Origin: Bacteroidota bacterium
Lineage (GTDB): Bacteria; Bacteroidota; Bacteroidia; Flavobacteriales_D; Crocinitomicaceae
DNA: 53,952 bases
Assembly (NCBI GenBank): GCA_016868915.1
Contig: VGFL01000004.1
Coordinates: 1-53,952 of the forward strand
Reading direction: 5' to 3'
Part shown: positions 1 through 53,952 of the stretch, piece by piece
Layout of the letters: every line of letters starts with the position of its first letter
Position numbering within the stretch: position 1 is the stretch's first letter
Notes under the pieces: generated by a model
The model's input: only the letters and a program-made list of their open reading frames with translations
What the model was told of the DNA's origin: nothing
Database searches by the model: none
Position numbers and translations under genes: made by a program

Positions 1-1
1 G

Positions 2-913
2 CTTACTACTGAGCCAGCGTCCTCAGGAACCCAATATTGTCTGACGCTATCAGAACAATGTGGTTCACCGACAACTCAAGAGTGTTTAACTATTACATTC
101 CCTACGGAAATTTCTCCTGATGTTGATCCTGATAAACCGAAAGATTGTATTCCCGGGCAGTTTACATTTACCAATACGTCGGTAAATTCTCAGGATATTT
201 CATTTACTCAATATGCTTTTTCAAATGGTCAAGTATACAATTTGGTTGGATCAGAGGACTTAACGGCTGATTTTCCAAATGTTGGATTGTATGATGTTCA
301 AATGACGGTTACTTCGAATTATGGCTGTATTTACACAACAAATATTCCTAGTATTGTTGAAGTGACGCCTGTTCCAACTGCTAACTTTACAGTTTCCAAG
401 AACCCAGCTACTTGGTTTGAAACAACCATTCAAACAGCAGATATTTCTGAAGGAGATATAGTGAATTGGGTCTGGCAAAGTGCCGGGGCATCCTCGATAG
501 AGAACAATGGAGGATCAGCAATTATTACTTATCCTGAGGGTCAAACAGGTACTTATCCAATTACTTTAATAGTAACAACTGCTGAAGGATGCTCCGATTC
601 TATAACACTTGAAATCGAAATAGTACCAGATATTATACTTTATGTTCCAAATACTTTCACACCTGACGATGATGAACACAATCAAGTTTGGGGAATTCAT
701 ATTGATGGTATTGATTTTGAAAATTTTCAATTGGTTGTATATAACCGTTGGGGTGAGCTTATTTGGGAATCTAAAGATGCAAACCAGTTATGGGATGGAA
801 CGTACAATGGAAGCATTGTTCAAAATGGTATTTACATTTGGAAAATTTCTTTTAAGGAAAAGGATAATGATGGCAAGAAATTCTACACCGGTACTGTAAG
901 CGTTTTAAAATAA
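2..913 (+). CDS. C-terminal part of a large secreted PKD-type protein with a gliding-motility-associated (T9SS type B) C-terminal sorting domain; 5' end lies outside the window
   Basis: Frame 2 is open from the left edge (LTTEPASSGTQYCLTLSEQCG...), so the TTG at 242 is not the true start. The C-terminus VPNTFTPDDDEHNQVW...LVVYNRWGELIWES...WDGTYNGSIVQNGIYIWKI is a typical type B CTD. Confidence 0.88.
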   Translation, partial: LTTEPASSGTQYCLTLSEQCGSPTTQECLTITFPTEISPDVDPDKPKDCIPGQFTFTNTSVNSQDISFTQYAFSNGQVYNLVGSEDLTADFPNVGLYDVQMTVTSNYGCIYTTNIPSIVEVTPVPTANFTVSKNPATWFETTIQTADISEGDIVNWVWQSAGASSIENNGGSAIITYPEGQTGTYPITLIVTTAEGCSDSITLEIEIVPDIILYVPNTFTPDDDEHNQVWGIHIDGIDFENFQLVVYNRWGELIWESKDANQLWDGTYNGSIVQNGIYIWKISFKEKDNDGKKFYTGTVSVLK

Positions 914-918
914 GTTAT

Positions 919-1656
919 ATGGTAAAATATTTTTTATTGATCTTTATTCTTTTTGGTCTTCTTTCGTGTGAAGTTCTAAATGAGACCCTAAATTCGGTTA
1001 CTTTAAATCAATCAGAAGTTTCTTCCAAACCAAGTCTTTCTAATGAAGAAGTTATATCTGGTCTTAGAGAAGCTCTTAATGTTGGTATTAAAAATTCTGT
1101 TGCTTTAACATCTGTGACAGATGGATTTCTTAAAAATAATGAAATTCGCCTGCCCTTTCCTCCAAGTGCACAAAAAGTGAAGGATAAAGCTTTGGAATGG
1201 AAACTGAATGCTCAGGTTGAGAAATTTGAAACTACCCTAAATCGGGCTGCAGAAGAGGCAGCGAAAGAAGCATTGCCTATTTTTATTGATGCAATAAAAA
1301 ATATGTCTGTTCAAGATGGTTTCGTAATATTGAAAGGTGGTGATGGTGCCGCAACAAAATTTCTCAAAGAGCAGACAACCACTCAACTGGTGACTGCTTT
1401 TTCTCCAAAGGTTAAATCTGCGACTTCAAAAGTTGAGTTAACAAAATATTGGAGTCCGATAATTACAAAATACAACGGTGCAATGACCCTAACTGGAGGG
1501 GAGAAAATAGATCCAGATCTTGATGCATATATTACTCAAAAAGCGATAGATGGGTTGTTCTATATGGTTGAGAAAGAAGAAAATAAAATACGAAAAGACC
1601 CCGTTGCTCGTGTTACAGATTTGTTAATTAAAGTTTTTGGAAGCTTAACAAATTGA
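919..1656 (+). CDS. DUF4197-family lipoprotein
   Basis: Lipobox FGLLSC; GLREALNVGIKNSV...LP.FPP.AQKV motif resembles DUF4197 proteins. Confidence 0.8.
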   Translation: MVKYFLLIFILFGLLSCEVLNETLNSVTLNQSEVSSKPSLSNEEVISGLREALNVGIKNSVALTSVTDGFLKNNEIRLPFPPSAQKVKDKALEWKLNAQVEKFETTLNRAAEEAAKEALPIFIDAIKNMSVQDGFVILKGGDGAATKFLKEQTTTQLVTAFSPKVKSATSKVELTKYWSPIITKYNGAMTLTGGEKIDPDLDAYITQKAIDGLFYMVEKEENKIRKDPVARVTDLLIKVFGSLTN

Positions 1657-1664
1657 TTTCATAA

Positions 1665-2528
1665 GTGACTTACTCGCAATCAGAATTGGTACTTAACGGG
1701 AATGGTGCGGTTTACCATCTTGGTGTAAAACCTGAGAATATTTCAAATAAAATAATACTCGTCGGGGATCAGGACAGAGTTTCTTTAGTAAGTCGTTTTT
1801 TTGATTCAATCGAACATAAATCCCAACACCGTGAATTCGTCTGTCATACAGGCTCATATAAAGGACAGCGAATTACAGCTCTCTCAAGTGGAATCGGGAC
1901 CGATAATATTGATATAATTTTAAATGAACTCGATGCACTTGTTAACATAGACTTACAAAATCGCACTGATAAACAAGAAATTTCAACGCTTGAAATTGTC
2001 CGGATTGGAACGTGTGGAATATTACAGCGAGATATTCCAGTTCATTCTTGGATCATTAGTGATTATGCTCTTGGTTTAGATAACGTCGCTCATTTTTACC
2101 AAACCAATTTCACGAAAGAAGAAATTGAAATCTGTGATAAACTCAAGATATTTTTAAATCTTCCCTCAGCCATTAAACCTTATTTTGTTCTTCCATCAGA
2201 ACACTTAACAAATAAATTAAAATCGAAATATACAATATCGGGAATTACAATTACCTCTTCTGGATTTTATGGACCTCAGGGCAGACAATTAAGATTAAAA
2301 ACACGAACGGAAAATTTACAGTTAGCTCTTGGTGATTTTCAACACAATGGAGTTACGGTGACTAATTTTGAAATGGAAAGTTCAGCTCTTTTTGCACTTG
2401 GAAGGGCATTAGGGCATAAATGTGCAACGATATGTTTGGGAGTTGCCAATAGACCAATGATGGAATTTTCTAAAGGGTACTCAGTACAAATGAGTGAACT
2501 TATCAAATATGTTTTAGATCGAATTTAA
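1665..2528 (+). CDS. Nucleoside phosphorylase (PNP/uridine phosphorylase family)
   Basis: GTG start; VGDQDRV..., TALSSGIGTDNIDIILNEL, IGTCG, NFEMESSALFALGRALGHKCATICLGVANR motifs. Confidence 0.85.
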   Translation: MTYSQSELVLNGNGAVYHLGVKPENISNKIILVGDQDRVSLVSRFFDSIEHKSQHREFVCHTGSYKGQRITALSSGIGTDNIDIILNELDALVNIDLQNRTDKQEISTLEIVRIGTCGILQRDIPVHSWIISDYALGLDNVAHFYQTNFTKEEIEICDKLKIFLNLPSAIKPYFVLPSEHLTNKLKSKYTISGITITSSGFYGPQGRQLRLKTRTENLQLALGDFQHNGVTVTNFEMESSALFALGRALGHKCATICLGVANRPMMEFSKGYSVQMSELIKYVLDRI

Positions 2529-2608
2529 GGAGATTATTCCTGAGTTCGTACATTTTATTTAACTTCTTATTCCTGCAAAGTTCCGCCAACTTTACGTAAT
2601 TTTATCCT

Positions 2609-3382
2609 GTGAAAAAAATTTATAAATTCTTGTTAAATACTCTTCCAAGACCTCTTTTAATAAGATTGAGCTATATTTTTAAAATTTTTGCTCCGCTATT
2701 GTATAAAGGAAGCAATGTAGAATGTCCTGTTTGTGAAAGAAAGTTTTCAAAGTTTTTATCCTATGGTTCATCTGTGGCTCATCGAGATAACGTCTTATGT
2801 CCATACGACTTTACATTGGAACGACATCGTTTAATGTGGTTGTATTTAAAAAATGAGAGTAATTTTTTTTCGGCCGAAAAGTTAGATGTACTGCATATTG
2901 CACCAGAACAGTGTTTTCACAGCAAATTCAAAGCACAAAAAAACTTGAATTACGTAACAGGAGATTTAGTTTCTCCATTGGCAGACTTACACTTCGATTT
3001 ACATCAAATACCTCTCGAGGATAATCGTTTTGATGTGGTATTTTGTAACCATGTTATGGAGCACGTTGATGACCCGAATCAATGTATGAAGGAACTTTTC
3101 CGAGTTATGAGGCCAGGAGGATGGGCAATTATGCAAGTGCCACAGGATATGTCGAGAGAGACTACCTACGAGGATAGAAGTATTATTGACCCAGCAGAGC
3201 GGGAAAAGCATTTTTGGCAAAAAGATCATTTGCGTTTGTTTGGTAAAGATTACCCGAATTGGTTAGAAAAAGTAGGATTTACCATTGAGATTTTTGATGT
3301 GCAAAAGAATTTTGATAAACAAGTTGTTGATAGATTTTGTTTAATGAAGGATGAATTACTTTACATAGCCTATAAAAATTAA
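2609..3382 (+). CDS. Class I SAM-dependent methyltransferase
   Basis: GTG start; CPVCERKF zinc-finger-like N-terminus, LDVLHIAPEQ, NRFDVVFCNHVMEHVDDPNQCMKELFRVMRPGGWAIMQVP. Confidence 0.85.
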   Translation: MKKIYKFLLNTLPRPLLIRLSYIFKIFAPLLYKGSNVECPVCERKFSKFLSYGSSVAHRDNVLCPYDFTLERHRLMWLYLKNESNFFSAEKLDVLHIAPEQCFHSKFKAQKNLNYVTGDLVSPLADLHFDLHQIPLEDNRFDVVFCNHVMEHVDDPNQCMKELFRVMRPGGWAIMQVPQDMSRETTYEDRSIIDPAEREKHFWQKDHLRLFGKDYPNWLEKVGFTIEIFDVQKNFDKQVVDRFCLMKDELLYIAYKN

Positions 3383-3396
3383 TAGTTAAAAAAATC

Positions 3397-4380
3397 ATGA
3401 AAAATTTCTGTTTCACAATTTTATTTTTAATCTCTTTTATAAGTTGCTTCGGTCAAAAAAATGTTTTCTTGGACATTGCGCCAATGTTTCAAAATTCCAA
3501 TTTGGAAATGAATGAAAATTACACCGCCTGGAACGGGAAAATATTTGCGTTAGATCATTTTGATTATTATTTGTCGAATATTCAAATCGAACACGATGGA
3601 GGGCAACTTACTGCAATTAATAGTGTTTTCCTTATCGAGCCTCAAAACCACACGCTATATCTTGGTTACTTCAACATCGTACAAATTGAAAAGATTTCGT
3701 TTCTTGTTGGCGTCCCAAAACCCTTAAATACACAGACCGGTGACCAGGCGATGGATATTTCACTTTATCCTGAAAATCATCCCTTGAGTTTTCAAAGCCC
3801 ATCGATGTACTGGGGTTGGCAATTTGGATACATGCACATGATCATCGGTGGGAATGCCGATCATAACGGTGATGGAAGTTTAGAGTCTCAGTTTGAACTT
3901 CACAATTTAGGAAATACAAATCAACAACTCATACAGATGAATAATGTTATTCAATCGAATGTTTCACAAGATCAAATTAACGTAAATATCAATTGCCAAG
4001 TGGATCAATGGATAAATAATATTTCAATCAGTACGGTTGGTATTCTCCACGGCGAAACAGGAGTCAATGCGCAAATTATGGGGAATACCCTGTCAGAAAA
4101 TGTATTCATTCAACCAGCTAATGCCGGAGTGGACAATAATAGTGACAATTCAAAAATTTATTTTCAAAATGTTAGTAACGCCTTGGATATTTATTGGAGT
4201 GAATTGGCGGAGATAGATAAAATTCATGTCCGTGACCTAAGTGGTAAATTGATCGGAGAGTATTATTCAATTGAACCGTCAGGACACTTGTCTGTTCCCC
4301 ATTTAAGTAAAGGGTACTATATTATTCAGTTTTTAAACAAAAATTCTGTTGTGATTGGGAGTCTGAACGCCATTCATTAA
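3397..4380 (+). CDS. MbnP-family copper-binding-type protein with T9SS type A-like C-terminal domain (copy 1)
   Basis: Signal peptide; FALDHFDYYLSNIQ, MYWGWQFGYMHM (MbnP-type WxW motif), FELHNLGN; C-terminal IHVRDLSGKLIGEYY...HLSKGYYIIQFLN resembles a T9SS sorting domain. Confidence 0.75.
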   Translation: MKNFCFTILFLISFISCFGQKNVFLDIAPMFQNSNLEMNENYTAWNGKIFALDHFDYYLSNIQIEHDGGQLTAINSVFLIEPQNHTLYLGYFNIVQIEKISFLVGVPKPLNTQTGDQAMDISLYPENHPLSFQSPSMYWGWQFGYMHMIIGGNADHNGDGSLESQFELHNLGNTNQQLIQMNNVIQSNVSQDQINVNINCQVDQWINNISISTVGILHGETGVNAQIMGNTLSENVFIQPANAGVDNNSDNSKIYFQNVSNALDIYWSELAEIDKIHVRDLSGKLIGEYYSIEPSGHLSVPHLSKGYYIIQFLNKNSVVIGSLNAIH

Positions 4381-4382
4381 TT

Positions 4383-5384
4383 ATGAAAAGAACCAATAAT
4401 TCGATATTACTTTTACTATTTATCATTGGTTTAACTTTATTTATTTCATGCTCAAGAAAAATGATTTCTTGGACAAGCATTAGTGAAATTCCAAGCCCTA
4501 AAGATAATCCAATTTCGGATGAAAAAGTAGCTTTAGGAAGAAAATTATTTTTTGATAAGCGACTATCACTAAATAAAACGGTTTCATGCGCTACTTGTCA
4601 TGTTCCAGAATATGCATTCACTGATCGATTGACAACAAGCACGGGTATAGAAGGGCGCAAAACTGAACGAAATTCTCCCTCTTTGTTAAATTCAGCATTT
4701 TTAAAAACAGCCATGTTTGATGCTCATTTGGCAACATTGGAGGTTCAAGTTATTGTTCCAATTCAAGAACATACTGAAATGGGGAGTAATATGAAAGAGT
4801 TGATCAATAAATTGAGGTCTATACCGGAATACCAAGAAGCAGCGAAGAGGATATTTAATCGTGACTTTGATGCCTATGTTCTAACACGAAGCATTTCAGC
4901 ATTTGAACGGACGTTACTTTCATTAAATTCGCGATTCGATCAATTTGTGAATGGAAATAAATCAGCCTTAACCCAGGACGAAAAAGCTGGTTGGAAACTT
5001 TTTTCTGAGAAATTGTATTGCATTCAATGTCATCCTGCACCCTTTTTCACAACATTTGAAGCTGCTAATAATGGTCTATACAAAAATTACGAGCAACTTG
5101 ATGACAAGGGTCGCTTTAGAATATTTTTGGATTCAAACGATATCGGCAAATTCAAAATACCATCCCTTCGAAATATCGAGTTGACATACCCATATATGCA
5201 CGATGGAAGCTTGAAAAACATAGATGATGTAATTAATCATTACAAAAAGGGTGGTCAAAAGAATAATTTACAGGCTTCAATGATTCAACCTTTCGAATTA
5301 TCAAATAAGGAACAACAGCAACTCAAGTCATTTTTATTTTCGCTCACAGACACCTCATATATGTCTACCTTCAAATTTAGGTAA
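4383..5384 (+). CDS. Diheme cytochrome c peroxidase / MbnH-like lipoprotein (copy 1)
   Basis: Lipobox LFISC; two CxxCH sites (CATCH, CIQCH); KIPSLRNIELTYPYMHDGSLKNIDDVINHY. Confidence 0.88.
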   Translation: MKRTNNSILLLLFIIGLTLFISCSRKMISWTSISEIPSPKDNPISDEKVALGRKLFFDKRLSLNKTVSCATCHVPEYAFTDRLTTSTGIEGRKTERNSPSLLNSAFLKTAMFDAHLATLEVQVIVPIQEHTEMGSNMKELINKLRSIPEYQEAAKRIFNRDFDAYVLTRSISAFERTLLSLNSRFDQFVNGNKSALTQDEKAGWKLFSEKLYCIQCHPAPFFTTFEAANNGLYKNYEQLDDKGRFRIFLDSNDIGKFKIPSLRNIELTYPYMHDGSLKNIDDVINHYKKGGQKNNLQASMIQPFELSNKEQQQLKSFLFSLTDTSYMSTFKFR

Positions 5385-5420
5385 TTCATGGTTTACACTA
5401 AAAAGTAAATTTTTAAATAG

Positions 5421-6086
5421 ATGAGATTTTATTTCCTAGTTATTTTTTTGACAGTATGGGGCGCCTTTCTATGCCAGGTGAAGATTAACTTTAAATTCAA
5501 TACTAAACCACTGGTGAGAGGAGAAAAATACTTTATCAATTCAGACTCAATATGGATTCAGGTAGATGAATTAAAATTTTATGTGAATTATAAACCGGTT
5601 TTTTCAGATGAAAATAGAACTGATCCATTGGTAATCCACCTTGTTGACCTTTCTGATTCATTAAGTTATTTTCTCCCTTTTACAGAGGAAGGAATGAAAA
5701 ATTCCAAAAATTTTGATTTTGCCATAGGGTTGGATAGTGTTTCAACGTCATCCACCAAGTTTTCTGGGGCCTTGGATCCTGCCTTAGGGATGTATTGGGC
5801 TTGGAATACCGGTTATATTCATTTTAAATTGGAAGGAAAATCAAATTTATGTTCGAGTAAAAATCAAGAGTTTTTATATCATATTGGAGGTTATTTTGGT
5901 AAATATTCAACCCAGAGATGGCTTCAATCAAGAATAATTCTAATCAATGAATTGGCGTTTATTGAGCTTGAGTTGGCAAATTTTATAAAAGATGGCGTAA
6001 ATTTGGGAGTAAATCCTGTAGTTATGAATCCAGGAAAAGAAGCTGTTTTTACTGCCGATAATTATTACAGGTTATTTAAACAATGA
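5421..6086 (+). CDS. MbnP-family protein (copy 2)
   Basis: VDELKFYVNY, ALDPALGMYWAWNTGYIHFKLEGKS, FLYHIGGYFG; immediately upstream of a second diheme peroxidase with ATGA overlap. Confidence 0.78.
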   Translation: MRFYFLVIFLTVWGAFLCQVKINFKFNTKPLVRGEKYFINSDSIWIQVDELKFYVNYKPVFSDENRTDPLVIHLVDLSDSLSYFLPFTEEGMKNSKNFDFAIGLDSVSTSSTKFSGALDPALGMYWAWNTGYIHFKLEGKSNLCSSKNQEFLYHIGGYFGKYSTQRWLQSRIILINELAFIELELANFIKDGVNLGVNPVVMNPGKEAVFTADNYYRLFKQ

Positions 6087-7102
6087 AATCGAGTATATTT
6101 CTATTTCTTTTTCTTTTTATTGCCGTATTGGTCTCGTTCAAATCGAGTAAACCTAATATGGGCTTTGAAATTCCGAAAGGTTGGCCTGATCCACTATATT
6201 ATTTCAAGGGAAATGAATTTACCGAGGATAAATTTCAATTGGGGAGAAAGCTTTTCTATGACCCAATCTTATCACGAGATAGTTCAATTTCTTGCTCCTC
6301 GTGTCATGTTTCTTTCTCTGCATTTGCACACACAGATCACGCGTTAAGTCATGGAATTGACGGAAGGGTTGGTAGGAGAAATGCACCGGCATTAATTAAC
6401 ATGGCGTGGAATCCATATTTTCACTGGGACGGGTCGTTAGGTAATATTGAACGTCAATCCATGGAGCCAATTCGAAATCATAACGAGATGGATTTTAATT
6501 TAGACTCTGCCGTTTCACGATTGCTTAGAAATAAGTTTTATAATGGTTTATTTGAAAAGGCTTGGGGAGATTCTGAAATTACTGTTCGAAGAATGTTACA
6601 ATCTTTGGCAATATTTACGTCAAATTTAGTTTCTAGTAATTCGAAATACGATAAAATAATGAGAAAAGAGCGAGGTGTAGCTTTTACAAATCAAGAGAAA
6701 AATGGGTATATTTTATTTAAAAAGAACTGTGCCTCTTGTCACAAAGAACCACTTTTTTCAACGTATAAATTAAAGAGCAATGGCCTCCCAATAGATTTAG
6801 AGCTGAAAGATTATGGTCATTATACGATTTCAGAATACTACAAAGATTCTTTTTTATTTAAGGTACCAACTTTGAGGAATATAGAGTTTACTTTTCCATA
6901 TATGCACGACGGTAGATTTAAAAAACTGAAGGATGTTCTAAAACATTATGCTGAATTAAATCCTAAAACACCGTATCTAAGCAAGGAATTACGGAAAATT
7001 AAACCGCTAAGTTCCAATGATCAAAAGGATATCATTGCGTTTTTACTAACCCTGACGGATAAAGAATTTCTGTACAATCCGAGATATCAATTTCCAAGAT
7101 AA
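6083..7102 (+). CDS. Diheme cytochrome c peroxidase / MbnH-like protein (copy 2)
   Basis: Two CxxCH sites (CSSCH, CASCH); KVPTLRNIEFTFPYMHDGRFKKLKDVLKHY. Confidence 0.88.
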   Translation: MKSSIFLFLFLFIAVLVSFKSSKPNMGFEIPKGWPDPLYYFKGNEFTEDKFQLGRKLFYDPILSRDSSISCSSCHVSFSAFAHTDHALSHGIDGRVGRRNAPALINMAWNPYFHWDGSLGNIERQSMEPIRNHNEMDFNLDSAVSRLLRNKFYNGLFEKAWGDSEITVRRMLQSLAIFTSNLVSSNSKYDKIMRKERGVAFTNQEKNGYILFKKNCASCHKEPLFSTYKLKSNGLPIDLELKDYGHYTISEYYKDSFLFKVPTLRNIEFTFPYMHDGRFKKLKDVLKHYAELNPKTPYLSKELRKIKPLSSNDQKDIIAFLLTLTDKEFLYNPRYQFPR

Positions 7103-7103
7103 T

Positions 7104-8423
7104 TTATCTTGATAACCAGAGAGAAGGATTTAAACACTGGATGTTTCCTCCAGAAACCAAATGAATTTCAAAATGTGCAATTGATATGGATCCAGACTCT
7201 TGGGTAAGTAATGATCCTATTGACTGCTTCGTAGAAACTTTTGAACCAATGCTAACATAGCAATCACGTAGATTACTGTATACGGTTCTATAATTACCGT
7301 GTTTTATAATTATCACTTTTCCAGCGCCAGGTATAGTTAGAATACTTGAGACTTCGCCTTCAAAAACACTTCGAACCGTTGCATTTTTTGTTGTGGAAAT
7401 ATCTACTCCATTGTTATTCGTAAAGACATTTTTAATGGTAGGGTGGGGGTTTGTTCCAAATTTCTCGGTTATTGTCCCACTACTAACCGGGAATGGCAGT
7501 TTCCCTTTGTTTCCAGAGAAATTAGATCCGAGTGTACTTGACTCAGGTGTTTCAACATAAACAACATCCTCTGTCTTTTTTGAAGAAGATGCAGTTACTT
7601 TTTTCTTTGTGTTATCCGTTTTCTTATTGGTTTCTTTGGGAGTGTCTTTATTTTTGTTTTTACTTTTTGTTTTTGTGGACGATTTATTACTTTTTTTCAA
7701 TTCATCTTGGATTGCCGCGTTAATTTTTGATTTTAGCAGTTGCTTTTCCTTTTCGTCTTTTGCTAAGTTATTGCGAAGAGTTTCCTCCTCCTTTTTTAAC
7801 TTTTGATATAGTTCCTCTTTATGTATTTTATCTTGTTCAATTAATTCTTTTTCTTTAATTTTTTCGTTTAATGCAGATTCCTTTGTCGATTTTTCAGAAC
7901 TAATTTGAATATATTCTCCTTCTACAATTTGTTGGTTTTTACGTAATAATTGAAATTGAGTTTTTTCAATTTCCTTCATTTTTTCTAGGTAATTATTTCG
8001 ATGCAAAGCCTCTGTGTAGGATCGGGCAGAGAAAACGAACATTAACTTACCTAATTTATTTCTGTTTTTAAAGGCATGTAATAACATCTGTTTAAATTGC
8101 TTTTTTAGATTTTTTTGCCTTTCTCGTATATGCTTAATATCATTTGCTTTGCCAATCATTTCAAATTCGGCAGCTCGAACTTGTTCATCAAAATTCTTAA
8201 CTAATGTTTCTCGAGTTGAAATTTGGGCATCTACTAATTCTAATTCCCGAAGGGAAGATTGAGCTTTGGTTTTAGTTTTATCTAAAAGAGATTTGGTATT
8301 TTTTATTCGTTTTTCAATTTTTACTTGTTCCTTTTTAAGTTTTTCACTCTTTGATTGAGCATAAAATGAACTTGTAATAAGTAGAAAACAAAAAAGCCCT
8401 AATAAATTAATTACACTTTTCAT
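7104..8423 (-). CDS. EnvC-like murein hydrolase activator: coiled coil plus degenerate LytM/M23 domain
   Basis: Likely start is internal Met MKSVINLLGLFCFLLITSSFYAQ. Long Lys/Glu-rich coiled coil, then M23-like FGTNPHPTIKNVFTNNNGVDIST...VIIIKHGNYRTVYSNL...SIAHFEIHL. Confidence 0.82.
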   Translation of the reverse strand: MKSVINLLGLFCFLLITSSFYAQSKSEKLKKEQVKIEKRIKNTKSLLDKTKTKAQSSLRELELVDAQISTRETLVKNFDEQVRAAEFEMIGKANDIKHIRERQKNLKKQFKQMLLHAFKNRNKLGKLMFVFSARSYTEALHRNNYLEKMKEIEKTQFQLLRKNQQIVEGEYIQISSEKSTKESALNEKIKEKELIEQDKIHKEELYQKLKKEEETLRNNLAKDEKEKQLLKSKINAAIQDELKKSNKSSTKTKSKNKNKDTPKETNKKTDNTKKKVTASSSKKTEDVVYVETPESSTLGSNFSGNKGKLPFPVSSGTITEKFGTNPHPTIKNVFTNNNGVDISTTKNATVRSVFEGEVSSILTIPGAGKVIIIKHGNYRTVYSNLRDCYVSIGSKVSTKQSIGSLLTQESGSISIAHFEIHLVSGGNIQCLNPSLWLSR

Positions 8424-9204
8424 AGTTTTTAGGTATATCAAACTCAATTTTTTCGGGAACATTAATTTCAACTGAATTATACTTAAGTTCAACTTCCATT
8501 ATGGATTTTAATCTATTTATTACAATTGAAACTTTTGCTGGCACCCGATATCCTGAATTGTCTTGGAATTCTTCACATTTCCAAATCATTGATGTTGAAT
8601 CTTTTGGGATAGATAAATTCAATTGTTTCATGTAAGTCAAAGAATCATCGAATAAATAAGTAATGTCAACCCATTTTTGTTCAGAAGAAGTACTACGAAT
8701 ATTTCCTAAATAAGTTACCTTGATATTTTGCAAGGAATCTTTGGTAGTTCGAATGTTTTGTTTGTCAAGTTTTGTATAATAGAGAGGTAAGCCAAGTATC
8801 AATTCCTCGAGTTCAAGCAATTCAAGATCAACTCCCGTAAAATTTGAAACCAACTTTGCATCACCTTCCATGTAGCAATTTGAAAGTCTATTTAGTAGAT
8901 GACCTTTATCTTTGGTTAAATGAACAGAAGCAGCTTGAATTCCCATATAACTGACATTCGCAAAAATTAAACTGTCCTTTTTTACACGAGTAGATAGTCT
9001 TAAATCTGCTCCAAATTCAGGTTCCGTGGCTATAATGCTCGTTTGGATTTTTGAATAAAAAAAGTCTGGGCGATTTACTATCAGTTGATTAATCTTTGAA
9101 TCAACCTTTGATAATTCAACAGGCAAAGAATTACCTTGTGCTCTTAATTCTGAGGAAGCAATGAACCCTAAAAACAAGATCAAAAGTTTAATATTCAGGT
9201 TCAT
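8407..9204 (-). CDS. DUF4292-type periplasmic/lipoprotein-like protein
   Basis: Signal-like MNLNIKLLILFLGFIASS; SNFTGVDLELLELEELILGLPLY; encoded between the TPR protein and the EnvC-like gene, overlapping both ORFs slightly. Confidence 0.65.
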   Translation of the reverse strand: MNLNIKLLILFLGFIASSELRAQGNSLPVELSKVDSKINQLIVNRPDFFYSKIQTSIIATEPEFGADLRLSTRVKKDSLIFANVSYMGIQAASVHLTKDKGHLLNRLSNCYMEGDAKLVSNFTGVDLELLELEELILGLPLYYTKLDKQNIRTTKDSLQNIKVTYLGNIRSTSSEQKWVDITYLFDDSLTYMKQLNLSIPKDSTSMIWKCEEFQDNSGYRVPAKVSIVINRLKSIMEVELKYNSVEINVPEKIEFDIPKNYEKCN

Positions 9205-10885
9205 AATATTCAATTTTTTCAATTTTTTGCTTGAGAATCTTATTTGTTGAACCTGCAGCTAAGGCTTTTTTCCAGTATATGAGCGCATTTGTTTTATCTC
9301 CCGTTCTAAAGTACGCATCGCCAATGTGTTCCAGAACAACTTTGTCAGACTCTTCATCGGTGATTTTCAGATAAACAACAAGCGCTTCTTGGAATTTTCC
9401 AGATTGAAAAAGGATAAAACCTTTCGTATCAAAATATCTCGTATTTCTTTCTATACTAATTACCTCATCAATTAATTGATTTGCGTAACTTAAATCTACT
9501 TTATGCAAGGCAAGTCGATATGCAAAGTTGTTTTTTATAATACTACTAGTTGGTGACAATTTCAGTGCTTTTTTATAAGATTCTTGAGCTTTTTGTATTT
9601 CTTTTTTTCCAAAATAGGCTTCGCCAAACTGTCCGTGAAACTCTGCCAAAAGTTGGTCGTCTTGCATTACAAAGTCTATTCCACTTGTTAAATGTTCAAG
9701 TGCCTCATCGTATTTTTTAAGTTGATTTGCAGATAATCCGGCCAGCAGATAAACATTTGGGATAGCTGGAAAAAATTCCAAACAGAGCTTTGCATCATTA
9801 TTTAAATTAATAAAATCTTGAAGTTCATACTCAATTAATAATATTTCCTGCCAAATTAAGTATTTCGATTTATCGTATTCAATTCCTTTTAAATATACTT
9901 CTAGTGCTTTTCTGGGTTGGTTTGTTCGTTGCAAATAATCTCCGCGAAACGTGTATGCCTTGATGTTTTCCGGAAAAATTTCTAGAATGTAACTTGAAAG
10001 TTCATCCATAACTGAATTTGGAGCCTGAAGATCAAATAACTTGATGGCCATCATCATTCTGTCATCGATTGATAAATCACACTTTACTGCAAGCTGGTAT
10101 TGCTCGATACACTTTTCGACTTGGTTAGTTTTGAGGTAATAATCCCCAAGAAGTTTACGGGCATTCCCATTTGCTGGATCAGCTTCTACAAGTTCCTCCA
10201 TGATTTTGAATGCTTTATCATCTTGTCTTGTATCAAAGAAATAATCGATTTCCGTTGAAATTATTTGAACATCCTTTGGGTTTTTTTGCTTGGCTATTTC
10301 TAATTCTTTTAAAGCTAGTTTCTCATTTTTTAATTTGAGGTACAAATAATATTTCCGAATAGATAAGGCAGAGTTTACACCAATTTCTTTTTCGGTTTCA
10401 TTCAACATAGCAATTGCTTCTTGAAGTTTGCCAGTAGCCTCTAATAATGCAGCGTATTCAAAAAGCCATTCAGCTTTGTGTGGTTGTATTTTTAGTAACT
10501 TTTTGTAGATTTTGGCGCCATTTTCCACATCGTTTAACTCCTTGTACATGTAGGCTAGCTCCTGTAAATACCACGTGTTATTTGGGTCTAGATCCGCTGC
10601 GATTTTAGTTTGCGTTGATGCATTACCAAGGTCATTTTTTATCAAATAACATTGAGCAAGTGCAAAGTGCGGGGCATCTTCTTCTGGTGCAAATGCCGAA
10701 GCGGACTCAAAACTTTTAATCGCCCCATCTATTTGCCCAGTCATTTTTAATCTTAATCCTTCGTGAAATTTTTGAATGTAGTTTTTATTAATTTCTGTGA
10801 CATTTGATTTTTTTTTTGGTTTTATGGATATTGTTTTACATCCAATTAGTGGGCAAAAAAATAGTAAAATTAGAAGGCACCTCAT
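9188..10885 (-). CDS. Tetratricopeptide repeat lipoprotein
   Basis: Lipobox PLIGC; many TPR-like repeats (AIKSFESASAFAPEEDAPHFALAQCYL, AQESYKKALKLSPTSS, ALIYWKKALAAGS). Confidence 0.85.
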   Translation of the reverse strand: MRCLLILLFFCPLIGCKTISIKPKKKSNVTEINKNYIQKFHEGLRLKMTGQIDGAIKSFESASAFAPEEDAPHFALAQCYLIKNDLGNASTQTKIAADLDPNNTWYLQELAYMYKELNDVENGAKIYKKLLKIQPHKAEWLFEYAALLEATGKLQEAIAMLNETEKEIGVNSALSIRKYYLYLKLKNEKLALKELEIAKQKNPKDVQIISTEIDYFFDTRQDDKAFKIMEELVEADPANGNARKLLGDYYLKTNQVEKCIEQYQLAVKCDLSIDDRMMMAIKLFDLQAPNSVMDELSSYILEIFPENIKAYTFRGDYLQRTNQPRKALEVYLKGIEYDKSKYLIWQEILLIEYELQDFINLNNDAKLCLEFFPAIPNVYLLAGLSANQLKKYDEALEHLTSGIDFVMQDDQLLAEFHGQFGEAYFGKKEIQKAQESYKKALKLSPTSSIIKNNFAYRLALHKVDLSYANQLIDEVISIERNTRYFDTKGFILFQSGKFQEALVVYLKITDEESDKVVLEHIGDAYFRTGDKTNALIYWKKALAAGSTNKILKQKIEKIEYYEPEY

Positions 10886-10889
10886 TGGG

Positions 10890-11900
10890 TTAAAGTTGCA
10901 TAATTGAATAATCTCCTACACTCAAATCGTTATTTTTTCCGTTTACTTTAGCAAAAGATCCTATCATCGAGTCAGATAAATTGACTGAGTTTAGTTGAGA
11001 ATTATTTTGGATAATCGTATTTCGTATGTTAGAGTTTATAACCGTAGTTCCTTTTCCCAAAGAAACGTGAGGCCCAATGATTGAGTTTTCAATAACGACG
11101 CCGTCTCCGATGAAACAGGGTGGGATAATCACAGAATTTGATGTCTTGAGGTCGTGGCTTACTAAATTTTTATTTTTTTCCCAGTCAAATTCTAAAACTC
11201 TCTGGTTTGTGTGAAGAGTAACGTCCTTATTTCCGCAATCTAGCCATTCTGATACCGTTCCTGGTTTTAATTTATAGCCGGCTTCTGTTAGTCTTCTGAG
11301 AGCATCAGGAAATTGGAATTCGCCTCCTTTCATGATATTATTATCAATCAAATAATTCAATTCCTGCTTTAGGCGTTCTCCATGTTTGAAATAGTAAATG
11401 CCAATCATAGCTAAATCAGAAACAAATTCCTTGGGCTTTTCAATAAAATCAATGATTTTTCCGTCTGAATCTAGTTTTACCACACCAAATGAACTAGGAT
11501 CTTCAATTTTATTTACCCAAAGAATTCCATCAGCACTTGGGTCTAGTTTGAAATCAGCTCGGAAAAGAGTATCTGCAAATGCCACTACAACAGGACCTTC
11601 TAAAGCTGACTCCGCACATAAAACTGCATGGGCAGTTCCCAAAGGATTTGATTGATAATGTATGCTACCTTTTGCTCCAAGTTTGGCAGCAACATTTTTT
11701 AACTCTTCTTCGACTTCGTTGCCGAAATCACCAATAATAAATGCAATTTCATCAATGGTTTCGCTGCAAACTTCAGCTATGTCCTCTACGAGCCGATGAA
11801 CAATTGGTTTTCCTCCAACCGGTAATAAAGGTTTTGGAATTGTTAATGTGTGAGGACGTAATCTACTTCCTCTACCTGCCATTGGCACTATTATTTTCAT
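10890..11900 (-). CDS. Sugar-phosphate nucleotidyltransferase with left-handed beta-helix tail
   Basis: MKIIVPMAGRGSRLRPHTLTIPKPLLPVGGKPIVHRLV; hexapeptide-like C-terminus. Confidence 0.9.
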   Translation of the reverse strand: MKIIVPMAGRGSRLRPHTLTIPKPLLPVGGKPIVHRLVEDIAEVCSETIDEIAFIIGDFGNEVEEELKNVAAKLGAKGSIHYQSNPLGTAHAVLCAESALEGPVVVAFADTLFRADFKLDPSADGILWVNKIEDPSSFGVVKLDSDGKIIDFIEKPKEFVSDLAMIGIYYFKHGERLKQELNYLIDNNIMKGGEFQFPDALRRLTEAGYKLKPGTVSEWLDCGNKDVTLHTNQRVLEFDWEKNKNLVSHDLKTSNSVIIPPCFIGDGVVIENSIIGPHVSLGKGTTVINSNIRNTIIQNNSQLNSVNLSDSMIGSFAKVNGKNNDLSVGDYSIMQL

Positions 11901-11912
11901 CTGTAATTTCGT

Positions 11913-12350
11913 TTAATTTTTTATACCAGTACTACCAAATGCACCTGCTCCTCGCTCAGTTTCTGACAGATTTTCTGTTCGTTCGAATTCAATTTGTTCA
12001 ACCCGTGCAAACACTAATTGAGCTATGCGTTCACCATTTACAACCTCAAAAGCTTCGTCAGAAAGATTGATTAAAATTACTCCAATTTCGCCGCGATAAT
12101 CAGCATCAATTGTTCCAGGTGAATTTAAAACAGTTATTCCTTTCTTTAATGCCAATCCGCTCCTAGGTCGAACTTGACATTCGAATCCATGCGGAATTTC
12201 GAGGAAAATACCTGTCGGAATAAGTCTTCTTTCGAGTGGATTTAAGCGCACTGACTCACCAAGGTTGGCACGAATATCCATTCCTGCAGAAAACAAAGTT
12301 TCGTATTTTGGTAAATCGTTTTTAGAATGATTTATTACTTTCACTTTCAT
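11913..12350 (-). CDS. dut: dUTP diphosphatase
   Basis: [43 protein letters not shown] dUTPase motifs. Confidence 0.95.
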
Positions 12351-12362
12351 GAGCAAGTATTT

Positions 12363-13613
12363 TTATGAGGCAACTTTGAGCACCGCAAATTTTGATTTTG
12401 CAAATTGAGACTCAGCAAATTCTTTCGTTAATCGGTACGATTTTTTGTCTGATGAAGGTAGATCAAACATAGAATCAGTTAAAATTACCTCACAAATTGA
12501 ACGTAGTCCTCGCGCACCAAGGTTGAATTCAACTGCTTTTCTAACAATAAAATTTAGGGCTTCGCTATCAAAGGAAAGTTTTACGTTATCTAATTCAAAA
12601 AGTTTAATATATTGCTTGGTCAATGCATTTTTTGGTTCCGTAAGAATTCTTCGTAAACTTACCTCATTTAAAGGTTCAAGATAGCTTAAAATGGGAAAGC
12701 GACCAATTAATTCGGGAATAAGTCCAAAACTTTTTATATCCGTCGGATTTATATATTTCAACAAAGAGTCTTGCTCAATTTTTTGATTTACATCAGAAGC
12801 AAAACCAATGGTTTGCTTATTAACTCTATTCGCGATGATTTTTTCAATCCCATCAAATGCCCCTCCACAAATGAATAAAATGTTTCGCGTATCGATTTGC
12901 ACCATTTTTTGTTCTGGGTGCTTTCTTCCACCCTGAGGTGGAACGCTTGCAACAGTTCCTTCTAATAATTTGAGTAAGGCTTGTTGTACTCCCTCTCCTG
13001 AAACATCACGAGTAATTGATGGGTTATCTCCTTTCCGTGCGATTTTATCTACTTCATCAATGAAAATAATACCTCGCTGAGCACTTTCAACATCGTAGTC
13101 GGAGGCTTGTAATAAACGAGATAAAATACTTTCGACATCCTCACCGACATAACCCGCCTCCGTTAAAACCGTTGCATCAGCCATACAAAACGGAACATTT
13201 AACATTTTAGCAATGGTTTTTGCCAATAAAGTTTTTCCAGTACCTGTTCGTCCAACCAGCATAATGTTTGATTTCTCAATTTCTATATCATCTGTTTTAA
13301 TAGGATTATTTATTCTTTTGTAGTGGTTATAAACCGCAACGGATAATACTTTTTTTGCCTCATCCTGTCCAATAACGTATTCATCCAAGAAATTTTTAAT
13401 TTCCTGAGGTTTTTTATTGGTATATATTTTTTCGGATGTAACTGCTTCTGTCTTCACTACTCCTCCTGCTTTGAATTTTAGTTCATCACTAACGATTTTC
13501 TCTGCTTGGACTACACAAGAGTCACAAATATGTCCTGAAATACCTGCAATCAACATATTTACTTCAGAACGATGAGATCCACAAAATGAGCAGCTAGTAT
13601 CTTTTTTCGCCAT
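12363..13613 (-). CDS. clpX: ATP-dependent Clp protease ATP-binding subunit ClpX
   Basis: N-terminal Cys4 zinc domain, [15 protein letters not shown] Walker [14 protein letters not shown] Walker B. Confidence 0.97.
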
Positions 13614-13632
13614 TTAATTAAATCTTATGAAA

Positions 13633-14301
13633 TTATTTTGGATTTCTCAATAAAACCTCATCGACCATTCCATATTCTTTTGCCTCTTCAGATGTCATCC
13701 AATAGTCACGATCTGAATCAGCCCAAACTTTTTCGTAATCTTGTTTGCTGTGTATAGCAATTATTTCGTAAAGCTCTTTTTTTAACTTTTGAATTTCACG
13801 GGCCGTAATTTCAATGTCTGAGGCTTGACCTTGGGCGCCTCCTAATGGTTGATGTATCATAACACGAGAATGTTTTAGAGCTGATCTTTTTCCATCTGCA
13901 CCTGCGCACAACAAAACTGCCCCCATTGACGCCGCCATACCTGTGCAAATGGTAGCTACATCGGGTCTGATATATTGCATTGTATCATAGATTCCCAATC
14001 CTGCATAAACAGAACCGCCCGGAGAATTTAAATAAATTTGAATATCTTTTTTTGCATCTACTGATTCAAGGAAAAGCAATTGTGCGTTTATAATATTTGC
14101 AACCTGATCGTTGATTCCGGTTCCAAGAAAGATAATTCGATCCATCATTAATCTGGAAAAAACATCCATTTGCGTCATGTTTAAAGGGCGCTCCTCAATA
14201 ATGTATGGTGTTAACGAAGACTCTATATAATGTTGCATTGATATGCTATTTATTCCCAAATGTTTGGTTGCATAATTTTTAAATTCATTGTAATCTGACA
14301 T
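13633..14301 (-). CDS. clpP: ATP-dependent Clp protease proteolytic subunit ClpP
   Basis: YLNSPGGSVYAGLGIYDTMQ, GMAASMGAVLL (Ser), SRVMIHQPLGG (His). Confidence 0.97.
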   Translation of the reverse strand: MSDYNEFKNYATKHLGINSISMQHYIESSLTPYIIEERPLNMTQMDVFSRLMMDRIIFLGTGINDQVANIINAQLLFLESVDAKKDIQIYLNSPGGSVYAGLGIYDTMQYIRPDVATICTGMAASMGAVLLCAGADGKRSALKHSRVMIHQPLGGAQGQASDIEITAREIQKLKKELYEIIAIHSKQDYEKVWADSDRDYWMTSEEAKEYGMVDEVLLRNPK

Positions 14302-14443
14302 GCCTTTTTTGTTTCAATTAATGCCTTAAAGTTAATCAAAGAAATTGATGAACTTTCAATCTGATTAAAATTCACGTTTTTTTTCACACTATTTATCTTT
14401 TAATTAGCTTTGGATCGCAATGGAGATTTCTCGTGTAAAGAAT

Positions 14444-15373
14444 ATGAAAATACTATACTCCTGTCTAAATTGGGGCATGGGTCACGTGGCTCGATCAATT
14501 AGTTTAATCAACACACTTGAACATCAAAATAATAGATTAATTATTGTAGGAGATTCAACACAATTAAAAATCATTCGAACATATTTTCCAGAAATTAAAA
14601 CAATTGAATTTGAGGGATATCCATTTGATTTTAGCGAAACAAAGTCATTTCATAAAGCTCTGTGGAAGCAAAAAAAAAAGTTAAATAGATTCATGAATAT
14701 TGAAAAAAAGTGGGTCTCTGAAAAAGTAATCAAATATGATATTGACCTTGTATTATCGGATCATAGATACGGCTTTCGATGTAAAAAGTGCAACTCAATT
14801 TTTATTACGCATCAAGTAAAACTTCCCCTTAAAGGATTGTATAAGATTTTTCAGTTTATACATTCCTATTGGTTACGGCAATTCGACATGTTATGGATTG
14901 TGGATAATGCGGATAAAAAATTAGCAGGAAAACTATCTTCAGTTGATTTCATTAAAAATAATTACGAATTTATTGGATTGTTATCAAGGTTTCAGCTCAA
15001 AAATAAGCCAATTATGAATGAAAAGAACGGAGTTTCCGTATTGGTTTTGAGTGGTCCAAACGTTCATCTAAATTATTTGTTTAATTACTACAATAATCAT
15101 TCTAATAAGCAATTTGTGCAAGTTATCGTTGGAGAAACCTCTGCTCTCGATAAGATACCAAAAGTAAAAGATTTCGTTTTTATGGAATCTAAAAATTGGC
15201 TTGATGTTGATGAGGTTTTGCTATCTGCAAATGAGATCTTTTCATTCATGGGTTATTCAACGTTGATGGATGCGATGTATTTAACTGCTGATTTTCATCT
15301 CATTCCTTGTCCAAATCAATGGGAACAGGAATATTTAGGCTCGATTCACCCGGAAATATTTCGGAATAGATAG
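14444..15373 (+). CDS. MurG/GtfB-like glycosyltransferase family protein
   Basis: MKILYSCLNWGMGHVARSISLINTL N-terminus; start chosen at internal ATG 14444, the ORF track start being 14420. Confidence 0.65.
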   Translation: MKILYSCLNWGMGHVARSISLINTLEHQNNRLIIVGDSTQLKIIRTYFPEIKTIEFEGYPFDFSETKSFHKALWKQKKKLNRFMNIEKKWVSEKVIKYDIDLVLSDHRYGFRCKKCNSIFITHQVKLPLKGLYKIFQFIHSYWLRQFDMLWIVDNADKKLAGKLSSVDFIKNNYEFIGLLSRFQLKNKPIMNEKNGVSVLVLSGPNVHLNYLFNYYNNHSNKQFVQVIVGETSALDKIPKVKDFVFMESKNWLDVDEVLLSANEIFSFMGYSTLMDAMYLTADFHLIPCPNQWEQEYLGSIHPEIFRNR

Positions 15374-15413
15374 ATTTTTTTGATATATTAGAACTAGATT
15401 AATTTCGCAAGTA

Positions 15414-17360
15414 ATGTTTTTTTGTAGATTGTTTAATTTCGTACTGATTATTTTATTTTGTCTGTCTTGCGGTTCAGATAGCATTGAAAGTAAGAAAAAG
15501 GCTTTTACTTGGGTTTATGGAGAAGTGGATAATCATAGCTATGCCAATGTTAATCAGGTTAGAACGAAGCATTTACATTTAGATTTGGATGTAAATTTTG
15601 ACAATAAAACGATTTACGGTGTGGCAAGGCACGATTTGGGGAAACACAATTCGGATACCGTTATTTTTGATACGAAATATCTACAAATTCAAAAAATAAC
15701 TTCTGGGGAAAAAGGAAAAGAAAAAGAATTAGAATTTGTTATTGGTTCATGGGATAAGGATTCAATTCTCGGGCAACCACTTATCGTTACTTTGAAAAAA
15801 TCAGAAAGGTATATTAACATATATTATCAGACAACGGCAAAAACAGCCGCATTGGACTGGTTAGAGCCATTACAAACACGAGGAAACATTCACCCAATAT
15901 TATACACCCTTGGATCACCTACTTCAACAAGAACATGGATTCCCTTGCAGGATTCACCAACAAATAGATTTACATATTCTGCCACTGTGAAAGTACCAAA
16001 AGAATTGATGGCTGTGATGAGTGCAGAGAATCAAGTAAAAAGAAATAGCGAGGGGATCTATAAATTCTCTATGAAAAAACCCATTCCAAGTTATCTAGTT
16101 GCACTATCGGTCGGTAATTATAGTTACAAGAGAATTTCAGATAAATGCGGAATTTATTCTGAATCAGAATTTTTAAGTCAAGCATCTGACGAGTTTGATG
16201 ATTTGCCAAAAATGATGCAGATTACAGAAAAAATGTTTGGTCCATATCAGTGGGGAAAATATGACTTATTAATTATGCCAAATTCTTTTCCCTATGGTGG
16301 TACAGAGAATCCTTGTCTAAACTTTATTCATCCTACGGTTTTGGCGGGAGATAAAAGTTGGTCCTTAAGTTTAGCGAACCAATTAGCTCGCTCTTGGGCA
16401 GGAAATTTAGTTACACCTCGGTCATGGAATGACCTTTGGCTTAATGAGGGCCTTACGGTTTATTTCGAGCTCCGTATTATGGAGGAACTCGAAGATGATG
16501 AATATTCAAATATGTTAACGCTTGTAAAATTTAATGAATTAAAAGAGGAAATCAAGAATTTAAAAAAAGTAAATCGTCTTGGAGATACACATTTAAAATT
16601 AGATTTGAAAAACCGAAATCCGGATACTGGAGTAACAGAAGTTTCACAAATCAAGGGAGCTCTCTTTTTCAAGACACTTGAAACAAAGGTCGGTCGTAAA
16701 AAAATTGATGAGTTTTTGGTAAATTATTTAAATTCATTTGCTTTTCAAGCGATAAGTACTGAGAAATTTATTGAGTATTTTAAAAATGAATTAATTGATC
16801 CCATCAAGCTATCTTTCAACATTGATGAATGGATTTATCAACCTGGTATTCCTAAAAATTGTATTAATGTAAATTCCAAAAGGTTGAATGAAATGCAAAA
16901 ATTTGCTCGAGAATTCGCCTCTGGAATCGATATATTTGAGCCTAAAACAATCTTCGAACCGATTCCAAAATCAAGGAAAATAAAACGTATTACCAAACAG
17001 ATCAAACGGTCCGATTATTCAACGTATGAATGGATCGAGTTTATTCGAAAATTACCAAAAAATATAAGTCCTGAAAAGCTGGCCATGGTAGATGCATACA
17101 TGAATTTTTCAAATTGGGGTAATTCTGAAGTTATGACCGAATGGTATGTTTTATCAATTCAAAGTGGTTACAAACCGGCACTATCACCGATGGAAGAGTT
17201 TATTTCACGGGTAGGAAGGAGTAAATATTTGCTCCCAATTTATGCTGCTCTAAATGAAACGGAAGAAAATAGACAACTCGCATTATCCATTTTTGAAATT
17301 GCCAAAATGAATTATCATTCCATTTCAATATCAGCAATAGAAAATCTACTTGGCTTATAA
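15414..17360 (+). CDS. M1 family (LTA4H-like) aminopeptidase homologue lacking zinc ligands; probable pseudoenzyme
   Basis: WIPLQDSPTNRFTYSATVKVP, FPYGGTENPCLNFIHPTVLAGDKSWSLSLANQLARSWAGNLVTPRSWNDLWLNEGLTVYFE; HExxH replaced by NQLAR. Confidence 0.88.
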   Translation: MFFCRLFNFVLIILFCLSCGSDSIESKKKAFTWVYGEVDNHSYANVNQVRTKHLHLDLDVNFDNKTIYGVARHDLGKHNSDTVIFDTKYLQIQKITSGEKGKEKELEFVIGSWDKDSILGQPLIVTLKKSERYINIYYQTTAKTAALDWLEPLQTRGNIHPILYTLGSPTSTRTWIPLQDSPTNRFTYSATVKVPKELMAVMSAENQVKRNSEGIYKFSMKKPIPSYLVALSVGNYSYKRISDKCGIYSESEFLSQASDEFDDLPKMMQITEKMFGPYQWGKYDLLIMPNSFPYGGTENPCLNFIHPTVLAGDKSWSLSLANQLARSWAGNLVTPRSWNDLWLNEGLTVYFELRIMEELEDDEYSNMLTLVKFNELKEEIKNLKKVNRLGDTHLKLDLKNRNPDTGVTEVSQIKGALFFKTLETKVGRKKIDEFLVNYLNSFAFQAISTEKFIEYFKNELIDPIKLSFNIDEWIYQPGIPKNCINVNSKRLNEMQKFAREFASGIDIFEPKTIFEPIPKSRKIKRITKQIKRSDYSTYEWIEFIRKLPKNISPEKLAMVDAYMNFSNWGNSEVMTEWYVLSIQSGYKPALSPMEEFISRVGRSKYLLPIYAALNETEENRQLALSIFEIAKMNYHSISISAIENLLGL

Positions 17361-17415
17361 ACCTAGAAGGTTTAATAAATTTTCTAAAATTCATTTCAGA
17401 TACAACTAAAGTCAC

Positions 17416-17423
17416 TATCTTCG
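17416..17423 (+). promoter_or_regulatory. Near-consensus Bacteroidota -7 box (TATCTTCG) upstream of dnaN
   Basis: TAnnTTTG with one mismatch, about 28 nt before the dnaN ATG. Confidence 0.4.
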
Positions 17424-17450
17424 TGATGATATCAAAATATAATAAAATAT

Positions 17451-18566
17451 ATGAATTTTATAGTATCAAGCAACACTCTTTTACGACACCTACAGAGTAT
17501 TTCAGGTGTGCTCAACGCTACTAGTAGTCTTCCTATCTTGGATAATTTTCTATTTGAAATTACTGAAAATAAGTTGACCGTAATGGCCTCAGATTTGGAA
17601 ACAACTATGATTACTCATTTAGAAGTTCAAGTGGAAGCGCCCGGAAAAATTGCAATTCCGGCAAAACTTATTTTGGATGTACTTAAAAATTTACCAGACC
17701 AACCTTGTTCTTTTAGAGTAGGGACAGATTTAGGAATTGAAATCGGTTATGACAACGGGAAATCTAAAATGGTAGGCTTTAATGCAGAAGAATATCCAAA
17801 ACTACCTGTTTTAGAAAATAAAAGTTCCGTTAAAATCACAGGAGAAATTCTTTCAAGAGCAATCAATAAAACACTTTTTGCAACAGGGAACGATGAACTT
17901 AGACCAGTAATGAGCGGTGTTTTCTGTCAGTTTTCTGAGCAAGAAATTACTTTTGTTGCTACTGATGCTCACAAATTAGTTCGTTATACACGAAAAGATT
18001 TTGCTGCTGATGGAAATGCTTCGTTCATTCTTCCTAAAAAGCCATTGAATCTTTTGAAATCTAATGTCAGAGGCGATGAAGAATTAACTATTGAGTACAA
18101 TAATTCAAATGCAATTTTTACTTTCAATGATTTAACATTGATTTGTCGTCTGATTGATGGTAAGTATCCCAATTACGAGGCAGTAATTCCTAAAGAAAAC
18201 CCGAATGTTTTAACAATAGAAAGAGCTCAATTCCTTTCATCTATTAAACGAGTTTCTATCTTTTCCAATAAGACCACGCATCAGATTAAATTGAAACTTG
18301 CAGGTTCTGAACTTCTTCTTTCTGCAGAAGATCTTGATTTTTCAAATGAAGCGAGCGAGCGCTTGGTTTGTCATTACGATGGCGACGATATGGAAATTGG
18401 ATTTAATTCAAGATTTTTGATGGATATGTTATCAAATTTGGATACTAATGAGGTACAACTAGCGATGAGTATTCCGAGTAAAGCTGGTTTATTAATGCCA
18501 AGTGCGCCTGAAAATTCTTCTGAAGACATCTTGATGTTAGTAATGCCGGTAATGATAAATCGTTAA
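17451..18566 (+). CDS. dnaN: DNA polymerase III beta subunit (sliding clamp)
   Basis: MNFIVSSNTLLRHLQSISGVLN, RPVMSGVFCQF, VATDAHKLVRY, LLMPSAPENSSEDILMLVMPVMI. Confidence 0.96.
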   Translation: MNFIVSSNTLLRHLQSISGVLNATSSLPILDNFLFEITENKLTVMASDLETTMITHLEVQVEAPGKIAIPAKLILDVLKNLPDQPCSFRVGTDLGIEIGYDNGKSKMVGFNAEEYPKLPVLENKSSVKITGEILSRAINKTLFATGNDELRPVMSGVFCQFSEQEITFVATDAHKLVRYTRKDFAADGNASFILPKKPLNLLKSNVRGDEELTIEYNNSNAIFTFNDLTLICRLIDGKYPNYEAVIPKENPNVLTIERAQFLSSIKRVSIFSNKTTHQIKLKLAGSELLLSAEDLDFSNEASERLVCHYDGDDMEIGFNSRFLMDMLSNLDTNEVQLAMSIPSKAGLLMPSAPENSSEDILMLVMPVMINR

Positions 18567-18579
18567 GCAAAGATTTATA

Positions 18580-19659
18580 ATGAATAGTGATACGAAGCAA
18601 AATATTCGTAATCTTTCATTGCCTGATCTTCAAAATTATTTAGAAAGTATTTCAGAAAAAAAATTTCGCGCAAAGCAAATTTTTGAGTGGCTTTGGAAAA
18701 AGAATGTATCCAATTTTGAGGAAATGTCTAATCTGAGTTTTTCTCTGCGTAAATCATTGAAGAACGACTTTTTCATCGATCATATTCTTCTATCTGATCA
18801 ACAAGTGAGCAAAGATGGTACAGTTAAATGTGCTTTTTCGATTGGTGAATCACAAATCGTTGAAGGGGTCATGATTCCAACAACAACACGTTCAACTGCA
18901 TGTATATCTTCACAAGTAGGATGTAGCTTGGCGTGTACATTTTGTGCAACTGGTAGATTGAAATTGCTTCGAAATCTTACACCTGGAGAAATTGTGGACC
19001 AAGTAGTTTATTTGAACCAGTTATCGATTGAAAATCAACAAAGACCACTAACGAACATTGTATATATGGGTATGGGTGAGCCCTTGTTGAATTATAAAAA
19101 TGTACTGAGGTCTACAGAAATTTTATGCTCGCCTGATGGATTAGGAATTTCACCCCGGAGAATTACTGTTTCAACTGCAGGAATAGTTAAAATGATTCGA
19201 AAATTGGGTGATGATCAGGTTCGTTTTAATTTAGCTCTTTCTCTTCATGCCGCAAACGACACAAAGCGAAATAAAATTATGGAGATTAATGAAAGTAATA
19301 ATCTTGCTGAATTGTCACATGCTTTGCGGTATTTTCATGAGAAAACGGGAAGTCGAATTACGTTTGAATATATCATTTTCAAAGATTTTAATGATCAGCC
19401 TGAAGATGCTTATGAATTAGCGAATTTCGCAAAATGTGTTCCTTGTAAGATTAATATCATCGAGTATAATCCAATCGATGACGGTGAATTCCAACAAGCT
19501 ACTGCTGAAAAAGTGAAAGCATTTGCAAGTATTTTAGAAGCAAAAAATATGATTGTCAATGTGAGAAGAAGTAGGGGGAAAGACATTGATGCTGCCTGTG
19601 GACAATTGGCAAATAAAAATAAACCTGCTTTGCAAGAAGGTAGAATTTTAAAGAATTAG
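18580..19659 (+). CDS. rlmN: 23S rRNA (adenine2503-C2)-methyltransferase RlmN
   Basis: Radical SAM motif [37 protein letters not shown]. Confidence 0.96.
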
Positions 19660-19696
19660 TATACCAAGCAAATCTCTTTGTACATTTGTAATACGC

Positions 19697-20719
19697 ATGG
19701 AGGATTCGTTCGATTATAGAGAAGAAGCTGAAAATTCAGGAGAACAAGAATACGATAAAGTCTTGCGACCAAAGTATTTAACTGATTTTTCAGGGCAAGA
19801 TCCAGTTGTTCAAAATCTTGAAATATTCATAAAAGCAGCAAAACTACGGAATGAGCCTCTTGATCATGTACTCGTTCATGGCCCCCCAGGATTAGGGAAA
19901 ACGACTCTGGCAAATATAATTGCAAATGAACTTGGTGTAGGATTTAAAGTCACAAGCGGACCAGTTCTTGATAAAGCGGGGGACTTAGCAGGATTGCTTA
20001 CCAATCTTGCAGAAGGAGATGTATTATTTATCGATGAAATTCACCGCTTGAGTCCAGTAGTGGAGGAATACCTTTATTCTGCCATGGAGGATTACGTGAT
20101 TGATATATTGATCGATTCTGGTGCAAATGCGCGTAGTATTCAAATAAATTTAAATCCTTTTACCCTTATTGGTGCTACCACGAGATCTGGGCTTCTGACT
20201 TCGCCACTACGCGCCAGATTTGGAATAAATTCAAGGCTTGAATATTATGATTCAAAAACCCTTACATTAATAATTGAACGATCGGCTGGGTTACTTAATA
20301 TTGCAATAGATGAAGATGCAGCGTTTAAAATTGCAAGTCGAAGCAGAGGAACACCGCGGATAGCCAATGCCCTCCTAAGAAGAATAAGGGATTTTGCTCA
20401 AATAAAAGGCTCCGGAAAAATAGATGACAAAATAACAGATTTCGCTTTAAATGCACTGAATGTTGATTCTCATGGTTTAGATGAAATGGATATTCGAATT
20501 TTAAAAGTAATAATTGATAAGTTCAATGGTGGCCCAGTTGGTTTAACAACAATTGCAACTGCAATTGGTGAGAATGCGGGAACACTCGAAGAAGTCTACG
20601 AGCCTTTTTTAATTCAAGAAGGTTTCTTGATGAGAACACCAAGGGGAAGAAAGGCCACGGAAAAAGCTTTCAAACATTTGGGTAAGAACCTCGGTTGGAC
20701 GCAGGGAGATCTATTTTAA
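19697..20719 (+). CDS. ruvB: Holliday junction branch migration helicase RuvB
   Basis: [76 protein letters not shown]. Confidence 0.97.
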
Positions 20720-21640
20720 ATGAAATCGAATAATTATAAGCAATTAATCAAAAACAAAGCGACTGAACTTGGTTTTTTATATTGTGGTTTTTCAAAAGCA
20801 GATTTTTTAGAAGAAGAAGCCCCTAGATTGGAGAAATGGCTCAACTTAAATTACCATGGTAAAATGAGTTATATGGCCAATTATTTTGATAAGCGACTAG
20901 ATCCAAGGCTATTGGTAGATGATGCAAAAACAGTAATTTCTTTATTGTTAAATTACTATCCGGAAGAAATACAAAATTCAGAAAGTCCAAAAGTTTCTAA
21001 ATATGCTTATGGTGAGGACTATCATACAGTTATAAAAGATAAACTCAGAGAATTTCATCAGTTTTTAAGAGAAAATATTGGAGAAATAAGTGGGCGTGCA
21101 TTTGTAGATTCAGCACCAGTAATGGATAAAGTATGGGCGAAAAAAGCGGGTTTAGGTTGGATAGGTAAGAACTCCAATCTGATTCACCCGAATGAAGGGA
21201 GCTTTTTCTTCATTGCTGAACTTATTATTGACCTTGAAATTGAACCTGATGGACCGATGAAAGATTTTTGCGGTACATGCACAAAATGTATTGACTCCTG
21301 TCCAACAGAGGCTATTGTTCAACCTTATTTAGTTGATGGTTCAAAATGTATTTCTTACCTTACCATTGAGTTGAAAGATGAATTACTTCCGAATGAGTTC
21401 AAAGGGAAGATGGATAATTGGATGTTTGGCTGCGATATTTGTCAAGATGTTTGTCCGTGGAATCGTTTTTCAAAAAGCACGAATGAAACAAGGTTTAAAC
21501 CCAATCCCATATTACTTGAGTTAACTACAAATCAGTGGCAAGAACTTAATGAAGATGTTTTTAATCAATTATTCAAGCTAAGTGCTGTAAAACGAACAAA
21601 ATTGAATGGTTTAAAGCGCAACATCAAATTTCTCGGGTAA
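20720..21640 (+). CDS. queG: Epoxyqueuosine reductase QueG
   Basis: [31 protein letters not shown] and [11 protein letters not shown] 4Fe-4S sites. Confidence 0.95.
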
Positions 21641-21643
21641 GCG

Positions 21644-22117
21644 CTATTTCTTCATGGAATTAATTTCAGACTCGCGAACGGTGAAAGATACATCAAGTAC
21701 ATCAGTTAATTCTTTTTCGACGGTTGCCAGTTCCAAAACAAAGGTATATTTTCCAACTTGTGGCATTTTTCGATTTGCAAACTTTATGTAATGTTCAATT
21801 GTACTTCCTGTTTTATTTCCCATCCACCGGCCAGAATCATCTGCAATTTTCACCTGAAGAGGTTCCTTTCCTGTTTTTCCTTTTGGTGGAGTAGAATGCA
21901 GAAACAACCACATATTGCTGTATGAATATGAAGTATTGGTTCGAATAACAAATAGAAAGTCATACAATTTTGTTGTATCTTTCAAATCAACAGTAAATTG
22001 AGGTTTATTTTTTTTTTGCCATGTCTCATTTGCAAATTCATACGATTGATTAACGATTGAGTTATCGCCACAAGAAGTGAGAAAGAGAGACAGAATTATA
22101 AAATAAACAATCTTCAT
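21644..22117 (-). CDS. gldH: Gliding motility lipoprotein GldH
   Basis: Lipobox FLTSC; W.K...F.V.L.DT...YDF.F.IR....Y.YSN..LF pattern; adjacent to ricT. Confidence 0.85.
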   Translation of the reverse strand: MKIVYFIILSLFLTSCGDNSIVNQSYEFANETWQKKNKPQFTVDLKDTTKLYDFLFVIRTNTSYSYSNMWLFLHSTPPKGKTGKEPLQVKIADDSGRWMGNKTGSTIEHYIKFANRKMPQVGKYTFVLELATVEKELTDVLDVSFTVRESEINSMKK

Positions 22118-22135
22118 TTTCTTACTTTTGCATTA

Positions 22136-23311
22136 TTAAATCGAATTTGGTTTTCCTTGCTGTCTGTTAAAATTATTTCCACCAAACGGCTTCTTTTTTT
22201 TCTTTTTCTTTTTAAACGAATTTTCGAAACGATTCAGGCTATCTTGACCAACTACATTTTCGTATCCCGGCTCAACTAATTTTTCAGCTTTTTCAATTGA
22301 CTCTGTAAATTCCTTCAAGTCCTTAGGCAATTTGCCGTCTTTATTCATTTTTATGATGTCTTTAACCTTATCTGGGGTCAAAGAAATCATTCCCATTTCT
22401 CCCTCGTAAGCAAACCACATTTGACGTTTAAAGACATCGGTTTTTATGTGAAATGCATTTCCTTTTTCAGTTTTTAAGCGTATGTCAGATTTCGGGAATT
22501 CTTTGATGGCATCCATATACATATCCAACTCGTAGTTCAAGCAGCATTTTAATTTACCACATTGACCGGCGAGTTTTTGCGGATTCAATGAAAGTTGTTG
22601 GTAACGAGCGGCTGATGTAGAAACAGTTCTAAAATCGGTAAGCCACGTTGAACAACACAATTCTCTTCCGCATGAACCAATTCCCCCTAAACGAGAGGCT
22701 TCTTGACGCGAACCAATTTGACGCATTTCAACGCGAATCTTAAATTTATCAGCCATGTCTTTAATGAGTTGACGAAAATCAACGCGACCTTCAGCTGTGT
22801 AATAAAATGTGGCTTTTGAAAGGTCCGCTTGGTATTCAACGTCTGAAATTTTCATTTCAAGTTTCAAGTTAACAGCCAATGAACGCGCTTGATACATGAC
22901 ATCTTTTTCTAAGGTGCGTCCTTGTATCCATTTATCGATTTCAGCTTGATTTGCAATGCGTAAGATTTTCTTGGATTCCAGTGGTTTTAAATCCGGTGCT
23001 TTTTTTCGTATTTGAATGCGCGCAAGTTCACCACCAACTGAAACAACTCCCACGTCGTATCCTGGAGAAGCTTCTACAACAACGACGTCACCTACTTGTA
23101 AACTAAGATTATTACTATTTCTGAAAAAACCTTTTCGGCTATTTTTAAAACGAACTTCATACATTTCAAATGGCGAAACACCCTCACCAAGCGACATATT
23201 TCCGAGCCAGTCAAAAACATCTAATTTATTGCATCCTCCGGAGCTACAGGTTCCATTATTTTTACATCCTCTCGGCGTACCTCCTTCACTTGAACACGAT
23301 GAACAACCCAT
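22136..23311 (-). CDS. ricT: RicT/PSP1 family regulatory iron-sulfur complex subunit
   Basis: Cys-rich N-terminus; DLSKATFYYTAEGRVDFRQLIKDMADKFKIRVEMRQIGSRQEASRLGGIGSCGRELCCSTWL. Confidence 0.92.
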   Translation of the reverse strand: MGCSSCSSEGGTPRGCKNNGTCSSGGCNKLDVFDWLGNMSLGEGVSPFEMYEVRFKNSRKGFFRNSNNLSLQVGDVVVVEASPGYDVGVVSVGGELARIQIRKKAPDLKPLESKKILRIANQAEIDKWIQGRTLEKDVMYQARSLAVNLKLEMKISDVEYQADLSKATFYYTAEGRVDFRQLIKDMADKFKIRVEMRQIGSRQEASRLGGIGSCGRELCCSTWLTDFRTVSTSAARYQQLSLNPQKLAGQCGKLKCCLNYELDMYMDAIKEFPKSDIRLKTEKGNAFHIKTDVFKRQMWFAYEGEMGMISLTPDKVKDIIKMNKDGKLPKDLKEFTESIEKAEKLVEPGYENVVGQDSLNRFENSFKKKKKKKKPFGGNNFNRQQGKPNSI

Positions 23312-23441
23312 ATCTTTTAAATTCTCGTAAAGATAACAATTAATTAAGAAAGATAGATTGTGGAAAAATTAGATACGAGAAATTATGGAAAAAATCTATG
23401 ATAACGTTTGGGCTACTTTACCTAAGTAGGCTATTGATTTT

Positions 23442-24005
23442 TTACACCGTCATGATATCCTTCTCTTTCAAATCGAGAAGATCATCGATTTTTTTTATAA
23501 AACCATTGGTGATTTGTTGAATTTCTTCCTCTGCATCTTTTGTCATGTCTTCTGATAAACCTTCATTTTTTAGGTCTTTAATTATATCCATGGCATCTTT
23601 GCGGTGGTTGCGAATTCCAACTTTTGCATGTTCACCCTCTGCTTTGGCTTTTTTAACTAAGTCGCGTCGTCGTTCTTCGGTTAATGGTGGAACGGAAATT
23701 AATAATGTTTCACCATTATTTTGAGGATTGAGACCTAAATTAGCATTCATAATTCCCTTAGCAATTTCATTAAGCATACTTTTCTCCCAAGGTTGGACCG
23801 TGATTGTTCGGGCGTCCATCGTTGAAATATTCGCTACTTGTTGAATGGCTGTCGGTAATCCGTAGTATTCCACCATTACACCATTTAACATGGCAGGAGT
23901 TGCTTTTCCAGCACGAATACGTGAAAGTTCGTTTTCTAAATGCGTTAAGGTTTTTGAATTTGAACTTTTAAACTCGTCAAAAATTAAATCTAAATCTTCA
24001 ATCAT
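23442..24005 (-). CDS. frr: Ribosome recycling factor
   Basis: RIRAGKATPAMLNGVMVEYYG; TVQPWEKSMLNEIAKGI; TEERRRDLVKKAK. Confidence 0.96.
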   Translation of the reverse strand: MIEDLDLIFDEFKSSNSKTLTHLENELSRIRAGKATPAMLNGVMVEYYGLPTAIQQVANISTMDARTITVQPWEKSMLNEIAKGIMNANLGLNPQNNGETLLISVPPLTEERRRDLVKKAKAEGEHAKVGIRNHRKDAMDIIKDLKNEGLSEDMTKDAEEEIQQITNGFIKKIDDLLDLKEKDIMTV

Positions 24006-24016
24006 TTTATCGTGAA

Positions 24017-24724
24017 TTAGTTTCTAACAATTGTTCCAACTTGTTCTCCAGAAATTAATTTTTGTAAATTGCCCGGTGTGTCCATGTCAAAGACGATAAT
24101 AGGTAGATTATTTTCCTTACATAGTGTGAAAGCCGTCATATCCATAATTTTTAATCCTTTCTTGTAAACATCGTCAAACGATATAAAATCAAATTTGGTA
24201 GCTGTTTTATCTTTTTCCGGATCAGCTGAGTAAATGCCATCCACACGCGTTCCTTTTAGGATAACATCGGCATTTATTTCAATGGCTCGTAATGATGCTG
24301 CTGAATCAGTGGTGAAAAACGGATTTCCGGTGCCTGCGCCAAAAATTACAACACGCCCCTTCTCAAGATGTCGTACAGCTCTTCGACGCACGAAAGGTTC
24401 TGAAATTTCTCGCATTTCGATGGCAGACATTAAACGAGTTTTTACACCAACAGATTCCAATGAGGCCTGTAAAGCCATGGAATTAATCATAGTTGCCAAC
24501 ATGCCCATATAATCTCCGTGTGTGCGATCCATCCCTCCTTCTTCAGCCTGAACACCGCGAAAAATATTTCCGCCACCGACAACAATTGCCACCTCTATAC
24601 CTTGGTCAAAAACTTCTTTGATTTGTTTTGCATATTGTGCTAAACGCTCATTGTCAATACCAAATTGCTTATTACCCATCAGCGATTCGCCGCTAAGTTT
24701 TAGAAGGATTCTTTTATAATTCAT
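24017..24724 (-). CDS. pyrH: UMP kinase
   Basis: [45 protein letters not shown]. Confidence 0.97.
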
Positions 24725-24779
24725 GTGTGAAATTTCGCGTTAAAGATACAATTTTATCGATTAAATTAAAGATAATCTA

Positions 24780-27407
24780 TTAGCCTCCCGTCAATTTCTT
24801 GATTTCATGCAACTTCATCAACGCCTCAACCGGAGTTAGCGAGTTAATGTCAATTTGAATTAATTCATCGTGAATTTGCTCTAAAACAGGATCGTTTAAT
24901 TGGAAAAAACTAAGTTGCATATTGGCTGTATCTGCTTTTGCAGATTTCTTTTTTGTAGGTTGATTTCCAACTTGTTGGTGCGATGATTCCAATTCTTTTA
25001 ATACTTCCTCAGCACGAGAAACAACTATTGGTGGCATTCCTGCAATGCGCGCCACGTGGATTCCAAATGAATGTTCACTTCCGCCTTCAACGAGTTTGCG
25101 AAGAAATAATATTCGTTTACCAATTTCCTTTATAGAAACCGTGTAGTTTTTAATGCGCGAATAATGCTTGGTCATTTCATTCAACTCGTGGTAGTGTGTA
25201 GCAAAAAGTGTTTTACATTTTGCTTTTGGATTTTCGTGCAAAAATTCTGCAATCGCCCAAGCAATGGAAATTCCATCGTACGTACTTGTTCCGCGACCAA
25301 TTTCATCCAACAAGATCAAACTTCGGGGTGAAATATTATTCAAGATACTCGCTGTTTCGTTCATTTCTACCATGAATGTTGATTCACCGGATGAAATATT
25401 ATCCGAAGCACCAACTCGTGTAAAGACCTTGTCAATCAAACCAATTTTTGCTGATTCCGCCGGAACAAAAGAACCCATTTGAGCCATTAAAACAATTAAA
25501 GCTGTTTGACGCAAAATCGCACTTTTACCACTCATGTTTGGACCGGTTATCATCATAATTTGCAAATCAGAATTCGACAGTCTCAAGTCATTTGGAACAT
25601 ATTCTTCTCCTGTTTTTAATTGCTTTTCAATCACCGGATGGCGACCATTTTTAAATTCTAAATCAAAACTTTCGTTGATTTCTGGTTTGCAATAGTTATT
25701 TTCAGTTGCCAACTGCGCAAATGAACTTAAGCAATCAATACGTGCTATCAATAAGGCATTTTCTTGCACTTGCAAAATGAATTGAGCGACCTGTTGAATA
25801 ACTTCCTGGAATAATGTTGACTCAATTTGATGAATTCGATCTTCTGCACCCAAGATTTTTGTTTCGTATTCCTTTAGTTCTTCCGTAATGTAGCGCTCTG
25901 CATTTACCAACGTCTGCTTGCGAATCCAATTTTCCGGAACTTTATCTTTGTGCGTATTTCGAACTTCAATGTAGTATCCAAAAACATTATTAAAAGCAAT
26001 CCGAAGACTTGAAATTCCAGTTATTTCTGCTTCTCGTTTTTGAAGTTCTTCTAAATACTCCTTACCATTTTCGCGAATGTTTCGAATTTCATCCAATTCG
26101 GCGTGAAATCCAGTTCGAATCACAGGACCTTTTCCAACCATAATTGCCGGTTCATCAGTCAGTTGTATTTGAATGATTTCAATCAATTCGTTGCATTCAT
26201 GCAAGCGTCCAATTAAATAATCAACTGCTTTATTTTTGGAATTTTGAAGCAGTTTTTTTAGCGGAACAACTTGTTGAAGAGTTCTTTTGAGTTGTACCAA
26301 TTCTTTTGGATTCACTTTCCCAACGGCTACTTTTGAAATTAAGCGTTCCAAATCACCAATATCACTGAGAATTTCGCGAATCGACTGGTTTTTTTCAGAA
26401 TCGTTCTTTAGGAACTCTACAAAATCTAAACGTTCTTGAATGGGTTTGCTATGTTTTAGGGGTAGTACAATCCAACGCCGCATCATTCTTCCACCCATTG
26501 GCGTGAGCGTATTATCGATTACATCAGCCAAGGTCGTTGCGTTCTCATGTGGTGAATGAAGTAATTCTAGATTGCGAACGGTAAAACGATCTAACCAAAC
26601 GTATTTGTCTTCTTCAATGCGATTTAGAACTGTTATGTGACCGAGATTAGCATGTTGATTTTCATTCAAATAATGCAAAATTGCTCCAGCAGCTATAATG
26701 CCCAAATCCAAATTTTCTAATCCAAAACCTTTCAGTGATTTTGTTCCGAAATGCTTGTTCAAACTCTCGAGAGCGAAATCACTTGTAAAGACCCAATCAT
26801 CGAAACGAAATGTATAATAGTTTCCGACAAATTTTTCTGAGAATTCCTTCGATTTATTTCGTTGATAAACAATTTCAGTCGGTTCAAAGCTTCCAATTAA
26901 TTTGTCTAAATATTCTTGATTTCCTTGCGCAACTAAAAATTCGCCTGTTGATACATCCAAAAAAGAAATTCCGTGTTCGTTTTTACCCAAATGAATGGCG
27001 CACAAGAAGTTATTTTTTCCTTTTTCGAGAACTTGATCGTTAAAAGCAACACCCGGAGTTACCAATTCAGTAACCCCTCTTTTGACAATGGATTTAGTCA
27101 TTTTTGGATCTTCCAATTGATCACATACGGCTACGCGTTGACCTGCACGCACCAATTTTGGCAGATACACTTCCAACGAATGATGAGGAAAACCTGCTAA
27201 CTCAATTTCAGCCGCAGCACCATTTTTTCGTTTCGTTAAAACTATTCCTAAAATTTTGGAAGTTTTAATGGCATCCTCGCCAAAGGTTTCATAAAAATCA
27301 CCTACGCGAAAAAGTAACAAAGCCTCTGGATGACGCGCTTTAATTTGATTATATTGCTTCATCAAGGGTGTTTCCGTGTAATTTTTTTCTTCCGATACCT
27401 TCGACAA
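24780..27407 (-). CDS. mutS: DNA mismatch repair protein MutS
   Basis: TPLMKQYNQIKARHPEALLLFRVGDFYETF, MITGPNMSGKSAILRQTALI, LILLDEIGRGTSTYDGISIAWA; C-terminal QLSFF. Confidence 0.97.
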   Translation of the reverse strand: MSKVSEEKNYTETPLMKQYNQIKARHPEALLLFRVGDFYETFGEDAIKTSKILGIVLTKRKNGAAAEIELAGFPHHSLEVYLPKLVRAGQRVAVCDQLEDPKMTKSIVKRGVTELVTPGVAFNDQVLEKGKNNFLCAIHLGKNEHGISFLDVSTGEFLVAQGNQEYLDKLIGSFEPTEIVYQRNKSKEFSEKFVGNYYTFRFDDWVFTSDFALESLNKHFGTKSLKGFGLENLDLGIIAAGAILHYLNENQHANLGHITVLNRIEEDKYVWLDRFTVRNLELLHSPHENATTLADVIDNTLTPMGGRMMRRWIVLPLKHSKPIQERLDFVEFLKNDSEKNQSIREILSDIGDLERLISKVAVGKVNPKELVQLKRTLQQVVPLKKLLQNSKNKAVDYLIGRLHECNELIEIIQIQLTDEPAIMVGKGPVIRTGFHAELDEIRNIRENGKEYLEELQKREAEITGISSLRIAFNNVFGYYIEVRNTHKDKVPENWIRKQTLVNAERYITEELKEYETKILGAEDRIHQIESTLFQEVIQQVAQFILQVQENALLIARIDCLSSFAQLATENNYCKPEINESFDLEFKNGRHPVIEKQLKTGEEYVPNDLRLSNSDLQIMMITGPNMSGKSAILRQTALIVLMAQMGSFVPAESAKIGLIDKVFTRVGASDNISSGESTFMVEMNETASILNNISPRSLILLDEIGRGTSTYDGISIAWAIAEFLHENPKAKCKTLFATHYHELNEMTKHYSRIKNYTVSIKEIGKRILFLRKLVEGGSEHSFGIHVARIAGMPPIVVSRAEEVLKELESSHQQVGNQPTKKKSAKADTANMQLSFFQLNDPVLEQIHDELIQIDINSLTPVEALMKLHEIKKLTGG

Positions 27408-27492
27408 GTGAAAAGTTTTTATGATTTTTGAGCCGTAAAGATAAAATCAAGTAAATGGAGTTCAAAGTAAAAACTCAATTTCTTATCAACAG

Positions 27493-28023
27493 ATGAATAG
27501 AAAACTCAAATTGTGGGAACTTAATCGAATTGATGAAGAAGGGTTCAAAAAACAAAAGAAATTTCCAATAACTGTAGTACTTGACGATATTCGTTCGTTC
27601 AATAATGTGGGATCATTTTTCCGCACCTGTGATGCATTCAACATCGAAAAAATTTATTTGTGTGGAATCACTCCAAAACCACCACATAGAGACATTCAAA
27701 AAACGGCCATAGGCGCCACTGAAAGCGTAGAATGGGAGTATCGTGAATCGATTGAAGAACTCATTATCCAGCTTAAATTACAAGGAAAGATTATTTGTTC
27801 CATTGAGCAATCTGAAGAAACAATTATGTTGAATAATTCTCAGGAAATAAAATCTCAAGATGTAGTGCTTGTTTTTGGAAATGAAGTAAACGGTGTGAAC
27901 CAAAAAATTATAAACCATTCAGAGTATGTTATTGAAATTCCACAATATGGAACAAAACATAGTTTGAATGTCAGTGTTTGTGCGGGAGTTATTTTGTGGG
28001 AATTTATTAGGGGCATCAGTTAG
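27493..28023 (+). CDS. TrmH/SpoU family RNA methyltransferase
   Basis: LDDIRSFNNVGSFFRTCDAF, LVFGNEVNGV, IEIPQYGTKHSLNVSVCAGVILWE. Confidence 0.9.
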   Translation: MNRKLKLWELNRIDEEGFKKQKKFPITVVLDDIRSFNNVGSFFRTCDAFNIEKIYLCGITPKPPHRDIQKTAIGATESVEWEYRESIEELIIQLKLQGKIICSIEQSEETIMLNNSQEIKSQDVVLVFGNEVNGVNQKIINHSEYVIEIPQYGTKHSLNVSVCAGVILWEFIRGIS

Positions 28024-28035
28024 CGCAAAAAAAAA

Positions 28036-28055
28036 CGAGAACCCGAAAGTTCTCG
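28036..28055. terminator. Hairpin between convergent genes, plausible bidirectional terminator
   Basis: CGAGAAC-CCGAAA-GTTCTCG perfect 7-bp stem, flanked by an A8 tract on the left and a T-rich tract on the right. Confidence 0.8.
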
Positions 28056-28078
28056 CCTTTTCTTATTAACTAAAAAAA

Positions 28079-28834
28079 TTACGCTTCGCTTTCAGATTTA
28101 GCCAAAGAGTAAATAACAAGACCAAAACCAATCTTATTGATTGCATCACCAATGTTGTATACTACATCCATGTATTTGGTAGCATTAGCAGAATCTTGTA
28201 CTAAAGCCATTCCAAATAAACCTCCAGGAGTACCTAACATGTAACCAAGTGGATAAATAGCCCAACCTACTAAAACAAACCAAGCCAATACTCTCGTTGC
28301 CTTTGCAACTGATGGACCTGCAGTTTGCGACAAACTTGCCACTTCTCCAAACCATACAAGGTAAGCAATGTAAAAGTATGCGGCTCCGGAAATAACACCC
28401 CAAAGAACGCTGTTACCACGGTCTGTTGCTTCACCGAAGAATCCAGTTACTAACATCACAACAGAGGCAAAGATTAGTTTCCATAACAAGGACTGCTTTG
28501 CACCTGCTTTTTTGGTTATTAAATAAAACTCTACGCACATTAAAGGAACTGTAAGCAACCAATCCACATATCTAAAGAATGTTGGAGAGGTACCAGTTTC
28601 AATAAAATAGTCACGCATGTAATAATAGTGTACCGCGGCAATAAAAGTGATAAGACCAGAAACTAAAACCGAGGTACGCCATTTTTCTCCCACATTGCGA
28701 ATTTCAAAAAAGAAAAACACAGAGGCAGCCATCATGGCCATGGTGCCGATAAAAAAAGTAAAGGCAGTTGCTTGAGAAAGGCCCATTCCTTGGGTTGCGT
28801 CAAACAACGTCGTGTTGGTAATTGATAAAAACAT
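28079..28834 (-). CDS. Proteorhodopsin-type light-driven proton pump (DTE motif, Met at spectral-tuning site)
   Basis: FRYVDWLLTVPLMCVEFYLI (D91, T95, M99, E102), helix C and G motifs, Schiff-base Lys in YNIGDAINKIGFGLVIYS, His69. Confidence 0.95.
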   Translation of the reverse strand: MFLSITNTTLFDATQGMGLSQATAFTFFIGTMAMMAASVFFFFEIRNVGEKWRTSVLVSGLITFIAAVHYYYMRDYFIETGTSPTFFRYVDWLLTVPLMCVEFYLITKKAGAKQSLLWKLIFASVVMLVTGFFGEATDRGNSVLWGVISGAAYFYIAYLVWFGEVASLSQTAGPSVAKATRVLAWFVLVGWAIYPLGYMLGTPGGLFGMALVQDSANATKYMDVVYNIGDAINKIGFGLVIYSLAKSESEA

Positions 28835-29094
28835 AACTTAAAAATTTAATTTTTCCTACTCTATTATGGATTTTCAGAATTCTCCTTCAATATTTAAATC
28901 ATGAAAATAACAACTAAATCAATACAATGTTTAATTCTTTCTTAAAAATATTTAACAAAACAGTTTTAATATTGAAGTAAAAAGAAATTTTGAAGTACTC
29001 TTCGGGGTAAATAATAAGGTTGTTTATTTACTATTTTATCGATATCTAACGCCCTCTGGTCTGGACTTTGGGGGATGGTATTTAAAATGTCAAT

Positions 29095-30021
29095 TTAAAT
29101 TTTTAGAGATTGTAAGTCAGCCTCAAAATTTTTCATGTATGTTTTTGAAAAATCCACATAATTTGTATTGTAATAATCCATTGTGTATTTAACCAGGTGA
29201 TAATTTCCTTTCAATCGCGTGGGTGCATTTTGGATAATTTGTAATGAATTTATGAAACTTTGTGTATTTAATGTGTATACTTTTTTTAAGGTTGTCAACT
29301 TCAAAATTTGTTGGTAAACTTCCTGGTTGTAAAGACGAGCATATTTGACATAAGCTCCGATAAATATGTTGAATTCAAAATATGCAAAATGGGTAGCTAA
29401 TGCTTGTTTTAAAAATGTGATGGCTAGAGTTGTATCTTCATTTTTTAAGGCATTGTCATATGCAATTAATGCTGCAGTACAACCATTCTGATAAGCAGAA
29501 TATTCATCCAATAAACCAATAATTCCTTGATTATTAGCCCCAACATTAACTCCTGGAGAAACGTATGTTTTATATCGGAAAAGTTTCTTTTGTGCTTCTG
29601 TGCTTACTACTTTTTCAATAGCATCTGATTTAAAAAACTTCATTGAAAGTTGTCTTTCTTGATCAGTTAGAACGAGATAAGTATTTGGATCAATTAAAAA
29701 ACCATTAAAAGAATTCTTATGATGAGTAGTTTCATGTATAATAGATTCAAATTCATTAATTAAATGTTCCCTGTTTTGTGCGTTGAACGTATTTTCTTGA
29801 ACTACTCCGTTTATGCTTCTAATCCAACTATTTGGCGAAGAATAACTCGATTGAATTAGTGAAACATACGCTGGAGCGTATTGTCTGCAAAATGACTCAA
29901 CGTACTCTTTTTCTGAATAAGTAAGTTGAGATTTAGCTTTAACAGGCAAAGGTTCATTTCCAAGTGTAAATGAGAATTGGAAAATATTTATTAATGAGAG
30001 GATGGAGATTATTTTTTTCAT
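29095..30021 (-). CDS. Uncharacterised secreted protein with HExxH motif (putative zinc metallopeptidase-like)
   Basis: Signal peptide-like N-terminus; FESIIHETTHHKN and downstream LLDEYSAYQNGC. Confidence 0.55.
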   Translation of the reverse strand: MKKIISILSLINIFQFSFTLGNEPLPVKAKSQLTYSEKEYVESFCRQYAPAYVSLIQSSYSSPNSWIRSINGVVQENTFNAQNREHLINEFESIIHETTHHKNSFNGFLIDPNTYLVLTDQERQLSMKFFKSDAIEKVVSTEAQKKLFRYKTYVSPGVNVGANNQGIIGLLDEYSAYQNGCTAALIAYDNALKNEDTTLAITFLKQALATHFAYFEFNIFIGAYVKYARLYNQEVYQQILKLTTLKKVYTLNTQSFINSLQIIQNAPTRLKGNYHLVKYTMDYYNTNYVDFSKTYMKNFEADLQSLKI

Positions 30022-30117
30022 AGCTCTACCATAATAGAATTTTGAAAAAAAGTTACAAGAGGGTTTGTAGCTGGTTGAAGGATTTCAATAACTATTTCGA
30101 ATGACAATAGATTTCTG

Positions 30118-30125
30118 TATTTTTG
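30118..30125 (+). promoter_or_regulatory. Bacteroidota-type -7 box (TATTTTTG) for the tRNA-Pro gene
   Basis: Matches TAnnTTTG, located 6 nt before the tRNA 5' end; no clear TTG at -33. Confidence 0.45.
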
Positions 30126-30131
30126 TACTAT

Positions 30132-30208
<77 letters not shown>

Positions 30209-30317
30209 ATTACACATCTAATATATTGAAAATCAATTACTTATAAAAGTATTGAACCAAATTTGAACTAAAAAATAGCCGATAAGTTTATTATTTTACT
30301 AAAAGATGGATTCAGCT

Positions 30318-31025
30318 TTAAAAAAGCGATAACTGATCAGATCTATTTTCAAATGGTAGATTAACTTCGGGTAAATTGGAATTCGAACTCAACAGAATCG
30401 TTTTATCGACGCTATGTGCCGAAAGTATTGTTTCTTTAGCAGGCATGCTAAAACTAGTTATCTCTGATTCGCAGGAGAGCCATTCCTCGATAGCAGATTC
30501 GGAATTTAGGAATAGGGGCATTCGCTTTTTTGCATTGTGAATTTCAGCCATAAAATCGTTGGCTTCTATTGTAAATAGTGTAAATGTATTCTGAAATTGA
30601 CCCGTTTGAGCATCTATATTGCTCTCCCAAAGCCCTGCAATTGATAATATTTTTGTTTCTGGAGAATAAATGAAATAGGGTATTTTTTCTTTTCCCAAAT
30701 GTTGCCATTCAAAAAATCCGGACGATGGAACTACACATCTCTTGGAATTAATTAGATGTTTAAAGGAAGATTTAGAATGTGCTGTTTCTATGCGGCAATT
30801 AACTGTTTTTGAAGCTATTTCCGATAGTTCGCCACGATACCAATTGGGAACTAGTCCCCATTTCATAAATTGGATTTCCTCTGATTGATTTATTACCGGC
30901 CAAAGAGGTCTTGTGAAACCACTTGCATAATAATGAATTACATCAGCTTGATTTGAGGGAATTTTCTTTTTGTATTTCCCCGCTAAATCAATATTAGTTG
31001 AAGTGGTTGAATTGCTGTAGCACAT
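30318..31025 (-). CDS. SOS response-associated peptidase family (SRAP; YedK/HMCES-like abasic-site shield)
   Basis: N-terminal MCYS (Cys2), KWGLVPNWY, NCRIET, KRCVVPSSGFFEWQ, EIHNAKKRMPL; ends ...SDQLSLF. Confidence 0.93.
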   Translation of the reverse strand: MCYSNSTTSTNIDLAGKYKKKIPSNQADVIHYYASGFTRPLWPVINQSEEIQFMKWGLVPNWYRGELSEIASKTVNCRIETAHSKSSFKHLINSKRCVVPSSGFFEWQHLGKEKIPYFIYSPETKILSIAGLWESNIDAQTGQFQNTFTLFTIEANDFMAEIHNAKKRMPLFLNSESAIEEWLSCESEITSFSMPAKETILSAHSVDKTILLSSNSNLPEVNLPFENRSDQLSLF

Positions 31026-31035
31026 GTCATAAAGA

Positions 31036-33084
31036 CTATTCCTGATTTATTTTTCGAACCATAGTCAGAATAGTTGCTAATGCAACTGTTTCTCCCGTTT
31101 CGTCATAAACATCTACTAAGAATTTCACAATTCCTTTCGCTATATCGTCCTCAGAACGTTTTTCTTGATCGATTTTTTCTTTCACCGTACACCGCACTCC
31201 TAAAGTCGCACCCGGATAAACCGGTTTTGTAAAACGCGCTTCATCAATCCCATAATTTAACAATACAGGTCCTTTCTTGGGATCTACAAATAATCCGGCT
31301 GCTTTAGACAATACAAAATATCCGTGAGCTACCCTTCGTTCAAAAATAGTTCCGTCTAAAGAAGTGGCATCCATGTGCGCATAGAAATTATCACCTGAAA
31401 CATTTGCAAAATTTACGATGTCAGAATCCGTAACAGTATGTTTGTGTGTGAAAACGGTTTCTCCAATGACTAATTCTTCAAAATGTTTTCTGAATACGTG
31501 TGGGTTTGCTTCAGGCATTTCGGCACCAACTTGAAACTGTTTCGTGATAGCTGTAATTGTTGTTGGATGGCCTTGAATAGCAGTTCGTTGAAGATAATGT
31601 AAAACTCCTCTTTTACCACCCATTTCTTCACCACCACCAGCACGACCAGGACCTCCGTGTGTAAGCAATGGCATGGGAGAACCATGACCGGTACTTTCTT
31701 TCGCACATTCTTTATTTAATACTAAAATTCGTCCATGCATAGACGCTGCGCCCAAAACAAACTCAGTCGCTTCTTTATTATCAGGAGTTACAATCGAAGA
31801 AACCAACGAACCTTTGCCCATTTTTGCCAATCGAATGGCGTCATCCATTGTTTTGTAAGGCATGATGGTAGATACAGGTCCGAAAGCTTCAATGTCGTGA
31901 CAAGCTGTTTTGGTAAAAGGGTCTGAATTTCTAAATAGGATAGGGGAGAAGAATGCTCCTTTTGATTTATCTGCACCCAAAATATCGAATTCATCCATAT
32001 TTCCAAATACGATTTCTTGTGATTCTTTCAACAACTCAACATTTGCTCGAACGCGCTCCACTTGTAATTTAGTTGCCAAGGATCCCATACGAACACCTTC
32101 CACACTTGGATCACCTATTTTCGTAGAGGCCAATCTATTCGAGATTCCATTTTGAACTTCTTCTAACAAATTTTCAGGAACGATGATTCGTCGAACAGCT
32201 GTACATTTTTGTCCTGCTTTTATTGTGATTTCCTTAACCGTTTCTTTAATAAATAAATCAAATTCTTCTGTTCCTGGAAGAGCTTTTTCACCAAGAATAG
32301 TAGCATTCAATGAATCTGCCTCTAGATTGAAAGCAACACTTTCAGCGGCAATTCTCGGATGAGCTTTCAACAGTTTTCCCGTTGCTGCACTTCCCGTGAA
32401 AGTAACTACATCATCTGTTTGAACGTGATCAATTATTCCTCGACCAAGTCCACAAATTAATTGTAAGCATCCTTCGGGAAGAATTTTAGAATCGATGATA
32501 TCACGAACCATAACTTCGGTCAAATAACACGTAAATTCAGATGGTTTTACAATTGCTGGAACGCCTGCCATTAAATTCACCGCTATTTTCTCGAGCATTC
32601 CCCAAATCGGAAAGTTGAATGCGTTTATATGCACTGCCACTCCTTCTTTCGGAACCATGATGTGATGACCGATAAATGAACCATTTTTGGAAAGAGGAGC
32701 TGCTACTCCATCCACGTAATATGGCAAATCAGGAAATTGTCTACGAAGAGATGCATTTGCAAATAAATTACCGATTCCACCTTCGATATCTATCCAGGAA
32801 TCAACACGGGTAGCTCCTGTCCAAGCACTTACTTCGTAATATTTTTCTTTTTTTTGAGTTAAAAATAAGGCAAGAGCTTTGAGCATTCTTCCTCGCTCTT
32901 GGAAAGTCATTTTTCGAAGAACTTCAGCTCCTTTTTTTCTACCGTAGGCTAAAACATCCGAGAAATCAATTCCTTCACTTGAGACTTCACCAAGAATTTC
33001 TCCTGTAATAGCATGATTTAAAATAGTTTCAGTACCTGATCCATCTACCCATTGACCAAGTACATAATTTTGATAGCGACGCAT
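31036..33084 (-). CDS. paaZ: Bifunctional aldehyde dehydrogenase/enoyl-CoA hydratase PaaZ-like
   Basis: ALDH domain (FNLEADSLN, KAGQKCTAVRR) fused to MaoC-like hydratase (NFANVSGDNFYAHMD). Confidence 0.9.
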   Translation of the reverse strand: MRRYQNYVLGQWVDGSGTETILNHAITGEILGEVSSEGIDFSDVLAYGRKKGAEVLRKMTFQERGRMLKALALFLTQKKEKYYEVSAWTGATRVDSWIDIEGGIGNLFANASLRRQFPDLPYYVDGVAAPLSKNGSFIGHHIMVPKEGVAVHINAFNFPIWGMLEKIAVNLMAGVPAIVKPSEFTCYLTEVMVRDIIDSKILPEGCLQLICGLGRGIIDHVQTDDVVTFTGSAATGKLLKAHPRIAAESVAFNLEADSLNATILGEKALPGTEEFDLFIKETVKEITIKAGQKCTAVRRIIVPENLLEEVQNGISNRLASTKIGDPSVEGVRMGSLATKLQVERVRANVELLKESQEIVFGNMDEFDILGADKSKGAFFSPILFRNSDPFTKTACHDIEAFGPVSTIMPYKTMDDAIRLAKMGKGSLVSSIVTPDNKEATEFVLGAASMHGRILVLNKECAKESTGHGSPMPLLTHGGPGRAGGGEEMGGKRGVLHYLQRTAIQGHPTTITAITKQFQVGAEMPEANPHVFRKHFEELVIGETVFTHKHTVTDSDIVNFANVSGDNFYAHMDATSLDGTIFERRVAHGYFVLSKAAGLFVDPKKGPVLLNYGIDEARFTKPVYPGATLGVRCTVKEKIDQEKRSEDDIAKGIVKFLVDVYDETGETVALATILTMVRKINQE

Positions 33085-33093
33085 AACTTTAGA

Positions 33094-34494
33094 TTAATTT
33101 GGGAACAACCAGCGGTATAAATCGTTGAAATTTGCATATAGTACGAGGGAAAGAAGAAGTATCATTCCCGCGTATTGCGCATATTCTAATACTTTTTTAT
33201 TTGGTTCTTTCCCTGTTACCATTTCGTAAATCAAGAAAACAACATGCCCTCCGTCTAAGGCGGGAATCGGCAGTATATTCATAAAAGCAAGTATGATTGA
33301 AAGAAAAGCAGTTGTTAACCAAAACTGATTCCAATCCCAAGCGGGAGGAAACATATTTCCGATTGCGGCAAAACCACCCATTTGCCCTGCGCCTTTTTTA
33401 GTGAAGACATATTTAAATTGAGCAACATAATCATTAAGAGTACCAATGCCTGTTATAAGACCAACGGAAATACTTTCAACCAAACCGTAATCTCGGTGTT
33501 GAATGGCAGCTGAATCAATAAAACCTTCTGGTTTTGGCATAAAACCAATCGTTCCGTCTTCTTTTACTTTTGCTTGAACGTTTACAGTATCTGAATTTCG
33601 AATGACAGAAATTTCAGTTACTTTCTTTTTATTCGAGTAAAGGCCGGCTTGAATTTCATCAAAGAATTCAACTTTTGTATTTCCAATCGAAGTGATTCTA
33701 TCCCCTTTTTTCAATCCTGATTTGGCGGCAGGTGAATTTGTTACAACCGAATCAATCGTTGTTGATTTATGACGAAGTGAAAACAATTGCATGGCTCCTT
33801 CTTGAAATAAAGTTTGACCAAAATCTTCAGGAAGATTAACGTTTTCTTTAGATCCATCAGGATGTTGAACCGTCAATGAGCGCGCATCACGAAGAAAAAT
33901 TTCTCTGTTAATTTCACTAGGACTTGCCATTTCTTGGCCGTCAACTGCTAACACTTTATCACCGGACTTAATATTGAATTTTGACAAATAGGAATGAACA
34001 GCCAAGCCATGTTTTAGTTCAGAAGATTTGATTTCTTCTTTTCCCCAGAAAAACACGACTCCGATGTAAATTAGGAAACCAAGAATTAGATTGACGGTAA
34101 CACCTCCAATCATTACAATCAAGCGTTGCCAAGCCGGTTTTGATCTAAATTCCCATGGTTCAGCCGGCTTTTCCAATTGTTCTTTGTCCATGGATTCATC
34201 GATCATTCCGGCGATCTTCACATATCCGCCTAGTGGCAACCATCCAAGTCCCCATTCCGTATTGTCGGGTTCTTCTGCCCATTCTTTTGGAGATTCTTTA
34301 GAAAACCACGAAAAAACTTGTTTTCCTTTCATTTTCTTTGTTCTGAAAAGCGAAAACCATGGATTGAAAAACAAATAGAATTTTTCAACGCGTGTTTTGA
34401 AAAGTTTAGCAGGTAAAAAATGACCCAATTCGTGAAGGGTTACTAAAATTGCAAGAGAGAGAAAGAGTTGAGCGGCTTTGATCCAAAAATCCAT
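33094..34494 (-). CDS. rseP: Site-2 RIP metalloprotease RseP
   Basis: LVTLHELGHFLPAKLF, PDZ domains, NILPIPALDGGHVVFLIYE. Confidence 0.94.
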   Translation of the reverse strand: MDFWIKAAQLFLSLAILVTLHELGHFLPAKLFKTRVEKFYLFFNPWFSLFRTKKMKGKQVFSWFSKESPKEWAEEPDNTEWGLGWLPLGGYVKIAGMIDESMDKEQLEKPAEPWEFRSKPAWQRLIVMIGGVTVNLILGFLIYIGVVFFWGKEEIKSSELKHGLAVHSYLSKFNIKSGDKVLAVDGQEMASPSEINREIFLRDARSLTVQHPDGSKENVNLPEDFGQTLFQEGAMQLFSLRHKSTTIDSVVTNSPAAKSGLKKGDRITSIGNTKVEFFDEIQAGLYSNKKKVTEISVIRNSDTVNVQAKVKEDGTIGFMPKPEGFIDSAAIQHRDYGLVESISVGLITGIGTLNDYVAQFKYVFTKKGAGQMGGFAAIGNMFPPAWDWNQFWLTTAFLSIILAFMNILPIPALDGGHVVFLIYEMVTGKEPNKKVLEYAQYAGMILLLSLVLYANFNDLYRWLFPN

Positions 34495-34533
34495 GTGATT
34501 TGTATAAAAATTAAGTGAACAAATATAGGTTTT

Positions 34534-34902
34534 TTACTTCGATTCTGATGAGGTTTCTTCGTTGTAATACTCGTTTTGAATAAAATAGTCAATCATTGCT
34601 TCCTTCATCAAATGCTGTTGTTGCTGATGATTGAGTGTTGGTAATTGTTTTTTAAGTGTAAAGTGAGGCCATGAATCTTTGTCGCGCCCTTCAAATTGGT
34701 AATACCCATAAGGTTCTAAAATAGTACAAATCGCAACGTGTAATAAATCTGTTTTTTCGCTTTTAGAGAAGTTTTTCGGACCTAATCCAAGTTCATTCAC
34801 CCCAATCAAAAATAACATGGCTTGCACATCCATTCCACCTCCAAATGTTTTTTCGAGGTGAGATTTTAATTTCTGAAAGCGCAATTCTATATCGTGATCC
34901 AT
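34534..34902 (-). CDS. Conserved hypothetical protein
   Basis: Complete ORF with no out-of-frame competitor, located upstream of rseP. Confidence 0.7.
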   Translation of the reverse strand: MDHDIELRFQKLKSHLEKTFGGGMDVQAMLFLIGVNELGLGPKNFSKSEKTDLLHVAICTILEPYGYYQFEGRDKDSWPHFTLKKQLPTLNHQQQQHLMKEAMIDYFIQNEYYNEETSSESK

Positions 34903-35082
34903 GAATACAAAAATACATCAGAAAAAGCCGATTTTCATTATTCAAAAGGAACTTAACAAAAATTGCACAACTAAATGTGATTGTAAGAAGCTTTTGTTAA
35001 TTAAAAAAGACCTTTTAAGCGGTGAATAAAACGATAAACACTTTCTTTATCGATAAAAATACACCAGTGAAAATTGAATTAT

Positions 35083-36942
35083 TTAAAGTGACTTAAAGAA
35101 AGTGTAATATGTCATAAAAAGTGCTTCCGACTTCCTTTTTTCAGACTTGAAATTCGATGCGTCGTAAAAATTCTCCAAGTAGCGTTTTGAATCGAGATTA
35201 TACAAGCAAGAACCTTTATCAGAAATAAATCCATAACCTCGAATGGTAGCATGAAATGCAAATGAATGTACGTTAGGACTCAATAAGTCCTTACTGAATT
35301 TAAAGTTTGAATTTGCTTGTCTAAGTTGATGCAAAAGCGTTGCTGCAATATCCGATTGTGAGCCGATTGTATTGTTTTGCTTTCCTCTAAATTCTTTTTT
35401 CAATGGTTCGCCGAAAATCAATAATGGAATCCTGAAAAAGACCGATTGATTTGGACTTGCGATCGTGTGCGAATGATGTCCGTGATCGGCAACGAAAACA
35501 AAAATGGTGTTTTTATACCAACTTTCTTTTTTCGCTTTTTCTAAGAATTGACCAATCGCCCAATCTGCATAATAAACGGAATTCATATAAGCACTTTCCT
35601 TTCCGGTCCATTTTTGCCATCCAGCACGTTTTGGATAATCGTATGGAGAATGCGTGCTTCCGGTAAATGCGCAGTGTATGAATGGTTCTTTCGTTTTTTT
35701 AATTTTCTGAAGAAATAATGTATATAAATCTTCATCAAAATAATTCAGCTTTCCTTTGGTTAATCCGGAAGGGAAGTTTTTTTCATCGGCCAATTCATCA
35801 AATTGATGCTGGGTTAAGTAGCCTTGAATATTGCCGTATTTTAAGTCACCACTAAATATGTAATGCGAGGAATACCCGATTTTTTTGAGTGTTTGATTTA
35901 TCGATGGGAGCTTGCGATTTTTTTCCGGTTCAAGAGAAATAGCCACTTCAGGAATTGCCGGATAACCTGAAAAAATACTGGTATTCCCAATTTCTGAGGT
36001 TGTGTTCGTTGCATACATATTCTGAAAAAGATATCCTTCTGAAGCGAGTTTGTCAAAATTTGGGGTTAATCCCTTCGTATCACTCATGCAACCTACAACT
36101 GATGCCGACCAACTTTCCAAAAGAACGAATACGACATTTGGTTTGGAATCTTCAAGGATATAATTGCTATGATTTCTATCAAAATCATATAAGGAATCGG
36201 CAATTGAATTTGCAACTTTTACTTGAATTTTCGGCAAATGATTTTCAAGGTCGTTACGTTTGAAAAGCATATAACTATTTCCAAAATAATAGGTTGAATT
36301 GACTGAGAGGTCGTTTACAATAGATTTTTTAGAGAAGTACGCAGAATCTACATTGATTGGGATTTGTTGAATGCCACCTCGTGCAAAAATCACACAGCAA
36401 AGGAGATACACAAGTCCGAGCGGTAAATGAATCCATTTTTTTTGTAAATCCAACGGGCTGAATTTCATGAGTTTAAGCAGAAAAATCCCGATTCCAACTT
36501 CGACTAAAAGTAAACCGAAAAACAAAAATTGCGTTCCACCTTCAGCAGTTCTGAATACTTCATCGGGATTACTCAAATGCATAAAAACCCGTGAAGTTAG
36601 TTTGTGATTCCATTCGTGATATACGTTTACTTCTCCGCAGTGAATCAGAGAAACAATGATTAGTTCGATTATCATTACCGTCCAGAAAATAAGTTTGAGA
36701 GCTTTGTTTCTTACATAGGACCAAACTATCCAAATAAGAATAGGAACAATAGATAGAAAAGAGGCTGTGGCTAAATCCAATCGAAATGATTGCAAGAATA
36801 CTCCGGCAATTTCTGAAAAATCAGTTCCAGAAAATTTAGATCCATGGATCACAAGAAAAAGCAAGCGTTCAACGTGGAAATGTACTATCCAGTAAAGGAG
36901 AAAGCATACAAGAGGTTTAACTGCGTAAAGCGTATATTTCAC
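35083..36942 (-). CDS. LTA synthase family membrane sulfatase/phosphotransferase
   Basis: N-terminal TM helices; NVVFVLLESWSASVVG, NTTSEIGNTSIFSGYP, IFVFVADHGHHSH. Confidence 0.88.
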   Translation of the reverse strand: MKYTLYAVKPLVCFLLYWIVHFHVERLLFLVIHGSKFSGTDFSEIAGVFLQSFRLDLATASFLSIVPILIWIVWSYVRNKALKLIFWTVMIIELIIVSLIHCGEVNVYHEWNHKLTSRVFMHLSNPDEVFRTAEGGTQFLFFGLLLVEVGIGIFLLKLMKFSPLDLQKKWIHLPLGLVYLLCCVIFARGGIQQIPINVDSAYFSKKSIVNDLSVNSTYYFGNSYMLFKRNDLENHLPKIQVKVANSIADSLYDFDRNHSNYILEDSKPNVVFVLLESWSASVVGCMSDTKGLTPNFDKLASEGYLFQNMYATNTTSEIGNTSIFSGYPAIPEVAISLEPEKNRKLPSINQTLKKIGYSSHYIFSGDLKYGNIQGYLTQHQFDELADEKNFPSGLTKGKLNYFDEDLYTLFLQKIKKTKEPFIHCAFTGSTHSPYDYPKRAGWQKWTGKESAYMNSVYYADWAIGQFLEKAKKESWYKNTIFVFVADHGHHSHTIASPNQSVFFRIPLLIFGEPLKKEFRGKQNNTIGSQSDIAATLLHQLRQANSNFKFSKDLLSPNVHSFAFHATIRGYGFISDKGSCLYNLDSKRYLENFYDASNFKSEKRKSEALFMTYYTFFKSL

Positions 36943-37103
36943 AGCATAAAATTAATAAATTCTTTATCCTGGAAAATTAAGAAGGTTGATCTTACATTTA
37001 GAATGGATTCTTTAAATGGAATTAGTAGGGAAAATTCAATTTAAGTTGGTTGTCTGCAACTAAAAAGTTAAAAATACATTTTGTTTGATTAATTTTACAA
37101 TCT

Positions 37104-38105
37104 ATGATTTTAGTAACTGGAGGTACTGGTCTATTAGGTGGACACTTACTTGTGGAGCTCACAAAATCTGAGGATAAGATACGTGCAATCTATCGATCTG
37201 ATAAGCGAATCAAATCTGTTGAGAAACTTTTTCAATATTACTTGGGTGAAAACTATTCTGATAATTGGAATAAAATTGAGTGGTTTCCTGCTGATATTGT
37301 AGATATCGAAAGCGTAAAAAATGCATTTGACGCGGTAAAAATAGTTTATCATTGTGCAGGATTTGTTTCATTTTCATCCAGTGATTTCAGGGAATGTATG
37401 AAAATTAATCGCGAAGGAACGGCAAATATGGTTAATTTATGCCTTCATTTCAATATTGAAAAATTTGGGTATGTTAGTTCTGTGGCTGCTATTGGGAGTG
37501 TTGAAGGAGAATTGATAACCGAAAATTGTAAGTGGGAAAAAACTCCTACTACAGGCGGATATTCGGTCAGTAAATACAGTGCCGAAAAAGAAGTTTGGAG
37601 GGGTATTGAAGAGGGACTAAATGCCGTAATCATTAATCCATGTGTTATTTTGGGACCAGGAAATTGGGATGAAACCTCGCTTACCATTTTTAAAAACGTA
37701 CTAAAAGGAATGAAATTTTATCCAACAGGGTCAAATGCTACGGTAGATGCAAGAGATGTTGCATGTTGCTTGATAAAATTAGTAAAGAGTAAAATTTCAA
37801 ATGAACGATTTTTATGTATTGGTAGCAATCAAACTTTTCAGCAATTAATAACTGAAATTGCTCAGCAAGCTAAAGTGAATGTTCCCAGAAAGCCGATAGC
37901 AAAGAAATGGCTAATTCTAATTGCTCGAGTTATAGAACCAATCAACAGACTGATGGGTAGAAAATCTCCGCTTTCTGTTAATACGGTCAATTCAGCTTAC
38001 AGGAAGTTAGCTTATGATAATACAAAAATAACTGATGCAACCTCTCATTCTTTTTACACTTTGACAGAAACAATTGAAAATTCTTTGAACGCAGGAAAAT
38101 TATGA
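37104..38105 (+). CDS. NAD-dependent epimerase/dehydratase family protein
   Basis: MILVTGGTGLLGGHLLVEL Rossmann motif; YSVSKYSAEKEVW. Confidence 0.9.
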   Translation: MILVTGGTGLLGGHLLVELTKSEDKIRAIYRSDKRIKSVEKLFQYYLGENYSDNWNKIEWFPADIVDIESVKNAFDAVKIVYHCAGFVSFSSSDFRECMKINREGTANMVNLCLHFNIEKFGYVSSVAAIGSVEGELITENCKWEKTPTTGGYSVSKYSAEKEVWRGIEEGLNAVIINPCVILGPGNWDETSLTIFKNVLKGMKFYPTGSNATVDARDVACCLIKLVKSKISNERFLCIGSNQTFQQLITEIAQQAKVNVPRKPIAKKWLILIARVIEPINRLMGRKSPLSVNTVNSAYRKLAYDNTKITDATSHSFYTLTETIENSLNAGKL

Positions 38106-38137
38106 ACTAGTTGTTAAAATCATTGTTTTTAAAAATC

Positions 38138-38770
38138 ATGAAAGTTTCCTCCCATCCAACATTGATTATTACTATTCTTATTATTCTGTACGTGGTTGGG
38201 TTAGTTGGGATTTTATTTCCACAAACAAGAGGCGTTGTTTTACCACTTTCATCAGTTAATTTATTTCTTGGTTTTTTACTTTTATCATATTCCGAAAAGA
38301 AAAGTTTAAAATCACTCTTAATTTTCATGGCGATTGCCTTTATAATAGGCTTTTGTTCTGAATTGATTGGAGTACAAACTGGAATTTTATTTGGAAACTA
38401 TTCTTACGGGACAAACCTTGGAATTAAATTTATTGGTGTACCATTGATTATTGGCCTTAATTGGGCTGTTTTGACTGTTACTTCAGCGAGTATTACTGAA
38501 GGCTTTTCAGAAAATATTGTTTTCAGGGTGGTCATTAATTCACTTATTATGGTTCTATTTGATTTCGTTATGGAACCGGTTGCAGTGAAATTTGATTTTT
38601 GGTCCTGGCATAGCAATGAAATTCCAGTTTACAATTATGTATGTTGGTTTCTCATATCAGTAATTCTACAATTTATATATTTGACCTACTTCACTATAAA
38701 GTCGAACATTGTTTATAAAACCTTGTTTATAGTGCAATTTTTATTTTTTCTTTTTTTAAATTTATTCTAA
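38138..38770 (+). CDS. Carotenoid biosynthesis membrane protein (CruF/DUF422-like, putative carotenoid hydratase)
   Basis: GFCSELIGVQTGILFGNYSYG..GIKFIGVPLIIGLNWAVLT...DFVMEPVAVKFDFWSW; ATG at 38138 preferred over TTG 38111. Confidence 0.82.
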   Translation: MKVSSHPTLIITILIILYVVGLVGILFPQTRGVVLPLSSVNLFLGFLLLSYSEKKSLKSLLIFMAIAFIIGFCSELIGVQTGILFGNYSYGTNLGIKFIGVPLIIGLNWAVLTVTSASITEGFSENIVFRVVINSLIMVLFDFVMEPVAVKFDFWSWHSNEIPVYNYVCWFLISVILQFIYLTYFTIKSNIVYKTLFIVQFLFFLFLNLF

Positions 38771-39249
38771 TGTATTGGTGGGGTCCTTTAATATTGATAG
38801 TAACTTTTGTTGGAATGGAATTTATGGCCTGGGCTACACATAAATTTGTGATGCATGGCTTCATGTGGCATTTTCATTCTGATCATCATGTAGAAGAACC
38901 TGGTTTTTTTGAACGAAATGATGTTTTTTTCTTGATTTATGCTATTCCTTCGTGGCTCTGTATTATGCTAGGAATGATGTACGAAACGTACATCGCTGTA
39001 TGGATTGGTTTTGGAATTGCTGCTTATGGAATCGCATACTTTCTAGTTCATGACGTTTACATCCACCGGAGGTTTAAGTGGTTGAGAAATATAGAAAACC
39101 CGTATTTTACTGCGATTCGTAAGGCCCACAAGGTGCATCATAAACATCAAGGAAAGGAACATGGCGAGTGTTTCGGAATGTTGTTTGTGCCACCAAAATA
39201 TTACAGAGAGGCTAGAAAAGCATTTCAAAGTAAATCCACAAAAATATGA
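38770..39249 (+). CDS. crtZ: Beta-carotene hydroxylase CrtZ
   Basis: Histidine clusters HKFVMH, HSDHH, HDVYIH, HKVHH; FECGML-like C-terminus (GECFGMLFVPPKY). Confidence 0.92.
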   Translation: MYWWGPLILIVTFVGMEFMAWATHKFVMHGFMWHFHSDHHVEEPGFFERNDVFFLIYAIPSWLCIMLGMMYETYIAVWIGFGIAAYGIAYFLVHDVYIHRRFKWLRNIENPYFTAIRKAHKVHHKHQGKEHGECFGMLFVPPKYYREARKAFQSKSTKI

Positions 39250-39935
39250 GTCTCTATTTTTGGATAATTGTTATTTCTTTTATCGGCCCTTTTCTCTTAA
39301 GTTTTGATAAAAGGGTTGCATTTTATAAGAAATGGAGATATATTTTTCCAGCGATTCTCCCGATTGCCCTAGCTTTTATTGTTTGGGATGATTATTTCAC
39401 TGAAAATAAAATTTGGGGTTTTACACCTGAATATTTACAAGGAATTTATTTCAGGAACTTACCGCTCGAAGAAGTTTTATTCTTCTTTGTAATTCCTTAC
39501 AATTGCCTTTTTATTTACGACGTATTACAAGCCTATTTCCCAACTGTGAAATTGGTTGCTATTACCAAAATTTTTGCTGTTTATTTTGCGCTATCTGGAC
39601 TCGTTCTCACTACATGGTTTCTCGATAATTGGTATACGTCAGTTGCATGTTCAGTTTCTGCAATTCTTACAATTGGCTTGTACTTTATTTACAAGGTTAA
39701 ATGGTTTGAATGGTTTGCTTTTGCTTATTTAGTTGCGCTTATTCCTTTTCTCATTGTAAATGGCATTTTAACTGGAATGGCAACAGAAAATCCTGTTGTT
39801 TGGTATAGTGAAAATCACATTATGGGCTTGCGAATTATAACTATTCCATTTGAAGATTTGTACTATAATTACGCTTTATTTCTTCCAATTATAGCGTTGT
39901 ATGAGTTTTTCAAAAGGAAATTTGGAAAGGGTTAA
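39246..39935 (+). CDS. Lycopene cyclase, CrtYcd-type fused two-domain
   Basis: Paired motifs NLPLEEVLFFFVIPYNCLFIYDVL and IPFEDLYYNYALFLPIIALYEFF in a multi-TM protein. Confidence 0.9.
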   Translation: MSLYFWIIVISFIGPFLLSFDKRVAFYKKWRYIFPAILPIALAFIVWDDYFTENKIWGFTPEYLQGIYFRNLPLEEVLFFFVIPYNCLFIYDVLQAYFPTVKLVAITKIFAVYFALSGLVLTTWFLDNWYTSVACSVSAILTIGLYFIYKVKWFEWFAFAYLVALIPFLIVNGILTGMATENPVVWYSENHIMGLRIITIPFEDLYYNYALFLPIIALYEFFKRKFGKG

Positions 39936-40558
39936 CGCACGTAAATCATTTTTTTAGTTTCAAAAAACTCTTCCTGAAACCAATCTGAAATATCATAGGT
40001 TCGGATGTACTTTTTGACTTTGGTTAGTTCATTAGATAAATCTCCGCCTTTCAGACAAATCCATCCATTTGGTAAATCGTTAAAATTTTCTCCACTCAAC
40101 TTGTCTTTCGTCCAAAAAAGTAAGTCAGAAAGTGGTGCAACGGCTCTTGAAACGATAAAGTCAAAACGTCCAGGAATTTTTTCAACTCGTTCATGAATTC
40201 CGTTTACGTTCTTTATTTTAATGGTATTAGAAACCTCATTTACTACTTTGATTTTTTTACCGATGGAATCAACTAGTGTAAATTCAGTTTCCGGAAACAA
40301 AATGGCTAATGGAATTCCAGGGAATCCGCCTCCAGTTCCAATATCTAAAATTTTTGTTCCAGGTTTGAAATCTATTATTTTTGAGATTGCCAATGAATGA
40401 AGGACATGATGGAAGTAGAAATTTTCTTCGTCTTTTCGTGAGATAACATTAATCTGAGCATTCCAATCTTTATAAATACCATACAGCGAGTTAAACTGAT
40501 TAATTTGTTGGGGAGAAAGAGTTGGAAAATAGTGTTTAACACTGTCAAATTTGATCAT
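39932..40558 (-). CDS. rsmG: 16S rRNA (guanine527-N7)-methyltransferase RsmG
   Basis: ILDIGTGGGFPGIPLAILFPETEFTLVDSIGKKIKVV; FDFIVSRAVAPL. Confidence 0.95.
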   Translation of the reverse strand: MIKFDSVKHYFPTLSPQQINQFNSLYGIYKDWNAQINVISRKDEENFYFHHVLHSLAISKIIDFKPGTKILDIGTGGGFPGIPLAILFPETEFTLVDSIGKKIKVVNEVSNTIKIKNVNGIHERVEKIPGRFDFIVSRAVAPLSDLLFWTKDKLSGENFNDLPNGWICLKGGDLSNELTKVKKYIRTYDISDWFQEEFFETKKMIYVR

Positions 40559-41163
40559 TAAATGGAATCTTTGGTTTTTTCCATCATATTTGCAAGGAAG
40601 TCGCGTGCTCTGAACAATTGAGCCTTAACCGTACCGAGAGGAAGTTGAAGTTCATCTGCTATTTCTTCATAGCTCAACTCGTCAAAGTATCTTTTCTCGA
40701 CCAAAACGCGGTATCTCGGCTTAAGTTTACTAACAAGCATTCGCATGTGAATGACTTTTTGACCATAAATAACTGATTCTTCTGGGTTCATGGCTACCGC
40801 TTTAGCATCTACTTGAACTCGTTCACCGTCGTCATTTATATAGCCAGAATCCATTGATGTGATTTGAATTCTTTTCTTCCGTATAAAATCAATTGAATTG
40901 TTTGAGGCGATTTTGTAGAGCCATGTAGAAAACGCAAAACTTGGTGAATATTGATCCAAACGACTGAATGCTTTTCCAAATGCTTCAATTGTTAAGTCGT
41001 CGGCATCATCTGTATTACGAACCATTTTGAGCATCATAAAATAAATTGAATCACGATATCGATCTAATAATTCTGCATACGCAGCCTGCTTTCCCTGTCG
41101 GGCTTGTTCAACTAACTCTAAATCTTGCTTTGCACGGTCAGATAAATGCTGGTTTTCTACCAT
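40558..41163 (-). CDS. Sigma-70 family RNA polymerase sigma factor (ECF-like)
   Basis: DDLTIEAFGKAFSRLDQYSPSFAFSTWLYKIASNNSIDFIRKKR; LSYEEIADELQLPLGTVKAQLFRARDFL. Confidence 0.93.
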   Translation of the reverse strand: MVENQHLSDRAKQDLELVEQARQGKQAAYAELLDRYRDSIYFMMLKMVRNTDDADDLTIEAFGKAFSRLDQYSPSFAFSTWLYKIASNNSIDFIRKKRIQITSMDSGYINDDGERVQVDAKAVAMNPEESVIYGQKVIHMRMLVSKLKPRYRVLVEKRYFDELSYEEIADELQLPLGTVKAQLFRARDFLANMMEKTKDSI

Positions 41164-42293
41164 TTAGTATTTCTCTTTTGTTCGGTCAAATAGAACAGTA
41201 GTGGGGCTATAATCGCATAAAATAAATCCCAAATGGGTAAAGAATAGACAAAGTTTTTTTCCTTTAATTTTAAAAAACATTTGCCTTGTATCCACCATTT
41301 CATAAGTATAATTACCCCAAAAATAACACCACTAATTATCCGAAATTCGGAATAAAATTGTAAAATAACAAAGGAAATCCAAAGTAAAAGTATGGTTATG
41401 GGATATATTCCTAACAATATCTTTTTGATAACCTTATATTTATTAGAGGTCGAATAGTGACGTGATTTTTGCCGAACCCAACGACTCCAATTCGGAACAG
41501 CCGGCGATAGGCAAAAAGTGTCTGGATCAATATTTATTGTATAATTGGATTTTTGAGCGGCCTCTTGAATAAATAAATCGTCGTCACCAGAAGGTAAGGA
41601 ATAATGCGATTTGAAACCACTTACTGAATTAAAAACTGATTTTGTATAACCTAAATTTCTTCCTACGCCCATGTAGGGGAGTTTCGCCAATGCCATAGAG
41701 ATATAATTAACACCAATCCATGCTGCGTCAAATCGAATAATCTTGTTAAGAATCCCCTTATTTTTCGTAAAAGGGCCGTAGCCAATTACGATTTGTTTTT
41801 TAGAATTGAATGAGCTCGCCATTTTTTTTAACCACACAGCACTTGCAGGTTTACAATCGGCATCTGTTAAAATAAAGTGCTCATATTTTGCTCCTTTGAT
41901 TGCCATAGTGATTGGAAACTTTTTACCCGCACGAAGGTGTTTATTTTTGGGAATATCAATTACTTTAAGATTTGAATATTCTTTCTGAAAAGCGATGAGG
42001 AGCCAATTACTGTCGTCAACAGATTGATGATTTACCACAATAACTTCAAATTCAGGATAATCTTGATTTAAGATTGAAGGAAGATTTTCATACAAATTGT
42101 CTGATTCGTTTCGTGCAGCAATTATAATGCTCACGGGGAATAATGTCGTTTCGTTTAATTCTTTTTTTTTGTAAAAAGACATTCGGGCAAAGATGAAAAA
42201 AAGATAAAGAAATTGGATAAATGTCGCTAAACACATTCCTGTAAAGCAATACGTGGTAAAATTGAATTGGAATGTGGGTATAATTTCAAGCAT
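41157..42293 (-). CDS. Family 2 membrane glycosyltransferase
   Basis: VSIIIAARNESDNLYENLPSILNQDYPEFEVIVVNHQSVDDS; LTDADCKP; C-terminal TM segments. Confidence 0.88.
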   Translation of the reverse strand: MLEIIPTFQFNFTTYCFTGMCLATFIQFLYLFFIFARMSFYKKKELNETTLFPVSIIIAARNESDNLYENLPSILNQDYPEFEVIVVNHQSVDDSNWLLIAFQKEYSNLKVIDIPKNKHLRAGKKFPITMAIKGAKYEHFILTDADCKPASAVWLKKMASSFNSKKQIVIGYGPFTKNKGILNKIIRFDAAWIGVNYISMALAKLPYMGVGRNLGYTKSVFNSVSGFKSHYSLPSGDDDLFIQEAAQKSNYTINIDPDTFCLSPAVPNWSRWVRQKSRHYSTSNKYKVIKKILLGIYPITILLLWISFVILQFYSEFRIISGVIFGVIILMKWWIQGKCFLKLKEKNFVYSLPIWDLFYAIIAPLLFYLTEQKRNTKW

Positions 42294-42337
42294 AAGTTAT
42301 AGAAGGCACAAATTTCGGGTTCATAGTTAAATAGATG

Positions 42338-42345
42338 TATCTTTG
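42338..42345 (+). promoter_or_regulatory. Bacteroidota-type -7 box TATCTTTG upstream of tgt
   Basis: Exact TAnnTTTG, 24 nt before the tgt start codon. Confidence 0.5.
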
Positions 42346-42368
42346 TCAAGGTTATTTTTCAACATTTT

Positions 42369-43499
42369 ATGCACTTTGAGGTAATTCATTCAGATTCATC
42401 AAGTAGCGCAAGAGCAGGGATTGTGCATACCGATCACGGAGCTATTGAGACACCCATTTTCATGCCTGTCGGCACACAAGGCACAGTTAAAGGTGTTCAT
42501 CAACAAGAATTACGTGAGGATGTTCAAGCACAAATCATTTTAGGAAATACGTATCATTTGTATCTTCGCCCTGGTCTGGATATTTTGGAGGCAGCAGGAG
42601 GATTGCATTCATTTATGGGGTGGGAAAGACCGATTCTCACAGACAGTGGTGGATATCAAGTATATTCTTTATCAGGTGCGAGGAAAATTACCGAGGAAGG
42701 TGTCCGTTTTCAATCCCATTTAGATGGTAGTTATCATTTCTTGAGCCCTGAAAAGGCCATGGAAATTCAACGAGGTATTGGAGCTGATATTGTAATGGCA
42801 TTTGATGAATGCACTCCTTTCCCCTGCGATTATACATACGCGAGTAAATCAATGCAAATGACACACAGATGGTTAAAACGTTGCGTTGACTACATAAATT
42901 CAACTGAATCAAAATATAGCCATAGACAAGTTATGTTCCCCATTGTTCAGGGTAGTATTTATAAGGATTTGCGAATACAATCTGCGAATGAAATTGCTTT
43001 ATTTGAAGCAGAGGGAAATGCAATTGGCGGTTTATCGGTTGGAGAGCCTGAGGAATGCTTGTATGAAATGACTGATCTAGTATGCTCAATCTTACCTAAG
43101 GAAAAACCACGATATTTGATGGGAGTGGGAACTCCTTCGAATATTCTAGAATGCATAAGTTTGGGAATTGATATGTTTGACTGTGTTATGCCAAGTCGAA
43201 ATGCACGACACGGGTTACTATATACGTGGGATGGTACAATAAATATTAAAAATGAAAAATGGGAGAAAGATTTTTCTCCCATTGATGATAAAAGTTCACT
43301 TTGGTCTGATCAAGTCTACACAAAAGCGTATCTTCGACATTTGATAAAAACACAGGAATATTTGGGTGTACAAGTTGCAACTTTACATAACTTAACATTC
43401 TATTTACAGTTAGTAAGGGAAGCGAGAGAAAAAATTATTTCAGGTGATTTCGTCTCATGGAAAAATAAAATGATTCCAATTTTAAAACAGCGTTTATAG
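42369..43499 (+). CDS. tgt: tRNA-guanine (queuine) transglycosylase
   Basis: TPIFMPVGTQGTVKG, ILGNTYHLYLRPG, LTDSGGYQVYSLS, DMFDCVMPSRNARHG. Confidence 0.95.
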   Translation: MHFEVIHSDSSSSARAGIVHTDHGAIETPIFMPVGTQGTVKGVHQQELREDVQAQIILGNTYHLYLRPGLDILEAAGGLHSFMGWERPILTDSGGYQVYSLSGARKITEEGVRFQSHLDGSYHFLSPEKAMEIQRGIGADIVMAFDECTPFPCDYTYASKSMQMTHRWLKRCVDYINSTESKYSHRQVMFPIVQGSIYKDLRIQSANEIALFEAEGNAIGGLSVGEPEECLYEMTDLVCSILPKEKPRYLMGVGTPSNILECISLGIDMFDCVMPSRNARHGLLYTWDGTINIKNEKWEKDFSPIDDKSSLWSDQVYTKAYLRHLIKTQEYLGVQVATLHNLTFYLQLVREAREKIISGDFVSWKNKMIPILKQRL

Positions 43500-43503
43500 G
43501 ACT

Positions 43504-44580
43504 ATGCTGAAAATTATAGATAAATATATAATTGGTAAATTCCTTGGAACATTCTTTTTTATGCTTGGCATAATAATGTTTTTTGCTGTTGTTTTTGATG
43601 TATCCGAGAAATTAAGCGAATTTATTGACAATGAGGCACCGTTTAGTGAGATTGTATTCAAATACTATGTGAACTTCGTTTTGTTCTATGGAAATATGTT
43701 CTCTTCAATGATTATATTTATTTCCGTTATTTGGTTTACTGCAAAGATGGCTCAGGAAACTGAGATTATTCCTATTTGGTTTAGTGGTCGGCCTATTACG
43801 CGGTTCATTCGTCCTTACATCGTTGGAGCAACTATTTTAATGATTTTATCTTTGATTCTAAATCATTTTATAATTCCAAGAGCCAATAAAGTCCGTCTTG
43901 ATTTTGAAGAAAAATATTATCGGGACAGAATGCATGTTGAAGAATATCACGCTGAATTTCCGAACAATGAGGTTGTTTATTTTTCTAGTTATGGGGGTGA
44001 GGATAATCTAATAAATGATTTTGTAGTTGAAAAATGGGGGAAAGATAAAAAGATTACAAATTTTTTGAAAGCAAGAACGGCCTCAAATGTGAAAGGAACT
44101 AATCGTTGGATTTTAACTGATTATTATGAAAGAAGGGTCGGATATCCCAATGATGAGTTGATTGAAAAACAAAAAAAAGATACGATTTTTCAATTTACGA
44201 TTGAGGATATGGCACAGCGAGATAATATTGCTGAGGCTATGACATTCTCTCAATTGACGAGACATATTGATCGTGAAAGTAAAAAGGGGTCATCTAAAAT
44301 TCCTTTTTTTGAAATTGAATTGCATCAAAGAACGTCATATCCATTTGCTGCCTATATTCTTACTATAATTGGAGTTGCGGTATCTTCTCAAAAAAAACGC
44401 GGTGGTATCGGGATTAACATTGCAATTGGATTAGGTATTGTTTTTATTTACATTTTTGTTATGAAAGTTGCAACTGTTGCATCGATAAAAGTTGGTTTTC
44501 CTGCAGTAATAGCTGTTTGGATTCCTAATTTTATCTTTACATTTGTTGCATTAGCGGTATATCGCTTTTCTCAGAAATAG
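43504..44580 (+). CDS. LptF/LptG-family (YjgP/YjgQ) permease
   Basis: MLKIIDKYIIGKFLGTFFFMLGIIMFF; SYPFAAYILTIIGVAVSSQKKRGGIG. Confidence 0.92.
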   Translation: MLKIIDKYIIGKFLGTFFFMLGIIMFFAVVFDVSEKLSEFIDNEAPFSEIVFKYYVNFVLFYGNMFSSMIIFISVIWFTAKMAQETEIIPIWFSGRPITRFIRPYIVGATILMILSLILNHFIIPRANKVRLDFEEKYYRDRMHVEEYHAEFPNNEVVYFSSYGGEDNLINDFVVEKWGKDKKITNFLKARTASNVKGTNRWILTDYYERRVGYPNDELIEKQKKDTIFQFTIEDMAQRDNIAEAMTFSQLTRHIDRESKKGSSKIPFFEIELHQRTSYPFAAYILTIIGVAVSSQKKRGGIGINIAIGLGIVFIYIFVMKVATVASIKVGFPAVIAVWIPNFIFTFVALAVYRFSQK

Positions 44581-44670
44581 AGAAATTATTTGAACAACGA
44601 AAGACAGTTAGCTATCTTTTCTGTTGTCTTTAAATTTTGAACAACTGCAATTTGTAACTGTTTATGGAAT

Positions 44671-47088
44671 ATGAAAAAATATTTATTTCTCTCATTTCTA
44701 ATCAGCTTTTTTAGCTATTCTCAGTCAGGTCTGATTAAGGGGTTGGTCCTTAATTATTCCAATAACCAACCAATAGAATTGGCAAAAATTCAAATTGTCG
44801 ATAGGCAAATCGGAGCGCTAACGAATGCAAATGGAGAATTTCAAATTGGGAATATTCCTCCAGGTGTGTATTCCTTCAAAGCGACTGCAGCAGGATTTAA
44901 AGAGCAAATTTTAAATGAAATAACCGTTACAAATTCGAGAACAGTAACAATCGAATTTACTCTAGAGGATGTTATTTTAGAGAAAGAGGAAATCGTAATT
45001 ACTGCAAAACAGTTTGTTTCCAAGTCTGAATCGCCGAATTCACTTAAAACTTTAAATGCAACTGAAATCGAGCGTCTACCTGGGGCGGGTCGAGACGTGA
45101 GTAAAGTAATTGCTGCCTTGCCGGGTGTTGCGTCAAGAGCGACGTTTAGGAATGATATTATTATCCGTGGAGGATCACCTGGTGAAAATAAATTTTATTT
45201 AGACGGGATTGAAGTTCCGAATATTAATCATTTTGCTACCCAAGGTAGTAGTGGGGGACCAGTAGGGTTATTGAATGTTAATTTCATTCGTGAGGTTGAT
45301 TTTTACTCGGGGGCTTTTCCATCAAACAGAGCTAATGGATTGAGTTCCGTTTTGTCTTTTAAGCAAAAAGATGGTAACCCTGATGCGTTAATTACAAATT
45401 TTGCTTTAGGGTCTAGCGATGCGGCATTGACATTTGACGGTCCTTTGGGTAAAAAAGCAGATTTTATTTTTTCAGCTCGTCGTTCTTATCTTCAGTTTCT
45501 TTTTGCTGCTCTTAAGTTACCCATCTTACCAACGTATAATGATTTTCAATATAAAATAAATTGGAAACTAAATAAGAAGAACAAGATAACTTTTATCGGT
45601 CTGGGCGCCTTAGACCAATTTCAATTAAACGGAAAAGTAAACGAAACAATTACGGATAGTTCAATACGTGAGTATAATAACTACATCTTAAATAATTTAC
45701 CTATTCAAAATCAATGGAACTACACAGTAGGTTTTAATTGGCAACACTCTTCCAAAAACTCTTTTCAAAATGTCGTAGCCAGCCGAAATATGTTGAATAA
45801 TAGTTCATTTAGATATAAAAATTTAACTGAAACACCCGAAAATTTGCTTTTAGATTATAGATCATTTGAAGCCGAGAATAAATTCAGATTTGAACATACA
45901 TATACTAAAAATGGATGGCGACTAAATGCAGGTGTTGGTTATGAATATGCCCGTTATTTTAACTCCACATTTAATAAGATTACAATTCAAGGACAGCCAT
46001 TCGTGATAGACTACGAATCAAATTTGTACATGAGTAAGTTTGCTGGGTTTGGTCAATTAAGTAAAGCCTTATTTGAGGATAGACTTAATCTTTCTTTAGG
46101 ACTTCGAACAGATTTCTCGAACTATTCTAAAAGTCTTTCTAATCCATTTGAGCAATTATCGCCAAGTTTTTCTGCAAGTTTCAAATTAACTGAGAAATGG
46201 GCATTGAATGGAAATATTGCCCGTTATCACCAACTTCCTGCGTATACTATACTTGGATATAGAAATAATTCTGGTGATTTGGCAAACAAGATAAATGACA
46301 TCAAATACATTCGTGCAGATCATTTTGTGTTAGGCACAGAATATTTGACAAAAATTAATTCGCGTTTTACAATGGAAGGTTTCTACAAAAATTACAGCCG
46401 TTATCCTTTTTCAATTAAAGACTCTCTTTGTCTGGCTAATATCGGTTCTGATTTTGGTGTCGTTGGAAATGAAGAAGTAAAATCAATTTCTTCAGGTCGT
46501 TCGTACGGTTTTGAATTTTTATATCAACAAAAACTTTACAAAGGATTTTACGCTGTATTAGCTTACACTTACGTTCGATCTGAATTTAAGGATAAAAATG
46601 ACATTTATGTTCCTACATCATGGGATAGCAGAAATATTGTCTCACTTACCGGAGGTAAGCGCTTCAAAAAGGGTTGGGAACTTGGATTTAGATGGTTGTT
46701 TTCAGGGGGTTCCCCATATACTCCTGCTGATATAGAAAATTCGAGTTTAATCGAAAACTGGGATATAAACGGATTAGCTTTTCCTGATTACAGCAGACTA
46801 AATTCGGAAAGAGAGTCAAATTTTCATCAGTTAAATATAAGAGTCGATAAAAAATTCTTTCTGAAAAAATTCTCGTTAAACTTCTACTTGGATATACAAA
46901 ATTTATATAATTATAAAACGAAAGTTGCTCCAATTTATCTATTGGAATTAGATGCAAATGGAAATCCTATTGTTGACCCCTCAGGTAACAAGTATGTGCT
47001 TAAGAAGATTGAAAATCCCTCTGGTATCGTTCAACCAACATTGGGTATTATAGTTGAATTTACCTCCAAACGAAAGACGGATAATTGA
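44671..47088 (+). CDS. TonB-dependent receptor with carboxypeptidase-regulatory-like N-terminal domain
   Basis: GLIKGLVLNYSNNQPIELAKIQIV...; plug motif NDIIIRGGSPGENKFYLDGIEVPNINHF; beta-barrel repeats. Confidence 0.93.
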   Translation: MKKYLFLSFLISFFSYSQSGLIKGLVLNYSNNQPIELAKIQIVDRQIGALTNANGEFQIGNIPPGVYSFKATAAGFKEQILNEITVTNSRTVTIEFTLEDVILEKEEIVITAKQFVSKSESPNSLKTLNATEIERLPGAGRDVSKVIAALPGVASRATFRNDIIIRGGSPGENKFYLDGIEVPNINHFATQGSSGGPVGLLNVNFIREVDFYSGAFPSNRANGLSSVLSFKQKDGNPDALITNFALGSSDAALTFDGPLGKKADFIFSARRSYLQFLFAALKLPILPTYNDFQYKINWKLNKKNKITFIGLGALDQFQLNGKVNETITDSSIREYNNYILNNLPIQNQWNYTVGFNWQHSSKNSFQNVVASRNMLNNSSFRYKNLTETPENLLLDYRSFEAENKFRFEHTYTKNGWRLNAGVGYEYARYFNSTFNKITIQGQPFVIDYESNLYMSKFAGFGQLSKALFEDRLNLSLGLRTDFSNYSKSLSNPFEQLSPSFSASFKLTEKWALNGNIARYHQLPAYTILGYRNNSGDLANKINDIKYIRADHFVLGTEYLTKINSRFTMEGFYKNYSRYPFSIKDSLCLANIGSDFGVVGNEEVKSISSGRSYGFEFLYQQKLYKGFYAVLAYTYVRSEFKDKNDIYVPTSWDSRNIVSLTGGKRFKKGWELGFRWLFSGGSPYTPADIENSSLIENWDINGLAFPDYSRLNSERESNFHQLNIRVDKKFFLKKFSLNFYLDIQNLYNYKTKVAPIYLLELDANGNPIVDPSGNKYVLKKIENPSGIVQPTLGIIVEFTSKRKTDN

Positions 47089-47137
47089 ATTTGGGTATTT
47101 GATTCATAATCTGTATTTTTAACTAAAATTACATGGT

Positions 47138-48127
47138 TTGAAAATTGGTTTTTCGTTAGTCATTCTATTAATTTATATCACTTCGTTTACACAGGATGTA
47201 CATTGGTCACAGTACAATGAAAATCAATTGTATCAGAATCCTGCTCATGCAGGAAATTTTGATGGAGATTATCGATTTATAGGAAATTATAAAAATCAGT
47301 GGGCTAGTGTTACGGTTCCCTTTAGTACATTTTCCACTTCTGTAGATCTTCGAAAAAAAAATATTGGACTCGGGATATTATTTTTTCATGATCAAGCTGG
47401 TGACGGAAAATTTAGAACAGTAGAAGCGCAAATTAATTTTGCTTATCAATTTAAATTAACTAAAGATAGTGTAAATTTAATTCGATTTGGTCTAAATTCT
47501 GGTTTGAATCATCGGCAGATCAATTGGGATAAACTTTATTTTGATAATCAATACAATGGATATAATTTTGATCCCTCTCTCCCATCAAATGAAAGTTATC
47601 AGTCTGATCGAAAATTAAATTTAAATATCGGTCTTGGTTTTATTTATGAGTGGCGAAAAAATAAGCGCTTTACCATAACAACTGGATTTGGAACGTATAA
47701 TTTAAACCAACCCAATCAGGGATTTTATAATGAAGTTGTAAAGCGCGATGTGCGATTTACATCCTTTGCTAAGGGAACTTTACGGCTAAATGAAAAATGG
47801 GATATTATTCCTAGTTTTCAATATTCTCATCAAGGATCTTATCGGGAATTACTAACCGGTTCGTCCTTTAGATATTATCTTAATACATCACCCATAAAAT
47901 ACCAGGCTGTTTATTTTGGTATTTGGAATCGTTGGATTGATGCCTCGACATTGACATTAGGGTTTGATCACAATGATTTATTTATTGGAGTTAGTTATGA
48001 TGTTAACTATTCTAAACTTATTCCTGCGAGCCGATACAGAGGGGGATATGAATTTGCTATTCGTTATATAATAAGAGCATTCAAACCGAAAAATATTCTT
48101 CATAGAGTATGTCCAGAGTATATTTAA
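47138..48127 (+). CDS. PorP/SprF family type IX secretion-associated membrane protein
   Basis: TTG start; QDVHWSQYNENQLYQNPAHAGNFDGDYRFIGNYKNQWASV is the typical PorP/SprF N-terminus. Confidence 0.9.
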   Translation: MKIGFSLVILLIYITSFTQDVHWSQYNENQLYQNPAHAGNFDGDYRFIGNYKNQWASVTVPFSTFSTSVDLRKKNIGLGILFFHDQAGDGKFRTVEAQINFAYQFKLTKDSVNLIRFGLNSGLNHRQINWDKLYFDNQYNGYNFDPSLPSNESYQSDRKLNLNIGLGFIYEWRKNKRFTITTGFGTYNLNQPNQGFYNEVVKRDVRFTSFAKGTLRLNEKWDIIPSFQYSHQGSYRELLTGSSFRYYLNTSPIKYQAVYFGIWNRWIDASTLTLGFDHNDLFIGVSYDVNYSKLIPASRYRGGYEFAIRYIIRAFKPKNILHRVCPEYI

Positions 48128-50367
48128 CACTTCTTTTTTCCGTTTTTTTCCTATCAACATCATTCAGTCAGAATAATGTCAAAAAATATATCAAGTTTGC
48201 TGATGAACAATATAAAAAAGGTGACTATTACTATGCTTTAGAATATTATAAATTAGCCTTGGATGTTGATTCAAATAATATCGATTTTTTATGGAAATAT
48301 GCTGAAACTTTAAGAGCGTATAAAGATTACAGGGAAGCAGAAAAATATTACTTGAAGGTATATCAGCGTGAAAAGACGAAACAGTATCCGTATAGTTTAT
48401 TGTATTACGCTCTCATGTTGAAGCAAAATAGGCAATATTCGAAAGCATTAGAAGTATTTCGCCTTGCTCAAAAGAAATATCAAAGCGATGAGAACAGTTA
48501 CTTGTATAAGAAATCAAAACGTGAAATTGAATCGTGCGATTGGGCAATAAAAAATTATATTGACTCTTCAAATGTAATAATTTCCGCTCTGCCTAATTCT
48601 GTTAATTCAACGAATGCAGAATTTCCTCATGCAATTAAGGATGGAATGATAATTTTTTCATCCTTGCGTGCCGATTCTATTAATTCAAAAGAAGAGGTCT
48701 ACTCACGTCAGTATAGAACAAAGATTTATACCTCAAAAATGAATGAGGGAAAATATGAGCAAAATGAGCTTTTAAATTTGCTTGGTATTGAAAATAAAAG
48801 TTTTGGAAATGGAGCTTTTTCCCATGATGGAAAACTATTTTATTTCAGTCTTTGTGATGACCAAAATTTCAACTATCAATGTCAAATTTGGTACTCGAGA
48901 TTCGAGGATGGAAAATTTTCAGAAGCAAAACCTCTGGGAAATGATATCAATTATATTGGTTCAAACACAACGATGCCTGCCGTTGGTTTTATCAATAATC
49001 GGCAAGTATTATTTTTTTCATCTGACAGAAATGGAGAATCTCAGGGTATGGATTTATTTTATTCTTATATTAATCCAGACGGTATTTCTTTTTCAAATAC
49101 AACGGAAATAAAAACGGTAAATTCTCCAGATGGGGAGATTACCCCATGGTTTGATTTATCAAATAGTAGGCTTTATTTTTCATCATCTTGGCATAACGGA
49201 TTTGGTGGCTTCGATATTTTTTATTCCGAAGTAAAGGACGGCAGTTTTACCTCACCAAAAAATGTCGGATGGCCTCTGAATGGTCCAGCAAATGATTTAT
49301 ATTTATTCGTAAATAACGATTCTACTTATTTTGCAAGTAATAGAATTGGAAGTAGCTTTATAAAAAACCCTACTTGTTGTTCCGATATATTTTCATTTGC
49401 GCTCCCAGTTGTACCTCTTGACTCTTTGGTGGATACTACCATTATAACCAGTTTAATTACCAAAGTACAAAGAAATCCAGTGTGTTTGTACTTTCATAAC
49501 GACCGGCCAAATCCAGCTTCCTTGGATACACTTACAGACTTAAATTATTTAGATACGTACACTTCCTACAGGGAATTATATCCTCTGTACAAACGAATAT
49601 TATCTGAGGGGTTAAATTCAGATGAGGCCTTAGTTGCAGAATCAGAAATTACCGAATTTTTTAGTTCGAAGATTGATAAGGGTGTTCAGGATTTAGAGGA
49701 GTTTACCCAATTAGTTATTATTGAATTAAATAAAGGAGCAAAGTTAAAATTAAGTCTTCGTGGATATGCTAGTCCTTTGGCGCCAACAGATTATAATGTT
49801 AGTTTAACAAAGCGTAGAATTTCTTCTTTTGTGAACTATTTAAAACAATATGAAAAGGGTGTTTTCGTCCCTTATTTAAATAATATTGCAAATAACGGTG
49901 GACAATTAATTTTAGAATTTTCTCCATATGGTGAATATAAGGCAGATCAAAGAACAAGTGATAATCCAAAAGACCAACGCAACTCTGTATTTTCATTGGC
50001 TGCTTCAGTTGAAAGAAAAATCGAAATTGAAAGTTTGAGTTTTCTTAATAGCGAGGAACTTTTTCCAATTCTTGCACCGAAATCAGTTTTTAATGCCGGA
50101 GCAATTCAAAGAGGTCAAGTTGTTGGATCTTTCTTTACGTTGGAAAATATTTCTAAAAATAATATTAGCTTAAACCAGATTTACAAAAGTTCAGAAAATG
50201 TAACTTATGAAATTGATAAAAACGACTTAAGGTCAGGAGAAAGGGCGTTAGTAAAAATGTTTGTAAAAACGATAGATTTGAGAGGATTATGCTCAGAAAC
50301 GATAACTGTCTCTATTGATGGGTTCACAGAAAATCAAAAATTGACCATTGATTTTGAGATAAAATAG
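48109..50367 (+). CDS. TPR / PD40 (WD40-like) / OmpA-like / DUF1573-like multidomain envelope protein
   Basis: TPRs at the N-terminus; PD40-like repeats (VLFFSSDRNGESQGMDLFYS, LYFSSSWHNGFGGFDIFYSE); OmpA-like LSLRGYASPLAPTDYNVSLTKRRISSFVNYL; C-terminal FNAGAIQRGQVVGSFFTLENISKN. Confidence 0.85.
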   Translation: MSRVYLTLLFSVFFLSTSFSQNNVKKYIKFADEQYKKGDYYYALEYYKLALDVDSNNIDFLWKYAETLRAYKDYREAEKYYLKVYQREKTKQYPYSLLYYALMLKQNRQYSKALEVFRLAQKKYQSDENSYLYKKSKREIESCDWAIKNYIDSSNVIISALPNSVNSTNAEFPHAIKDGMIIFSSLRADSINSKEEVYSRQYRTKIYTSKMNEGKYEQNELLNLLGIENKSFGNGAFSHDGKLFYFSLCDDQNFNYQCQIWYSRFEDGKFSEAKPLGNDINYIGSNTTMPAVGFINNRQVLFFSSDRNGESQGMDLFYSYINPDGISFSNTTEIKTVNSPDGEITPWFDLSNSRLYFSSSWHNGFGGFDIFYSEVKDGSFTSPKNVGWPLNGPANDLYLFVNNDSTYFASNRIGSSFIKNPTCCSDIFSFALPVVPLDSLVDTTIITSLITKVQRNPVCLYFHNDRPNPASLDTLTDLNYLDTYTSYRELYPLYKRILSEGLNSDEALVAESEITEFFSSKIDKGVQDLEEFTQLVIIELNKGAKLKLSLRGYASPLAPTDYNVSLTKRRISSFVNYLKQYEKGVFVPYLNNIANNGGQLILEFSPYGEYKADQRTSDNPKDQRNSVFSLAASVERKIEIESLSFLNSEELFPILAPKSVFNAGAIQRGQVVGSFFTLENISKNNISLNQIYKSSENVTYEIDKNDLRSGERALVKMFVKTIDLRGLCSETITVSIDGFTENQKLTIDFEIK

Positions 50368-50370
50368 GTA

Positions 50371-51762
50371 TTATTTTCCCTTTGCCTTTAATACAATTAA
50401 AACCGTATAAAACAGAATTTTTAGATCTAATGCCAGGCTCCTGTTTTTTAAATAAATTAAATCGTATTTCATTCTTAATAGCATTTGATCTACATTTTCA
50501 GCATATCCATATTTAACTTGGCCCCACGACGTTATACCGGGCCTTACTTTCGTTAAATGTAGAAACTGAGCATCAATTCTAGTAATTTGATCAATATAAA
50601 ATTGTCTTTCAGGACGAGGCCCTACCAAGGACATATCGCCTTTTAACACGTTTATGAATTGTGGGAATTCATCCAATCGTGTTTTTCTCATAAAGCGACC
50701 AACAGGTGTTATGCGATCATCATTCTCTGATGATAATTGAGGCCCACTTTTTTCAGCATTTTCATACATAGTTCTAAATTTGATTATTCGAAATGGTTTT
50801 CCATTTAGACCAATTCGTTCTTGGAGATAGAAAATATTTCCAGGTGAAGAAATTTTCACTAATACTACCGATATCAAATAAAGCGGAATACACAAGAAAA
50901 ATGCAATTGTTGACAAAATTATATCCATGAATCGTTTGACTGCCTGTTGCCAAAACGGCATTATTTCCGGATTTATTTCAATTAGTAAAGCGCCAAAAAT
51001 ATTGTTGATCTTAAGGTTTCCAGATACAATATCGTACATATCCGGTAATATTTTTATTCGGGTGCTTCCGTTTTCAATTTTTCCAATGAGGTGTTTTAAT
51101 TTGTCATGTTCAGTACTTTCTAATGCGATGATTACCTCCTCTATTTTTTCATTTTTTATGACCCACTCTATTTCATCGGCATGGCCCAGATAAGCTAATT
51201 TTTTTTCTAATTTCTTATCGACACCATTCAGATTAACAAAACCAATAAAATAATTTACTTTTTTGGGTAATTGAGTCAATTCACTGTACAATTCAATTGC
51301 CTTCTCACCTCCGCCTACTAAAAGGGTTCTAAATCCTTTTCCCTTTTTTGAAAGTTGATTAACTATAATTGTTGAAATAATTATTCGAGGGAGTATAGTG
51401 GCTACAAAGTGTGTAGAAAATAAAATTCCTGCAGAAATATAGTAAGAACTATAATATTTTATTTCATCATCAAGAATCAATATAAAGAAAATTAATGCGT
51501 TACCAATTATGGAAGAACTTATTGTTAATGCAATACTTTTCAAACGGTACATCCGTTTAATTTCATAATAGCTACCCTGTAAATAGTAGAGTAAAATCCA
51601 ACAAAATGGAATAAATATCAGCCCTAAAATGAATGATTTATCAGTCGTAAAAGGAACTTGTTCAACGATAATTTTTCGAGAGTAATAAAATAAAAACCAT
51701 GAAAGAAACGCTGAACCCCAATCAACAAAAATACTCAGTGAAGTTAAACGATTTAGATTCAT
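50371..51762 (-). CDS. Undecaprenyl-phosphate sugar phosphotransferase (bacterial sugar transferase family)
   Basis: FRIIKFRTMYENAEKSGPQLSS..DRITPVGRFMRKTRLDEFPQFINVLKGDMSLVGPRPERQFY. Confidence 0.94.
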   Translation of the reverse strand: MNLNRLTSLSIFVDWGSAFLSWFLFYYSRKIIVEQVPFTTDKSFILGLIFIPFCWILLYYLQGSYYEIKRMYRLKSIALTISSSIIGNALIFFILILDDEIKYYSSYYISAGILFSTHFVATILPRIIISTIIVNQLSKKGKGFRTLLVGGGEKAIELYSELTQLPKKVNYFIGFVNLNGVDKKLEKKLAYLGHADEIEWVIKNEKIEEVIIALESTEHDKLKHLIGKIENGSTRIKILPDMYDIVSGNLKINNIFGALLIEINPEIMPFWQQAVKRFMDIILSTIAFFLCIPLYLISVVLVKISSPGNIFYLQERIGLNGKPFRIIKFRTMYENAEKSGPQLSSENDDRITPVGRFMRKTRLDEFPQFINVLKGDMSLVGPRPERQFYIDQITRIDAQFLHLTKVRPGITSWGQVKYGYAENVDQMLLRMKYDLIYLKNRSLALDLKILFYTVLIVLKAKGK

Positions 51763-51766
51763 TTTA

Positions 51767-52642
51767 TTAATTAAAATAAACAACTTTGATGTTATCTAAA
51801 CGAATTTCTGATTGTTCTTTTCCTTCATCTAATTTGGCAATAAAAGATTGAAGAAAATTTGATCCATTTGGAGAATATCCAATTAACTCTTTTAACTCAA
51901 TATATATTTTTTTCCACTTAACCGAATTGGGCTCTTGCGCCTGCATTCCGTAATTTGGATTATTTTGTGTTGTGTTATCAGGGTTGACGTAAATTACGCC
52001 TGTGGCCAGAGAATTCGTATTATAATAATCTACTTCAAGATATGCATCTCTCCCTTTAGGAATATAAAGTTGAGTTTGTGTAGAGGCAATCCATGTTGAA
52101 TCGTTGTAATTCAGTTGAATTATTCCATAAAAATTTCCATTAAATGTCTGTAGATCAATGTTTGAAGTAGGTGTCGACAGAATTGCTGAGGTATTTTGAT
52201 CAACCACAATATCCAGGTTAAGTGGATCCTCAAAATCCTCAATAGAAAACTGACTAGCTGATTTGTATTTTGTGACTGGATTTAGCGTTACAGTTTGGTT
52301 TTCAATTAAATCCACATTAACCTGAAACACCTCCATAAATGGGTAGATTTTTTTGGTTGCTGCAATCCCGTTGTTTCTTACGGCCGGAAAAATCTTGATG
52401 TTACACGAACCGGATTTAAGAATTGGAATTTTAAATGGAACTTCAAACACACCTACCACTTCATCATCAATGAATACCCATGCGTCAGAAAAATTGTGCG
52501 TCAATTCACCTTCTGCCCCCGAAAGCGAAGAATTTGGATTAAGCGTCCAGTGCGTTACCTCTAACCAAGAAGGATTCGGGTTATTTTTTACACAGGCTAA
52601 AAGAAGTAAAATGGGGAAGGTAAAAAAAATATTTTTTGCCAT
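51767..52642 (-). CDS. Conserved hypothetical lipoprotein
   Basis: Signal plus lipobox LLLLAC; PEGA-like DDEVVGVFEVPFKIPIL segment. Confidence 0.7.
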   Translation of the reverse strand: MAKNIFFTFPILLLLACVKNNPNPSWLEVTHWTLNPNSSLSGAEGELTHNFSDAWVFIDDEVVGVFEVPFKIPILKSGSCNIKIFPAVRNNGIAATKKIYPFMEVFQVNVDLIENQTVTLNPVTKYKSASQFSIEDFEDPLNLDIVVDQNTSAILSTPTSNIDLQTFNGNFYGIIQLNYNDSTWIASTQTQLYIPKGRDAYLEVDYYNTNSLATGVIYVNPDNTTQNNPNYGMQAQEPNSVKWKKIYIELKELIGYSPNGSNFLQSFIAKLDEGKEQSEIRLDNIKVVYFN

Positions 52643-52678
52643 AATTTAAGAACGTATTTGTTAGAGTTTTATTTGAAC

Positions 52679-53656
52679 CTAATTTGTCTTTTTCATCGAT
52701 TCCATTATCATGATGGCAATCTTTAAAGATTTTAAACCGTCTTCACCTGATACGACCGGAGGGGTTTTATTAACGATTGATGAATGGAATGAAATAAGCT
52801 CTTCTTTGATGGCGTTTGTTTCCAAAATATTTGGTTTGTTGAATAAAATACGCTTTTTCACCTTTCCATTACCAGGATCAAAAACGATGTCGAAATCATC
52901 TGAAGAACCCACAAAGTCCTCCAGTTGAACTACCTCTAATTCTTTTGTGAGAAAATCAACACTCACGTAGGCATCTTTTTGAAAAAAACGAGATTTTCGC
53001 ATGTTTTTGAGCGAAATCCTGGAAGCAGTTAAATTTGCCACACAACCATTTTCAAATTCAATTCGAGCGTTAGCGATATCATGTGAGTCACTGATAACAG
53101 AAACACCTGTTGCAGATATTTTTTGAATTTTCGAATTAACAACATTTAAAATAATATCAATATCATGGATCATTAAATCTAAAATAACTGGCACATCAAT
53201 TCCCCTTGGATTAAACTGTCCTAGTCTGTGTGTTTCGATAAACATCGGTTGTTTGATGTATTTTTTAGATTCGATGAATGCCGAATTAAATCGTTCAACA
53301 TGTCCAACTTGTATTAATCCTGATTTTTCTTTGGATAAATTTATTAAAGTTTCTGCCTCATCTATTTTATCTGTCATTGGTTTCTCAATGAATACAGCCT
53401 TGCCCGCTTCTAAAGCTTCTTTTGCAATTTCGAAGTGAAAAGGAGTTGGAGTAACAATATCGATACAATCGCAATGCTCTATTAAATCTTGAGCAACATG
53501 ATAACGAGGTATTTTATAGAGTTTTTGAATTGATTCAGCTTCCGAATTGTTAGGGTCAATAAAGCCAACTATTTCATATAATTTGGATAATTCAGAAAGT
53601 ATTTTTAAATGAATTTTACCCAAATGTCCAATACCAAAGATTCCAACTTTTAACAT
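52679..53656 (-). CDS. Gfo/Idh/MocA family oxidoreductase
   Basis: MLKVGIFGIGHLGKIHLKIL; CIDIVTPTPFHFEIAKEALEAGKAVFIEKPM; VGHVERFNSA. Confidence 0.94.
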   Translation of the reverse strand: MLKVGIFGIGHLGKIHLKILSELSKLYEIVGFIDPNNSEAESIQKLYKIPRYHVAQDLIEHCDCIDIVTPTPFHFEIAKEALEAGKAVFIEKPMTDKIDEAETLINLSKEKSGLIQVGHVERFNSAFIESKKYIKQPMFIETHRLGQFNPRGIDVPVILDLMIHDIDIILNVVNSKIQKISATGVSVISDSHDIANARIEFENGCVANLTASRISLKNMRKSRFFQKDAYVSVDFLTKELEVVQLEDFVGSSDDFDIVFDPGNGKVKKRILFNKPNILETNAIKEELISFHSSIVNKTPPVVSGEDGLKSLKIAIMIMESMKKTN

Positions 53657-53856
53657 CTAATGGAGAATTTTCTCAAAATTAAAGAATTTGTAGCCAATCT
53701 AGAAGGTTATTTTCATTATTTGAAAGAATATTTATAATGTTAAATGATTGGATTCAAATTATTTTTTTGAGGTATGATAAATTTATTTGATTTAGTGTAA
53801 CAAAATTTAATATTTACGGTATGCTCAATTTTTTTTCAAAAAACACAAATAATAGG

Positions 53857-53886
53857 TTGTTGAATTGAAAAGAATGAGTATCTTTG
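53857..53886 (+). promoter_or_regulatory. Bacteroidota promoter (TTG-N19-TATCTTTG) at the right edge
   Basis: TTG at 53857-53859 and TATCTTTG at 53879-53886, spacing 19; downstream gene not in window. Confidence 0.75.
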
Positions 53887-53952
53887 CACCCCGCTAAAGG
53901 TGGGAACGTTTTATAATAAATGACTTAACTGCTTATTAATCTTGGTATTTAG

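Follow-up and report, generated by a model that had tools for sequence, protein, structure and literature searches.

The window, as we call the whole 53,952-nucleotide stretch analyzed here (contig C4 of a 2.2-Mb draft genome that is 98% complete), carries two neighboring gene pairs, each encoding an MbnP-family protein (P) and a MauG/MbnH-type diheme enzyme (H), and our analyses make it likely that these are two differently located modules for the maturation of Trp-to-kynurenine copper sites, the second of which lacks the metal-sensing switch that stands between the pairs in two close relatives. The features of the locus are the following.

2609 to 3382, plus strand: class I SAM methyltransferase (PF08241, 9e-16), ending 14 bp upstream of MbnP1
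3397 to 4380, plus strand: MbnP1, 327 aa (PF20243, 1.4e-24), with signal peptide, WGW motif and predicted C-terminal T9SS sorting domain
4383 to 5384, plus strand: MbnH1, 333 aa (PF03150, 1.3e-51), MauG/MbnH-type diheme enzyme, predicted lipoprotein (Cys23)
5385 to 5420, plus strand: 36-bp spacer between H1 and P2, placed by synteny with loci L104, L069, L160 and L161
5421 to 6086, plus strand: MbnP2, 221 aa (PF20243, 4.9e-23), with signal peptide and WAW motif, compact, without a sorting domain
6083 to 7102, plus strand: MbnH2, 339 aa (PF03150, 1.4e-49; TIGR04039, 3e-58), MauG/MbnH-type diheme enzyme without a lipobox

The gaps within the order MbnP1-MbnH1-MbnP2-MbnH2 are +2, +36 and -4 bp, the last being an ATGA overlap of P2 and H2, and a convergent peptidase/LolB/TPR block lies 3' of MbnH2. 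The four consecutive plus-strand reading frames with their tiny gaps and overlap, which an earlier note on this DNA had described, are all present at these positions, and the motifs that it quoted were found in the four products. A promoter and terminator scan of the locus scored no better than shuffles.

Both P products had been proposed to belong to the MbnP family, and the HMM search bore this out, P1 scoring 87.4 and P2 82.5 bits on Pfam MbnP (PF20243; cut-off 27). On the TIGR04052 equivalog (MbnP_like_WxW; cut-off 140 bits), they reached 35 and 24 bits, so that by these scores the two proteins are classed as members of the wider MbnP family and not of the narrow equivalog. A profile of 17 diverse MbnPs matched the MbnP structure 7l6g by sequence (E 0.003), with the GMAWNW stretch and the HVG histidine of 7l6g aligned to an invariant M-x-W-x-W and His; a sequence-only search of the PDB with a P2-type profile gave no match. 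Template-free AlphaFold2 models compared by Foldseek with solved structures returned 7l6g as the sole entry under E 1e-3 for both proteins, at E 3.7e-6 and prob 1.0 for P2 (pLDDT 86) and at E 2.8e-5 and prob 1.0 for P1, which was modeled with low confidence (pLDDT 67). The motif residues are Met137, Trp139, Trp141 and His169 in P1 and Met124, Trp126, Trp128 and His154 in P2; Met-x-Trp-x-Trp...His is invariant in 17/17 of the profile MbnPs and corresponds to M147/W149/W151/H182 in 7l6g chain numbering. Across 121 MbnPs from relatives, all chosen for having W-x-W, both Trp residues are invariant and Met is 97% conserved; because of that choice, it is the His, also invariant, that provides an independent test of conservation. 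The conserved Trp residues of both P products therefore align with the WxW of the Methylosinus trichosporium MbnP (7l6g), a correspondence on which the earlier note had staked its reading in advance. The copper site of 7l6g reportedly uses a Met and a His. Manesis et al. (2021), whose work PMC9426467 cites, reportedly found that the first Trp of MbnP is converted to kynurenine and that copper is bound by Met, His and solvent.

The assignment of both H products to the CCP_MauG family was likewise confirmed by HMM search, with the E values listed above. Their two CxxCH motifs lie at 69-73 and 213-217 in MbnH1 and at 71-75 and 216-220 in MbnH2, and Tyr287 of H1 and Tyr289 of H2 take the axial position at the second heme, as Tyr312 does in MbnH (6e1c), whereas bacterial cytochrome c peroxidase has Met; Tyr is found at this position in 102/109 paired relatives. 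Replacement of the axial Met by Tyr is a signature of MauG and MbnH, and the combination of two CxxCH hemes with an axial Tyr identifies H1 and H2, at the level of sequence, as MauG/MbnH-type diheme enzymes. TIGR04039 (MbnH) is their best NCBIfam match, although the scores of 258 bits for H1 and 197 for H2 are under its cut-off of 362.85. MauG, which acts on methylamine dehydrogenase, is a diheme enzyme of the same superfamily that also oxidizes a Trp of its partner and also has Tyr for Met, but it makes tryptophan tryptophylquinone, and H1 and H2 scored 203 and 179 bits on the MauG equivalog, far below the cut-off of 444. The best PDB match of H1 is the MbnH structure 6e1c (5.6e-49). For H2, the best matches by sequence are classical diheme peroxidases (3o5c, 1.3e-39), with 6e1c third (3.3e-33), and this ranking, together with AhpC/TSA genes in some related cassettes, speaks for a reading in which the H proteins are ordinary peroxide-detoxifying diheme peroxidases and the MbnPs unmodified periplasmic binders of copper or another metal that share the operon. 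We regard this as unlikely, since the axial Met is replaced by Tyr as in MbnH, WxW and His are conserved in the MbnPs, and each H is paired strictly with one MbnP, the two evolving in a correlated manner.

The latter point derives from 109 complete P-H pairs collected from 60 relatives. Three main pair types occur in the genus of the window, namely T1 (P of ~325 aa with a sorting tail), T2 (P of ~216 aa) and T3 (lipoprotein P of ~250 aa), all recovered with small exceptions in the trees of both proteins, and inside each type the patristic distances of P and H are correlated (r 0.92, 0.82 and 0.95). Pair 1 of the window is T1 and pair 2 is T2, and contig C5 of the same genome holds a T3 pair; this genome encodes 3 MbnP and 3 CCP_MauG genes in total, paired strictly one to one. 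The paired phylogenies thus uphold the earlier description of two diverged pairs, since the P and H trees agree on the types, but not the suggestion of duplication carried by the word "tandem." The two P proteins are ~16% identical in alignment, with a BLAST match spanning only 19 residues, and P1/H1 and P2/H2 sit in separate, widespread clades whose members occur throughout the order and outside it. A single P-H pair that was duplicated in this lineage and whose copies then diverged would explain the shared order and strand of the four genes, their tiny gaps and the 33% identity of H1 and H2; such a history is, in our estimate, very improbable, a recent event of this kind being ruled out by the trees and by synteny, for genus members with both pairs usually keep them at separate loci, and in the relatives G030 and G014 a sigma cassette stands between the pairs. 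The "freshwater-type" label given to the window's genome is a reading of the sample names of its closest named relatives, which are metagenome-assembled genomes.

How the two pairs became neighbors can be read from gene order. The T1 pair lies directly 3' of the methyltransferase gene in 29/29 genus members examined, and the T2 pair is usually found at another locus, inside its own sigma/sensor cassette. In G030 and G014, the order methyltransferase-P1-H1-sigma-x-sensor-P2 is in place, followed in G030 by H2 and then by the same peptidase/LolB/TPR block as in the window; the G014 contig stops within or after P2. The flanks in the window are those of G030, but 36 bp stand in place of the genes for an ECF sigma factor, an ~89-aa membrane protein and a CnrX/Metal_resist-like protein. 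By parsimony, the simplest account, which we infer from this comparison, is that the sigma-x-sensor genes were lost in the lineage of the window, although the H1-P2 junction (5385-5420) may be an assembly join. A search of the window's genome for the G030 sensor protein, run without a positive control, gave no match. Read in this way, the synteny indicates that two old modules were brought together in this lineage and then joined more tightly by the absence of the P2 sigma and sensor genes. The P-H-P-H order is not unique: G166 (L240) has one of independent origin, made up of other pair types, and P1-like and P2-like pairs lie within ~7 kb of each other in G086 (L242).

The two modules probably also differ in where their products act. 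The earlier note had seen an extra C-terminal domain in P1 and none in P2; PF18962 matches in the T1 lineage point to a T9SS sorting domain, 16/19 T1 proteins scanned, including P1, matching at E 0.01 or better, with P1 itself a weak match (17.5 bits against a cut-off of 27, E 0.005). A T1-family profile matches the C-terminal domains of T9SS substrates in the PDB, and SprA of the T9SS machinery is encoded in the genome. The lipobox described for MbnH1 (FISC, Cys23) and its absence from MbnH2 are evident in the sequences, as are the lipobox of the T3-type MbnP and the lack of one in P2. P1 also has an FISC stretch, but is probably not a lipoprotein, because orthologs such as the one in L104 show an ordinary signal peptide and Gln20 is invariant. 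Given the T1 sorting domain, the profile matches and SprA on the one hand and the lack of a P2 lipobox on the other, P1 is probably surface-exposed or secreted and P2 periplasmic, in line with the earlier idea that the pairs serve different compartments, a sorting tail being present on the P1 lineage and none on P2. With both H proteins expected to reside in the periplasm, modification of P1 would have to precede its export.

The switch that P2 appears to have lost is known from its relatives. The T2 cassette comprises an ECF sigma factor, a ~90-aa membrane protein, a ~145-aa Metal_resist/CnrX-like protein, MbnP, MbnH and a T9SS-tailed YHYH protein. Public genomes, when scanned, gave at least 572 P2 relatives, of which the best 80 loci were used for counting; nearly all of these are Bacteroidota by title, with a few oddly labeled MAGs. 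Among these best 80 loci, a sigma factor lies upstream in 46/71 and a sensor in 42/71 of those with upstream sequence, an H is nearby in 69/70, and YHYH is present in 40/54 with enough downstream sequence. Some cassettes add a multicopper oxidase (with a sorting domain in L164 and L178), a peroxiredoxin-like protein (AhpC/TSA), CotH, a sulfatase or an arylsulfotransferase, and most of these added proteins bear a T9SS tail. Some P2 cassettes are preceded by large proteins; the idea that these are RND metal pumps was rejected, since by inspection their starts resemble SprA and helicases. The sensor protein of L177 matches Metal_resist above cut-off (3.6e-10) and that of G030 weakly (0.025). These P2 loci share with the CnrYXH systems of Cupriavidus the ECF sigma factor, the small membrane protein and the Metal_resist-type periplasmic protein, a likeness that rests on Pfam membership, but these components are missing from the window. 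Within the genus, YHYH occurs in 20/22 members with T2 versus 0/15 without it (Fisher 1.5e-8, kinship not corrected); mapped on the tree, only 5 usable independent pairs remain, of which ~4 agree and 0 oppose, too few for significance. G014, G030 and the genome of the window all keep the YHYH gene, but apart from P2-H2, and beyond the genus the association loosens: G046 and G054 have YHYH, and no T2 pair was found in either.

In Cupriavidus, CnrX answers to Ni and Co, and a regulator of this ECF/CnrX-like kind could sense a metal other than copper. No copper gene was found adjoining the pairs or elsewhere in the window among the subset of ORFs scanned. Both observations would suit an alternative in which kynurenine, or another oxidized Trp, in MbnP serves a non-copper purpose such as redox signaling, another metal or adhesion, an explanation that we hold to be rather unlikely in view of the conservation of the His and Met positions of the copper protein 7l6g, the multicopper oxidase in related cassettes and the occurrence of MbnPH-like genes in copper operons of other organisms (PMC9426467).

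In the mechanism that we favor, that of two copper-site modules, each P-H pair would act as a self-contained unit of copper-protein maturation, its chemistry and copper binding being deduced from homology. A periplasmic MbnH would draw on peroxide or oxygen to turn the first Trp in the W-x-W motif of the MbnP with which it is paired into kynurenine, which would form a predicted Cu(I) site with the invariant Met and His. The lipoprotein MbnH1 would complete MbnP1 in the periplasm, and the T9SS would afterwards carry MbnP1 to the cell surface or into the medium, whereas MbnP2 would remain periplasmic as part of a metal-sensing program, with copper as the presumed metal; most relatives would also use this program to make the T9SS-tailed YHYH protein, and some a multicopper oxidase. 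In the lineage of the window, the P2 module lies behind P1-H1 without sigma, anti-sigma or sensor genes, and it is therefore probably expressed with methyltransferase-P1-H1 as one unit, by putative co-transcription.

A broader possibility, which we offer tentatively and consider doubtful, is a phylum-wide extracytoplasmic copper program of Bacteroidota, in which a CnrX-like sensor and an ECF sigma factor would control an MbnP/MbnH pair that furnishes T9SS-secreted proteins with kynurenine-site copper, the YHYH protein being its dedicated client; the window would then be a variant in which a pair without its own switch has been joined to a surface-directed MbnP/MbnH operon. If the two-module reading is true, Trp-to-kynurenine copper sites would be near-universal in this Flavobacteriales lineage, would occur in at least three parallel, location-specific forms per cell and would reach the cell surface via type IX secretion. 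Through the YHYH link, a domain of unknown function gains a partner that can be tested, and the sigma and sensor genes offer a handle on the metal to which the system answers.

Among known systems, MbnP/MbnH of M. trichosporium OB3b (7l6g, 6e1c) shares with the pairs described here the fold, the WxW with preceding Met and following His, the axial-Tyr diheme partner and the adjacency of the genes. In contrast, there is no methanobactin operon here, the MbnPs are very divergent, matching it structurally at 10-14% identity, MbnP1 bears a predicted T9SS tail, and two long-separate pairs are adjacent. To our knowledge, a T9SS tail is not part of CorA or MopE. These systems, MopE/SACCP of Methylococcus capsulatus and CorA/CorB of Methylomicrobium album, combine a surface copper protein containing kynurenine with a neighboring MauG-like diheme protein (PMC3912023, PMC3621798), a way of working that the present pairs would share, but CorA and MopE have two His ligands and no marked sequence similarity to MbnP (PMC3621798). 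In the literature read, no description was found of a T9SS-tailed MbnP, of the cassette of ECF sigma factor, sensor and YHYH protein, or of the stripped form that this cassette takes here, which makes their novelty provisional.

The absence of methanobactin machinery, as far as MbnB represents it, extends from the window to the whole genome, where no MbnB (PF05114) homologue was found in a search that gave matches in control genomes. That part of the earlier note stands, but the lack of methanobactin genes is nothing odd for such pairs, as MbnP/MbnH pairs outside methanobactin operons are established and long known (PMC3621798; PMC9426467), and MbnP genes are present in 58/60 of the relatives searched.

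In all 29 members of the genus examined, the first MbnP-MbnH pair (P1-H1) is preceded by a SAM methyltransferase gene, and the junction between this gene and the pair is often an overlap or a gap of a few bases. In the window, the gene lies as follows.

2609-3382, SAM methyltransferase gene, upstream of the P1-H1 pair

The second pair (P2-H2) stands apart from the sole YHYH gene of the genome (G000), which adjoins a polynucleotide phosphorylase-like gene (identified by inspection) on another contig and is split into two pieces in the ORF call, which may reflect a frameshift or an assembly error.

Contig C98 (locus L244, 1-1316), YHYH gene

Inside the P2-type cassettes at two loci, we found a multicopper oxidase with a type IX secretion system (T9SS) sorting domain.

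L164, 2486-4198, multicopper oxidase with T9SS sorting domain
L178, 8761-10506, multicopper oxidase with T9SS sorting domain

In other families of the order, two MbnH-like diheme genes are often found downstream of a single MbnP gene (16 second MbnH-like genes in total, among them those of loci L122, L132, L135, L141, L143, L146, L148, L149, and L150), and the axial Tyr is present in both MbnH-like proteins of such loci. Two MbnP genes lie directly side by side in the relatives' loci L134, L137, and L153, followed in L134 and L137 by two MbnH genes.

The window also carries a microbial rhodopsin gene.

28079-28834, minus strand, bacteriorhodopsin-like protein (PF01036, 1.3e-45)

Follow-up and report, generated by a model that had tools for sequence, protein, structure and literature searches.

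In human LTA4H, H295, H299 and E318 bind zinc, E271 anchors the N-terminus of the peptide, and R563 and K565 anchor its carboxylate (PMC8954237, PMC3405069). ColAP, the cold-active enzyme of Colwellia psychrerythraea (structure 3CIA), is classed by MEROPS in family M1, in the LTA4H/aminopeptidase B group. It was the best whole-length match, in both structure and sequence, to a protein encoded in the 53,952-nucleotide stretch of DNA analyzed here (the window). In eukaryotes, proteins of this family also serve purposes other than peptide cutting. TAF2, an M1-fold subunit of TFIID, serves as a scaffold and shows that an aminopeptidase fold can be put to structural use (PMC6220335), and Tma108 of yeast, a putative M1 aminopeptidase, is discussed as a protein that binds nascent chains and sets a precedent for an M1 pocket used in binding (PMC11266112). 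We searched the open literature and found no report of a bacterial pseudoenzyme of the LTA4H type or of any other M1 type.

The window encodes an intact protein of the LTA4H type

Translation of the gene gave a 648-aa ORF with no internal stop, as described earlier in a reading made from the DNA letters alone (the sequence-only reading). PF01433 (M1), PF17900 (M1 N-domain) and PF09127 (Leuk-A4-hydro_C) were all found above their cut-offs and in order, and the last of these agrees with that reading in placing an LTA4H-like helical domain at the C-terminus. The protein aligned over its full length with the ColAP crystal structure 3cia (E = 6.5e-128) and with human LTA4H (E about 1e-92). With three ordered domains and full-length alignments to solved members, it qualifies as a homologue within the LTA4H/ColAP subfamily of M1. 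It scored 410 bits against the TIGR02411 equivalog model (NCBIfam), below the cut-off of 762, a shortfall that may reflect bacterial divergence.

An AlphaFold model of the window protein, built with 27 homologues, had a pLDDT of 85 and a pTM of 0.82, and its TM-score to 3cia was 0.84 (query) or 0.93 (target). According to this model, the LTA4H fold is retained. The predicted lipoprotein signal peptide would place the protein in the envelope. Orthologues have LTSC- or LWSC-like lipoboxes; that of the window copy, CLSC, is somewhat less typical, which perhaps affects processing. The coordinates of all features are collected in Table 1.

Table 1. Positions of the LTA4H-type gene, its domains and active-site segments, the adjacent ORFs and one degenerate homologue
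Feature	Position	Strand	Basis or remark
LTA4H-type M1 pseudopeptidase (putative), 648 aa	15414..17360	+	Translation, alignment, Pfam; single copy in genome; synteny with G014/G030/G095
Predicted lipoprotein signal peptide ending CLS/C19G	15414..15470	+	Inferred by reading the sequence
N-terminal domain, residues 38-228	15525..16097	+	Unaccelerated in the window protein; best-kept domain in the degenerate clade
Catalytic domain, residues 229-486	16098..16871	+	Only here was the acceleration of the window branch significant
C-terminal helical domain, residues 487-648, PF09127	16872..17357	+	Pfam, AlphaFold model
Gln-loop Q166L + Q168S (LTA4H Q134, Q136 equivalents)	15909..15917	+	Ortholog comparison
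GGTENP (GGMENP in active enzymes), M297T; E298 kept (LTA4H E271, peptide N-terminus anchor)	16296..16313	+	
NQLAR replacing HELAH	16377..16391	+	H322N + H326R (two zinc ligands), E323Q (general base)
E345 kept, third zinc ligand position (LTA4H E318)	16446..16448	+	
Y412Q (LTA4H Y383)	16647..16649	+	Identical Tyr-to-Gln change in 8/10 degenerate-clade members
R602 + K604 kept (LTA4H R563, K565; carboxylate anchors)	17217..17225	+	
Glycosyltransferase-like ORF, upstream by 40 bp	14420..15373	+	Same position in sister genomes, 47% identity
dnaN-like ORF, downstream	17451..18566	+	Syntenic in sisters, 89-90% identity
L092 degenerate LTA4H-like gene	L092:5071-6909		

Catalytic residues are replaced in the window protein

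When the protein was aligned with 3cia and human LTA4H, NQLAR lay exactly over HExxH, VSQIKG over VPYVKG/VPYEKG, and E345 over the third ligand. The codons of N322, Q323, R326 and Q412 begin at 16377, 16380, 16389 and 16647, respectively. The sequence-only reading had claimed the change of HExxH to NQxxR (H>N, E>Q and H>R) at the first three of these codons, a caa codon for Gln at the fourth in place of the transition-state Tyr, a retained third-ligand region, and GGTENP instead of GGMENP; translation and alignment upheld each of these. The HExxH-(18x)-E zinc site is therefore absent, its third-ligand Glu alone remaining, and the position of the transition-state Tyr is Gln 412. In the GxMEN exopeptidase motif, which reads GGTEN, the Glu and Asn are kept and the Met is changed to Thr. 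Three points went beyond that reading: the Gln-loop is lost (Q166L, Q168S), the change is confined exactly to one species, and there is a second, older degenerate clade. Q166L and Q168S affect the equivalents of Q134 and Q136 in LTA4H.

Across 100 active orthologues, Q166, E298, H322, E323, H326, E345, Y412 and R602 were invariant. The window protein has L166, S168, N322, Q323, R326 and Q412, and keeps E298, E345, R602 and K604. Among 129 sites conserved in ≥98% of these orthologues, 13 were changed in the window protein, which is beyond chance: in a leave-one-out comparison of the active members, the maximum was 6 and the median 0. Nine of the 13 changes lie in or beside active-site motifs (Q166L, M297T, T303N, H322N, E323Q, H326R, S329A, N335P and Y412Q). 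No M1 peptidase is known to work once two zinc ligands, the general base and the transition-state Tyr are missing together, and catalysis of the usual type is therefore very unlikely here. Judging from these residues, the protein would hold no zinc and have no aminopeptidase activity.

The replacement is confined to one species of the genus

Seven M1 genes are present in the genome that contains the window (98.5% complete, 128 contigs). The sequence-only reading had proposed looking there for a second active M1 paralogue. Six of the seven fall into subgroups other than the LTA4H type, each with HExxH intact; no second LTA4H-type gene was found, and an active paralogue of this type was rejected.

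Within the genus, 82 of 86 genomes have the LTA4H-type gene. The exact HELAHSWSGN coding pattern was present in all 81 congeners with the gene and NQLAR only in the window species, which is represented by one draft genome. The inactive state is thus not shared by close relatives, and NQxxR, whose conservation among close homologues was another proposed check, is not conserved. No LTA4H gene was found in G018, G019, G034 and G092, drafts of the same genus that are 81-90% complete, owing either to loss or to assembly gaps. The earlier reading had stated that HExxH in all sister strains would count against it. At the species level, this is the pattern we observed, but it does not refute the finding, because even the closest relative, at 66% identity, belongs to another species.

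The closest orthologues, in G014, G030 and G095, are of the active type and 65-66% identical to the window protein. The window, G014 and G030 share one gene order, with clpP and clpX on one side and dnaN, rlmN, ruvB and queG on the other (names assigned by reading translations), indicating that the window gene is the ancestral gene and not an extra copy. The host is an uncultured member of the Flavobacteriales. The genome collection represents its named relatives by MAGs, and the isolate names suggest a freshwater origin for many of these. The ORF directly upstream is unusually diverged, with 47% identity to its sisters compared with 70-92% for the downstream genes, and gave only weak matches, to MJ1255/VC2487-type and Glyco_trans_1_3 models.

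Rates of change favor a loss of catalytic constraint alone

Tajima-type counts with G014 as the sister and G012 as the outgroup gave 79 changes found only in the window protein against 38 found only in the sister (chi-square about 14), an overall acceleration of 2.1-fold. The only two comparator genes that could be made, ruvB (9 v 9) and queG (16 v 20), were unaccelerated. The excess was clear in the catalytic domain, at 40 v 14 with one outgroup (chi-square 12.5) and 48 v 13 with another (chi-square 20.1). The corresponding counts were not significant for the N-domain, at 12 v 9 and 15 v 12, or for the C-domain, at 21 v 11 and 14 v 11.

The sequence-only reading had also proposed dN/dS as a check. 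Pairwise values between the window gene and its sisters were unusable owing to synonymous saturation, and we therefore wrote and fitted a codon branch model, which did reject neutrality over the whole branch. For residues 38-648, omega=1 on the window branch was rejected with a 2dlnL of 47.9, a branch that averages over the time before catalytic loss as well as after; omega values for it are rough, as saturated synonymous sites determine them poorly. Against omega=1, the per-domain 2dlnL was 28.1 for the N-domain, 17.7 for the C-domain and 6.6 for the catalytic domain, so that neutrality was weakly rejected for the catalytic domain alone. All 648 codons aligned with those of the sister with zero gaps, stops or indels. 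In simulations, a frame stayed open after 60 neutral amino-acid changes with a probability of 0.007, and the maximum-likelihood excess was about 0.21 changes per site, or about 130 changes. Taken together, the domain-limited excess, the rejection of neutrality, the gapless frame and the simulation favor a loss, undated, of catalytic constraint alone, with the remainder of the protein still needed.

These data bear directly on whether the gene is an early pseudogene, in which catalysis was lost recently, the protein is no longer needed, and stops or frameshifts have yet to appear. The restriction of the change to one species, the overall acceleration and the weak rejection of omega=1 in the catalytic domain would all suit this explanation, as would the four congeners with no LTA4H gene, which would make LTA4H dispensable if those drafts are complete at that point. 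Even so, we consider it unlikely. The acceleration is limited to the catalytic domain, the N-domain evolves like that of the active sister, and there are no indels or stops, although 60 neutral changes, fewer than half of the excess, would already leave the frame open with a probability below 0.01. A parallel clade (see below) moreover keeps an inactive version long-term. The window protein combines loss of catalytic residues with an intact frame and an intact predicted fold, and the earlier view of it as a pseudoenzyme and not a gene in free decay was supported by the absence of stops and indels, the codon model, the catalytic-domain-only excess and the retained predicted fold.

A new or residual enzymatic activity at the replaced site, using another metal or none, appears improbable. 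It could account for the retention of E298, E345, R602 and K604 and for the concentration of changes at the site, but only one of the three ligands is left, the base and the Tyr have been replaced, and the sequence shows no pattern of substitute ligands. An Arg at a metal-ligand position is unfavorable for metal, which further argues against such an activity.

A second, older clade has lost the catalytic site

A scan of species genomes returned three distant matches (31%) without any catalytic motif, and a search around these brought the total to ten species (L092, L093, L095, L114, L116, L117, L118, L119, L126 and L127). Found in another part of the same order, they encode highly degenerate LTA4H-like lipoproteins with about 31% identity or less to the window protein. 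The ten proteins formed one clade (SH-aLRT 100) apart from the window protein, which grouped with the active sisters L009/L010/L039 (SH-aLRT 99). As long branches are involved, we are unsure whether this clade reflects one loss or several. In the eight members with readable surroundings, the locus is conserved and contains POT-family transporter, TatD-like, ThiF-like and LTA4H genes. The LTA4H genes of G129 and G130 are active and lie in the same TatD-ThiF-LTA4H order, indicating that the degenerate genes are the ancestral gene in place; with L092 as the query, no other LTA4H match was found in the degenerate-clade genomes. A still more diverged LTA4H relic of 598 aa, with an open frame and a PF09127 match, lies at the same TatD-ThiF locus in G121 (L176:8148-9941); the tree placement of this eleventh case is unsure. 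A link to loss of oligopeptide transporters was rejected, since no co-loss was seen and POT-family genes are present in the window genome and its relatives.

Purifying selection on the degenerate clade after the loss is strong. Pairwise dN/dS between its close species was 0.10-0.15, and omega was 0.056 (six species) compared with 0.043 in a comparable active set. For the catalytic core the values were 0.050 and 0.002, respectively, indicating that selection still holds the degenerate core, though without the special constraint seen in active enzymes. The median identity of L092 to active orthologues was 47% in the N-domain, 24% in the catalytic domain and 21% in the C-domain, and 55 of the 90 columns invariant in the clade fall in the N-domain. 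All members lack every peptide anchor, and Cys19 is invariant. The AlphaFold model of L092 was weaker than that of the window protein (pLDDT 71), with a TM-score of about 0.7 to 3cia.

The window protein and this clade have Q166L, Y412Q and F439L in common, which might suggest one pseudoenzyme family that arose from one loss or from a shared pseudo-ancestor; these states may instead be due to chance or to the cleft having been remodeled in a similar way. We consider it highly improbable, and disfavored by the data, that the inactive state goes back to common descent: the window protein sits with active sisters, the genomic loci differ, and forcing it into the degenerate clade was rejected by the AU test (p=0.03), albeit with a modest difference in likelihood. 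Catalysis was apparently lost independently in at least two lineages of the order, the window species and the degenerate clade. A sequencing, assembly or strain artefact, which a single draft genome among congeners that all have HELAH might bring to mind, is scarcely credible, and sequencing error was rejected, given no fewer than 13 changes spread over sites that are conserved elsewhere, many of them separate missense codons with co-substitutions around the site, a Tyr-to-Gln change that needs two base changes, a frame open throughout, and syntenic flanking genes of normal divergence.

Proposed role and relation to known M1 proteins

We judge, with a probability of roughly 0.68, that the window protein is a once-active, vertically inherited periplasmic lipoprotein of the LTA4H/ColAP type that is now non-catalytic, and that it is kept as a folded protein under selection for another role. 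The ancestor would have been an active aminopeptidase, and catalysis would have been lost in the window lineage through replacements at two zinc-ligand positions, at the general base and the transition-state Tyr, and in the Gln-loop. Some lineages may have become able to do without catalysis, possibly because LTA4H is covered for by other aminopeptidases of the same cell. As both losses were independent and selection apparently still preserves the protein, it probably has a job other than peptide cutting.

What this job might be is suggested by the parts that were kept. The second job of the envelope lipoprotein would depend on the folded protein, above all on the N-domain, for example by holding a periplasmic partner or complex. 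We infer a scaffold or partner-binding role acting mainly through the N-terminal domain. With the anchors E298, R602 and K604 kept and the Gln-loop lost, the window copy could possibly bind peptides, one of the roles suggested in the sequence-only reading, and residual capture through E298 and R602/K604 may occur; in the degenerate clade, capture at that site would be unlikely. An N-domain-based structural role fits both groups better than peptide binding does, because the window protein lost the Gln-loop and the degenerate clade lost all anchors. As a guess, R326 may pair with E345 or E298 at the former zinc site. The chances are about even that LTA4H-like lipoproteins of the Flavobacteriales in general have a second, non-catalytic, mainly N-domain function that keeps the protein after catalysis is lost.

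The inactivation of a bacterial M1 enzyme at least twice, with frame, fold and N-domain kept, implies that the protein has a non-catalytic role, one that has escaped notice because it is masked by the active enzyme. If true, the two independent catalytic losses would be a natural experiment separating two functions of a bacterial M1 enzyme. As active, lineage-specifically inactivated and anciently inactivated orthologues occur in one order, this role can be tested by comparison. Annotation pipelines that call such proteins aminopeptidases would be wrong.

Compared with known systems, the window protein has the same three domains as ColAP and keeps the Glu that binds the N-terminal amine and the carboxylate-binding Arg/Lys, but has NQLAR and Gln where ColAP has HELAH and the catalytic Tyr. 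It likewise shares with human LTA4H the fold, the PF09127 domain and the equivalents of E271, R563 and K565, but has lost those of H295, E296, H299, Y383 and Q134/Q136. The degenerate clade resembles the window protein in gene family, order, lost catalytic site, intact frame and retained N-domain, and differs in forming a separate clade at a separate locus, in being far more diverged and spread over ten species, and in having lost all peptide anchors. TFIID chains were among the fold matches of the degenerate clade; TAF2 is, however, eukaryotic, nuclear and much larger, with a four-domain arrangement and no close sequence relation to the window protein. Tma108 keeps nearly all active-site residues and belongs to another subfamily and another cell compartment. 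M1 pseudoenzymes are already known from the eukaryotic precedents TAF2 and Tma108, and the window protein would add a bacterial one of the LTA4H type.
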